Of a stretch of DNA of 48,077 bases, positions 1 to 48,077 are shown piece by piece. The first letter of the stretch is position 1. Each line of letters opens with the position of its first letter. The DNA is from Bdellovibrio sp. (GTDB taxonomy: Bacteria > Bdellovibrionota > Bacteriovoracia > Bacteriovoracales > Bacteriovoracaceae). A model generated the notes under the pieces. The model was not told the origin of the DNA. It did no database searches and saw nothing but the letters and a program-made list of their open reading frames with translations. Both the position numbers and the translations under genes were made by a program. Where the stretch lies: NCBI GenBank assembly GCA_016187935.1, contig JACPIU010000032.1:1-48077 (forward strand). Reading direction: 5' to 3'.

Positions 1-100
1 CTGGGGAAACACCCGATCCCATCCCGAACTCGGCAGTTAAGTCCAGTTGCGGCGAAGGTAGTGCTTGGGAAACTAAGTGCAAGAATAGCAAGATGCACCA
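1..100 (+). rRNA. rrf: 5S ribosomal RNA, 3' part (5' end outside the window)
   Basis: The stretch from the first base matches the conserved 5S core: an ACCCGATCCC-type segment, CGAACTCGG, GTTAAG, and a closing helix ending near position 100. Roughly the first 10 to 20 bases of the gene lie before the window. A strong terminator follows directly, so this is the distal gene of a ribosomal RNA operon read on the plus strand. The exact 3' end is approximate because the partner strand of the terminal helix is not in view. Confidence 0.9.
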
Positions 101-109
101 ATTTTAATA

Positions 110-138
110 AACCCTGGTTTCGGCCAGGGTTTTTTTTT
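110..138 (+). terminator. Intrinsic terminator of the rRNA operon
   Basis: An 8-bp perfect stem, AACCCTGG paired with CCAGGGTT, encloses a 6-base loop and runs straight into a tract of T residues (130-138). This is a canonical Rho-independent terminator ten bases after the end of the 5S gene. It separates the rRNA operon from the downstream ftsK-like gene. Confidence 0.9.
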
Positions 139-238
139 GCTTTGAAATTCTTGTTTGTTGCTATGTGTCTTATAATAATAACGCAAGGTTAATATTACCC
201 TGTGGATTTTTTTGCAGAGAGCATTAGAATACTCTGTG

Positions 239-2446
239 ATGCCCCAAAAACTATTTAAAATACATCTCGTTTTCTTTGCCGCCGTTGGCTTCCTGTCACT
301 CGCATCCTATCTCTTCTATGACGGGCTTTCAGATCATATGTTGTCTATTTCCTCCACCAATCATTTTAATCTGATTAACTATATTGGGTGTTCCTTTTTA
401 TCCCTCTTTAAATTTTTATTAGGTCCCTGGATATTTTTTGCAGTTATCTTACTCGTACTTTGCATTCCCTTGCGACCAAAAAGGGGAGTCGATTATTTAG
501 ACGTGCTTGGAATCTACTTCGTCATTTCATTTATGCTCTTCTTCTTTGTGATTGCAGCCAATGATTTTCTTGGAAATGCTCTCCAATTTTATTTACGTAA
601 TATACCCAAATGGTTTGCGGCGTGTATTTGCTTAATTTCTGCTTTTTCCTTCGGGCATGCTGTTTGGCGGAAGAAGTTCTTAGAGTTTGTTTGGCAGTCC
701 ATTGTGAAGGTAAATAAGGGACTACTCATTCTTCGAAATTTGGTTGAAAAGTTCAGACAAAGAAAAGTCACTTGGCCGACACGTTCATTAGTGAAACCCA
801 TTGTCCGGGAGCAGGAAGTAACACCTGAGACCCCAGGTATTGAGGCGACTCTTCCAGAGATTATGCCATCAGCGCCAGCAGAGATGTGCGCAAAGAGCGC
901 AATTACTGAAAAAATCGTGCGCGAGTGTGCTGGGAAAAAAGTGGCCAATGATAATTTCTCCGACGAAAAGTATTATGCAGTTTTTAATGAGTTTAATCCT
1001 AAGTCACAGAGCGGTCGTCAAGCACATCCAGAACAAGGCTATTTTTCTGATATTATTGGACGCATTGAAGAGAAGTTTAATGAATTTAAAATTGATGGGA
1101 AGATCATTGATATCTTAAAAGGTCCAGTAGTTGATACCTTCGAGTTGGAATTGGGCCCTGGTGTTAAAGTTTCCAAAGTCACTTCTATTTCCGAAGACCT
1201 CGGACTGGCCCTTTTTGGGGCCCCCATCCGCATCGTTTACCCTATGAAAGGAAGAACTACTGTAGGAATTGAAGTCCCACGCAATCCAAGAGAACTTATT
1301 TATTTGAACGAGATTCTAGAAAGCCAAGATTACAAAAGTAATACAGGCGCGCTTCCTCTGGCCATGGGTAAAGATGCTTTTGGGCGACCATTTATAGCGG
1401 ACCTTGCAACTATGCCGCATATGCTTGTGGCAGGCTCAACTGGCGCAGGCAAATCTGTCTTTATCAATACCATTTTGGTTTCTTTGTTGGTGAAAAAATC
1501 TCCTCGTCAGATGAAACTTCTTTTGATTGATCCAAAGCAATTAGAATTGGCCTTGTATGCACGATTGCCTCATTTGATTATGCCGGTGATGACTGAACCT
1601 AAGATGGCTTCTGCTGCTTTACTGTGGGCCGTTCAAGAAATGGAGCGGCGGTATTCTATTTTAAAAGAATTTGGCGTCCGAAGCATTGATGGTTTCAATT
1701 CCAAATTAAAAAACGCCTCGACGGAGCTTATTGCTAAAATTCAAGGTCTCTACTCAAGTGAAAATGATGGTGATTATGAGCTTCCCCATATTGTGATCAT
1801 TGTGGATGAATTCGCGGATTTGATTTTAACGAAATCAGGTAAAGAAATTGAAAATAATGTCTGCCGTTTGGCCGCCAAGGCACGTGCTGCAGGCCTTCAT
1901 TTAATTGTAGCAACACAACGACCATCGGTGGATGTCATTACCGGACTCATTAAGGCGAATTTTGCCACTCGAGTTTCTTTTCGTGTGACTTCGGCCGTTG
2001 ATTCACGAACCATTTTAAATCAGATGGGTGCCGAAAAGCTGTTGGGTAAGGGCGATATGCTTTTCAAACAAGGAGTGGATACCATAAGAGTCCATAGTTC
2101 TTACGTTGATGAAAATGAAATTGAAGCCCTCTCTGAACGTCTCTCAACATTTCAAACGCAATATGACCCTGTAGTTTTAGACTTTTTAGAAAATGCCGAC
2201 ACTTCATCCGAAAAAACAGGGGTCATGGCCGGGATAACTTCTCATGAAGATGGTGACGATGACCTGTTTGAGCAGGCCGTTCAAGTAGTCATGGAGCATC
2301 GGATGGCAAGCGCTTCAATGCTCCAGCGAAGGTTGAAAATCGGCTATAATAGGGCGGCAAATTTAGTTGAAGAAATGGAGGCCAAGGGTATTGTTGGGCC
2401 GGCACAGGGTTCTCGCCCGCGAAAGGTGTTATCATCAATTAGCTAA
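239..2446 (+). CDS. ftsK: DNA translocase FtsK/SpoIIIE
   Basis: Hexameric ATP-driven DNA pump that clears chromosomes from the division septum and activates XerCD at dif. The 735-aa protein has about four hydrophobic membrane segments in its first 155 residues and a short linker. The RecA-like motor follows: Walker A GSTGAGKS near residue 398, Walker B IIVDEFAD near 520, and the FtsK-typical ATQRPSVDVITG stretch. The last 65 residues form the winged-helix gamma domain that reads KOPS-type sequences. The length matches SpoIIIE rather than the long-linker E. coli form. The frame also opens at a TTG at 212, but the ATG at 239 is preferred because it begins just before the first membrane segment. 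Neither start has a clear Shine-Dalgarno, so the start is uncertain. Confidence 0.93.
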   Translation: MPQKLFKIHLVFFAAVGFLSLASYLFYDGLSDHMLSISSTNHFNLINYIGCSFLSLFKFLLGPWIFFAVILLVLCIPLRPKRGVDYLDVLGIYFVISFMLFFFVIAANDFLGNALQFYLRNIPKWFAACICLISAFSFGHAVWRKKFLEFVWQSIVKVNKGLLILRNLVEKFRQRKVTWPTRSLVKPIVREQEVTPETPGIEATLPEIMPSAPAEMCAKSAITEKIVRECAGKKVANDNFSDEKYYAVFNEFNPKSQSGRQAHPEQGYFSDIIGRIEEKFNEFKIDGKIIDILKGPVVDTFELELGPGVKVSKVTSISEDLGLALFGAPIRIVYPMKGRTTVGIEVPRNPRELIYLNEILESQDYKSNTGALPLAMGKDAFGRPFIADLATMPHMLVAGSTGAGKSVFINTILVSLLVKKSPRQMKLLLIDPKQLELALYARLPHLIMPVMTEPKMASAALLWAVQEMERRYSILKEFGVRSIDGFNSKLKNASTELIAKIQGLYSSENDGDYELPHIVIIVDEFADLILTKSGKEIENNVCRLAAKARAAGLHLIVATQRPSVDVITGLIKANFATRVSFRVTSAVDSRTILNQMGAEKLLGKGDMLFKQGVDTIRVHSSYVDENEIEALSERLSTFQTQYDPVVLDFLENADTSSEKTGVMAGITSHEDGDDDLFEQAVQVVMEHRMASASMLQRRLKIGYNRAANLVEEMEAKGIVGPAQGSRPRKVLSSIS

Positions 2447-2453
2447 ATAACGC

Positions 2454-2484
2454 ACAAGGCAAGCCTATCCTCTTCTTGCTTTGT
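2454..2484 (+). terminator. Hairpin downstream of ftsK, possible transcript end
   Basis: A 10-bp stem with one G-U pair (ACAAGGCAAG with CTTGCTTTGT, 11-base loop) lies eight bases after the ftsK stop. It is not followed by a T-run, so it is not a typical intrinsic terminator. It may be a 3'-end stabilising stem or a weak or Rho-linked terminator. The 115 bases between it and rpsB would hold the rpsB promoter and leader, in which I see no confident -35/-10 pair. Confidence 0.3.
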
Positions 2485-2599
2485 TGAGGCCAGCTGTGTT
2501 AATCATCATTCCCAAATATTAACAGTCACCTGCGAGATTTGAGGTCCTTAATAGTTTTATTAGGGCACAGGTGATCAGATTAACCTCAAAGGAGAATTT

Positions 2600-3445
2600 A
2601 TGTCTGAATTGTCGTTGAAAGGTCTTTTGGAGGCCGGTGCTCACTTTGGCCATCAAACACACAAGTGGAATCCCAAAATGAAGAAATACGTTTATGGTGA
2701 ACGGAATGGGATTTACATTATTGATCTTGCCAAAACTATTCCTATGGCCAAAAAAGCTTATGATTTTATCAAAAAAACAGCTTCCGAAGGTCGCCCCGTC
2801 CTCTTCGTTGGAACGAAACGACAAGCCGCAGTTATCATACAAGATGCTGCTGCAAAATGTGGCGCTTTCCATGTTACCAACCGATGGTTGGGTGGCATGT
2901 TGACCAACTTTAAAACTATTGCTCTTTCAATTGATAAAATTCGTAAAGTTGAAAAGATGAAAGAGACTGGAGATTTTGAACTTTTGACCAAAAAAGAAAG
3001 ATCTAAAATTGATAAAGACATTGTTAAGCTTGAGAAGAACTTAGGTGGCATTAAGGATATGCGCAAAATACCTGGTGCTGTTTTTGTTATTGATCCTACT
3101 AAAGAACATATTGCCGTATTAGAAGCGCGATCACTGGGAATCCCAGTCATTGCCATTGCTGATACAAACTGTGATCCTTCCGGGATTGATTACGTTGTTC
3201 CAGGAAACGATGATGCCGTTAAGTCGGTGGCCATGTTTACCGAATACTTTGCCCAATCGGTATTAGAAGGTAATGCTCAAGCTTCTAAGAATGCAAAGCT
3301 CACCAAGCCTGAGAAAGATATGGCCCTCGAAAAAGAAATTATCACTAAATTTGAGAAGGATATTGATCTGATTGGTGAAGATGATTTTGATGCAGAAGCA
3401 TCTGAAGAAGAATTAGAAGGAGAGGAAGAGGAGAATCTAAGATAA
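2600..3445 (+). CDS. rpsB: 30S ribosomal protein S2
   Basis: Essential small-subunit protein that joins late to the back of the 30S particle. The 281-aa product begins with the family signature LLEAGAHFGHQ, and contains NRWLGGMLTNFKT and the C-terminal VIAIADTNCDPS / VPGNDDA segments. The start follows a good ribosome site (AAAGGAG, 6 bases before ATG). The family is usually about 230-260 aa. Here the C-terminus carries an extra strongly acidic tail of about 35 residues rich in Glu and Asp. It is followed after 28 bases by tsf, the standard rpsB-tsf pair, which in many bacteria is autoregulated by S2 at the leader. Confidence 0.97.
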   Translation: MSELSLKGLLEAGAHFGHQTHKWNPKMKKYVYGERNGIYIIDLAKTIPMAKKAYDFIKKTASEGRPVLFVGTKRQAAVIIQDAAAKCGAFHVTNRWLGGMLTNFKTIALSIDKIRKVEKMKETGDFELLTKKERSKIDKDIVKLEKNLGGIKDMRKIPGAVFVIDPTKEHIAVLEARSLGIPVIAIADTNCDPSGIDYVVPGNDDAVKSVAMFTEYFAQSVLEGNAQASKNAKLTKPEKDMALEKEIITKFEKDIDLIGEDDFDAEASEEELEGEEEENLR

Positions 3446-3473
3446 TTTTGAACCTACAAAAAGCGGGATTGAT

Positions 3474-4127
3474 ATGAGTACTTTTACAAGTGATGATGTT
3501 AGGCGGTTAAGAGAGCAAACAGGTGCTGGAATGATGAGTTGTAAAGAAGCTTTAACACATTGTTCTGGCAATTTTGACAAGGCCATAGACTACTTGCGGA
3601 AAAAGGGTTTGGCAGCAGCTGAAAAAAAGCAGGGAAGAATTGCAGCTGAAGGATTGGTTGGCTCTTACATCCATAATGGGAAAATAGGAGTCATGGTCGA
3701 AGTTAATTGTGAAACTGATTTTGTGGCCAAGAGCACGGATTTCCAAAATTTTGTTAAAGATGTGGCCATGCAAGTTGCCGCTACTTCACCCAAGTTTATT
3801 AAGGCGGAAGATATTGATGAGGAATTTAAAAAGAAGGAAGCAGAAATTTATGCAGCCCAACTAAGGAATGAAGGCAAGCCTGAAAATATGATCGCCAAAA
3901 TTGTAGAAGGTAAAATAAAAAAGATGGCGACCGAAGTTTGTCTTATTGAACAACCTTTTATTAAAAATACCGATGTTACTGTAAAAGACTTGCTCAATGA
4001 ACTAACTTTGAAACTTGGCGAGAAGATTCAAGTCCGTCGCTTTACCAAATTTGTTTTAGGGGAAGGTATTGAAAAGAGGCAAGAGAATTTTGCCAATGAA
4101 ATTGCTAAAATGACTGGGCAACAATAG
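3474..4127 (+). CDS. tsf: Elongation factor Ts
   Basis: Guanine-nucleotide exchange factor that recycles EF-Tu. The 217-aa protein shows the N-terminal UBA-like signature (VRRLREQTGAGMMSCKEAL) and the core TDFVA motif that contacts EF-Tu. It ends with the conserved KFVLGEG..KR segment. It is shorter than the E. coli protein (283 aa), in line with compact EF-Ts proteins with a reduced core. It is co-transcribed with rpsB and followed 18 bases later by a strong terminator, so rpsB-tsf forms its own unit. Confidence 0.96.
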   Translation: MSTFTSDDVRRLREQTGAGMMSCKEALTHCSGNFDKAIDYLRKKGLAAAEKKQGRIAAEGLVGSYIHNGKIGVMVEVNCETDFVAKSTDFQNFVKDVAMQVAATSPKFIKAEDIDEEFKKKEAEIYAAQLRNEGKPENMIAKIVEGKIKKMATEVCLIEQPFIKNTDVTVKDLLNELTLKLGEKIQVRRFTKFVLGEGIEKRQENFANEIAKMTGQQ

Positions 4128-4145
4128 AAAAAAATTCTTAAACCC

Positions 4146-4173
4146 AAAGGGGGACTCTGTCCCCCTTTTTTTT
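4146..4173 (+). terminator. Intrinsic terminator of rpsB-tsf
   Basis: A 9-bp perfect stem (AAAGGGGGA with TCCCCCTTT) with a 5-base loop is followed by a run of eight T residues. It lies 18 bases downstream of the tsf stop codon and separates rpsB-tsf from pyrH. Confidence 0.93.
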
Positions 4174-4221
4174 ACATACTGGTGAGGGACACATAAACGC
4201 AATTTTCGCCAGGAGGTTAAA

Positions 4222-4935
4222 ATGAAGTATAAAAGAATCTTGCTGAAACTTTCAGGAGAGGCTTTGTCTGGTAATCAAGGACATGGTGTAAGCGAGGAAA
4301 TCTTAGATACATTGTCATCAGAAGTGAGAGAGCTTAACCAGAAGGCCGTTGAAGTTGCAATTGTCATTGGTGGTGGGAATATTCACCGTGGCGTGGCCGG
4401 CGCTACCAAAGGGATGGATAGAACTACATCTGACCATATGGGAATGTTGGCCACTGTGATTAATTCATTGGCTTTGCAGGATTCTCTTGAGAGAAAGGGT
4501 GTCAAGACACGTGTTCTTACTGCGATTGAGATGAAAGAAATTGCTGAACCATATATTCGCCGGAGGGCCATGAGGCATTTGGAGAAAGGTCGAGTGGTGA
4601 TTTTTGCCGCGGGCACTGGGAATCCTTATTTTACCACCGATACTGCAGCAGCACTGAGGGCCAATGAAATTGATGCCGATGTTATTTTGAAGGCCACCAA
4701 GGTCAATGGTGTTTATGATATGGACCCTGTGACAAACAAAGATGCTAAAAAGTACGATACCATAAGCTATATTACAGCTATCAATAAGGGGCTTAAGGTT
4801 ATGGATTCCACGGCCTTAAGTTTATGTATGGATAATGATATTGATATTATCGTCTTTAATGTTTTTGAACGTGGGAATATCATGAAAGTTATCATGGGCG
4901 AAAAATTGGGAACTAGGATTACCAAGAACATTTAG
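4222..4935 (+). CDS. pyrH: Uridylate kinase (UMP kinase)
   Basis: Hexameric bacterial UMP kinase of the amino-acid-kinase fold, converting UMP to UDP with ATP. The 237-aa protein has the typical family length. It has KLSGEAL at residues 8-14 and the glycine-rich IGGGNIHRG. The UMP-binding segment [15 protein letters not shown] and the C-terminal [15 protein letters not shown] / [10 protein letters not shown] blocks follow. A strong ribosome site (AGGAGG, 7 bases before ATG) sets the start. It opens the pyrH-frr-uppS-cdsA-rseP-tsaB run, whose own promoter must lie between the tsf terminator and 4222. Confidence 0.97.
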
Positions 4936-4958
4936 TATTTTATTTTGTGGAGGCTTCT

Positions 4959-5516
4959 ATGTTGAATGAAATAAAAAGAGCGCTTGAAGATTCTATGAAA
5001 AAAACTTTGGAGGCATATAAATATCAGCTGACCAAGATAAGAACCGGACGGGCGAGTCCTGCGGTTTTAGATGGAATTATGGTGGATTATTATGGTACTC
5101 CGACTCCTATCAAGCAGGTTGGGCAAGTGAGTACGCCAGAGGCCCGGCTATTACAAGTTCAACCATTTGATAAAACACTCATCCCTGCCATTGAGAAGGC
5201 CATTCTAGGTGCCAATATTGGATTAACTCCGGCCAATGATGGAAATTTAATTCGAATCCCTTTTCCTGCTTTAACCGAAGAGAGACGTAAGGAACAAGTG
5301 AAGGAAATAAAGAAATTTGGTGAAGAGGCGAAAGTTGCTTTACGAAATCTTCGACGTGATCAAAATGAAAAAGTTAAGAAATTGGAAAAAGACAAGAAGA
5401 TCACCGAAGATGAAACCAAGCGTTATCAAACAGAGATTCAAACTATCACAGATCGTTTTAGCAAAGACGTGGATACCTTGATAAATAGTAAAGAAAAAGA
5501 AGTCATGACCATTTGA
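4959..5516 (+). CDS. frr: Ribosome recycling factor
   Basis: RRF splits post-termination ribosomes together with EF-G. The product is 185 aa, the usual family length, with the conserved KIRTGRASPAVLDG segment near the N-terminus. The frame can be read from a GTG at 4947, but that GTG is part of the Shine-Dalgarno GTGGAGG (4947-4953). The ATG at 4959 is therefore the true start, 6 bases after the site. It lies 23 bases after pyrH in the same operon. Confidence 0.95.
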   Translation: MLNEIKRALEDSMKKTLEAYKYQLTKIRTGRASPAVLDGIMVDYYGTPTPIKQVGQVSTPEARLLQVQPFDKTLIPAIEKAILGANIGLTPANDGNLIRIPFPALTEERRKEQVKEIKKFGEEAKVALRNLRRDQNEKVKKLEKDKKITEDETKRYQTEIQTITDRFSKDVDTLINSKEKEVMTI

Positions 5517-5541
5517 TTTTCAGGATGTGGTAGGAATCATT

Positions 5542-6312
5542 ATGTCCGAGCAGCAGCTTAACCATATTGCTATAATAATGGATGGTAATGGTCGATGGGC
5601 CACCATGAGGGGTCGTCCCCGCGTTTGGGGGCATATCCGAGGTTCATCAAAAGTTGCTTCTATTGTGGAAGAAGCGGATCGCTTAGGGATAAAGGCCTTA
5701 ACTTTGTATGCTTTCTCCAGTGAAAATTGGAGCCGTCCCTTTAGTGAAGTGCGAGTCTTGTTTGCGCTCTTGAAAAAATTTATTTGCCACGAGCGAGAAC
5801 GAATTATTAGAAACAAAATTCGCTTTAAGATCATTGGCGATATATCGGAATTGCCTCAAGGCACTCAAGATTTGATTCATGACTTAGAGCAAGTCACAGC
5901 ACATCATCAAGGCCTAAAGTTGACCTTCGCATTCGGGTATGGCGGCCGAGCTGAGCTTGTCCATGCTGTGAATCAGTTTATTACTCACAATCCTGGGCAA
6001 AAAATCAGTGAAAAAGACTTAAATAATTGTCTTTATTGTCCAGATTTGGGTGATGTAGATCTCTTGATTAGAACAGGTGGAGATTGCAGGGTCTCGAATT
6101 TTTTACTTTGGCAGTTAGCTTATGCCGAATTGTATTTTACCGAAACAAAATGGCCGGATTTTTCGGTTTCAGAATTTGCCAGAATTGTTGATTTTGTTAC
6201 CCGACGTGAGCGCCGATTTGGTACAATTGGAGAAGTTTCTGATCTTAATGAAGCTCAAAAATTGGCCGAGAAAAATAGGGTAAATATTAATCAACAGCTG
6301 GGAATGCATTAA
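5542..6312 (+). CDS. uppS: Undecaprenyl diphosphate synthase (cis-prenyltransferase)
   Basis: Makes the C55 lipid carrier for peptidoglycan and surface polysaccharide from FPP and IPP. The 256-aa protein has the N-terminal HIAIIMDGNGRWA motif with the Mg-binding Asp. It retains the substrate His (VWGH), the AFSSENW stretch and the C-terminal RRFG. The second signature reads RTGGDCRVSNFLLWQ. The family normally has RTGGE there, so the Mg/IPP-linked Glu (E198 of the E. coli enzyme) is replaced by Asp, while the following Arg and the AYAELYF Glu are kept. The ATG at 5542 follows TAGGA; an upstream in-frame GTG at 5527 is less likely. Confidence 0.94.
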   Translation: MSEQQLNHIAIIMDGNGRWATMRGRPRVWGHIRGSSKVASIVEEADRLGIKALTLYAFSSENWSRPFSEVRVLFALLKKFICHERERIIRNKIRFKIIGDISELPQGTQDLIHDLEQVTAHHQGLKLTFAFGYGGRAELVHAVNQFITHNPGQKISEKDLNNCLYCPDLGDVDLLIRTGGDCRVSNFLLWQLAYAELYFTETKWPDFSVSEFARIVDFVTRRERRFGTIGEVSDLNEAQKLAEKNRVNINQQLGMH

Positions 6313-7121
6313 TGTCTAATACTTCTATGCGGTTTATCTCTGCCGCAATTCTGATCCTAATAGTAGGATTGAGTTTTATGCTGGGACCATGGGCAGCTTT
6401 GGCAATTATTTTGCTATTGGGAGTATTAGTGCTTGATGAAATTGAAACTAACTTTTTAAAGCATAATCGTGGTGTCATTTATTATTTTTCACAAGCCGTT
6501 TTGATAAGCGGTTTTATTTGTTTTTTCCATCTATATACCCCTGCAATTGTATCAGGTTTTTTGATCGGCTTATTACTTTTGAATTTGTTCCTTTTGTATT
6601 ACTTGTTTTTCACCGGAATGGAAAATGGTCCATTTTTAAAAATGGGAAAAATTCCATTTTTAGGCCTACTATACACATTGTTGAATTTTATTAATCTAGG
6701 TCTGTTAGTGAAAAATGATCATTGGATACCCTTATTGATTTTAGTGATGTTGCTGGCCTATGGGATGGATACAGGGGCTTGGTTTTTTGGACGTAAATTC
6801 GGAAAAACCAAGCTATGGCCGAGCGTGAGTCCAAAGAAGACCCGTGAAGGTCTCTATGGTGGCATGTTAGTAGCAGGAATTATTGGCGCAGTTTATTATG
6901 CCATCAACTTTGATTCTTTTTCTCCTCTCTTGGTAATAATTTTTGCGCTGTTAGGATTGATTTCTCAATTGGGTGATTTGGTTCAGTCAAAGTTTAAGCG
7001 TCAGGCAAATATCAAGGATAGTTCCGCTTTGATTCCTGGGCATGGTGGCGTATATGACCGAGTAGATTCACTGATTTTCGTCGTTCCTTTCTATTTAATT
7101 TGGATTCAATGGTGGTGGTGA
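6312..7121 (+). CDS. cdsA: Phosphatidate cytidylyltransferase (CDP-diglyceride synthase)
   Basis: Integral inner-membrane enzyme converting phosphatidic acid and CTP to CDP-diacylglycerol, the precursor used by PssA encoded at 10102. The 269-aa protein has about seven to eight hydrophobic segments. Its C-terminal CDS signature reads SPKKTREGLYGG ... SQLGDLVQSKFKR ... IKDSSALIPGHGG, then DRVDSL. The start ATG overlaps the uppS stop codon (TAATG), indicating translational coupling. Confidence 0.95.
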   Translation: MSNTSMRFISAAILILIVGLSFMLGPWAALAIILLLGVLVLDEIETNFLKHNRGVIYYFSQAVLISGFICFFHLYTPAIVSGFLIGLLLLNLFLLYYLFFTGMENGPFLKMGKIPFLGLLYTLLNFINLGLLVKNDHWIPLLILVMLLAYGMDTGAWFFGRKFGKTKLWPSVSPKKTREGLYGGMLVAGIIGAVYYAINFDSFSPLLVIIFALLGLISQLGDLVQSKFKRQANIKDSSALIPGHGGVYDRVDSLIFVVPFYLIWIQWWW

Positions 7122-7125
7122 TATT

Positions 7126-8697
7126 GTGATAGAGAATATTTTAATTTTTATTATTTTCCTATGCCCACTGGTGTTTTTCCATGAACTTGGGCATTTCATT
7201 TTTGCCAGACTCTTTGGCGTGCGCGTGGAAGTTTTCTCGCTCGGTTTTGGACCAAAGTTATTCCGCTTCAATAGAGGTGGTACAGAGTATGCTTTTAGCC
7301 TGATCCCGCTTGGGGGTTATATCAAAATGTTTGGAGATGATCCTCTCAATAAAGAAGCTGTTCCAGAGAGCGAGCGACAATTCTCTTTTTCATACAAGAG
7401 CAAGTGGGCGAGATTTTGGATAGTTTTTGGCGGCCCTTTGGCCAATATGATTTTAGCTTTTTTTATTTTCTGGTTTTTGCTTCTCTCCGGGGAGACTTTG
7501 CCAGAAATCAAATTCGGCGTTGTAAATCAAGGCTCGCCTTTTTATGAAAAGGGAGCACGAAGCGGAGATTTACTTCGCGCGGTCAATGACATAACGGTGG
7601 TTTCGCCCACAGATTTTATTTCGACGGGAGAGATCGTAAAATCAATCACAGTTGAACGTGAAGGAAAAACAGTTAACGTACCACTTGGATTTGATTCGCA
7701 AATGTTTTTAGAGCTTTTTTCGAAAGTCATGCCGCTCTTACGAATACCCGTGGTGACTAATGAAAAAGGTGAGTTCTTTTCCCTGACGCTGGACCCTAAA
7801 ATTCCGATGGGAACAAAATCTCTTGAGGAATTGCAGGATTTAGTTGGAGTGAAAGATTTTCATCTATACAAAATTACAGAAGGAATTAAAGATTTTAGCA
7901 ATTTGAAGACCGAGAATTTCTCATTTATTAAGCAGATTTCAATTAAGATTACAGATCCGGATTCGTTCTTCCAAGCACTTGCCAAAGAAAATCTGTTTGC
8001 TCATGACTTATTGGTGAAAAGTGTCAATATGGATTCTCCCGCAGATAAGGCCGGGTTAGGTGCTGGGGATATCATCATCTCTTTGAATGATCATGAAATG
8101 TTTTCGTTTGATCAAGTCAGGGCGAAAATTCAAGACTTGCCAACTCAGCAAAAAATCAAATTGACTGTAAAACGTTTGGGCACGATAAAATCCTTTGAAA
8201 TCTTACCTGAAATTACCAAGCAAGATGGCAAAGAGATGAAGATAATAGGAGTCTATAGTACAGGTGAGTTCATTCCCATGAAATTTGTTAAGACTCCGTC
8301 GAAAGGTTTTTTTGAAGCCGCTTGGATGGGACTTCTGAGAACTTTTGAAGCGACTGCTAAGACGTTGGATGGTTTCAAGAAGTTGATTACTAAAGAGGTT
8401 TCTTTAAAAAATATTGGCGGACCGATTGCTATTGGTAAAGTTGCCTCGGATTCTTTTAAAACTTCGCTGAGTTATTTTTTTCAGATCATGGCCTTCATCT
8501 CCATTAATCTTGGTATTATTAACCTTTTTCCTATCCCCGTGCTTGATGGCGGACACATAATGTTCATCATCCTTGAGATCGCAAATCGAGGACCTTTATC
8601 ACGGAGAAAAATGGAAATTGCACAACAATTTGGTCTTTCGATGCTCCTGATTCTCACCGTTGCTGCAATTTTTAATGATATTTCAAAATTTTTCTAA
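7126..8697 (+). CDS. rseP: RIP zinc metalloprotease RseP (site-2 protease family)
   Basis: Intramembrane protease that cuts anti-sigma factors and remnant signal peptides. The zinc site HELGHF is in the first membrane segment (residues 20-25), the family GGY / GGPLANM segments follow, and the second metal motif PIPVLDGGH is near the C-terminus. Two PDZ-like modules are visible (about residues 125-155 and 303-355). At 523 aa it is longer than E. coli RseP (450 aa); the extra length lies mainly between the PDZ modules. The start is GTG, 4 bases after cdsA. A dxr gene, often found between cdsA and rseP, is absent. Confidence 0.95.
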   Translation: MIENILIFIIFLCPLVFFHELGHFIFARLFGVRVEVFSLGFGPKLFRFNRGGTEYAFSLIPLGGYIKMFGDDPLNKEAVPESERQFSFSYKSKWARFWIVFGGPLANMILAFFIFWFLLLSGETLPEIKFGVVNQGSPFYEKGARSGDLLRAVNDITVVSPTDFISTGEIVKSITVEREGKTVNVPLGFDSQMFLELFSKVMPLLRIPVVTNEKGEFFSLTLDPKIPMGTKSLEELQDLVGVKDFHLYKITEGIKDFSNLKTENFSFIKQISIKITDPDSFFQALAKENLFAHDLLVKSVNMDSPADKAGLGAGDIIISLNDHEMFSFDQVRAKIQDLPTQQKIKLTVKRLGTIKSFEILPEITKQDGKEMKIIGVYSTGEFIPMKFVKTPSKGFFEAAWMGLLRTFEATAKTLDGFKKLITKEVSLKNIGGPIAIGKVASDSFKTSLSYFFQIMAFISINLGIINLFPIPVLDGGHIMFIILEIANRGPLSRRKMEIAQQFGLSMLLILTVAAIFNDISKFF

Positions 8698-8700
8698 ATT

Positions 8701-9309
8701 ATGCCAAGTCTCTATTTGGATACATCACAGGTTATTTCTCTTGGGCTTTTAAACGAGCATCATGAATTTGTTGATTTCCAAACCATTCCGGATAAAAAAT
8801 CGGGAACACGCATTCATGTCATTATTGATGATTTTTTGAAGAAACACGCACTTGATATTAAAACTATTGAGAGTGTATTCGTGCTGGCCGGTCCTGGTTC
8901 TTACACCGGCATGCGAGTTTCTGAAGGGATTGCACAAATTTTAGAATTGGAGAAAATTCTCATCTATAGTTTCTATACCTATCAAATTTCAGAATTTTCC
9001 GGTATCACAAACGGACAATGGTTAACCACGGCGTTTAAAGGTCAAGTCTTCGTCTACTCATGGGAACCCACTTCTAAAACGAGCGAGTTATGTGACTTGA
9101 AGGTTTTTACCCCTCGAAATGCTACAGAGGTCTATTTTCATGGTGATTTACCTAAAGAATTACAGAAATTGAAAATTAATCACCATGATACCAATGTGAT
9201 GGTTCAAAAAAATTCACAAGTGATTTTTAAAACGGTCAAAGAATTGAGACTTCGCCATAGACCACAGTATTTCCGCCTTCCAGAGCAAGAGTTTACCGTT
9301 AGTGGTTAG
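8701..9309 (+). CDS. tsaB: tRNA threonylcarbamoyladenosine biosynthesis protein TsaB (YeaZ)
   Basis: Partner of TsaD in making t6A37 in ANN-decoding tRNAs. The 202-aa protein starts with the ASKHA-fold strand YLDTSQVISLGLL and has the hallmark GPGSYTGMRVS motif near residue 63. It lacks the metal-binding residues of TsaD, as expected for TsaB. It begins 3 bases after the rseP stop and closes the translation and envelope operon. The C-terminal half is weakly conserved by eye, which is normal for this family. Confidence 0.88.
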   Translation: MPSLYLDTSQVISLGLLNEHHEFVDFQTIPDKKSGTRIHVIIDDFLKKHALDIKTIESVFVLAGPGSYTGMRVSEGIAQILELEKILIYSFYTYQISEFSGITNGQWLTTAFKGQVFVYSWEPTSKTSELCDLKVFTPRNATEVYFHGDLPKELQKLKINHHDTNVMVQKNSQVIFKTVKELRLRHRPQYFRLPEQEFTVSG

Positions 9310-9360
9310 TATTTAATGCCGTGAATTTTTGCGAAAAGTAATCTAGACTTATTCCTACAT

Positions 9361-10086
9361 ATGCTATTTCCAAACTACATTAAGAAAAATCATATTTTTC
9401 TCTTCATCATCGTCGAAATTTTATTGATGTGGTTTGGATTTATTTTGCTGGCAAAATTCTGTTTTGTAGGATTTGCCGTGGCGCTTTATCTGTTTCGTTT
9501 AGGCGAGGTTTCAGGGCAAGATGGTCCACTTGTTTCTGATGGTTCAAATGGGCTTTATTCCCCTGCCAGTGGCAAGATTATTGATATTTCAGATAAAGGC
9601 ACCGAGAGGAGCATTCTCTTTCAGATACCATGGCATCTCTCCTATGCTATTCGTGCTCCTATCATGTCTGACGTTGAAGATGTCCAAATGTATAGGAGAG
9701 GTTCAGATATTTTTCGTTTTGCCAAGATAGATGACTTTTATCGGGAATCTGATTTGCGCAGTGTTGTGGTTAAGTTTATTATTGGCCATCATGGTCTTCA
9801 CTCCGTTAGTGATGCTCCCGTTGATTCTGACCATGATCGTGTCACGCTTAAACTCATTAAGTGTATTTTCGGACTTTTTCCAGATGTCTGGATTAGGCAA
9901 GGGGACTTTTGCCATAGATGTGCGGTTATCGGTCTCATTCCTTTTGGTGGAACAGTTTCGCTTTCATTACCCATAAAGTATGAGATAATTATTAAAGTCG
10001 GCGATATGGTGATTGCTGGCACAACCCAAATTGCCAAAATCCCGAGCACCAAATCTGAGTTTTCTTCTAACGAAAACTCAGGTTAA
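9361..10086 (+). CDS. Phosphatidylserine decarboxylase-like protein lacking the pyruvoyl serine
   Basis: The 241-aa protein has one or two N-terminal hydrophobic segments (residues 10-45). The Psd-type core follows: SPASGKIIDI (normally ADGKV), IPWHLSYAIRAP (normally with N-V-H-x-N-R-A-P) and a C-terminal biotinyl-like fold ending KVGDMVIAGTTQIAKI. Two catalytic positions are altered. The His of the NVH motif is Tyr95, and the self-cleavage site (GS or LGST) reads F-G-G-T at 194-198, so the Ser that becomes the pyruvoyl group is Gly197. As read it cannot mature in the usual way. It sits 15 bases before pssA, the pairing expected for phosphatidylethanolamine synthesis. It may be a pseudoenzyme, a repurposed homologue, or an inactive relic; the frame is intact. 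Confidence 0.72.
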   Translation: MLFPNYIKKNHIFLFIIVEILLMWFGFILLAKFCFVGFAVALYLFRLGEVSGQDGPLVSDGSNGLYSPASGKIIDISDKGTERSILFQIPWHLSYAIRAPIMSDVEDVQMYRRGSDIFRFAKIDDFYRESDLRSVVVKFIIGHHGLHSVSDAPVDSDHDRVTLKLIKCIFGLFPDVWIRQGDFCHRCAVIGLIPFGGTVSLSLPIKYEIIIKVGDMVIAGTTQIAKIPSTKSEFSSNENSG

Positions 10087-10101
10087 AAATAGGAAAATAC
10101 G

Positions 10102-10869
10102 ATGGAAAATAATCTAGAACATGAGAAACGGGAAGCCAGGAAATTGGCCTTTTTCCTTCCAAACACTTTTACTGCATTGAATATGGCCTGTGGATTTATA
10201 TCGTCCCTGTTTTCCTTTCAGGGTGATTTCCATTCAGCATGCATGATTTTAATCCTTGGGGCCATTTTTGATTCAGTGGATGGAAGAGTCGCCAGGCTTA
10301 CCGGAACGCAATCGGCCTTTGGTGAACAATTTGATTCTTTAAGTGATGCGGTTTCCTTCGGATTTGCTCCGGCCGTTTTAATATATCAGAAATTTTTGAT
10401 TCCACTTGGTCGAGCTGGCATAGTGATTTCATTCATTTTTCTTTTGTGTGGTGCCCTTCGGCTTGCCCGTTTTAATGCCAATATTGATCGTGTCACTTCC
10501 CACTATTTTCAAGGTCTCCCCATTCCGGGTGGTGCCATGGCCATTGTTGGCTATGTCCTGTTATCTTTGGAGTTCGATTGGATGAATCAACTTACGTTCG
10601 CGGCAGCGATTTATTCAATATTTTTTTCTCTTCTCATGATTTCCAACATTCCTTTCTATTCCTTTAAAAATGCCACATGGGCAAAAGAGCATAAGAAGGC
10701 GGTATTATTTTTTATTTTTGTGATTTTAGGGCTTATGTTTGTATATGAGTATCTGATGGTGTCTTTTATTATGTGGACATACGTTGCCGGTTGTCTTTTG
10801 TATTTTTTTACTCATAAAGGCGAGTTGAAAAATGTTTTTGAATGGAGTAATGAGAAGGATGCAGATTAA
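10102..10869 (+). CDS. pssA: CDP-diacylglycerol-serine O-phosphatidyltransferase
   Basis: Membrane enzyme making phosphatidylserine from CDP-DAG and serine. The 255-aa protein has the PssA-type opening LPNTFTALNMACGF. A complete CDP-alcohol phosphotransferase motif D-x2-DG-x2-AR-x8-G-x3-D-x3-D follows near residues 54-79. Six to eight hydrophobic segments follow. It matches the type II (Bacillus-like) membrane PssA, not the soluble E. coli form. It follows the Psd-like gene closely and its 3' end overlaps the next reading frame. Confidence 0.93.
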   Translation: MENNLEHEKREARKLAFFLPNTFTALNMACGFISSLFSFQGDFHSACMILILGAIFDSVDGRVARLTGTQSAFGEQFDSLSDAVSFGFAPAVLIYQKFLIPLGRAGIVISFIFLLCGALRLARFNANIDRVTSHYFQGLPIPGGAMAIVGYVLLSLEFDWMNQLTFAAAIYSIFFSLLMISNIPFYSFKNATWAKEHKKAVLFFIFVILGLMFVYEYLMVSFIMWTYVAGCLLYFFTHKGELKNVFEWSNEKDAD

Positions 10870-11911
10870 TCTTTTCCGATTAAGTATTGCTGGCCTATTC
10901 ATGACAGGCAGTGCGTGCTTTGCTCCATCTGTCCTTGCAGAGGCTTTTGATATTGAAAAAGAAGAATTTTTTCAAGAAGCTGAAATTGATAGGACGTTTA
11001 TTTCATCAGATGAAAAATTCGCGGAAAAAGAGATTCTGAAGGTTGATGATGAAGACGCCGCCGAAGGGAGTTCTTTTGTTAGTGGTGTCGAGCATAACTT
11101 TTTAGATGTTAATCAAGAAGCAGGATCTTCTAAAATAGTGCCTCTGGAAGGAGAGACGCCTTCAGAGTTAGAGGGTGAGGTAGCTGAGGGTCTGAATCCG
11201 CGTCGTCATTCTTCAATCCGTGGTATGGAGTCTGTGTCAGTTCCTCAGAATTTTTCCAACGTTTCTAATCCTGAATTGATTAAGAAAGTAGCCTGGAAAA
11301 CAAATTCAGCTTTTGGCTTAAGCTACTATGCCGCTGATAATTATGAGTATCACGACTCCAATAATGTCTATAATACAGTTTTTCGTGATGGTACGAAGAG
11401 CAAAAATTCAGGACTTTTATTATTTTCTAGTGCAAGCTATTTCGCTCGTGGTTTTTTAGATCTTAAATGGGGACTGAATATTGGGGCCAAATATAATTCT
11501 GGCCATGGCCTTTTCCCAGGTGGCGCGGTTAGTGAAACTAGATTTTCACTCTGGTCGATACCGGTTGACTTGTCCCTAGGATTTGATATTCCCCTGTCGC
11601 GATTTTTAAAATTCTCGGCCAGTGCAGGACCTTCCGCCTTGGGACTGATTCAATCACGTAACGATCGTGACTATGGTGAAAAAGGCAAACACAATCGACA
11701 AGTCGGAACAGGTTATTTTGCTTCTGCACAGGCATTAATCGGGCTTTCTTCATTTTTTCCGAAATATGGAGTTGAAATGTACACCGACTATGGAGTTGGG
11801 CAAACTCAGTTGAGCTTTGAAGGAAGAATGGTAAATTACCAGAATTTCCAAGATGATATTACCGTCGATGGCACTTCATTTGGGGTTGGCATTATTTTCG
11901 AATTCCTGTAA
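10850..11911 (+). CDS. Exported protein, probable outer-membrane beta-barrel, unknown function
   Basis: The N-terminus is a signal peptide: basic residues, a hydrophobic stretch, and a likely cut after VLAEA. An acidic, low-complexity linker of about 110 residues follows. The C-terminal 210 residues consist of alternating hydrophobic and aromatic strands (for example SYFARGFLDLKWGLNIG and TSFGVGIIFEFL) that look like an 8- to 12-stranded barrel. The coding frame overlaps the end of pssA by 20 bases. Starts at 10850 and 10859 are both possible, and GGAG at 10844-10847 suits 10859 better by spacing. The stop codon is the first part of the palindromic element at 11910. I do not recognise a named family. 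Confidence 0.75.
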   Translation: MRRMQINLFRLSIAGLFMTGSACFAPSVLAEAFDIEKEEFFQEAEIDRTFISSDEKFAEKEILKVDDEDAAEGSSFVSGVEHNFLDVNQEAGSSKIVPLEGETPSELEGEVAEGLNPRRHSSIRGMESVSVPQNFSNVSNPELIKKVAWKTNSAFGLSYYAADNYEYHDSNNVYNTVFRDGTKSKNSGLLLFSSASYFARGFLDLKWGLNIGAKYNSGHGLFPGGAVSETRFSLWSIPVDLSLGFDIPLSRFLKFSASAGPSALGLIQSRNDRDYGEKGKHNRQVGTGYFASAQALIGLSSFFPKYGVEMYTDYGVGQTQLSFEGRMVNYQNFQDDITVDGTSFGVGIIFEFL

Positions 11912-12035
11912 CTATTCAGCTAGAGGGCACATATGGGGCATCTTTTGAAAAACGTGATCCTCGACGTAGCTTCCGCTACGCCTGTGGTCCCGCCTTTCAA
12001 AATATACCCCCTCTGCACCCTCGATCTAAATAGTT
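11910..12035. repeat. 126-bp imperfect palindromic element with a central hairpin
   Basis: Two 41-base arms, 11910-11950 and 11995-12035, are inverted copies of each other with 32 of 41 positions complementary. Both have outer ends AACTATT / AATAGTT and inner ends TTTTGAAA / TTTCAAAA. The 44-base centre contains a perfect 6-bp hairpin CGTAGC-TTCC-GCTACG at 11965-11980. The left arm begins inside the TAA stop of the upstream gene. It is not a normal terminator because no T-run follows. It looks like a REP/MITE-type mobile palindrome or a structured RNA. Confidence 0.75.
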
Positions 12036-12078
12036 ATGATTGCTTGTTGGCATTATTTCCGAATTCCTTTAGATTTTC

Positions 12079-12903
12079 ATGATGGACCCTGCGATCAAAT
12101 ATTTTTATCGCGCACTCATTCAATACAAAGGTGCGCAGTATTGTGGCTGGCAAGTCCAATCCCCAGGAACTCCAACGGTCCAGGGAACTGTGGGGGCAAT
12201 GTTGCAAAAATTGAGTCAATCACCCCTTGTGCATATCCTCGGGTCTGGTCGTACAGATGCGGGAGTTCATGCCATTGGACAAGTTGCCCGTTTTGGTCTC
12301 TCGGTTCAGATTCCACCAGAAGGGCTCAAAAAGGGACTTAACTCTGTTTTGCCAGACGATATCAGAGTCAAGGAAGTTGAAATATGCGACGAACATTTTC
12401 ATCCCCAATTCCAAGCGATGTGGAAAACCTACTACTATCTTTTTACCTGCAAACCAACTACCGCTTTCAATTATGAATTTGTATCATCCATCTATACCGA
12501 TACTAATTTTGATAAGTTTTCTGAGGCCTTGGCACTTTTTAAAGGGGAGCACGATTTCAAGCATTATCAATGTACTGGAACCCCTATCAAAAACACCGTT
12601 CGCGAGATGTTTGCTTTAGAAGTCTTCAACCATGTTCCGCCTGAGTTAGGTTTGCCGGATTGGCCTAATGTTATGGCCTTTAAAGTCACTGGTTCCGGAT
12701 TTTTAAAGCAAATGGTTCGCTTGATAGCAGGCACAGTTTTTGAGTATTCCCGAGGGAAACTCACCTTAGAAAGCATTAGAAACTCTCTGACAAACACTCC
12801 AGTGACGTCGAATTCGCACCACAAGAGGCTTCATTTGGCCCCAGTCGCGCCTCCCCAGGGCCTATATCTCTTTGAGGTTGGATATAGTCCCTTTGCGCGT
12901 TGA
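12079..12903 (+). CDS. truA: tRNA pseudouridine(38-40) synthase
   Basis: Isomerises uridines 38-40 in the anticodon arm. The 274-aa protein contains the catalytic GRTDAGVHA motif (nucleophilic Asp near residue 58), the KTYYY stretch after the insert, the GEHDF motif and the C-terminal FLKQMVRLIAGT segment. All are diagnostic for TruA. Two adjacent ATGs (12079 and 12082) could start it, and no strong Shine-Dalgarno is visible. It lies 43 bases after the palindromic element. Confidence 0.95.
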   Translation: MMDPAIKYFYRALIQYKGAQYCGWQVQSPGTPTVQGTVGAMLQKLSQSPLVHILGSGRTDAGVHAIGQVARFGLSVQIPPEGLKKGLNSVLPDDIRVKEVEICDEHFHPQFQAMWKTYYYLFTCKPTTAFNYEFVSSIYTDTNFDKFSEALALFKGEHDFKHYQCTGTPIKNTVREMFALEVFNHVPPELGLPDWPNVMAFKVTGSGFLKQMVRLIAGTVFEYSRGKLTLESIRNSLTNTPVTSNSHHKRLHLAPVAPPQGLYLFEVGYSPFAR

Positions 12904-12977
12904 CAATATTGCAGTGGCCAGTTATGCTCTGCGAATAATTCATGATAACACAAGGCGTCACGCAAAGGAAAAACCCT

Positions 12978-14261
12978 ATGTCTTACATTGTTGAATCGTT
13001 AAATGATTGTACAAAAAAATTCGTTTTTAATTTTGAAACGGTTGATCTCAGCACTGAGATTAAAAACGCCATAGCTAGAAAACAGAAAACGGTGAGCTTC
13101 AAAGGGTTTCGTGCTGGTAAGGCCCCATTGGCCATGGTGGAGCAAATGTATGGCCCCCAAATGGAACACGAGGCCCTCAACCAATTTGTGCAAACGCAAT
13201 TTTTTGATGCGGTCGAAAATGAAAAAGTGAGAGTGGTTGGTTATCCCTCATTTGAGAATATGAAATATGACAAAGGCAAAAGCGTAAGCTTTGATGCCAT
13301 TGTCGAAATTTTTCCTGAAGTGGTATTGAAGGACTATTCCCATTATTCATTTAAAAAAGATGCCGTGACTGTGACGGATGATGATGTCGAGGCATTGAAA
13401 AAAAATTTTCTTTCATCAAAAGCGGAAATGATTGAAGTGAAGGATACGAATGCGAAGCTCGATAAGGGGCTTTTTGCGGTTATTAATTTTGAAGGTGAGA
13501 AAGAAAATGGAGAGCGGCCGGATAATATGAAGGCCACGGAATACCTTCTTGAGATCGGCAATGGTGCTTTTATCCCTGGCTTTGAAGAAGGCCTCTGTGG
13601 AATGCAAAAAGGTGAAAAACGGACTTTGAATTTAGAGTTTCCAAAAGAATACCAGGTCCCTGATTTGCAAGGGATGAAGGTAAAGTTTTATGTCGAGTTG
13701 TTAGAAATCAAAGAAAGGAAGTTACCTGAATTTAAGGATGAATTGGTTAAGGAATTGGGCTTTGAATCGACGGAAGATTTTGTTAAGAAAAACAAAGCAT
13801 CTTTGGCCTCACAAAAAGAAAAACAAAGCTTGCAGAAGTTGCATCAAGAAATTCTGGACAAATTTGTTGCCGATAATAAATTTGATGTTCCCAATACACT
13901 CGTGCATCAGCAAGAAGATCATTTAAAGGAAGAATTACGTGGTACTCTTAAATCACAAGGTTTTAATGATGAAATGGCGGAAGAGTATTTTCATAAATGG
14001 CATGGAGACCTTCACACTAAGGCAGAGTTCCAGGTACGAAGTGCCCTTATTCTCGATACCTTGGGTAAGAAATTTAACGTTGTTGTTACTGAGGAAGATC
14101 TTGAAGGGAAATATTCTGAAATGGCCAAGAGTACTGGAATGGATGTTGAGCACATTAAAAAATTCTACAATTCGAATGTTAAGGCCAAAAATAATATTTC
14201 CTTTGCTATAAGAGAGGAAAAAACCTTCGAATCTCTGGCAAAAGAAATCACTATCTCGTAA
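12978..14261 (+). CDS. tig: Trigger factor (ribosome-associated chaperone)
   Basis: Binds near the nascent-chain exit and combines chaperone and peptidyl-prolyl isomerase activities. The ribosome-binding signature GFRAGKAP is at about residues 40-47 of the 427-aa product. An FKBP-type domain follows at about residues 155-245 (VINFEGEKENGE ... IGNGAFIPGFEEGLCGMQKGE), and then the helical C-terminal chaperone arms. The frame is open from 12942, but the ATG at 12978 follows AAAGGA with good spacing and matches the family's N-terminus. Its 3' end overlaps the convergent hisC by 11 bases. Confidence 0.95.
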   Translation: MSYIVESLNDCTKKFVFNFETVDLSTEIKNAIARKQKTVSFKGFRAGKAPLAMVEQMYGPQMEHEALNQFVQTQFFDAVENEKVRVVGYPSFENMKYDKGKSVSFDAIVEIFPEVVLKDYSHYSFKKDAVTVTDDDVEALKKNFLSSKAEMIEVKDTNAKLDKGLFAVINFEGEKENGERPDNMKATEYLLEIGNGAFIPGFEEGLCGMQKGEKRTLNLEFPKEYQVPDLQGMKVKFYVELLEIKERKLPEFKDELVKELGFESTEDFVKKNKASLASQKEKQSLQKLHQEILDKFVADNKFDVPNTLVHQQEDHLKEELRGTLKSQGFNDEMAEEYFHKWHGDLHTKAEFQVRSALILDTLGKKFNVVVTEEDLEGKYSEMAKSTGMDVEHIKKFYNSNVKAKNNISFAIREEKTFESLAKEITIS

Positions 14262-15381
14262 TCAGGCCGGTTTTAAGCGCCTCAGAGAAGTGTTGCATTT
14301 CTTCTTTAGTTCCAAGTGAAACTCGTAAGAATTCTGGCATTTCGTTTTTTTCCAAAGGGCGGACGATGACGCCACAGTTTAGGAAATGCTCGTGGAGTCG
14401 TTTGGCATTTTCAGAGGATTGCATGTTAAAAGTGATGAAATTGGTCACTGATGGAATAAAGCAAATGCCCATTTGGGATAATAAGTGAGCAGTTTCTCGA
14501 TAACGATCCAAATTGTTTTGCAAAGTTAAGGCGAGGTGATCAGCGTCCTGAAGCGCGCCTAAGGCCGCTAACTGGGCCAAGGAATTTGGTTCGAAAGGCA
14601 GCTTAACTTTAGCGATATTGGTGATTAAATCTTCATGGGCAAAACCATAACCAATCCGGATACCAGATAAACCATAGGCCTTTGAAAAAGTTCTCAGCGT
14701 TATGACGTTATCATAGCGATAATCCATCGAATCCGGATAATCCCGATGGGGATAAACGAATTCAAAGTAGGCTTCGTCCAAAATGACCAAAATGTGTTCG
14801 GGAACTTTTGACATAAAATAATCGAATTCTTGTTTGGAAATGTATGTCCCCGTAGGATTGTTGGGGTTCGCAATATAGATAATTTTGGTTTTATCAGTGA
14901 TATTTTCCACTAACCTGGGAATGTCATATTTGTAATCAGGAGTCAGAGGGATGGTCTTGAGCTTGGCACCAACACTCCTTGCCAAAACCATAAAGCCAAT
15001 AAAAGTTCTCTCAGAGGTAAGGACCTCCTCGTCAGGCGCTAAAAAGGCCCGTACGATACAGGCCATAATTCCCTCGGAGCCATTACCGAGAATGATATTT
15101 TCTTTCTTTAATTTAAAACGTTTCGAGAGTTCAGTTTTTAGCTGATATCCGTGCATATCGGGATAGCGATGCAAGTGGGATAGCCCTGAATTTATTTCTT
15201 TTAACGCCAAAGGAGAAGGTCCTAAAGGGTTTTCATTAGAGGCCAATTTGGAGATTCGAGTTAAATTCTTCTCCCTGGCCAATTCCTCAATGGGTTTACC
15301 TGCCTGATAAATTTCGAGGTGTCGGATATAGCTGGGAACTAATTCTTTTTTGCTTTTTTTCACAAGATGGTAGAATAACAT
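14251..15381 (-). CDS. hisC: Histidinol-phosphate aminotransferase
   Basis: PLP-dependent fold-type I aminotransferase of histidine synthesis, converting imidazole acetol phosphate to histidinol phosphate. The 376-aa protein shows KLASNENPLGPSP, the ANPNNPTGTYIS substrate/PLP loop, ILDEAYFEF, and the PLP lysine in RTFSKAYGLSGIRIGYG. No other his genes are nearby, so it may serve aromatic amino acids as well. The start at 15381 has no clear Shine-Dalgarno and the true start could be slightly downstream. It is convergent with tig, with overlapping stops, and divergent from the gene at 15438. Confidence 0.92.
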   Translation of the reverse strand: MLFYHLVKKSKKELVPSYIRHLEIYQAGKPIEELAREKNLTRISKLASNENPLGPSPLALKEINSGLSHLHRYPDMHGYQLKTELSKRFKLKKENIILGNGSEGIMACIVRAFLAPDEEVLTSERTFIGFMVLARSVGAKLKTIPLTPDYKYDIPRLVENITDKTKIIYIANPNNPTGTYISKQEFDYFMSKVPEHILVILDEAYFEFVYPHRDYPDSMDYRYDNVITLRTFSKAYGLSGIRIGYGFAHEDLITNIAKVKLPFEPNSLAQLAALGALQDADHLALTLQNNLDRYRETAHLLSQMGICFIPSVTNFITFNMQSSENAKRLHEHFLNCGVIVRPLEKNEMPEFLRVSLGTKEEMQHFSEALKTGLITR

Positions 15382-15437
15382 GCGGAAATAGGAACTGTCA
15401 TTATAGTCATAAATATGAGCAGGAGGTCCGGCAACGT

Positions 15438-16157
15438 ATGAGAATGTTTATTAAGTTATTCCCACATTTATTGCGGACTTCCGTCAAAATACTCTTCACT
15501 GACTGGAAAGTCTTTTTATTGGCCATGATACCTCTAGTTTTGGGCATAATTCTTTATGTCTATATGGGAAAAGTGCTTTTTGTTGATTTCCTAAATTTCT
15601 TGCGCCTACAAACAGAATCATATTTGGGAGGTGGGAAACTTAATGCCGCTGTCTATTATGTTGTGATGGCGCTCATGATAGTGTCTTCGTATTTTATAGT
15701 CGGTTGGACATTCGTCTTGTCGATTTCTATTCTCGCGGCCCCTTTTAATAGTTGGCTAAGCGGGAGAGTTATAAGCTTAAGAGGCGGTGGGAGTGGCAAA
15801 GAGGTGAAGCTTGGTTTTTTTTCATTAGTCTGGAATGAGCTGAAAAAAGTCATGATTATTGTAGCTCTTAGTTTAGGTGCTATGATTGTCGCCTTTCTCC
15901 CATTTGGGGCCCCGATAAGTTTTTTGCTTTCGGCATTTTTAATTTCCATTAACTTCTTAGACTATCCCTGGAGCGTACAGGACTTGACTTGGAAGGAAAT
16001 AGTCAAAGAATTAAAAGGAAATACTTTAGTATACTTTTTATGTGGAGCCGTTTTCTTCCTAGCTTTGGCAATTCCATTGCTCAATCTTATGATGTATCCA
16101 TTGGCAGTCATTTTCTACACATGCCTGCAACTCGAACTGAATTCTAAATCGATATGA
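15438..16157 (+). CDS. EI24/CysZ-like membrane protein
   Basis: The 239-aa polytopic protein has about five to six hydrophobic segments and the EI24-family hallmark AAPFNSWLSGRV near residue 100. Related proteins include CysZ, a sulfate permease, but the EI24 fold alone does not prove sulfate transport. AGGAGG lies 11 bases before the ATG. The stop overlaps the next start by 4 bases (ATGA), so it is coupled to the glycosyltransferase-like gene. No cys genes are nearby. Confidence 0.75.
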   Translation: MRMFIKLFPHLLRTSVKILFTDWKVFLLAMIPLVLGIILYVYMGKVLFVDFLNFLRLQTESYLGGGKLNAAVYYVVMALMIVSSYFIVGWTFVLSISILAAPFNSWLSGRVISLRGGGSGKEVKLGFFSLVWNELKKVMIIVALSLGAMIVAFLPFGAPISFLLSAFLISINFLDYPWSVQDLTWKEIVKELKGNTLVYFLCGAVFFLALAIPLLNLMMYPLAVIFYTCLQLELNSKSI

Positions 16158-17125
16158 AGAAAGTATTAATACATGGTTCGGCAAGCGTTGAGCAACTCAT
16201 TTTGAGTTTTCCGGCCTTGCATGTTCTGAAAAAAGAATCCACAGATGATGAGATTTACCTAGCGCTTTTTGATCATACCAAAGAGGCAGCAAAGTATCTT
16301 GCATGTGATATTAAATCTCTTTTTCTTCCCGTGAAGTACAAAAATATTTTTGATGCTCATCGCTTTGTGGCCAATATTAAATCTCTTGCCAATATTGACT
16401 GCTTTTTGGATTTTGAGTCTTCGGTAACTTCGAGCTTTGCTGGATATAATTTGAAAAGTCCGATTAGGATAGGATTAAAGCATGGAGCAGCGAAATATTT
16501 AAGAGGCGAAAATATTTCTAAATACGATTTTTACGATACCGCTGCAGTTAACTTGGTAGAACAATATTTAAAGAAACCAATTCATGATATTAAAGTTATG
16601 GCCTCTGACAAAAAACCATTGAAGGCCGATGAAGTTTTTATAAAAGGTGAATTTGTTCCCGATTATGTTTTAGTGATACTGAATGAATTATCTTTTTTAA
16701 ATAAGCATGCCGCATTTTTTCGTGCTCTATTCGATGGTATTGATAATACCATCGTGCGTATTGTTTATTATGATAGGGGCGACTTAACGTTACAACTCAA
16801 TGAGATTCGTGATTTGCACGCCTCTTATAATTCGAGTAATAAATATGAATATGGTTTTGTGAGCGATCATACTTTTCTGATTAATCAGATTATTCAGAGT
16901 AAAGGTGTGATTGCAGAGAAAACTTGGCATTCTTTAATTTGTTCATATTACGGGGTAACTTCCTTTTCACTCGAAGGAGTCTGGCGGCTTCCTCCGCAAT
17001 ATTTTATTGCCGAGATGAATTCCTTTTCCATAAAAGATCAAGGAGAAATTAAGCTGATAGGAAGTGATGGCGAAATAGGAATTGATACCTTTGCCGATTT
17101 ACTGAACGAGAAATTCAGAATTTAG
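16154..17125 (+). CDS. Glycosyltransferase family 9-like (heptosyltransferase-like) protein
   Basis: The 323-aa protein starts with a GT9-like pattern: KKVLIHGSASVEQLILSFP, a Rossmann strand with a variant of the usual GD-x-x-x-T loop. Near residue 255 it has the equivalent of the family's D-S-G-x-x-H-x-A segment as EKTWHSLICSYYGV. GT9 enzymes add heptose or related sugars to the LPS core in the cytoplasm at the inner membrane. The canonical nucleotide-sugar residues are only partly kept, so the substrate, and even activity, is uncertain. It is translationally coupled to the EI24-like gene. Confidence 0.6.
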   Translation: MKKVLIHGSASVEQLILSFPALHVLKKESTDDEIYLALFDHTKEAAKYLACDIKSLFLPVKYKNIFDAHRFVANIKSLANIDCFLDFESSVTSSFAGYNLKSPIRIGLKHGAAKYLRGENISKYDFYDTAAVNLVEQYLKKPIHDIKVMASDKKPLKADEVFIKGEFVPDYVLVILNELSFLNKHAAFFRALFDGIDNTIVRIVYYDRGDLTLQLNEIRDLHASYNSSNKYEYGFVSDHTFLINQIIQSKGVIAEKTWHSLICSYYGVTSFSLEGVWRLPPQYFIAEMNSFSIKDQGEIKLIGSDGEIGIDTFADLLNEKFRI

Positions 17126-17129
17126 CCTC

Positions 17130-17159
17130 AAAAAAAAAGGGGCCCGGTTTAAGGGCCCC
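17130..17159 (-). terminator. Intrinsic terminator of the 17185-19284 gene
   Basis: A perfect 7-bp GC stem (GGGGCCC with GGGCCCC) with a 7-base loop lies 25 bases past the minus-strand stop. On the minus strand it is followed by nine T residues (the A-run at 17130-17138). Plus-strand readthrough from the 16154 gene also crosses the stem but lacks a T-tail on that side, so the structure mainly serves the minus-strand gene. Confidence 0.88.
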
Positions 17160-17184
17160 CTGTGGTTAAAACAGTTTCAAGAAT

Positions 17185-19284
17185 CTATTTCAACTTTTTG
17201 TTTTTAGCGAATACACGCACGAGGTTTGTGTAATGACTTCTCTTTGGCGCAATTCCCAGGAAAGATTTGAACTTACTTCTTTCCTTAATAACTACTTTAG
17301 CAAGAGCATCATAACGATCTTTGGAAACTTCGCTTTGTGTTCCTGCGCGGAAGTTACGAGCAAGTTTTCCAACGATAGTTGACTCTGGGTCTTTGCGGTA
17401 CATGTTCTTTCCACCACGTGAGCTATTTCGATCTACTTCTGAAGAGTTCCAAGAAGAGACTAACTTGCGCACTTCTTCAACGCGTTCGTTGGAGCCGATA
17501 CCTGAAGGTACAGTTCCCTTATCATTGGCCAATTGGTCAAAATATGTGAGCAGGTCTTCAACGCGATTTCCAGAGTTCAGAACAATTTCTCTTGTATCAA
17601 GAATGTTATCATTGTGTTTCAAGGTAACGATCGCATTGGCTTGAGCTGTGATAAGTTCAAGTGGATCAAGTCCAGAGAAAGACAAGATGATTCGCTGAGA
17701 ACCGCCGGCAGCAATTTGTCCGGCAACTTCAGTATAGGTCTTTCCTTTCAGTTTGAGATCAGCTGAAACGACGCCTGGAGTAGCTACTGTTGCTAAGTTC
17801 TCGGCATCGATTGAAATTTGCCCCATACCTTTGAAGATGTTGAGAGATTGATTGGCTCCACGAATTTCCACAAGGCGGTTGACCACTTGTCCATAGGTGT
17901 CCTTGATTCCGTTAACATTCAAAGTCAGCTGTGCTGTCTCTCGCGGAGAGAGGCGTGGGTCAATTTCACCAATCATTTCAGTCGTCACCTGAGCAGCGGT
18001 CAAAGCTGCGATTTGTAAATTGTCGATCACTTTGCCGTTTTGAACATTGCCTGCTACGGATATATTCAATCCAGTACCACGGCCACCGGCATTGGTGATT
18101 TTGAAAATAACACCGAATTCTTCCCCAGGTTGAATAATACCATCGTTGTCTTTACCAATAAGATCTACGAAATCAATGCTGAGCTTTGGATTGTTGGCAT
18201 AGTCCTCAAATGTTCCATTGAAATCTTTTCTGTATGAATCTTCGAAAGCACCACGGTATGAAGCGCGTGAGCTTTCTTTGAACTTCACATCGAATGCCTT
18301 AGCGAGACCTATTGTTTGGGCAATACGTTTTCCAATTTGTGTTCCAAGGGATTCACCTTGTAATTGGCCCATTTCGATGCTGGTCTGAAAGTTTACTGAG
18401 AAGTAATAACTTACATAGTATTGATAAGTTTTTACGAATGAATCTCTAAAGATATCGACCAGTTTTTTACCGCTTGTTGGATCAACCGGGGCTGCAGGAT
18501 CGGTGGCCAAACGGTCATAGTCAACGACGATTTGGTCATTTGAGCGTTTAATCCAGACTTCGAGGGCGGCAGGGCCTTCGTCCCAGTAGCGTGTTTCGAA
18601 ACGGTAAGTACCATCAGAGAACCAATAGTGGAAAGGAGATCGATCTGCTCGTTCACGCAGTAATGTATCGGAAAAACTTCCGTAAATCGGAAGTTGTCCT
18701 AAGTTACTATCTTCTTTCAAAATACCTTCCACTGTTGGGATTTGGCCGACATATTTTGCATAAGCGCCGTTCTCACCTTCATAGGAAGTTGCGGGAAGGA
18801 CAATATCCTTGGAAGGAAATTTGCCTGTATTAATGGCGGCATGGAAACGATTTCGGGCCTCTTGGCTACCGCGAATTCGACCATCATTTGAACCAGCAGT
18901 GATACCAGCTTGAATACCTCGCTGGAGATGACCATCGAGAGTCCCAACCATGCGAGCGCCTTCTGCCATCACGGTGGCGTTATCAATATTGGCGCTGACC
19001 GATTTATGAAGACCCCAAGCATAACCGCGGAGGTATCCTTCGATTTTACCTTCCTGACTACCAAAGCGAGAAGCAAATGATTTGGCGGAATCATGGGCCT
19101 TATCACAGGCCTTATAAGCGTCGATGCCTGTATACTGTTCACAAATTTTGTATTGAGATGGCTCTTGGTAAATAAAGTTGTAATCAACTCGAGGGCCATC
19201 ATAACCAACTGCAAATACGGCCGGTGCATTTAACAAGAGCGCGGCCAACGCTATCTTGCTTTGAATAGACATGGACTTCTTCAT
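17185..19284 (-). CDS. Exported 699-aa protein of unknown function
   Basis: A signal peptide is evident: MKKSMSIQSK, a hydrophobic stretch, and a cut near VFA. The next region has two cysteines (KICEQY, KACDKA) and a run of glycine- and alanine-containing amphipathic repeats (GKIEGYLRGYAWG, GHLQRGIQAGITAGSNDGRIRG). In the middle, DLIGKDNDGIIQPGEEFGV is a calcium-loop-like D-x-D-G-x-x-x-P-G-E motif opening a predicted beta-sandwich, as in CARDB-type repeats. The C-terminal 130 residues are basic. The ATG at 19284 follows GGAGAGGAG, so an upstream open stretch to 19302 is not used. It stands alone with its own terminator. I do not recognise the family. Confidence 0.8.
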   Translation of the reverse strand: MKKSMSIQSKIALAALLLNAPAVFAVGYDGPRVDYNFIYQEPSQYKICEQYTGIDAYKACDKAHDSAKSFASRFGSQEGKIEGYLRGYAWGLHKSVSANIDNATVMAEGARMVGTLDGHLQRGIQAGITAGSNDGRIRGSQEARNRFHAAINTGKFPSKDIVLPATSYEGENGAYAKYVGQIPTVEGILKEDSNLGQLPIYGSFSDTLLRERADRSPFHYWFSDGTYRFETRYWDEGPAALEVWIKRSNDQIVVDYDRLATDPAAPVDPTSGKKLVDIFRDSFVKTYQYYVSYYFSVNFQTSIEMGQLQGESLGTQIGKRIAQTIGLAKAFDVKFKESSRASYRGAFEDSYRKDFNGTFEDYANNPKLSIDFVDLIGKDNDGIIQPGEEFGVIFKITNAGGRGTGLNISVAGNVQNGKVIDNLQIAALTAAQVTTEMIGEIDPRLSPRETAQLTLNVNGIKDTYGQVVNRLVEIRGANQSLNIFKGMGQISIDAENLATVATPGVVSADLKLKGKTYTEVAGQIAAGGSQRIILSFSGLDPLELITAQANAIVTLKHNDNILDTREIVLNSGNRVEDLLTYFDQLANDKGTVPSGIGSNERVEEVRKLVSSWNSSEVDRNSSRGGKNMYRKDPESTIVGKLARNFRAGTQSEVSKDRYDALAKVVIKERSKFKSFLGIAPKRSHYTNLVRVFAKNKKLK

Positions 19285-19604
19285 AATTTCTCCTCTCCCC
19301 AATTAATAGTACGAGCTTTATATCACGCGTTATTTGTTCGTAATTAAAAACATGCAAACCTTGAAAATTTTTCGCGATGGCCCCTTGAGCTTGGGCCCAT
19401 TTTCCAACGTTATTGCTTGTTTCCATACAAACGGGGGCCTTTAAGCAATTTTGAGGCCAATTTTTCTAATTATTTTAAGTGGTTATCAGGGCCATTTTGG
19501 CCATTCTTGACAGGAAAGCGGGGTCAAAGTGGCCATAACATATTGAAATTGCGTTGTGCGATGGGCTAAATTCGGTTACGCTTATTATAAAGAACGGAGG
19601 ACCG
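19285..19604. other. Divergent intergenic region between the exported protein and the amino-sugar operon
   Basis: These 320 bases hold no convincing gene. They must contain outward promoters for both sides. A TATAAA-like -10 is visible on the minus strand near 19320 and a TATTAT near 19583 on the plus strand, but neither has a good -35 at the usual spacing. A 13-bp perfect palindrome GGCCATTTTGGCC lies at 19490-19502, followed by TTGACA at 19507-19512. It could be an operator for the amino-sugar operon, but GGCCA is frequent in this DNA, so this is a weak suggestion. Confidence 0.35.
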
Positions 19605-20477
19605 TTGTTTAAATATTTTATCGGCATCGATGGTGGAGGCAGCGGAACCCGCATCGTGGTGGCCAATCAGGATAGAAAAATTCTGGCCGAGGCCCATGGG
19701 GCCCCTTCGGCCTTAGGTCAGGGAATTTTGGAATCTTGGCGCGCTATTATGGAAGTGACTCATGTTTGCTTGTCGCGCATTTCTGGAGGTCCCATTTCAT
19801 TAAATGAATGCGCACTGGGAATAGGAATTTCCGGCGCCAATAATCCTGTTTGGAAGGAAGAATTTTTAAAGCAAAATCCAGGCTTTGGACTCATCGTGGT
19901 GGATAGCGATGGATTTACAACTTTACTTGGGGCACACGCAGGCAAACCAGGGTGTGTGATCGCCATAGGAACAGGTATTGTTGGTGTGGCCTTTCTGCCT
20001 AATGGCGAACGACGAACTGTGGGTGGATGGGGATTTCCTTCAGGGGATGAGGCCGGTGGCAGTTGGTTTGGACTCAAGGCCGCCAACTATGCCCAACGAG
20101 TTTTAGATGGACGTGCCAGAGGAGGCCCATTTTCCAAAGACGTTTTAAAGTTCTGTGGTTCCACTGCTGAATGCTTTGTGGCCTGGTTGGGCGAGGCCCA
20201 GCAGTTCGAGTTTGCTAAACTTGCACCATTGGTCTTTAAGCATGCGCACAAAGATCGACGTGCCAAAAAATTGATGGCAGAGGCCATCGAGAATATCATT
20301 CTCATGAGTAAGACCTTGGACCCTACAAGAAAACTTCCTTTGGCCTTATGTGGGAGAATCGGTGAGGCAATCATGCCTCATCTTCCAAAACGATTTAAAA
20401 AACACGTGCGCAAGCCCTTGCATAATTCTGCCTTTGGTGCGCTTGAAATGATTTTTCAGAAAAGAGATTTATTGTGA
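19605..20477 (+). CDS. N-acetylglucosamine kinase, BadF/BadG/BcrA/BcrD ATPase family
   Basis: ASKHA-fold sugar kinase that probably phosphorylates GlcNAc (or GlcN) at C6 in the cytoplasm. The 290-aa protein starts MFKYFIGIDGGGSGT (phosphate-1 loop). It has a second phosphate loop VIAIGTGIVG near residue 118 and the family block GGWGFPSGDEAGG. The start is taken as TTG 19605 because a strong GGAGGA (19596-19601) precedes it and the family's N-terminus begins there. The open frame extends back to 19554 without support. Its stop overlaps the start of nagA, which uses GlcNAc-6-P; that makes a GlcNAc kinase more likely than a glucosamine kinase. Confidence 0.85.
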   Translation: MFKYFIGIDGGGSGTRIVVANQDRKILAEAHGAPSALGQGILESWRAIMEVTHVCLSRISGGPISLNECALGIGISGANNPVWKEEFLKQNPGFGLIVVDSDGFTTLLGAHAGKPGCVIAIGTGIVGVAFLPNGERRTVGGWGFPSGDEAGGSWFGLKAANYAQRVLDGRARGGPFSKDVLKFCGSTAECFVAWLGEAQQFEFAKLAPLVFKHAHKDRRAKKLMAEAIENIILMSKTLDPTRKLPLALCGRIGEAIMPHLPKRFKKHVRKPLHNSAFGALEMIFQKRDLL

Positions 20478-21556
20478 ACAATTTAAAAGGCCATATTGTT
20501 ACACCTAAAGGCATTCTTGATGGCGAGATATTTTTTGATCAAAAGATAAGAAAGATTGAAGCACGGAAAGTTCGAACAAAAAATATTATTGTTCCAGGCT
20601 TCGTCGATCTCCATTTGCATGGTGGTGGAGGGTGCGACCTTATGGAAGGCGGAAACGCCGCCAGGACCATTTCCAAAATTCATGCACAATATGGAACCAC
20701 ATCCTACCTTGCCACTGTACCCACTGCTTCAGAAGTTGATCTCGAGCAGGCCTTGATCGGTCTTAAACGAAGCACCGAGCAGCGCAAGAGTAACGAGGCG
20801 TATGTTCTAGGCGTGCATCTTGAAGGTCCCTATATCAATGTTGAAAAAGTGGGGGCCCAGTCGAAGCTGACTAGAGAATTTAATTTAAGTGAAATTAAAA
20901 AACTAAATGATATTTTCCAGTTAAAAATTATAACGTTGGCGCCTGAGCTATTAAGTGATTTAGCACTCATCAAGGTTCTGGAAAAAATGGGAATAGCTGT
21001 GCAACTTGGACACACCAATGCCAATTACGATCAGGCCCACCAAGCACTGCAGGCCGGCGCCAAAAGCTTCACTCATCTTTATAATGCCATGTCCTCTCTT
21101 CATCATCGCAGTCCGGGCGCTGTAGGAGCGGCTTTGGCCCATGCCCAGTTCGCAGAACTTATTTTGGATTTTGTCCATGTTCATCCTGGCGCTTGTTTAA
21201 GCGCCTTGCGTGCCATCCCAAAACTCTATTTTGTGACCGATGCTACCGCAGCTTCTGGGATGGAAGATGGGGACTATAAATTGGGAACGCAAACGGTTTC
21301 TAAGTGTCAGGGAGGGGTGCGTTTGGCAGATGGAACATTGGCGGGAAGTTGTTTGACCATGCACCAAGTATTTAAAAATGCCATTGCGTTGGGACTGACA
21401 ATCGAAGAGGTTAGTCGGCGTTGTTCATTCTTTCCGGCACAATTGATACGAGTGAAGGATCGAGGAAGGCTGGCGCTGCAATCCTATGCGGATATCGTGG
21501 TCATGGATGAAGCTTTTAACATCACCGATGTTTATCTGGAAGGAAAGAAACTTTGA
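20474..21556 (+). CDS. nagA: N-acetylglucosamine-6-phosphate deacetylase
   Basis: Amidohydrolase removing acetate from GlcNAc-6-P. The 360-aa protein has FVDLHLHGGGG, the metal Glu in HLEGPYIN, metal histidines in LGHTNANYDQA and THLYNAMSSLHHR, and the catalytic Asp in VTDATAASGM. GTG start overlapping the kinase stop codon (GTGA). Its downstream partner is the SIS-domain deaminase, so together they convert GlcNAc to fructose-6-P. Confidence 0.94.
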   Translation: MNNLKGHIVTPKGILDGEIFFDQKIRKIEARKVRTKNIIVPGFVDLHLHGGGGCDLMEGGNAARTISKIHAQYGTTSYLATVPTASEVDLEQALIGLKRSTEQRKSNEAYVLGVHLEGPYINVEKVGAQSKLTREFNLSEIKKLNDIFQLKIITLAPELLSDLALIKVLEKMGIAVQLGHTNANYDQAHQALQAGAKSFTHLYNAMSSLHHRSPGAVGAALAHAQFAELILDFVHVHPGACLSALRAIPKLYFVTDATAASGMEDGDYKLGTQTVSKCQGGVRLADGTLAGSCLTMHQVFKNAIALGLTIEEVSRRCSFFPAQLIRVKDRGRLALQSYADIVVMDEAFNITDVYLEGKKL

Positions 21557-22575
21557 AATCGCATATGTATAAAGAGGCGATGGAAGCACCCGAGGTTGTG
21601 GCACGACAATATGCCAATAATAGCGCTCTTATGAAGATGCTGTCGCGCGAATTACAGCTCAATGATCCTTATTCCCTAGTTACCGTGGCGCGAGGAAGTT
21701 CTGATCATGCGGCCCAGTATTTAAATTATTTGGCCGGATTGCTTTTAGGTAAGCTCAGCACTTCACTTTCACTATCGCTTATCACCATTTATCAGAAGGC
21801 CCTTCGAGTCGAGCGCTCATTGGCCGTGGCCGTTTCCCAGTCGGGAGAAAGTCCGGATTTAATTGAACCCATGAAATCTTTTAAAGGCAAAGCTCTTTCC
21901 ACTTTGGCCCTCGTTAATGCCGTAGATTCACCTTTGGCCAAAGTTGTGAAATGGGTAGTTCCTCTCCATGCGGGAGAAGAAAAATCTGTTGCAGCCACTA
22001 AGAGTTTCATCGCTTCATTAACAGCTTCGGTATCTTTGATCGCATCTATGGGAAAATTAAGTGTTTTGCAAGACGGGCTTTTGAGATTACCCGAAGATTT
22101 AAAAAAGGCACAAGGACTGGACTGGTCTAAGGGTGTTAAAAAATTTTCTAATGCTAAACGTATTATGGTGGTTGGGAGGGGACTGGGTCTGCCTCTGGCC
22201 TTGGAAGCCGCTCTAAAATTTAAAGAGACTTGTTCTATACAGGCCGAAGCCTTTTCATCGGCGGAAATAAAACATGGTCCCCAAACTTTAATCCAGAAAG
22301 GCTATCCGCTTTTGATTTTTGCCAATCGTGGGCCTGGACTTGCTGACCTTTTGTCGTTTGCCAAGGAAATGAGGGCCAGAAAGGCCCAAGTAGTGTTGGT
22401 CGCGCCAGAAGAGATTGCGGAAAAAGATTTAATTTTTCCTGAGACGTCACACCCTGTATTGGATATTATTTGTGCCATTCAGGCGTTTTATTTAATGGTG
22501 GAGGAGTTGTCACAGACACTTGGCCGCAATCCCGATAGGCCTAAGAATCTCTCGAAGGTGACTAAGACAAAATGA
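21553..22575 (+). CDS. SIS-domain glucosamine-6-phosphate deaminase (NagB-II/AgaS-like)
   Basis: Two tandem SIS domains (about residues 30-165 and 185-325) without the glutaminase domain of GlmS, which is the architecture of NagB-II. Visible phosphosugar motifs are VARGSSDHAA, AVSQSGESPD and EIKHGPQTL, with the E-x-x-x-K-x-K type segment ALKFKETC. It probably converts GlcN-6-P to Fru-6-P and ammonia. A TTG at 21553 overlaps the nagA stop and has a GGAAGGAAAG site upstream. The ATG at 21565 is an alternative start but lacks a ribosome site. Confidence 0.87.
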   Translation: MKSHMYKEAMEAPEVVARQYANNSALMKMLSRELQLNDPYSLVTVARGSSDHAAQYLNYLAGLLLGKLSTSLSLSLITIYQKALRVERSLAVAVSQSGESPDLIEPMKSFKGKALSTLALVNAVDSPLAKVVKWVVPLHAGEEKSVAATKSFIASLTASVSLIASMGKLSVLQDGLLRLPEDLKKAQGLDWSKGVKKFSNAKRIMVVGRGLGLPLALEAALKFKETCSIQAEAFSSAEIKHGPQTLIQKGYPLLIFANRGPGLADLLSFAKEMRARKAQVVLVAPEEIAEKDLIFPETSHPVLDIICAIQAFYLMVEELSQTLGRNPDRPKNLSKVTKTK

Positions 22576-23141
22576 AAGTTGATTATGCCAAGGGTTTTTC
22601 TTCGAAGAGAATCGCGGTTCGTCCGTATGCTCGTGCGGATTTTCAAACATGGCGTGAAGCTCACTTATCTCGACTTTCGAAGCAAAATAAATTCGATTCG
22701 GTTAAACCTTCAGTTAAAGAGGTCACACTCGCAAAATTCAAAGAGATGCTTAAAAAAAATAACAAAAGAGCAATGCGCGATGAATGTTATTATTATGGCG
22801 TCTTTGATAAAAAAACAGGCGAGAATGTCGGTGCGGTAAGTTTATATATTCTTATACGCAAAGGGCTTCATTGGGCCAATTTAGGCTATGAAATTCATAA
22901 TCAATATTGGAGACAGGGTTATGCCACGGAAGCCGCGAGATTAACCCTGAAAATTGGTTTTCGATATCTGAGTTTGCATCGAATTGAGGCCGCCATGGAA
23001 TTGGATCACAAAGGGTCTATTGGAGTGGCACGCGCCATCGGGATGCGGCGAGAAGGCATCAGACGAAAATTTTTTCCCAATCCAACAGGATGGGAGGATT
23101 TGGTTGTATTCGGAGTTGTTAAGGAAGATTTTGAGAGTTAG
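22572..23141 (+). CDS. GNAT family N-acetyltransferase (RimJ/RimL-like)
   Basis: The 189-aa protein follows the RimJ/RimL pattern: an N-terminal IAVRPYARADFQTW strand, LGYEIHNQYWRQGYATEAARL (acetyl-CoA loop with Q/R-x-x-G-x-A), then the LHRIEAAM and RAIGMRREGI segments. This subfamily acetylates protein N-termini, but the substrate here is unknown. The ATG overlaps the upstream stop (ATGA). Its place in the amino-sugar operon allows an amino-sugar or antibiotic-like substrate, without direct evidence. Confidence 0.85.
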   Translation: MKVDYAKGFSSKRIAVRPYARADFQTWREAHLSRLSKQNKFDSVKPSVKEVTLAKFKEMLKKNNKRAMRDECYYYGVFDKKTGENVGAVSLYILIRKGLHWANLGYEIHNQYWRQGYATEAARLTLKIGFRYLSLHRIEAAMELDHKGSIGVARAIGMRREGIRRKFFPNPTGWEDLVVFGVVKEDFES

Positions 23142-23145
23142 TTTT

Positions 23146-23610
23146 ATGCAAGAAGTACCAAAAATTCTACATATCCTACTCCCGCCTGTATGGTTGGCGA
23201 TCTCTTTCATTGGACAGCTTATCCTAAATTGGAAACTACCTGGCCCAATGATTCTTAATACGCCTTGGAACTATTTTGGAATACTGCCATTCTCGGCCGG
23301 CATTGGACTCATTTTTTGGGCGCTTTTACTATTCAAACGTGCGGGTACGGATGCGGTGCCTTTTCGTAATGTGACTGCGTTTGTTGCTGAAGGACCTTAT
23401 CGATTCACACGTAATCCGATGTATCTTGCCATGATGTTTGTGCTCTTGAGTATTACCATGTTTTTAGGTGCCGCCACTCCGTTTCTGATGATCCCTTTCT
23501 TTATGTTGATAATTACCGTTCTTTTTATAAGACGTGAAGAGACTTTGCTTGAAACAAAATTCGGTGAAGAGTATCTGGCTTATAAACGTTGTGTTCGCCG
23601 ATGGATCTGA
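23146..23610 (+). CDS. Isoprenylcysteine carboxyl methyltransferase-like / phospholipid methyltransferase-like membrane protein
   Basis: The 154-aa protein has four to five hydrophobic segments and the ICMT/PEMT hallmark GPYRFTRNPMYLA near residue 83, then RREETLLETKFGEEYLAYKR. These are the SAM-binding elements of the family. In bacteria the substrate is usually unknown. The open frame extends back to 22984, but the ATG at 23146, 4 bases after the GNAT stop, begins the homologous region. It is the last gene of the amino-sugar operon and converges with the lipoprotein gene 17 bases away; no terminator is seen in the gap. Confidence 0.82.
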   Translation: MQEVPKILHILLPPVWLAISFIGQLILNWKLPGPMILNTPWNYFGILPFSAGIGLIFWALLLFKRAGTDAVPFRNVTAFVAEGPYRFTRNPMYLAMMFVLLSITMFLGAATPFLMIPFFMLIITVLFIRREETLLETKFGEEYLAYKRCVRRWI

Positions 23611-23627
23611 TTATAAATCCTGAGAGC

Positions 23628-26600
23628 TTAATCAATCAAATAATCATACTCAATTTCAATTGTGGCCTCTTGTAATAAGGCCTTGGTGCCTTCATCAGTG
23701 AGAGTCGTTAGATTGACCTTGAGATCTGTCAGCCCACCAGGTCTGGCAAACAACAGCAGATCTTCATCACTTTGCAAAAGCGAGTGAAGTAAGGAATCAT
23801 CAGCATAACTCGGCGTTATATCGTTCATAGTTCCCTTAAGGATATTTTTTGTTCCTCCCCACTTCAATCTTGACTTGGAAGTTGTATTGCCAAAATCGAA
23901 AAGATAGTAAACTCCGCTTCGCTTGATATAGGATGCCCCCGAATATCTAAGATTCAACGTTCCTTCCGCTATCAATCGTGGGATACCTGTGACGTCAAAT
24001 TCCATATTTGAAACTTTAATATTATTGATTCTTACATCTTGCAAACTTTGTCCTCCGTCATCATCTCCGAAAATATTTTTGCTCTTCAAATCGAGATATA
24101 TGGTATGTCCTTCATTCAAAGCTTTTATCTGTTCCGTGGAAAGATTGAAACTTCTAATGGCCGTATTATGAAAGACACTTCCGTGGTTCAATTCGTTCAC
24201 AATACTCTCTACAACTTTAGACATCTGGTTTTCGTAGATTCCCTTAATTTCCCTAAACTCATTGAAAGAAAGAGCGCCATTGTGTCCTACCTTGACCAAC
24301 GCTTCGATCTTTTTCATCACCGGGCCAAGATCCAAATCACCTGGAAATTTTTTGAGCATACGATAATGGTAAGCTTTGGCCATAAGGTAATTATATTTGT
24401 CTAACCGATCTTTGGCTTGCTCCTCAATGTCCCCGAGGCTGCTTTTCAGATTTGAATCAATACCGCTTTCCAAAGCCGCCTGGGCTTCACTTAATTTTGC
24501 AATGGACTGATACGAAGTAGCGATATCGTTAACAATTTTTCCCAGAAAAGATTCAATCTGGTTGATCTCTTGGGCAAAATCCTTGCGCTTGGCCACCAGG
24601 GCTTCAAGTTTTTCGCTAATTTCTTTAAAAAGGGGATGAGCGGATTTTATTTTCTGGATTTCTTCCTCGACTTCACTTTGAGGAACTCGAACGTGCTGGT
24701 TCGTGCCGGCTGTATTGGCCAGTTCTTTTCCGATAGGTTTCATAAAGTCGCCCAGATTTTTCAGGTATTCCTTTTTCCGGGCCTTGATTTCCTCTACAGA
24801 CAATCCGGAAGTTTCTGGACGAAGTGAGAAAACTTCACGATATGTACCATATTGGATATTCTCACGTTTTTTATTCCAGTCCTCTCTGATGTGACGCAAA
24901 TTATCCGGTTGAAATGCGGAAACGGTATCGGGAAGGGTGTCTATAACATCCTGCCATGGCCTTTCAGTTCCCATCCCCTGCACAACGGCATCAACCGTGG
25001 TGGCAATCGCCCCAAGATGAGGTTGCCCAACCGGAATAACTTTGGAAATTGCGGCCAAAATCTTAACCGCCTTTTTGTAGAAGGGAACACGATGTCTTTG
25101 ATCCACATTTCTCTCGGCCTGGGCCAAGATTGCAGCTTCGACTTTGGCCAATTCTTGCTTAAAGGTATTTTCATCAACTTGAATGTCTGCCAGATTCTTT
25201 TTCAGACCAGGAATTCGATCTACCAAGGTATTAAAATTTTTACTGTCTTCATCGATTTGGGCCATTTGTTGATCTTGACTGGCCATAATGGCATTTCTTC
25301 GTTCCTCCAAACTATTTTGTGTTCTTCGCAACCAATAGGTCAGATATAAAATATTAAATGATCGTTCCACTTCCGTATTAAATAATTGATAATTGGCTTC
25401 ATAGGATAGGTTGGGGACCCAGACCAGAGGATTTCCATAATAATCAAGACCCGCACTGATCTTTTGATTTTGCAAACTCCCCTCATGACAATATTTATCA
25501 GTAAAAAGTACTGTGTGATTTTGCCCCTCAAGTTTGTTGCAAATAACAAGTACTTCATTCACAAGATGTTGGGCTTCCTCCGCCATGTTAATCTTATACA
25601 AGTCTTCAGCATATTTTATGGCAAATTCAAAATAACCTTCGTTCAACCAACTCTTAGAATCATCGGTCAAAATTTTGCCGACATCCCCTCTCTCGCGCTT
25701 TATGCCAGGTGATTTTGCATCGGCACCTTTTGTAGCCGTGTTGGAATCCGTTATGAAAACATCATTTTTACCTCGATTGTTGGTTTCATTCCTTCTGTGA
25801 TAGGCCGTTACCGGTGTGCCTGAAGCACCTCCCACATAATGACGGACGGGGTTGCCGGATTTTCCACCAATGAGATCCACCAGGCCGGCATCGAATTTTA
25901 AATTGGAGATAAATTTACCTCCATTTCCAGGAAGTCCAGGATTCCCGCCCGCAATAGCATTTGTACCGTTTCCTGGCCATCCAAGTTCGCCATCTATTGT
26001 TGTTTTGGTAGAACACTCAATCTCTTTGCTAATATCTTTTGGTCCGCGAATAGACCTACATTCATCATGAATTTTAACAAGATAAGTGACCTGTCCCCCC
26101 AAATCGCGAACATCGCTTCCTTTCGTTCCATCTTGGCCTTCACCGGCGTCTTGTCCGTTGCCACCACGGGCGGTAAAAATCGGTTCTTTGATATTGGAAT
26201 CGATGGAAATGCTCTCCAGATTTAAACTGATTGTTCCACCATTTTGTCCGCCTTTTCCGTCTTGAAATTGTGCAGCTTTAGTTTTAAAGGCCAAGGGAGT
26301 CACATCTATTTTCGCATTCCTTTTCATATTGAGGGTGCGAGCGTAGATAGTGAGATTTGTTCCAGGGACATTTAAGGGGCATTCCACATCGATAACTTCC
26401 GCCTTAAAGGTCACGGATGCAATGTCATTTTGATTGTGAATCGGCTTACGTATTCCCTGCAAATCGACGTCATTTAAAACCAGGTGTTTTCCAGAAATCA
26501 CCACGTTCTTTACGCCTTCAGGAAAATTGATATGATTGTTATGGAAATTCTTTTTATCCTTGCTGACTTCTAATTTCACATAACGTTTGTCACTTTCCGC

Positions 26601-26807
26601 AAGTGGCGTTCCGCGATCAATAAAATTTACCGCATTGATTTTGCTTTTTGAAGGTGAGAGCAAGGCATAGTTCATTCCAGTGGATGGCGTTTCGCTTATC
26701 TGTGAGGTATTGGCACCATCTTTGTTTAATTCGTTTTCGTAATTAGTATTTTCTCCACACGAAGATAGTAAAAGGCCCATAATGACTAAGCTATAAGCTG
26801 TTTTCAT
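23628..26807 (-). CDS. Large lipoprotein with glycine-rich and coiled-coil regions, unknown function
   Basis: Lipoprotein signal MKTAYSLVIMGLLLSSC with the lipidated Cys at residue 17. The ATG at 26807 follows GGAGAGG; the frame upstream to 26864 is not used. The first third has parallel-beta or collagen-like glycine-rich stretches (GKGGQNGG, GGNGQDAGEGQDG, GGNPGLPGNGGKF), suggesting a beta-helix or glycine-loop surface structure. Residues of roughly 400-800 are long charged helices with heptad character. The last 200 residues look beta-rich. The protein is 1059 aa and lies alone on its strand. I do not recognise a family. Its size and sorting signal suggest an outer-membrane-anchored surface or periplasmic structural protein. 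Confidence 0.8.
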   Translation of the reverse strand: MKTAYSLVIMGLLLSSCGENTNYENELNKDGANTSQISETPSTGMNYALLSPSKSKINAVNFIDRGTPLAESDKRYVKLEVSKDKKNFHNNHINFPEGVKNVVISGKHLVLNDVDLQGIRKPIHNQNDIASVTFKAEVIDVECPLNVPGTNLTIYARTLNMKRNAKIDVTPLAFKTKAAQFQDGKGGQNGGTISLNLESISIDSNIKEPIFTARGGNGQDAGEGQDGTKGSDVRDLGGQVTYLVKIHDECRSIRGPKDISKEIECSTKTTIDGELGWPGNGTNAIAGGNPGLPGNGGKFISNLKFDAGLVDLIGGKSGNPVRHYVGGASGTPVTAYHRRNETNNRGKNDVFITDSNTATKGADAKSPGIKRERGDVGKILTDDSKSWLNEGYFEFAIKYAEDLYKINMAEEAQHLVNEVLVICNKLEGQNHTVLFTDKYCHEGSLQNQKISAGLDYYGNPLVWVPNLSYEANYQLFNTEVERSFNILYLTYWLRRTQNSLEERRNAIMASQDQQMAQIDEDSKNFNTLVDRIPGLKKNLADIQVDENTFKQELAKVEAAILAQAERNVDQRHRVPFYKKAVKILAAISKVIPVGQPHLGAIATTVDAVVQGMGTERPWQDVIDTLPDTVSAFQPDNLRHIREDWNKKRENIQYGTYREVFSLRPETSGLSVEEIKARKKEYLKNLGDFMKPIGKELANTAGTNQHVRVPQSEVEEEIQKIKSAHPLFKEISEKLEALVAKRKDFAQEINQIESFLGKIVNDIATSYQSIAKLSEAQAALESGIDSNLKSSLGDIEEQAKDRLDKYNYLMAKAYHYRMLKKFPGDLDLGPVMKKIEALVKVGHNGALSFNEFREIKGIYENQMSKVVESIVNELNHGSVFHNTAIRSFNLSTEQIKALNEGHTIYLDLKSKNIFGDDDGGQSLQDVRINNIKVSNMEFDVTGIPRLIAEGTLNLRYSGASYIKRSGVYYLFDFGNTTSKSRLKWGGTKNILKGTMNDITPSYADDSLLHSLLQSDEDLLLFARPGGLTDLKVNLTTLTDEGTKALLQEATIEIEYDYLID

Positions 26808-27070
26808 AACCTCTCCTTCATTCTTACGTATGGCCGTCTTATCATCAGGAAAAATTAAAATCAAAATATCGACATTCCGTGAATGCAGACGTTTTGATAA
26901 TAAAACAATTGATGTGTAGTCCTTTCAAAAGCATTGCAAGATGAATACTTCCTATCAGGTAGGGGTGGAATAGATGGGCAAATGCGAATAAAAGGGATCA
27001 ATTGGTCATTCACAACAAAAGATGCAAGCTTGTATTTAAACGCGACGGGCGAAATTAAGTTGGCCGAGCA

Positions 27071-28324
27071 CTAGTTGAAACGCTTATCAATCACGATGCA
27101 TAGTTTACCTGTACGGGGATTTTTCTCAAGTTCAGTTAACTTGCAAAAATGAATTTGAATAGGTGCGACTAATTGCTTGAGGATGGAATCTTTCAACATT
27201 GGTCTGGCGGTCATGAAATGTGCTTCAACTGCATTGGATAACTCTGTGCTGGCGGGAGAGGTGAGAGCGATTTTCAAAATTAGTTTATCGAGAGATGAGG
27301 AGGCCCGTTCGATGATAGATTGGAAGGCCATGACTTGATTACCTAAACATTGATCTAAGATTTGTCTAATTTCTTCGCTGGTGATTGTGACCGGCCCAAG
27401 TCGGATTCCCTCTTCGGTGCGCCCCTTGATAATAAAACGTTCACCTGGAACGGTCCAGACGGCTTCATCTCCGACAGGATAACGAATGATGGGCATTAGA
27501 GAGCGTGTCAGGTTAGTATAAATAAGCCGACCTTGGATACCAGGTTTGGTTATGGCCTTCCCGGTTTCGTTATCAATAATTTCAATGATAGTTGAGTCCC
27601 TGAAAACACCATGTTCGCCGTGAGCACCATCCGCAATGGCAAAACCAAGGTGACCGCCATCGACACTGGCGTAACCAATAGAAGAAATAATTCTGGCGCA
27701 GGGAAAAACGCGGGATAAGATGGCCCGCTGGTCAGGAAATAAACTTTCTCCGCCATAGAAAATTTTGGTGATCAGTCTGGCCATTTGGGGTCTTGAGGTA
27801 AGCTCATGGGCAAGCTGAATGATAGTAGTTGGAACACCAGCTAACACATTAATTCTGTGCGAGTGAATTGTTTCAATCATTGATTCAAGTTTTGCTGCAC
27901 CGGAAAGCGGGTAGTGAATTAAATCAAGGGATGTCTGCTCCATTGATTTGGTAATGAAAAGAAATGAGGCGTAAAGTTCGCCGGCATAGAAAAGGTTGGC
28001 AACTTTGTCGCCATTTTGAAATCCTGCGCTTTTGAATTCTTCGCCGAAACATTTTGTGAAGGTTTCCCATTCCTCTTTTAAAAAAACTGAAAATTTTGGA
28101 AGTCCGGTGGTGCCTCCGCTTTTGAAAACCACACCACTTGAGACAGGGCCGGTAAGAAGGTGATTATCTTCAAGGGTGTTTGCCCTCCAAAAATTTTCTG
28201 CTGATACGATGGGAAGATCATGAAAAGCGAAATCATGCTGTGGGAACTTTGTATAAAGGTCGCGATAATAATCTGATTTTTCGCGCGCAAATTTGATAAG
28301 GTCTGGGACTGAGTAGATTGTCAT
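27071..28324 (-). CDS. PaaK-like acyl-CoA ligase (phenylacetate-CoA ligase family, AMP-forming)
   Basis: The 417-aa ANL-superfamily enzyme has the adenylation loop KSGGTTGLPK near residue 69. Further motifs are the YGGES and SIGYASVDGG segments (usually YG-x-x-E or ASxE), RYPVGDEAVW with the ribose-binding Asp, and IIKGRTEEGIRLG. A PaaK-type C-terminal domain follows (about residues 310-410). Such enzymes activate aryl or acyl acids to acyl-AMP and then acyl-CoA. Its ATG overlaps the stop of the LuxC-PaaK gene (ATGA). The key acidic residue after the GYAS motif is Asp rather than Glu, so specificity is uncertain. Confidence 0.8.
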   Translation of the reverse strand: MTIYSVPDLIKFAREKSDYYRDLYTKFPQHDFAFHDLPIVSAENFWRANTLEDNHLLTGPVSSGVVFKSGGTTGLPKFSVFLKEEWETFTKCFGEEFKSAGFQNGDKVANLFYAGELYASFLFITKSMEQTSLDLIHYPLSGAAKLESMIETIHSHRINVLAGVPTTIIQLAHELTSRPQMARLITKIFYGGESLFPDQRAILSRVFPCARIISSIGYASVDGGHLGFAIADGAHGEHGVFRDSTIIEIIDNETGKAITKPGIQGRLIYTNLTRSLMPIIRYPVGDEAVWTVPGERFIIKGRTEEGIRLGPVTITSEEIRQILDQCLGNQVMAFQSIIERASSSLDKLILKIALTSPASTELSNAVEAHFMTARPMLKDSILKQLVAPIQIHFCKLTELEKNPRTGKLCIVIDKRFN

Positions 28325-30669
28325 ATTTTCCTTCGGTCGATGACATGTTTGAGTTTTCCGCTTCCAGGTGTAAGTTCTAGGTCAGCTAGAGCGCAAAATT
28401 CGGTGGCCAGGTGAACGCTCTTCTCTTCCACCACTATTTCAAAGAGATCATGATAGTTGTTAACTAACTCGTTTAAAACCTTTTCTTGGCCAAGGGAATG
28501 ATTTTGATTTGCCAAACGCAAGATCAGCGAATCATGATCATTCTTATGCTCAAGAATGATTTGAAATTCTGAGTTAAATCCGCAATGGTCTTCTAGAAGT
28601 TGCATGAATTTTTGATAGTTTAAAAAACTGCCACCAGCTTTAAAAACATCGCCAATTCTCCCTTTAAGATCAAAAAGGATGTCGGAAGAACCACAAGGAC
28701 ATTTATTATCTGAAACGATTCCTGTATCACCCACAATATAACGTTGAACCAGTGACGATTCTCTCATAGGGGTGGAAACGACAAGGCGTCCGAGTTGGCC
28801 TGGGACGACGGCACGATCACCATGCAAATCCAGCACTTCAATTTGGTGAAGGCCTGAATGAAGATGGTGAAGAGTTCCTTCTGTATATGGGCATTGATAA
28901 CCGAGTGGGCCGGCATCGACTGAACCATAAGCTGCTGAGCGTATTATTTCAATGCCGAATTCATTGCTGATTTTCTCTCGAATGAGTGTAGGAAAATGCT
29001 CTCCTCCGAAATATATTTTCTTAATGGGACAATTATTTTTGAACAGATGACCTTCTTGAGTGAAGAGAGTAATGAGATAACTTGGCATTCCTAGGAGAAC
29101 ATTGGGCCTGAGATTTTGAATTGTTTCTGCTACATATTTGAAATCTAAGTGGGCACTCATGGGCAATTGAGGGACGCCAATTTTTTCCAAAATGGTGTAG
29201 AAACTTAAGAATCCTCCATAGAGTCCGCCGCCGAAGAAAAGATTAACGCATAAATCATCTTTGGGATTAAGTCCTGCGGCAATCAATCCCTTGGCCGCGT
29301 AAGACATGAGGAGGTGATAATCGCGGTAGGTAAAGCGTGAGAGTGCGGGAATGCCTGAGGAGCCTCCACTTTTGAAATAGAGATCAGTGTGTTTGGGCGT
29401 CTGATTGGCCTTCTGAAAGGCTGACTTATCCATTAAGAGAGCGGTTGTGTTTGGATTTGCCAGACTTACTGAACTGGCGCAAGAAATCTCGGAATCCATG
29501 CTTACGCGACGAAGAAAGCGCGCCAATCCATATTCGCCATCATGGGGTTCTCCCACATGGCCATCAGTCATTCTGCCAATAGGTCGAATGCGTGTAACGC
29601 CAGCAGAAAAAAGTGTTCGTGCCAAGAGAGGAAAATGTTCGGGGGAAGCTGCAAGACCACACGTTTGAAGATAGGAGCGATAGGGCGCTAAAATACTCCA
29701 GTCATGATTTCGAGGCCACGGTTTAATCCATAAAGTTTTGTAGAGGGGTGAAGTTTCCAGTTGGGATGAAGTTGTAACGAAGAGTCGCCAGTTTTTATGA
29801 TCGCCTTCGTACAGTTTTGCTTTTTCAGGACCGTCAGGCATTAATGATTCATAAAATTGCATTAGGGTTTGGGTAGTCACTTCGGATTGTTCATCTAAAC
29901 TGGTGGCGCCCACATGCTCGACGTCTTTCATAAACGGGACAATTCTTTCTGCAAAGGAGCAAAGCTCTTCAAAATTTCCCGCCTCAATGAAGACCACTTG
30001 GGGAGAACTGCAGGCCTGCTGGTTGTTTAAGGTGATTTCATGAACTAAGTTTTGTAAGACCTGCGAATTTTGGCCGGAAATGCCGTCAATAACGGCGAAA
30101 GAGATTTTGTGTCCCCAAGGGATAAAGCGAACGCCTGGAGGTACAGCAGCACGGATGCTGGTTAGTGCCTGATCCCCTCCCCATGCCGAGACGCCATCGA
30201 CCAGGCCCATGGCCTCCTGTAGTGACCCTTCGAATGGTATGATGTAGTCTGCTAAACGGGTGGAAAATGATTTTAATTGCATGACGAGATTGTAAGTCCA
30301 CGCTTCTTCTTTTCTGGAAAGTTTCAAAATGTTGATATTGCCAGTGAGAAGGCCATCGATCAAAGCGTAAAAGGCCAATCCAGGGGAATTACCGGGAAGA
30401 ATGTGCAGGATGGTTCCAAGCGGCATCCAACCTTCATAAAGATGCGACTCACCTGGCAGAAGATTCAATTCGCCTAATTCCAATGTCCCGACTTCTCTTT
30501 CCAATTTTTTTAAGAGGTGTGAGCGCTCCAGGTAGCTTAATAAAAAATGATAATTGCTGTCGGGAATGTCGAGCGGTTTATGAGCATGCAACAAATTTCG
30601 GAAATTTTCCAAAATAGAAATTACTTCTAAGGCACGAGGGAAATTGGTCAGGGCCTTAGGGTTTATCAT
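28321..30669 (-). CDS. LuxC-type acyl-CoA reductase fused to a PaaK-like ligase
   Basis: A 782-aa two-part enzyme. Residues of roughly 1-400 match LuxC, the fatty acyl-CoA reductase that yields aldehydes with NADPH. It has GWMPLGTILHILPGNSP, the nucleotide-binding WGGDQAL stretch and the catalytic thiol in NNQQACSSPQ (Cys220). Residues from about 425 to the end match PaaK/LuxE-type adenylating enzymes: KSGGSSGIP, IYFGGEHFPT, AAYGSVDAGPLG, YIVGDTG, CPCGSS and DLKGRIGD. The ATG at 30669 overlaps the luxE-like stop (ATGA) and has AGGAGGG six bases upstream. The frame open to 30720 is inside luxE. The fusion puts acid activation and reduction in one chain. Luciferase genes are absent, so the aldehyde is presumably used elsewhere. 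Confidence 0.85.
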   Translation of the reverse strand: MINPKALTNFPRALEVISILENFRNLLHAHKPLDIPDSNYHFLLSYLERSHLLKKLEREVGTLELGELNLLPGESHLYEGWMPLGTILHILPGNSPGLAFYALIDGLLTGNINILKLSRKEEAWTYNLVMQLKSFSTRLADYIIPFEGSLQEAMGLVDGVSAWGGDQALTSIRAAVPPGVRFIPWGHKISFAVIDGISGQNSQVLQNLVHEITLNNQQACSSPQVVFIEAGNFEELCSFAERIVPFMKDVEHVGATSLDEQSEVTTQTLMQFYESLMPDGPEKAKLYEGDHKNWRLFVTTSSQLETSPLYKTLWIKPWPRNHDWSILAPYRSYLQTCGLAASPEHFPLLARTLFSAGVTRIRPIGRMTDGHVGEPHDGEYGLARFLRRVSMDSEISCASSVSLANPNTTALLMDKSAFQKANQTPKHTDLYFKSGGSSGIPALSRFTYRDYHLLMSYAAKGLIAAGLNPKDDLCVNLFFGGGLYGGFLSFYTILEKIGVPQLPMSAHLDFKYVAETIQNLRPNVLLGMPSYLITLFTQEGHLFKNNCPIKKIYFGGEHFPTLIREKISNEFGIEIIRSAAYGSVDAGPLGYQCPYTEGTLHHLHSGLHQIEVLDLHGDRAVVPGQLGRLVVSTPMRESSLVQRYIVGDTGIVSDNKCPCGSSDILFDLKGRIGDVFKAGGSFLNYQKFMQLLEDHCGFNSEFQIILEHKNDHDSLILRLANQNHSLGQEKVLNELVNNYHDLFEIVVEEKSVHLATEFCALADLELTPGSGKLKHVIDRRKI

Positions 30670-31829
30670 GTCGGCCCTCCTGCGCTTCGCTTTAGAATAT
30701 CTAATGCCTGTACAGCGCAACTTTTTCCGGCCTTGATACCGGCACGACCGACAATTTCAAAATAGTCAGCTTCAAGTCCACAACGGCACTCTGTTCCAGC
30801 ATGAAGAACGGCCAGGTCACCCATAAGAACTGAATTGGCCGGCACACTGGTGATATAAGGTGAGATAAATTGTAAGAAACCTGGGCGTCCAAAAGGAAGA
30901 ACCTTGAGAGTGGCAGGATCACGAATTAGCACCTTAGACCAGATGGGAATATGGAAATTGTGGTAAGCACATTCCACATAAGGAATACAGTGCTCAACCG
31001 AGCCATAACCATCGCGCAGGCGTGCATTTTGAAATCCCAGAAGTTCTTCTGCTTTTTGATACAGTTCTATTTTTGAGATGGCCTTATCCTGATGGCCCTT
31101 CCATCCTCCTCCTAAGAACGTCATTGATTCGGGATGAAATTGATAAGGCCCTCGCTTGAGTTCGCGCATTTTGTCCAATGTAAAATTTAAGAAGGCAGGA
31201 AACCCAAGAATGCGAAGAGGTAAACCTTCCTGGGCAAATTCGTCAATGGCCCTTAAAGTGCCAAAGAGGTCGAAGCTATGGCGTCCGCCACCTTCAAAAC
31301 GAAGAGCATAAAAAACTTTATTGATAGGAGCATATTTGCAGAGGAAATTATCGGTATAGGCGGTTCCTAGCTTGTCAGCGCCTTCTGGTTCGTAGGTATA
31401 AAGTAAATAATTGGCCTTTTCCTGACTGACAAGACCATAATGTTTAAAAATCCAGTCCACCATCCGCTGTGCCGATTTAATCGTCCATTCATCAAAAAAA
31501 ATCTGGCTTTTTTGTCCGGTGGTTCCTGAACTGGTTAAATGCAAAAAAACTTTTTCTTTGGGAATAGAAATGACTTCGTGTTTTTTAAAAAAGTTGGCAT
31601 GGATAAAAGGCAAAAGAGAAAGATCGGAACTCTCAACCCATTTGCTGGCCTTGATAAGGTTTCGATAAAAAGCATTGCGTTCGATATGCCAGTTAATATT
31701 CTGAATCATGGCATGTTTAAAATCTTCAGCGAAATTTTTGCAAGTGTTATAGGGACCCGGAGTCGAACAAACCTTGTACACCTCTGATAACAGTGTCAGG
31801 TCGGGAATGTGAATTAATTCGCTCCCCAT
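30666..31829 (-). CDS. LuxE-type acyl-protein synthetase
   Basis: The 387-aa protein follows the LuxE family: HLTSSGTTGQKSQIFFD (ATP loop near residue 97), ILGFPAFLNF, FLGGGWKGHQ, LRDGYGSVEH and MGDLAVLHAG. Known LuxE activates a fatty acid to acyl-AMP, transfers it to a Cys near its own C-terminus and passes it to LuxC. Here Cys371, 16 residues from the end (GKSCAVQALDIL), sits where that thiol is expected. Its start overlaps the GNAT gene by 16 bases and its stop overlaps the LuxC-PaaK start. Confidence 0.87.
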   Translation of the reverse strand: MGSELIHIPDLTLLSEVYKVCSTPGPYNTCKNFAEDFKHAMIQNINWHIERNAFYRNLIKASKWVESSDLSLLPFIHANFFKKHEVISIPKEKVFLHLTSSGTTGQKSQIFFDEWTIKSAQRMVDWIFKHYGLVSQEKANYLLYTYEPEGADKLGTAYTDNFLCKYAPINKVFYALRFEGGGRHSFDLFGTLRAIDEFAQEGLPLRILGFPAFLNFTLDKMRELKRGPYQFHPESMTFLGGGWKGHQDKAISKIELYQKAEELLGFQNARLRDGYGSVEHCIPYVECAYHNFHIPIWSKVLIRDPATLKVLPFGRPGFLQFISPYITSVPANSVLMGDLAVLHAGTECRCGLEADYFEIVGRAGIKAGKSCAVQALDILKRSAGGPT

Positions 31830-33040
31830 TGGTGGTCTCCGAAGGCCTTAAGGTTGCGACTGCTCCACTGTTCCGTATAAAGCTTGAAATAGGGGATGAG
31901 ACTTGGATGGGCCTCAATTTCACTGAAATCGAGAGGAACCATGGTTCGAGTCAAGAGAACATAGTCATGCATGGCCCCATCTTCCTCGCGCATGGCGGGA
32001 TAGATCGCCGAAGGGATGAATTTATTTTCCATCAAGTAGCATAGGGAAGAGAAATTATCGAGATCCACCAAGAGTTCAATGTAGTAGATGCCTTGTTCCT
32101 GCATGGCAAAGATTAAATTTTTAAGGCCACGACCGAGCGAACGTAGACTGCGATTAGTGCTAATGATCACGCAATAATGATCCTTCTTGGTGAAGCAAGC
32201 GAAAATCTCCAGGCCCAAATTTGGTTCAAAGATGAGTAAATTAGGGCGATGAAATGGATAAAAAGTATCTTTTTTATCTTGCTCGAAAAGTTCTTCAGAG
32301 CGTTTATGCACAAAATGAGTGGCATCAATAAATTCAAATTCCAGCCGGCGATTATCATTCTCGCCGATCACCGGAGGAAGGCTGGGACACTGATCGACCG
32401 CCACATAGAGAGGATGTCCAATGATTTTTTCAACCATCTTTGCCATAGGGGCCAAATCGGTTGGGATAATAGCAACCGGTTTTCTTTTTTCTAATATTCC
32501 AGGACGAAAACGTCCCATGAGAGAGAGCGTTTCATAGGTTTTAATTTTGCGCGCATTGGGAAAAATCCCAAGAGGCATGAAACCATTTTTTAGCAACATC
32601 GCTTGTGAAGAGAGTGCTACGGTCCGGGAGGTAGAATAGAGAGAGTTGAGGTCATGTTTCTCAAAAGCAGTGCTGGCGGCATGTTCGATTAAGCGATTGG
32701 CGACTCCGCATCCCTGATAATTTTTTCCAACTATTACCCCCGTCACTTTACCGATTTTGAGAGACAAGTCGAGTTCGACGATGCAAGAGCCGGCCAGAGT
32801 ACGGCGTTCCTTATCTCGCATGACGTACCATTGAAAATGCTCGATGCCATCTTTTGGCGTTTCCAGTGCCATCTGCATGACCGACTTGTTTGTGCCTATC
32901 TCAAGAGGGTAGTCTGGCCCGTACGCCTGAAAGTATAAGGCCATCAATTCATCGACATCCGTCTTTTGTGCATGATCAATAATTAATTCCATATAAGCAA
33001 ACTTTTCCGACTCTGTTAGTTGACTGAAAGGGCATATCAT
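31814..33040 (-). CDS. Two-domain GNAT acyl/acetyltransferase, first gene of the lux-type operon
   Basis: The 408-aa protein has an N-terminal GNAT domain (about residues 20-185) with the acetyl-CoA loop VGKNYQGCGVANRL and a C-terminal QAMLLKNGFMPLG segment. A second, weaker GNAT-like half (about 190-390) repeats the pattern (LIFAMQEQGIYYIELLV ... LMENKFIPSAIYP). GNATs move acetyl or longer acyl groups from CoA or carrier protein to amines. Placed before LuxE and LuxC it could acylate an amine with the pathway's acid or prepare its substrate. The start at 33040 lacks a Shine-Dalgarno; a start at residue 17 is possible. Confidence 0.78.
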   Translation of the reverse strand: MICPFSQLTESEKFAYMELIIDHAQKTDVDELMALYFQAYGPDYPLEIGTNKSVMQMALETPKDGIEHFQWYVMRDKERRTLAGSCIVELDLSLKIGKVTGVIVGKNYQGCGVANRLIEHAASTAFEKHDLNSLYSTSRTVALSSQAMLLKNGFMPLGIFPNARKIKTYETLSLMGRFRPGILEKRKPVAIIPTDLAPMAKMVEKIIGHPLYVAVDQCPSLPPVIGENDNRRLEFEFIDATHFVHKRSEELFEQDKKDTFYPFHRPNLLIFEPNLGLEIFACFTKKDHYCVIISTNRSLRSLGRGLKNLIFAMQEQGIYYIELLVDLDNFSSLCYLMENKFIPSAIYPAMREEDGAMHDYVLLTRTMVPLDFSEIEAHPSLIPYFKLYTEQWSSRNLKAFGDHQWGAN

Positions 33041-33171
33041 AAAAAGGGGGTCTGAATGAGTAAGCAGGTAATTTTTTTAGGCAAATCCTGCCGATTAAAG
33101 TGACCTAAGAGCTGAAAAATTCAGGAATCGAAACAAGAGGTCCGTTAAGTGCGATTGAAAAGGATGGATTT
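33041..33171. promoter_or_regulatory. Divergent promoter region of the lux-type operon and the 33172 gene
   Basis: These 131 bases separate divergent genes, so promoters for both must lie here. An interrupted inverted repeat (GCAGG ... CCTGC, 33076-33080 with a mate near 33090) lies between the operon start and a minus-strand TTGCCT (-35-like). The matching -10 is poor. This is a location inference rather than a mapped promoter. Confidence 0.3.
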
Positions 33172-33636
33172 ATGAAGCATACAATATACTATATCGCCAC
33201 CAGACCCCTCTTGTTGGCCGTTTGCCTGGCCATAGGTTTGCTCGTTTCTTCTCTGGTTAGGGCCCAAAGTCGCGCCCCTGCCGTGTTACCGGAGATGGGA
33301 ATTTCCATTGAAGAACGAAAACACACCCCTCCTAATGAAGCGAGAGAGTTTGGGTTCAATTTCAAAGAGCCCAAGGTCAAACCAGAAGTTGTCGCTGTCA
33401 CAGAGGGTCTTGAGAGACAAGGCGAGCTAGAGGCCTCAACCACTCTTGTCATTTTTGCCATGGCGATTTTGGCCATGCCTATTTTTCTTTGGGTGGGGCT
33501 TATGAAACAGCTCAAAAAGCAACGGGCCGAAATGCTTGCCACCAACACCCCCATTTCCCTTGAAGAATTTCGCGCCAAACAAGAGGCCAATAAAAAGATT
33601 GCTGAAGAAAAAAAGGATCTACCAAAAGCATCCTAG
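33172..33636 (+). CDS. Small exported/membrane protein of unknown function
   Basis: The 154-aa protein has an N-terminal hydrophobic signal (LLLAVCLAIGLLVSSLVRA) and a middle Pro- and Glu-rich segment. A second hydrophobic segment at about residues 95-115 (LVIFAMAILAMPIFLWVGL) is followed by a basic and charged tail of 40 residues. If the first segment is cleaved it is a single-span protein with a cytoplasmic tail; otherwise it spans twice. AAGGATGG precedes the ATG. Its end overlaps the convergent gene at 33633 by 4 bases. No family recognised. Confidence 0.7.
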   Translation: MKHTIYYIATRPLLLAVCLAIGLLVSSLVRAQSRAPAVLPEMGISIEERKHTPPNEAREFGFNFKEPKVKPEVVAVTEGLERQGELEASTTLVIFAMAILAMPIFLWVGLMKQLKKQRAEMLATNTPISLEEFRAKQEANKKIAEEKKDLPKAS

Positions 33637-34262
33637 AAGGTATGCCATTTCCCCAAATCTTCGTAGAGATAGACCCAAATATTACCATTATGTTGAACTT
33701 GTACTTCTTTGATCCCATCGTGGTTTAAGTCGATAAGTTCCGTGGTATAGAAGCGTTGATGGTAGTGATCCCGATGTCCTGCATATTCATGCCAAAAAGC
33801 CGGTCCCTTGAAAAAGGTAATTTTATTTAAGTCCCTGTCATCAATGGTAATAAAATAGAGCCGGGCACGAGCATCAAAGTCGAGATAGGTATTTTTACCT
33901 TCGTAAAAATTTAGAATAAGAAGTTGCGTGCGATTTGAAAGTTCTCGGATATTGATTTTATAAAGTTTTGAATCGCCGGCCATGGTATCAAGCTTGAAAG
34001 AGCGAATCTCCTGCCCCTGCCCATTCACGATATAAAACCAATCCTGACCATCTTTTTTCTCATAAAACAATCCTTCGAGTTGTGAATCTCCACCAAGATT
34101 CAGCCGATAAACTCGTGAATCGACTTTTATTCTTGGGACTGGCTTGTCTTTAGTGGCCATTTCTTTCCCTACTTCTCCCGTTATCATTTTACGAAAATAG
34201 CGCTCGTCTTGAGCATAAGCCAAAGAGAAAACAAAATAGATGGCAAATAATAATGACTTCAT
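33633..34262 (-). CDS. Exported protein of unknown function
   Basis: The 209-aa protein has a short signal peptide (MKSLLFAIYFVFSLAYAQ, cut near AYA). A beta-rich body follows, with repeated hydrophobic-aromatic strands and the motif TTELIDLNHDGIKEVQV, which resembles an FG-GAP/VCBS-type calcium loop (D-x-N-x-D-G-x-x-E). It therefore probably folds as a small periplasmic or extracellular beta protein. No enzymatic motif was seen. Confidence 0.72.
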   Translation of the reverse strand: MKSLLFAIYFVFSLAYAQDERYFRKMITGEVGKEMATKDKPVPRIKVDSRVYRLNLGGDSQLEGLFYEKKDGQDWFYIVNGQGQEIRSFKLDTMAGDSKLYKINIRELSNRTQLLILNFYEGKNTYLDFDARARLYFITIDDRDLNKITFFKGPAFWHEYAGHRDHYHQRFYTTELIDLNHDGIKEVQVQHNGNIWVYLYEDLGKWHTF

Positions 34263-34289
34263 TAACTGATATTATATCCTGGATTTTGA

Positions 34290-34670
34290 TTACTTAGAAG
34301 CGGGACAATTCTTCAGAAGTTCTTGGTATTTCTCTTTAAGCAACTCAAGCTCTTCCTCGCGTGCATCAAGCTTAGCTGAAGTCTGATCAAGCTCTCGATC
34401 AAGTCCTGTCGTATCGCGCTCACAATATTTATACTCGTCTTCAACCTCTTTTTTCGTTTCATTAGTTTCAGACATCTTTTTGGTGAGTTCAATATTTTTC
34501 AAGCGCTCTTCGAGATACAGTTTGTTGATGCGAAGATATTCTTTTCTTAATTTTGCAAACTCTTCTTCTAAAGATGGCGGTTTGGGGGGAAGCCCCCATG
34601 AATTAGGACCTAGGCAAGCGAGACCTAGCACAATGCTGGTTAATATTAGTAACTTTACTCTTTCGAACAC
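34290..34670 (-). CDS. Small exported coiled-coil protein
   Basis: The 126-aa protein has an N-terminal signal (FERVKLLILTSIVLGLACL). After a Pro-rich bend (PPKPPSLEEE) it is almost entirely a charged heptad helix from about residue 32 to 120. A lipoprotein cut at the Cys in GLAC is possible, but the preceding residues are a poor lipobox. It lies 27 bases upstream of the 33633 gene on the same strand, so the two may be co-transcribed. No family recognised. Confidence 0.68.
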   Translation of the reverse strand: MFERVKLLILTSIVLGLACLGPNSWGLPPKPPSLEEEFAKLRKEYLRINKLYLEERLKNIELTKKMSETNETKKEVEDEYKYCERDTTGLDRELDQTSAKLDAREEELELLKEKYQELLKNCPASK

Positions 34671-34789
34671 ACTTCCTCCGCTTAGCTTTTCGGAAAATTT
34701 TGCTCCTTTGTTAAAATCCTTTTGCTTGAGTAAAGCGATCTGCTTTTTACCAGTTACTCTTGCTAAAAAATTTGTGTAGAATGGAGGAC

Positions 34790-35413
34790 ATGAGTATTAA
34801 ATTAGTTTTATCGGCCATTGTTCTTTCTCTTTTATGTATGACAGTTGCATGTCAAAAATCAACTTTGTCTGTTGTGACCACTCCCGAGCAAGTCACGGTG
34901 TCGATTGTCGACCCGGAGTCAGGATTATCCAAAGAGATTGGACAAACACCGCTAACTATCGATGAGAAAACGGAGCTGCCGGCCTCTATTCGTGATTCTC
35001 GAATTTGGGGGATTACGCTCTCAAAACGCGGCCATGTGGTTGAACATGTTTTGCTTGATCGGGCCGCCAATAGCAAATTTAAAATTACTTCTAATTTAAA
35101 GAAGAGTTCGGAGTGGGTGGGCGAGGATAATCAGATTGTGGGAGAAATGGCCAATCGAATTGGGCGCTCACTGCGGGATACTTACCATCATATCAATGCG
35201 CGTGATTACACCGCAGCGATGAAAACTATTGAAGTTCTAATCCAAAATTTTCCCAGTACAGCGATTTTTTTCGATATCAAAGGCAGTATTCACATGCTTC
35301 GTGGCGAGAGGGAAGCTGCTATTTCCAGCTATAAATCTTCTCTGCAACTGAATCCTGATTCACCTGAAACCAGGGCCGCGCTGACACGCCTTTTAGGGAC
35401 TTCTAATTTCTAG
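34790..35413 (+). CDS. Lipoprotein with PEGA-like and TPR segments
   Basis: The 207-aa protein starts with a lipoprotein-like signal ending M-T-V-A-C (Cys21). A PEGA-like beta segment comes next (SIVDPESG ... GQTPLTI ... ITLSKRGHVVEHVLL). The C-terminal half is helical, with a TPR-type pair (DYTAAMKTIEVLIQNFP and GEREAAISSYKSSLQLNPDSPETRAAL). Such proteins act as envelope scaffolds. Starts at 34781 and 34790 are both possible; GGAGGA at 34783-34788 lies very close to the second. It is convergent with the 35410 gene and overlaps it by 4 bases. Confidence 0.72.
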   Translation: MSIKLVLSAIVLSLLCMTVACQKSTLSVVTTPEQVTVSIVDPESGLSKEIGQTPLTIDEKTELPASIRDSRIWGITLSKRGHVVEHVLLDRAANSKFKITSNLKKSSEWVGEDNQIVGEMANRIGRSLRDTYHHINARDYTAAMKTIEVLIQNFPSTAIFFDIKGSIHMLRGEREAAISSYKSSLQLNPDSPETRAALTRLLGTSNF

Positions 35414-36033
35414 ATCATGATTCCAAGTCCGATGGACACTGCCATGATTTTTAAATTTTGTGCTGTAGAGGATCCAAGAGCGTTTTTGAGGTTGGAATAC
35501 TGTCCCTCTAAATTGCCAAACCATTTGTAATGAAAATGCCAATCAACTCCTAACGAATATGAAAAGCCGGTGAAATTCAGGTTGACGCTGTTCGAACGCA
35601 AGTCCCGGCTCATAAACTCCATACCGGCATAATAGGCAAATTCGGGTGAGGCCATGAGGGTTGTATTAAAACTTTTGAGGGTCACGCTTGAACCGGCCCC
35701 ATTGATATAAAATTTCCCTCCAAAGCCCAAGCCGTTTAAATTGGAACTTCCATCGGGTTTTATGACGGCAAAATAACTGCCATAAAAGGCCAGTCGACGA
35801 AAAGGGAAAAAAGACATCATGGTTTTCAGGCCATATTCACTGAATTTTTTGCTACCAACGGAAATCTGGGATTGACCGCCTTGTAAAATGAATTGAATCT
35901 TGCTGGATTCAGCTTGGAAAAGTCCTTGCATCGACGGAGCTTCAGCCGCTTCGGTGCCATGTACTCGGAGTATTGCGTAAATGAAAAATCCGATTGCAAA
36001 CCAAACTTTTAAGAACATTTTCCTTTGTCGCAT
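35410..36033 (-). CDS. Exported, probably barrel-like protein of unknown function
   Basis: The 207-aa protein has a signal peptide (MFLKVWFAIGFFIYAILRVHG) and a body of alternating beta strands with many Gly, Ser and aromatic residues, ending AVSIGLGIMI. It looks like a small outer-membrane barrel. Codons 22 to 27 (R-V-H-G-T-E) are encoded by one arm of the inverted repeat bracketing the adjacent transposase. Its ATG lies in the direct repeat TTTGTCGCAT. The 5' end may therefore have been supplied or altered by insertion of that element. Confidence 0.65.
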   Translation of the reverse strand: MRQRKMFLKVWFAIGFFIYAILRVHGTEAAEAPSMQGLFQAESSKIQFILQGGQSQISVGSKKFSEYGLKTMMSFFPFRRLAFYGSYFAVIKPDGSSNLNGLGFGGKFYINGAGSSVTLKSFNTTLMASPEFAYYAGMEFMSRDLRSNSVNLNFTGFSYSLGVDWHFHYKWFGNLEGQYSNLKNALGSSTAQNLKIMAVSIGLGIMI

Positions 36034-36649
36034 GCTAACAATCCTTCATGGGAAGGCCAAATCTAATTCGCATTAACAATTTACCCTATCACATTACTAC
36101 AAGATGTAATAATCGGGAATGGTTTGATCTACCTCTGCAGAGAGTTTGGGATATTTGCATTAACTCGATTGCTGTCGCAAATTTTAAATTCCCTGTGCAA
36201 ATTGAAGCGTTCGTACTTATGAATAATCATTATCATCTGTTACTCTATACCCCAAATGCTGATGTTGATCGATTTATGCACATCTTGAATTCTAACATAA
36301 GCAAACGATTGCGAGAGGAAACTTTGCGGGTAAATCGCATCTTTGGAAACCGTTATTCGTGGATAATAATCCAGGATCAAAATCACTATAAAAATGTAGT
36401 TCGGTACATTTTCCAAAATCCACTTAGGGCCGGGCTGGCAAGTCGCTGTGAAAATTATCCAAATTCCACGCTCTTTTATCAGGTGAGAGGAAGATCGTTT
36501 TCGTTTAAGCTGCCGGATAGATTCAAAGAAGAGATATCTTTAGATTTTCTTAATCAAGAAATGTCTCGAGACGAAATGTTTGAGATTAAATGCAAGTTAG
36601 ACAAAAGGACTAGGTTGTAGTTTGTCGCATAACACCGAGTACATGGCAC
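35954..36649. mobile_element. RAYT-type element bounded by inverted repeats
   Basis: GTGCCATGTACTCGG at 35954-35968 and its exact reverse complement at 36635-36649 flank the transposase gene. Allowing three mismatches the repeat extends to 24 bases (21 of 24 positions). Inside it a direct repeat TTTGTCGCAT occurs at 36024-36033 and 36621-36630. The second copy starts at the first base after the transposase stop. The left inverted arm is inside the coding sequence of the 35410 gene. This is the layout of a REP-associated tyrosine transposase with its palindromes, or of a small insertion unit. Confidence 0.65.
36048..36620 (+). CDS. REP-associated tyrosine transposase (Y1/HUH, IS200-like fold)
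   Basis: The 190-aa protein has the Y1 nuclease fold: N-terminal YHITTRCNNRE, the HUH metal motif in MNNHYHLLLY (H-Y-H, near residue 65) and the downstream helix YKNVVRYIFQNPLRAGL that carries the nucleophilic Tyr. This fits RAYT proteins, which act on single-stranded palindromes and are usually single-copy. It appears complete. Its start lies 15 bases from the divergent 35410 gene, and its stop abuts the second TTTGTCGCAT. Confidence 0.88.
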   Translation: MGRPNLIRINNLPYHITTRCNNREWFDLPLQRVWDICINSIAVANFKFPVQIEAFVLMNNHYHLLLYTPNADVDRFMHILNSNISKRLREETLRVNRIFGNRYSWIIIQDQNHYKNVVRYIFQNPLRAGLASRCENYPNSTLFYQVRGRSFSFKLPDRFKEEISLDFLNQEMSRDEMFEIKCKLDKRTRL

Positions 36650-36662
36650 GTTTCAAAGTGCA

Positions 36663-39600
36663 TTAAAAGCGGAGGGGGAGGAGGGCGTCGCCCATCTCGC
36701 CGGCGCTGTCACCAAAGTTACCCACCATACCTGCGCCTATTTGTCCAAGATGGTTATAACCCCAGCATTTGACGTCATTATTATCCAGGACTGCGCAGGT
36801 ATGATAATAACCTGTCTTGACGTCAATGGCGGTTCGTCCTGTGCCTAGGTTCACATAGGGGAGTAAGTCTCCCATGGTGCCGCCAGCAGTGCCCTTGGCC
36901 GCGGTGGTGTTGAGCCCTAATTGCCCTTGAGCATTGTAGCCCCAGCATTTCATCTTATCGTTATCAAGAATGGCACAGTTGTAGTTGACGCCGCAGGAGA
37001 GTTTTTTAACCGTTCTACCTGTGCCCAGATTGACGTAGGCCAGGGCATCACCCATCTCTCCTGGCGCATCGCCGATGTTATTAGTATTTTCGTAGCCGAG
37101 CTGTCCATTTCCACCATAGCCCCAGCATTTGATCTTATCGTTATTTGTGATGGCACAGGCATGGTAGTTATTGGTACAGACATATTTGGCGGTGAGACCT
37201 GTGCCGAGATCAACGGGTGTAAGTGCTGCCATTTCCCCCACCTGATCTCCAAGATTGTTGGTATGTCCTTGGCCTAAGTTGCCGTAGGGGTTGTAGCCCC
37301 AGCATTTGACGGTGCCATTATCTAAGCGGGCACAGACGCTGTAAGTCCCAACCGAAAATTGAATGGCGGTACGTCCGGCGCCTAAGTTGATGGGTGCGGT
37401 CGTGGGGATGTAGGTATAGTTACTAGTATTGTCCTGGCCTAAATTGCCATAGGGATTGTAGCCCCAGCAACGTAAACTGGTGTCATCGAAGAGCCCACAA
37501 GAAAAGGGTGATTGATAGTCGCCTTCGACATGAACCGCCTTGACCCCGAGTCCCGCGTTCAAGTTTGGAATGCAGCTACCAATTTCTCCAAAGGTGTCAC
37601 CGATCGCCCATTCCGCCGAGTTACTGCCGAGCAGGCGATAGCCACCCTCGTTGTAGCCCCAGCATTTAGTGGTACCGCTATTGCCTATGGCGCAGAATCC
37701 AAGGTAGGTATGGGAGATTTTATTAACATCACCGTTTATCGTTCCCAGGTTGACAGAGGCAAGGCCGCTTCCCATCTCGTTGTATTTGAGTCCTATGGCA
37801 GCTCGACCTGTGCCGTCCTCTCCATATAAGACTCGGCCCCAGCAATAAACTCCGTTTCGGCCGTCCTTTTCAATAACGGCACAATTATTATCTCCATTTG
37901 TCTTGGCGAGTTTTTTGGGGATGGCATTAGTGCCTAGATTGACTGTGAGGAGACTGTCACCCATATCTTCGGGAATCTTGCCAATATCTCTTCGGTGGCC
38001 CAGTCCCAATTGACCCCAGATATTATAGCCCCAGCATTTCAAGCTATCGTCGTTTAGGATGGCGCAGGTCCAATAATTGCCGGCCTCGACTTCTTTTACC
38101 GTTTTACCTGTGCCCAGTGGCACGGCGGTAAGCGTGGCCATCTGCCCTGGGGCAGCTCCACGGTTGACAGTATCACCTAGGCCCAGTTGCCCATAGGCAT
38201 TGTAACCCCAGCATCGTAGAGAATTGTCGTCGAGGAGAGCGCAGACGTGGTAGATGCCCGAGGTGATTTTAACAATCTTTTTGGGCAGGAAGGAGACGTC
38301 AGTTAAATCGGTCAAAGTGGCCATTTCCCCTGCGGCATCGCCGATGGTGTTGGTATTTCCGATACCTAAATTGCCATAGGGATTATAGCCCCAGCAACGG
38401 GCCTTGCCATCGCTGAAGGCCACACAGGTTGAAACCCAACCAGCGCTGATATCAATGACGGTTTTTCCGCCAAAGTTGACGGGGGCCAGTGCGGCCATCT
38501 CACCTGCGGCATCACCTAATTGATCGGTATTATCGTATCCCAACTGCCCATAAGCGTTGTAACCCCAACATTTCACCGTACCACCCACCAGAAGAGCGCA
38601 GGAGTGGAGGTATCCGGCGGTGACTTTGGTCGCCGGCCCGCCTAAATTGACTGGCGGTGTACTATAGATAGGCGGGCTTGCTCCATAGTAACTTGTATTG
38701 TCCTGTCCCAACTGCCCATAGCCGTTATAGCCCCAGCACTTCACATCGCCATTATCCAGCACTCCGCAGAAGTGATAGTATCCGCCTTCTACTTGTACAA
38801 AGGCGCGAGAAGCACCAGGAATGAGCATGGGAATAAACTCACCTAATCTGGCGGGATTAATGCTGTCGCCGCCCCAGTCATAACCATTGGCCGAGTGACC
38901 GCTGTAACCCCAGGCCTTGATAGGGCCATCATCAATGACAGTGATGTCGTCGAGTATGGTGGCGATAGCACTCACACCGGTTGCCGCGACACTGATAGGA
39001 CTGACTTCTGGCGCTAGCGCTAGCGAAGCTGGGAGGAGATTGTCGCCCATATCGGAAGCCTGGTCACCGACTATTGTGCCGTCTTGTCCCATCTGCCCAT
39101 GCTGGTTATTACCAAAGCACTTAACCTCGTTGCTATTGCCCTTCAGAACGCAGGTCGCAAATTGGGATACGGCGATTTGGTTCCAGACGAAATATTCTAT
39201 GGAGGCCTCGCTCGAATATCCCTGCGAGTCCGTAACTCGAATGGTGGAAGTGCCGGGAGTGGCAGGAGCGGTGAAGTTGCCTGCGCCATCAATGGAGCCG
39301 CTCCCCAAAGATACTGCGTAGATGAGAGGCGGTGTACCGCCAACGACAGAGAAAGCGAAAGATGTACTGACGGCAATTTTTTTGGATGTGGGTGAGAGTA
39401 CCGGGCCGGCACCGACATCCACAGTGGCATTGACGATAATTCCACGATTGTCAGTGACACGAATAATGCTCTGTCCGGCAAGTGCAGGAGCGGTAAAAAC
39501 ACCATTGGCATCAATGGAACCGCCACCGCTGGCGATGGCAAAATTATAAGGAGGGTTTCCGCCGGTTACATTGAAGGTGAATGAAGTCGAAACATTGAGC

Positions 39601-39998
39601 TTTTTGGTACTGGGGGTGATGACGAGTTCAGAATCAATGGTCACGAGAGAGTCGGACTGTGCCCCTTTTGAATCAGTAACACGGACGACGGCATTACCGG
39701 GAGACCCTGGAGAGAGATATTTACCAGCGGCCTCTATTGAACCGCCACCTGAGACAAGTGAGAATTGATAGGGGGGTGTTCCGCCTTGAGCATTAAATTG
39801 AAATTCGGTATTGATAAACATCTGCTTGAAGGTCGGCATTATAGTAAGAGGAAAGGGAAGGATCACATCATTAGTAATGATCTTTGTGTTGGTATTTTCT
39901 TTTTCCAATTGCTGAAGATCTTGCTCAGTGACATTACACGACGTCATGAGGCAGATCATGCATAAAATATAAGTTAATTTTAAAACTGACATTCTCAT
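36663..39998 (-). CDS. Lipoprotein with three Ig-like repeats and 14 RCC1-type repeats (copy A)
   Basis: The 1111-aa protein has a lipobox LMTSC (Cys21) and a short Gln/Glu/Asn linker. Three tandem Ig-like repeats of about 75 residues follow (each with GGTPPY/GGNPPY, GGGSI and IRVTD). The rest carries fourteen copies of the RCC1-like unit C-x-x-L-D-x-x-x-x-K-C-W-G-Y-N-x-x-G-Q-L-G, of which two are degenerate. RCC1 units form seven-bladed propellers, so 14 units fit two propellers. Most blades have a Cys pair, suggesting a disulfide per blade in an exported protein. A GTG at 40004 is an alternative start. It lies just downstream of its paralogue, probably co-transcribed. The partner or ligand is unknown. 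Confidence 0.85.
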   Translation of the reverse strand: MRMSVLKLTYILCMICLMTSCNVTEQDLQQLEKENTNTKIITNDVILPFPLTIMPTFKQMFINTEFQFNAQGGTPPYQFSLVSGGGSIEAAGKYLSPGSPGNAVVRVTDSKGAQSDSLVTIDSELVITPSTKKLNVSTSFTFNVTGGNPPYNFAIASGGGSIDANGVFTAPALAGQSIIRVTDNRGIIVNATVDVGAGPVLSPTSKKIAVSTSFAFSVVGGTPPLIYAVSLGSGSIDGAGNFTAPATPGTSTIRVTDSQGYSSEASIEYFVWNQIAVSQFATCVLKGNSNEVKCFGNNQHGQMGQDGTIVGDQASDMGDNLLPASLALAPEVSPISVAATGVSAIATILDDITVIDDGPIKAWGYSGHSANGYDWGGDSINPARLGEFIPMLIPGASRAFVQVEGGYYHFCGVLDNGDVKCWGYNGYGQLGQDNTSYYGASPPIYSTPPVNLGGPATKVTAGYLHSCALLVGGTVKCWGYNAYGQLGYDNTDQLGDAAGEMAALAPVNFGGKTVIDISAGWVSTCVAFSDGKARCWGYNPYGNLGIGNTNTIGDAAGEMATLTDLTDVSFLPKKIVKITSGIYHVCALLDDNSLRCWGYNAYGQLGLGDTVNRGAAPGQMATLTAVPLGTGKTVKEVEAGNYWTCAILNDDSLKCWGYNIWGQLGLGHRRDIGKIPEDMGDSLLTVNLGTNAIPKKLAKTNGDNNCAVIEKDGRNGVYCWGRVLYGEDGTGRAAIGLKYNEMGSGLASVNLGTINGDVNKISHTYLGFCAIGNSGTTKCWGYNEGGYRLLGSNSAEWAIGDTFGEIGSCIPNLNAGLGVKAVHVEGDYQSPFSCGLFDDTSLRCWGYNPYGNLGQDNTSNYTYIPTTAPINLGAGRTAIQFSVGTYSVCARLDNGTVKCWGYNPYGNLGQGHTNNLGDQVGEMAALTPVDLGTGLTAKYVCTNNYHACAITNNDKIKCWGYGGNGQLGYENTNNIGDAPGEMGDALAYVNLGTGRTVKKLSCGVNYNCAILDNDKMKCWGYNAQGQLGLNTTAAKGTAGGTMGDLLPYVNLGTGRTAIDVKTGYYHTCAVLDNNDVKCWGYNHLGQIGAGMVGNFGDSAGEMGDALLPLRF

Positions 39999-40010
39999 AT
40001 TCACTCTAAA

Positions 40011-43000
40011 TCAAAAATTGATCGGGAATAGGTTATCTCCCATCTCATTTGGGGCCTCGCCAAAATATGTATCGGCCCGTCCTTGTCCCAATTGCCCCCT
40101 AAAATTCCATCCCCAGCATTTAACTTCATTTGTGTCGAGAAGTGCGCAGGTGTGATAATAACTTGCTTTAATATCCACTACGGTCCGCCCTGTTCCGACG
40201 TCGACATAGGGGAGTAAATCTCCCATAGTGCTACCGACCGATCCTTTTTGCGCTGTCGTATTAAGACCAAGCTGGCCGTAGCCGTTGTAGCCCCAGCACT
40301 TCAACTTATCGTTATCAAGGATGGCACAGGTGTAGTTGACGCCGCAGGAGAGTTTTTTAACCGTTCTGCCTGTGCCCAGATTGACGTAAGGAAGGGCATC
40401 GCCCATCTCACCGGGAACGTCGCCTCTGTTATTGGTATCTTCATAGCCGAGTTGCCCATTACCGGCATAGCCCCAGCATTTGATTTTGCCGTCGTTCGCG
40501 CCATTCATGAGAGCGCAGGCGTGGTAGTTATTGGTGCAGACATATTTAGCGGTAACTCCGGTGCCAAGATCAATGGGTGCGAGGGCCGCCATTTCTCCCG
40601 CCTCATTGCCAAGAATGTTGGTGTGTCCTTGGCCTAAATTGCCATAGGGGTTATAGCCCCAGCATTTGACTGTACCGTTATCGAGGCGAGCACAGACACT
40701 GTAGGGACCAAGCGAAAACTGAGTGGCGGTGCGACCAGCGCCCAAATTAATGGGAGGCGTGGTGGGGATGTAAGTACGGTTTGCGGTATCATCCTGGCCT
40801 AAATTTCCATAGGGGTTATAGCCCCAGCAACGTAAACTGGTATCATCGAAAAGTCCGCAGGTGAACGGAGATTGATCATTCCCCTCAACTTGGATGGTCT
40901 TGACCCCAATGCCGGCATTCAGATTTGGAATTCCGCTGCCGATCTCACCGTAGGTATCACCAATGGACCATTCCGACGAGTTGCTGCCAAGAAGTCTATA
41001 AGAGGTTTCATTGTATCCCCAACACTTGCTCGTTCCACTTCCAGTGCCGCTCGTGCTAGTTGCACAGTGGCCCAGATAACTTCGCGTGATGGTTTTGCTT
41101 TCTCCATTCATGGAACCAAGGTTGACTGCCACGAGATTACTTCCCATATCGGCGGTCCGAATACCCACAGAACCTCGCATGGTTCCATCTTCTCCATAAA
41201 AGGAGCGCCCCCAGCAGGAAACCTGTTTTGCTCCATCCTTTTCGATGATGGCGCAGGTGTTGTCGTATGAAATACTTCGGACAATCTCCTTAGCTATAGC
41301 GTTGGTTCCGAGATTAACCGCAAGAAGGTTATCCCCCAGATGTGAGGGGTCAGTTCCAATATTGGTTAAGTGGCCCAGGCCCAATTGACCGTAGTTATTA
41401 TAACCCCAGCATTTTAGAGTATCGTCATCCAAGATGGCGCAGGTATGTTCTCCATGAGGGGCCATTTGTTTGACCGTTCGACCGGTTCCAAGAGGGATGT
41501 TGACTAAGGTTCCCATCTGCCCTGGGGCGGTACCGCGACTCACGATGTCCCCTTGTCCCAGTTGTCCCTTATTGTTATATCCCCAACATCTCATGGCATT
41601 GTTATCGAGGATGGCGCAGGTGTGGTAATATCCTCCAGCAATTTTGACAAAAGTTCGACCTGCAAATGAGATTTCGGGCAGTGCTGCCATCTCGCCTGGG
41701 GCATCACCGCGTGAATCCGTACTTCCTATTCCAAGTTGCCCTTGAGCATTGTAACCCCAGCACTTGGCATTTCCATTATCCAAGACAACGCAAGTATGGT
41801 AGCCACCGCCACCTATGTCAGTGGCCGTTCTACCTACGCCAAGATTGACAGGAGCAAGCGCTGCCATCTGCCCGGCCCCTGTGCCGATCCATGTTGTGCT
41901 ATCCTGACCGAGTTCTCCGTTACCATTGTATCCCCAGCATTTAACTGTCCCATTGTCGAGAAGAGCGCAAGCGTGCCAAATTCCCATCGAGACTTTGGTG
42001 GCCGGTCTGCCAAGGTTAACTGCGGGAAGACTGTAAAGGGACGCACCATAGTAGTTTGCTTGGTTATCTTGTCCCAACTGACCGTAGTAGCCATACCCCC
42101 AGCACTTGACGTCCCCGTTATCGAGGAGGGCGCAGTTCTGGTAATAGCCCCCCTCCATCTGAACGATGGTTCGATTTGCGCCAATAGGGACGAAGGGAAT
42201 ATTGTCGCCCATGGAATTGGCCCCAATAGTATCGCCGATTCCACCAAAGCCATTCTGTCCTTGGCCGCTGTACCCCCAACACTGAGCGAGATTGCTTTCG
42301 AAAAGGGCGCATACGCCGATGTAGCTCATAGCAAGCTTGCTTGGAATCTGGTCGGTAGCGAGGATGGTAGGAAGTAAATTATCGCCCATATCGGACGGTT
42401 GGTCGCCGGTCGCCATGCCATCTCTTCCGAGTTCACCATACTGATTACTTCCGAAGCATTTAACTTCACCCGAATTGCCTTTGAGAATACAGGTTGACAT
42501 GTAGGTTGCCGAAATTTGGTTCCAGATGAAGGATTCCACCGTGGCTTCGCTCGAATAGCCCAAAGCATCTGTTACGCGAACTGTTGAGTTTCCGGGAGTG
42601 GCCGGTGCGGTGAAATTACCCGTGCCGTCGATTGCTCCACTGCCTAATGCCACGGCGTAGGTTAGAGGCGCGGTCCCGCCCACCACGCTGAATTGAAAGC
42701 TGGTATTCACAGCCATTTTCTTGGTCGTGGGCGATATGACGGGGCCTAGACCGACATCAACCGCGGCATTGACGATAGTTCCGCGATTGTCGGTGACACG
42801 AATAATAGTCTGAGTGGGAGCAGCGGGTGCGGTATAGACTCCGTTGGAATCAATCGAACCACCACCGCTTGCAATTGCAAAAAGATAGGGAGGATTGCCG
42901 CCGGTTACGTTGAAGGTAAATGATGTCGAGACATTGAGTTTTTTGGTGTTGGGCGTGATAACCAATTCCTCGTCAATCGTGATGAGGGCGTCGGCGGTAG

Positions 43001-43367
43001 AGCCGAATAAATCGGTCACGCGGATCACGGTGTTTCCCGGGGCCCCAGGTGAAAGATACTTACCCCCAGCTTCCTGAGTGCCTGGTCCAGAGACGAGCGA
43101 AAATTGGTACGGTGGTGTTCCCCCTATTGCGGTGAAGACAAATTCGGTATTGGTGAAAATTTGTTTGAAGGCAGGAACGACAGTGAGAGGGGTTGGCAGG
43201 GTAACTTCATTGGTCACCACTTGAGTCTTGGTTTTTGCTTCAGTCTTTTCCAACTGCTCTATGTCTTGATTTTGGATATTGCAACCACCAATCAAAGCAA
43301 TGAATGTCAGGGCAACCGTTACCCTAAATAGGTCCGACAACAATTTATTGCCGCTTTTTAATTTCAT
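40011..43367 (-). CDS. Lipoprotein with three Ig-like repeats and 14 RCC1-type repeats (copy B)
   Basis: The 1118-aa paralogue of the next gene on the strand. The lipobox is LIGGC (Cys29), after a start at ATG 43367 preceded by GAGGG. The frame also opens at a GTG at 43382. The architecture is identical: three Ig-like repeats, then 14 RCC1-type repeats in the same order, including the same two irregular units (CWGRSFYGEDG and CWGYNETSYRLLG). Only about a dozen bases separate its stop from the next gene, so the pair looks like a tandem duplication in one operon. RCC1-like lipoproteins are plausible adhesins or protein-binding propellers; no catalytic motif is seen. Confidence 0.85.
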   Translation of the reverse strand: MKLKSGNKLLSDLFRVTVALTFIALIGGCNIQNQDIEQLEKTEAKTKTQVVTNEVTLPTPLTVVPAFKQIFTNTEFVFTAIGGTPPYQFSLVSGPGTQEAGGKYLSPGAPGNTVIRVTDLFGSTADALITIDEELVITPNTKKLNVSTSFTFNVTGGNPPYLFAIASGGGSIDSNGVYTAPAAPTQTIIRVTDNRGTIVNAAVDVGLGPVISPTTKKMAVNTSFQFSVVGGTAPLTYAVALGSGAIDGTGNFTAPATPGNSTVRVTDALGYSSEATVESFIWNQISATYMSTCILKGNSGEVKCFGSNQYGELGRDGMATGDQPSDMGDNLLPTILATDQIPSKLAMSYIGVCALFESNLAQCWGYSGQGQNGFGGIGDTIGANSMGDNIPFVPIGANRTIVQMEGGYYQNCALLDNGDVKCWGYGYYGQLGQDNQANYYGASLYSLPAVNLGRPATKVSMGIWHACALLDNGTVKCWGYNGNGELGQDSTTWIGTGAGQMAALAPVNLGVGRTATDIGGGGYHTCVVLDNGNAKCWGYNAQGQLGIGSTDSRGDAPGEMAALPEISFAGRTFVKIAGGYYHTCAILDNNAMRCWGYNNKGQLGQGDIVSRGTAPGQMGTLVNIPLGTGRTVKQMAPHGEHTCAILDDDTLKCWGYNNYGQLGLGHLTNIGTDPSHLGDNLLAVNLGTNAIAKEIVRSISYDNTCAIIEKDGAKQVSCWGRSFYGEDGTMRGSVGIRTADMGSNLVAVNLGSMNGESKTITRSYLGHCATSTSGTGSGTSKCWGYNETSYRLLGSNSSEWSIGDTYGEIGSGIPNLNAGIGVKTIQVEGNDQSPFTCGLFDDTSLRCWGYNPYGNLGQDDTANRTYIPTTPPINLGAGRTATQFSLGPYSVCARLDNGTVKCWGYNPYGNLGQGHTNILGNEAGEMAALAPIDLGTGVTAKYVCTNNYHACALMNGANDGKIKCWGYAGNGQLGYEDTNNRGDVPGEMGDALPYVNLGTGRTVKKLSCGVNYTCAILDNDKLKCWGYNGYGQLGLNTTAQKGSVGSTMGDLLPYVDVGTGRTVVDIKASYYHTCALLDTNEVKCWGWNFRGQLGQGRADTYFGEAPNEMGDNLFPINF

Positions 43368-43382
43368 CAAACCCTCGTACAC

Positions 43383-43649
43383 ACGACAGAACTTATCGGA
43401 TATAAAATCGTTTAACCTTAATAAAAAAGGTTAGTTATCAACTATTCTAAGCTGGTTTATTGCTTTGAATTCTTAAGAATTTAGGAGTCTGAGTTTCAAC
43501 TAGTTAGCAAAGGTGATTTTTCGTTCCTAGAGGCAAGTTTTTCCGAGACGCCAAAAAAGCTTGGCACTATTCAGGAAAACTCCGCTTTTTCTCGAAGAGT
43601 CGAAAGTCAAAGGCCTTAGGTCTTTGTATTTTTGCTTTGAGGAAAAAAA
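43383..43649. other. Divergent intergenic region between RCC1 lipoproteins and motA
   Basis: These bases hold no convincing gene. They contain outward promoters for both flanks, but I see no confident sigma-70, sigma-54 or flagellar sigma-28 pair. A short AACCTT/AAGGTT hairpin (43413-43432 region) and an imperfect stem between 43534 and 43563 are present, without T-runs that would make them clear terminators. Confidence 0.3.
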
Positions 43650-44471
43650 ATGATTTCCGCTCTGCTTGGACTTCTTTCTGCCATCGCTATCACCGTGTAC
43701 GCCTGCTTTTCTACCAGTGGGAATCATGCCATCTACTTAGATCGCATGAGCGTTTTGATTGTCGTCGGAGGAACATTATCTGCAGCGTTTATCACCTTTA
43801 ACTTTAAACAACTTCGCTATCTGGCCTGGAGCCTTTCGCGCGTTTTTACGCGAGAAATCTATCATGCCGCGGACATTGTAAAAGAGCTGGTGGAAATTGC
43901 TGATCAACTCAATAAAAATCCTGCTACTGTGAACGGCTTGATTGATGGTGTTTCTCACCCGTTCATTAAGGATGGTTTGCGCTTGGTTGCCAATGACTTT
44001 GATCCTGTCACGATCGAAAATATCATGGTCTGCTCTATCACCGAAAGAAAAAATGCTCACCTGGCCCACGTTGATATCATGCGTGCCCTGGCCAAATATC
44101 CACCGGCCTTCGGTATGATCGGAACCGTTATTGGATTGGTGGCGTTGTTGCAAAATATTAGCGCTGACGGGGGGGTGGCCAAGATTGGTCCCAACATGGC
44201 CGTGGCCTTGATCACCACCCTCTATGGTTTGCTGATTTCCAACTTTATTTTTATTCCTATGGGCGAAAATATCTATAACAAGGTTAAGCGCGATACCCAA
44301 ATTCGCCGCATTATCATGGAAGGCATATTGCTCATACGCAAAAAAGAGGATGCCATGGCTATTCAAGAATATTTAAATAGTTTTCTGCATCCAAATAATC
44401 GGACTGATATTTTGGGAACTACCAATGTCAGTGCCAAGCAAGGAATAAGTAAAGGAAAGAGGGCCGCCTAA
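43650..44471 (+). CDS. motA: MotA-type proton-channel stator protein
   Basis: The 273-aa protein has four membrane segments. The MotA signature lies in segment 3, YPPAFGMIGTVIGLVALLQ, and in segment 4, MAVALITTLYGLLISN. A large cytoplasmic loop lies between segments 2 and 3 (about residues 55-150), the region that contacts FliG in flagellar motors. It forms the ion channel with MotB, whose gene starts at the next base. The ATG follows TGAGGA. Family members that drive flagella and those that drive other machines cannot be told apart from MotA alone. Confidence 0.9.
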   Translation: MISALLGLLSAIAITVYACFSTSGNHAIYLDRMSVLIVVGGTLSAAFITFNFKQLRYLAWSLSRVFTREIYHAADIVKELVEIADQLNKNPATVNGLIDGVSHPFIKDGLRLVANDFDPVTIENIMVCSITERKNAHLAHVDIMRALAKYPPAFGMIGTVIGLVALLQNISADGGVAKIGPNMAVALITTLYGLLISNFIFIPMGENIYNKVKRDTQIRRIIMEGILLIRKKEDAMAIQEYLNSFLHPNNRTDILGTTNVSAKQGISKGKRAA

Positions 44472-45185
44472 ATGAGTGAAGCAAGGCAAAGCAAAACAGA
44501 CCTGGCCGATCTGAGCCCCCTGCGTGAGGAAGACACCGCCATTTGGATGACCAGTTATTCTGACTTGGTGACACTCCTTTTGTGTTTTTTCATTCTTTTC
44601 TTTGCCATTTTTGCTCAAAAACAAGCGCAGGAGATGGAGAAGCAGGCAAAGCAGGCCATGACCATTGCTGAAGAGAAAGTCAAGGCCATGCAGCAACCGA
44701 AAACGATTGGTCTGTTGGCAGAGGAAATAAACGAAAAATTTGCCAAATTGGAAAATGTCTATAGCTTAGTCTATGAGTTGCCGGGTATCGAAACTGTGAA
44801 AAAACGCGATCACTTTCTGATTGTGTTTAGTGATGGCAATTTTTTCGATGCTGGCTCTTACGAACTCAATATTTATGGACAATATCGTATGGCATTGGTG
44901 CTTGAGCGCTTGATTCCTTATGCCAACGAGCTATTCATTGAGATTCAAGGCCATGCGGACAATACACCCATTACTCATAAGTACGAGAATTTTAAAACCA
45001 ACATCGAACTTTCAGCTTTGCGTGCTATTGGAGTCTACAATTATTTTTTACAATTTGGTTTTCCGGAAGAGAGTATGTCGATCGCTGGATATTCCTATCA
45101 TCGTCCGATTATTGATGACAAGGAAGATGAGGAGATTATCTTGCAGAGAAACCGGCGAGTTACGTTTAGGGTTGAGGCAAAATGA
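44472..45185 (+). CDS. motB: MotB-type stator protein with OmpA-like peptidoglycan-binding domain
   Basis: The 237-aa protein has one N-terminal membrane helix with the proton-carrying Asp in TSYSDLVTLLLCFFILFFA (near residue 32). A helical linker and an OmpA-type peptidoglycan-binding domain follow (IEIQGHADNTPI ... SALRAIGVYNYFLQFG ... QRNRRVTFRV). It anchors the stator to the cell wall. It starts immediately after motA and overlaps the next gene by 4 bases (ATGA), so all three are coupled. Confidence 0.9.
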   Translation: MSEARQSKTDLADLSPLREEDTAIWMTSYSDLVTLLLCFFILFFAIFAQKQAQEMEKQAKQAMTIAEEKVKAMQQPKTIGLLAEEINEKFAKLENVYSLVYELPGIETVKKRDHFLIVFSDGNFFDAGSYELNIYGQYRMALVLERLIPYANELFIEIQGHADNTPITHKYENFKTNIELSALRAIGVYNYFLQFGFPEESMSIAGYSYHRPIIDDKEDEEIILQRNRRVTFRVEAK

Positions 45186-47164
45186 AATTGTCTAAACTAT
45201 TTATCATCATCTGCCTGGCGATCGAGATGATCAGCACGGCCTCTCCACAACAAGTGGAAGCACCGGCTTCGGCTTCATTTGAACGGCATTTGCGCGCTTT
45301 GGTTTTTGATCTAGAAAAGGAAATGACTTCTACACTTGAAGAAAAGTTGGGCAAGGTTTTAGGTCGCAAAAGTTTTTGGTTGACCTTAACTCTCTCGGTA
45401 GATCGTGTTCGCTTGCAAAAAGATTTTGCCAAAATGACTCGGGATTTCCAGCGTCAAAAGACACCAAATAGGGAGGGAAAATCTCTCTCTGATTTGCCCG
45501 GCCTTCCCATGGGTAAAAACGGCGCTCCCGTGATCAGAGATGAGGGGCAGAGAGTGGTGGTCATGGGGGATGGCCCGGAACTCACGCGAAATTTAGTTTT
45601 ATCTTATGTGAGTGATGTTTTGGTAGAGGTGGCCCTGGATAAAGAGAATGACAAAGGGGCGCAAAGTACATTGAGAAAATTGCTGGCGGAGTATTTTAGA
45701 GAGTTGAATATCCCGGTGTCTCTGAAATTCAACCGCAAGAAGATCGCCGGACTTTTTGAAGTCAGCGAGGAAACGGCTGAGGCCGCAAAGAAAGATGGAA
45801 AAACGGCAGAATCATGGTCGAGTGATTTAAAGCTGGATACGGGAGGCCTGGCCCGCGATCTTTCGAATATCGTTTTGAGAGATTTTTTCAATACAGTGGA
45901 TAATCGTTATGGGAAAATCGCTCTAATTGGGGCAGGAGCCGTTCTTGCGCTGATCGTGGGCATGACTCTACTCATGTTGGGGATAAGTTCCAAAAATTCA
46001 AAAGCCGCTCGTGCCCAAATGGAAAAATTAGTCAAAAGTATGAGTGATTCTCTTGCCGGGCTATCTATGGGCGGAAGCTACGCCGATAAAATAGAGACGG
46101 CAAAAGCAGAGATAAACGAAAGTGATGTCTCTGAGTCGGAAACGGAATTAATGGTCCAAATCCGCGATGTTCTCTTGAAATCACCCCAGTTGACCGGCCA
46201 TCTCTTGAAATTTTTCTTCCGTGAACGCATGTTTGAAAATTGTCTGCTCATTCTCCAATGCTTGGGCCCGGAATATTTGGCTTGGCCGAAAAAGGAAATT
46301 CCAGAGGACCTTTTCTTGGAATTCATTGTCGACCTGAGAGAAAAAGGTGGTGTCTATTTTGCACGCGAACGACGTCTAGAATCTCTGAAAGCGCTTTATC
46401 TAAAAATCTGGCAAGCTTCCTTCAACATTTCTAATTTGTTGGTGGAAGAAATTCGTTCTAAAGTCAAATCTTACGGCAATGATGATGCAATTCAGCTTCT
46501 CTCGCAGTGTAACCTTGAGGAAACCGCAAGTATTATTGAAATGTTGCGACCTGAAGTGGTGGCGCATGTCGTGAATTCCGGGCGACTCACTCCAGAAACA
46601 TTGGGCCGATTGCCGAGTCCGTCTTTGAACAAAGATATTCTCAAGTCCATTTTAGAAAAAGTGAGCAACGTTGGTGGCGCAGATGCCGCCAAAGAATCTT
46701 ATTTCGAAAAAGTGGCCCGATATTTACCACTGGATTTAGAGAAAAAACTTTTTGCTTCGGCCGGAATGCCTTCTGGTCTGCATTTAGAAGATCTGGCCCG
46801 TGATTTCAATGCCGCCTTCACTGAAGAAGTTGCTGCGCTTTCGCTCGACGATTTGGGCCAACTCCTGGCCATCGTCACGCCGGAACTGAAAAGCACGATT
46901 ATCAGCGGTCTACCCGAAATCAAGGCGCGGCGGATGGAGCAGCGAAAACTGGAAGCATCTCCTCGTGGCATCGAACTCAAGGTGGGGCTGGAACGCAAGT
47001 TGAAGCAATTGCACACACCTGAAAAGTGGAGTGAATATCACCGCTATCTGAAAATGCGTTTTGAAGATCGCAAGAAGGCCCAACGCTTCGAAGCCAGCCG
47101 CGTGGATAAAATGGAACGAACTTCTTCCGACAGTCCTCCACCAGTGAAGAAAAGCGCCGCTTAG
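45182..47164 (+). CDS. Membrane protein with FliF-like periplasmic part and FliG-like cytoplasmic part
   Basis: The 660-aa protein has a signal peptide (about 1-20) and a periplasmic segment (about 23-244). That segment includes FWLTLTLSVDRVRLQ and LVEVALDKE ... LRKLLAEYF, reminiscent of the FliF C-terminal domain. One clear membrane span follows at 245-268, then 390 mostly helical cytoplasmic residues. Parts of the latter resemble FliG armadillo-like motifs (DAIQLLSQCNLEETASIIEMLRPEVV and LDDLGQLLAIVTPELKSTI). By topology it is a single-chain mimic of the FliF C-terminus joined to FliG, coupled to motAB. The similarity is by eye and moderate; a flagellar, gliding or other MotAB-driven machine is possible. 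Confidence 0.55.
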   Translation: MKLSKLFIIICLAIEMISTASPQQVEAPASASFERHLRALVFDLEKEMTSTLEEKLGKVLGRKSFWLTLTLSVDRVRLQKDFAKMTRDFQRQKTPNREGKSLSDLPGLPMGKNGAPVIRDEGQRVVVMGDGPELTRNLVLSYVSDVLVEVALDKENDKGAQSTLRKLLAEYFRELNIPVSLKFNRKKIAGLFEVSEETAEAAKKDGKTAESWSSDLKLDTGGLARDLSNIVLRDFFNTVDNRYGKIALIGAGAVLALIVGMTLLMLGISSKNSKAARAQMEKLVKSMSDSLAGLSMGGSYADKIETAKAEINESDVSESETELMVQIRDVLLKSPQLTGHLLKFFFRERMFENCLLILQCLGPEYLAWPKKEIPEDLFLEFIVDLREKGGVYFARERRLESLKALYLKIWQASFNISNLLVEEIRSKVKSYGNDDAIQLLSQCNLEETASIIEMLRPEVVAHVVNSGRLTPETLGRLPSPSLNKDILKSILEKVSNVGGADAAKESYFEKVARYLPLDLEKKLFASAGMPSGLHLEDLARDFNAAFTEEVAALSLDDLGQLLAIVTPELKSTIISGLPEIKARRMEQRKLEASPRGIELKVGLERKLKQLHTPEKWSEYHRYLKMRFEDRKKAQRFEASRVDKMERTSSDSPPPVKKSAA

Positions 47165-47290
47165 TTACCTAAAGTTCGGGGTTTAGTTATCTCCATTTCA
47201 ATTTTTACAGGAACTTGCGATGTCATGGAGTATTTTGCCTAGACTCAAGTCATGTTTGCTTGTTCTGTTAGAATCTAAACTGGAGGCACT

Positions 47291-48025
47291 ATGAAGGTAC
47301 CGGCCATCGCGGCCCAGACATATGATCGATGCAAAAATGATCCGATTCTGAATCAAATCTGGCAAAAGATGATCAAGGCGTTATCCAAGTTGAAGATGAC
47401 CGATCCAATCAAGAGGGCCCGGTTCACTCATGAGGCCGTGGACAAGTCTCTTGAGGAAACCTTTAGTAATCCCGTGGTCTCAAAGTATGTTTCCTGCAAG
47501 AAGGGTTGTTCGGGATGTTGCTATACGCAGGTGAGCATCACCCATGATGAGGCCACTCTCTTGGCCCAAATCGCGCAAAAAAAATTAAAAAATAAAATTG
47601 ATTTTGTGAGATTGGAAAAACAAGCTCGAACAGGAGATAATGCGGTTGATTGGTACAAACTGTCCTATAATGACCGACGCTGTATGTTTCTTGATGAGAA
47701 TAATGAATGCATGGCCTATGAGGACCGTCCTTCCGTGTGTCGCACCAATAATGTTTTTAGTCCTGCTATTCTCTGTGACACAAGAGATGGGATTGAACAC
47801 CCCATTCGCCTATTAAAAACGGAAGCCGCTGATATGGCCATTGCAGCTTCCTTCATGACCGCCAAAGATAGTGGTGCCTTGCCGTACATGCTTTGGAAAA
47901 CTCTGCTGGAGTGGCAGAAAATCTCCAGAGAAGTAATAAACTGGCCTACAACCGTGGTGTTTCTTGCGATCCTAGTGGCATTTGCAAATTCACTTAAAAT
48001 TAATAATTGGATTTTTTTTATATAA
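47291..48025 (+). CDS. YkgJ-family cysteine-cluster protein
   Basis: The 244-aa protein shows the YkgJ metal-chelating pattern: CKKGCSGCCYTQVSI near residue 72, then RRCMFLDENNECMAYEDRPSVCR near 140, and a further Cys in ILCDT. The family binds zinc or an iron-sulfur cluster, and its biochemical role is not established. GGAGG precedes the ATG. The last 30 residues are unusually hydrophobic (VVFLAILVAFANSL, then a second patch), as in a C-terminal membrane anchor, which is not usual for the family. Confidence 0.85.
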   Translation: MKVPAIAAQTYDRCKNDPILNQIWQKMIKALSKLKMTDPIKRARFTHEAVDKSLEETFSNPVVSKYVSCKKGCSGCCYTQVSITHDEATLLAQIAQKKLKNKIDFVRLEKQARTGDNAVDWYKLSYNDRRCMFLDENNECMAYEDRPSVCRTNNVFSPAILCDTRDGIEHPIRLLKTEAADMAIAASFMTAKDSGALPYMLWKTLLEWQKISREVINWPTTVVFLAILVAFANSLKINNWIFFI

Positions 48026-48077
48026 GCTGTTGATTATGAAACTGAATATAAAGGTCAAGATGCTGCTTTAGCATGAC

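Follow-up and report, generated by a model that had tools for sequence, protein, structure and literature searches.

The window, i.e. the whole stretch of 48,077 nucleotides analysed here, is an entire contig (JACPIU010000032.1) from the 4.4 Mb, 99%-complete genome of a Bdellovibrio sp. (GCA_016187935.1). It possesses a cassette of four minus-strand genes spanning 33040 to 27071, which encode, in this order, a GNAT-family acyltransferase, a LuxE-like synthetase, a LuxC reductase fused to a PaaK-like ligase (LuxC-PaaK) and a separate PaaK-like ligase (PaaK2; Table 1). The genes for GNAT and LuxE overlap by 16 bases (ATGGGGAGCGAATTAA), the two following pairs by 4 bases each (ATGA); re-measured in this way, the four overlapping genes described in the first-pass annotation proved real. 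Translation of LuxC-PaaK starts at the ATG at 30669, within the ATGA overlap, and the mechanically assigned TTG start at 30720 is unnecessary. With 79% identity across the fusion, the MAG Bdellovibrionales bacterium GWA2_49_15 (MEPP01000023.1) is the nearest named relative.

Table 1. Position of the cassette genes, their domains and catalytic codons, and the flanking gene in the window.
Feature	Coordinates	Strand	Remarks
GNAT-family acyltransferase	31814..33040	-	408 aa; Pfam Acetyltransf_1
LuxE-like acyl-protein synthetase	30666..31829	-	387 aa; Pfam LuxE
LuxE Cys371 codon, predicted acyl-accepting thiol	30717..30719	-	counterpart in 7xc6 chain E: C-terminal Cys
LuxC-PaaK fusion	28321..30669	-	782 aa; ATGA overlaps on both sides
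LuxC acyl reductase domain	29506..30594	-	fusion residues 26-388; Pfam LuxC 6.9e-69
LuxC Cys220 codon, predicted catalytic thiol	30010..30012	-	counterpart in 7xc6 chain A: QQAC Cys
PaaK-like ligase domain of the fusion	28330..29382	-	residues 430-780; NCBIfam PaaK 1.5e-21
PaaK2, separate PaaK-like ligase	27071..28324	-	417 aa; Lys407, Arg302, Asp286 conserved
Flanking gene in divergent orientation; small product, membrane-bound or secreted	33172..33636	+	no Pfam family

The flanking gene belongs to a family (F2) present in 14 of 42 compared loci, where it is divergent from the cassette; it is a conserved flank, outside the pathway proposed below. Immediately downstream of the cassette (23628-26864) lies the gene of a protein of ~1,060-1,080 aa that begins like a lipoprotein and has no reliable Pfam match, the place of which holds other genes in the nearest relative (locus L004). 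Further features of the window are two tandem proteins of ~1,120 aa with RCC1-type repeats (36663-40004 and 40011-43382), a gene for a Y1/IS200-like transposase (36048-36620) and, at the contig edge (1-101), a 5S rRNA gene of which the 3' part is contained, so that the contig probably ends in an rRNA operon. Promoter and terminator sites were no more numerous in our scan than in shuffled sequences. PADLOC detected no defence families; phage defence was rejected.

LuxE matches its Pfam family with 2.3e-29 and, as a profile, the LuxE chain of the structure 7xc6 with 1e-45; the LuxC domain matches chain A of 7xc6 with 1.5e-62. Both possess the cysteine characteristic of a LuxC/LuxE-type acid reductase pair. 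Cys220 of LuxC (motif QQAC) is invariant in 40 of 40 homologues, and Cys371 of LuxE (motif KSCA, at the C-terminus) in 31 of 31. The two thiols named in the first-pass annotation are retained in a proper profile alignment with 7xc6, where they fall on cysteines of the LuxC and LuxE chains; the acyl sites published for these chains we take to be Cys286 and Cys364, respectively.

The fused PaaK domain has a Pfam AMP-binding match (5.2e-8) and a profile match of 7.3e-54 to 4r1l. PaaK2 falls below the cut-off for Pfam AMP-binding (4.5e-6), and matches the PaaK profile with 1.5e-18 and 4r1l with 5.7e-41. Both modules retain the features of PaaK-type ANL ligases, i.e. the P-loop glycines, the A8 Asp/Arg and the C-terminal Lys: Asp648, Arg671 and Lys772 of the fusion are present in 40 of 40 homologues, and Asp286, Arg302 and Lys407 of PaaK2 are invariant in 30 of 30. 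The acidic A5 residue is Asp in the fused domain (39/40) as well as in PaaK2 (30/30), and Glu in 4r1l. A set of Cys593, His602, Cys657 and Cys659 is retained in 38 of 40 fused domains and is missing from PaaK2 of the window. In the clade of the window some 80 residues at the N-terminus of PaaK are missing from the fused domain; in locus L041 the domain is encoded as a separate gene of 381 aa, which indicates that the fused PaaK can act as a subunit of its own. The cut-off of the phenylacetate-CoA ligase equivalog TIGR02155 (646 bits) is missed by both modules (68 and 67 bits), as is every other PaaK equivalog cut-off, and the substrates can therefore not be read from the name PaaK.

GNAT contains a Pfam Acetyltransf_1 match above cut-off (6.6e-7, residues 68-154) within an N-terminal domain of about residues 18-167, with YQGCGVA (residues 108-114) as the region of the CoA-binding motif. 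Its C-terminal half is a divergent GNAT-like repeat without recognisable CoA-binding motif, so the earlier description as a two-domain GNAT holds for the N-terminal domain and, for the remainder, in a loose sense. The RxxGxA/G motif is incomplete in several homologues, which makes the use of acyl-CoA by GNAT less than certain. Predicted models of GNAT and the fusion reached a mean pLDDT of 36.6 and 31.2, respectively, and were discarded as unusable. In two species of one genus a GNAT homologue is located apart from the cassette and contains one in-frame TGA each (G126:C32:26807-27973 and G127:C36:43478-44644); LuxE, LuxC-PaaK and PaaK2 are still together in locus L034 of the same genus.

In comparison with GWA2_49_15 the four genes have pN/pS values of 0.06 (GNAT), 0.13 (LuxE), 0.18 (fusion) and 0.16 (PaaK2), synonymous sites being almost saturated; these values indicate strong purifying selection on each of them. 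Among 369 genomes of the phylum Bdellovibrionota, LuxC-PaaK has matches in 101 (a few of them to PaaK only), GNAT in 103 and LuxE in 104. GNAT and LuxE co-occur in 97 genomes, and all three in 96; the hypergeometric value of the co-occurrence (3e-72) ignores relatedness and is not readable as a probability. LuxE lies within 300 bp of GNAT on the same strand in 83 of 108 GNAT places, GNAT always being upstream. Full-length relatives of the fusion occur at about 40% identity in ~50 genomes of the phylum.

The order GNAT, LuxE, LuxC-PaaK, PaaK recurs across genera, in 20 of 41 loci that were read out (one of them with unfused LuxC and PaaK), these loci being picked for matching and not a random sample. 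PaaK2 is missing in 11 of the 41, and so appears dispensable in some lineages. Five loci possess PaaK and a HATPase-GNAT protein ahead of LuxE and the GNAT behind the fusion; the others are different or incomplete forms. The low pN/pS values and the gene order kept across genera exclude chance, and a frame or annotation artefact as the origin of the four-gene unit was rejected. The tree of the fusion consists of three deep groups, with copies from Streptomyces and Salmonella beside the group of the window. Between the five modules, pairwise distances are correlated (r 0.87-0.95), as expected for a unit inherited together, a correlation that shared descent alone could also produce.

Recurring neighbours of the cassette, part of which could be annotated, comprise unknown families, MFS transporters, a glutamine amidotransferase, an HD-domain protein and the HATPase-GNAT protein. 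An MFS gene of one family adjoins the cassette in 11 of the 41 loci. The cassette of the window has no MFS gene inside, and a search of the source genome, run without positive control, found no relative of the cassette MFS. The HATPase-GNAT protein (family F11; L051, L052, L054, L055, L056 and L058) is ~480 aa long, combines an anti-sigma-type HATPase with a weak GNAT domain, and adjoins the LuxE and LuxC-PaaK genes in one cassette group. The HD-domain protein (family F10; L025, L028, L029, L031, L032 and L040) follows PaaK2 in two genera; its N-terminus is response-regulator-like by eye, a possible regulatory link.

Outside Bdellovibrionota, the distribution described here derives from a plasmid collection only. 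Full-length fusions of 37-38% identity are present in the records of three Streptomyces-type replicons (Streptomyces sp. NBC_00158, S. cattleyicolor pSCAT and Streptomyces sp. BHT-5-2) and of two Salmonella plasmids, the latter with LuxE beside LuxC-PaaK. The three Streptomyces-type replicons have PaaK, an MFS transporter, GNAT, LuxE and LuxC-PaaK in common, and no other surrounding gene is shared by all of them. Wherever the cassette GNAT occurs in plasmid records, LuxE and LuxC-PaaK lie beside it (4/4). The one Salmonella record read out contains LuxE, LuxC-PaaK, PaaK and a different GNAT of 294 aa. E. coli genomes contained nothing close to the Salmonella cassette, and viral contigs no relatives of GNAT or LuxE. 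A plasmid of Streptomyces europaeiscabiei (NZ_CP109155.1, 2553-11011; L070) carries LuxE and LuxC without PaaK in a RiPP-like context, next to an MbnB/TglH/ChrH-type iron enzyme, an MBL-fold protein and a YcaO protein.

In bacterial luminescence the aldehyde is provided by LuxC and LuxE, and the cassette could accordingly take part in light production by a luciferase that is encoded elsewhere or of unknown kind. The luciferase family (PF00296, Bac_luciferase) has no match at E 0.001 in the source genome, with 10 of 14 controls positive, which extends the statement of the first-pass annotation that luciferase is missing to the genome as a whole; luxA and luxB, the mark of a bacterial lux operon, are hence not found in it. 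For luxD (PF02273) the source genome likewise lacks a match, as does every control genome; the gene is likely absent. To our knowledge, lux operons contain nothing equivalent to the PaaK modules or GNAT. Luminescence was rejected, and we give this reading a negligible probability.

On the basis of its sequence, the cassette would with reasonable probability form a dedicated biosynthetic line, in which a lux-like acid reduction is combined with two acid-activating modules and an acyltransferase to yield a small product. LuxE would adenylate a carboxylic acid and load the acyl group onto Cys371 of LuxE itself; from there the group would move to Cys220 of LuxC, which would use NAD(P)H to reduce it to an aldehyde. 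The fused PaaK and PaaK2 would activate one or two further acids via acyl-AMP to acyl-CoA, GNAT would join an acyl group to an amine, and the small product would be exported, in many lineages by the MFS transporter beside the cassette. Of these steps, the reaction types of LuxE, LuxC and the PaaK modules are inferred from their families and residues; amide formation by GNAT, the sequence of the steps, their substrates and export by the source organism are speculative. The first-pass annotation had proposed a line of acid activation, reduction of one acid to an aldehyde and acylation of an amine: intact catalytic residues, the missing luciferase, tight linkage and the MFS gene (in 11 of 41 loci and three Streptomyces-type replicons) argue for such a line in general, and its last step stays conjectural.

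Alternatively, the cassette could supply an acyl or hydroxyacyl group to a glycan or lipid of the cell surface, a role that lux-like genes presumably have in flagellin glycosylation islands and in the tetronate pathway of the Vibrio cholerae O-antigen. LuxE, LuxC and AMP-dependent ligases are contained in flagellin glycosylation islands of Enterobacteriaceae (PMC4875605) and likewise of Aeromonas (PMC7874193), and a LuxE domain is present in V. cholerae RfbN of O-antigen synthesis, as cited in PMC4772473. However, glycosyltransferase, sugar-nucleotide, flagellar and acyl carrier protein genes are missing among the recurring annotated neighbours, and the five-gene unit common to the Streptomyces replicons is free of glycan, flagellar and ACP genes. 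We regard this destination, the chief alternative, as unlikely; the lack of such genes together with the recurring MFS exporter points to a free, exported small molecule.

A second alternative is fatty acid salvage or membrane lipid remodelling, in which free fatty acids, e.g. from prey, would be converted into aldehydes or alcohols with GNAT as an accessory. Fatty acids are the substrates of LuxC and LuxE in luminous bacteria, and many relatives of the cassette come from a phylum known for predators. Yet the ligases resemble PaaK and not the ligases of long-chain fatty acids, GNAT is closely linked to the other genes, and the cassette is found on Streptomyces and Salmonella plasmids and is missing in most of the sampled genomes of the phylum. 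This leaves salvage or remodelling rather improbable, and the same distribution weakens the predation-linked compound considered earlier.

Within the favoured biosynthetic line, we tentatively suggest a natural product pathway free of carrier proteins, in which three adenylating modules, a reductase and GNAT might form a small exported N-acyl aldehyde-type compound, or a cyclised product, from primary acids and an amine, the cassette being mobile as a unit among Bdellovibrionota, Streptomyces and Salmonella plasmids; this specific version is possible and less probable than the line as such. There is a fair chance that the cassette represents a distinct natural product class. A compact conserved enzyme set in three distant phyla, without PKS, NRPS or carrier protein, may escape genome-mining tools. 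If a free aldehyde-derived compound is made, the cassette would illustrate how lux chemistry serves purposes other than light, and would offer a small, directly testable pathway in bacteria with poorly known chemistry. We found no description of the gene set in the open-licence literature, and no homologues tied there to a known product.

Among known systems, the Lux fatty acid reductase complex (LuxC-LuxE of luxCDABE; 7xc6) resembles the cassette in the LuxE and LuxC families, both cysteines, the adjacent genes and the acid-to-aldehyde chemistry that would be expected of it. In contrast to luxCDABE, the cassette lacks a luciferase, its LuxC is fused to PaaK, and a second PaaK and a two-part GNAT are added; its LuxC scores 53 bits against an NCBIfam cut-off of 750, its LuxE 84 against 550. 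Phenylacetate-CoA ligase (PaaK; 4r1l, 2y4o, 2y27) shares the profile family, the A8 Asp/Arg and the C-terminal Lys with both modules, and the Cys/His/Cys/Cys set with the fused domain, but differs in the A5 residue, the ~80 N-terminal residues missing from the fused domain and the sub-equivalog scores. The ligases FlxY (flexirubin) and BagE/FevW (bagremycin/ferroverdin) are distant PaaK-type adenylating enzymes of natural-product clusters, but the scores are low (24-57 bits, with cut-offs of 520-800) and the genes that accompany these ligases are others. The flagellin glycosylation islands and the RfbN pathway share with the cassette the combination of LuxE, LuxC and AMP-dependent ligases without luminescence, but are set among glycosyltransferases, sugar genes and ACP, none of which recurs by the cassette. 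The use of LuxC and LuxE outside luminescence is already known, and the cassette is a variant of such use.
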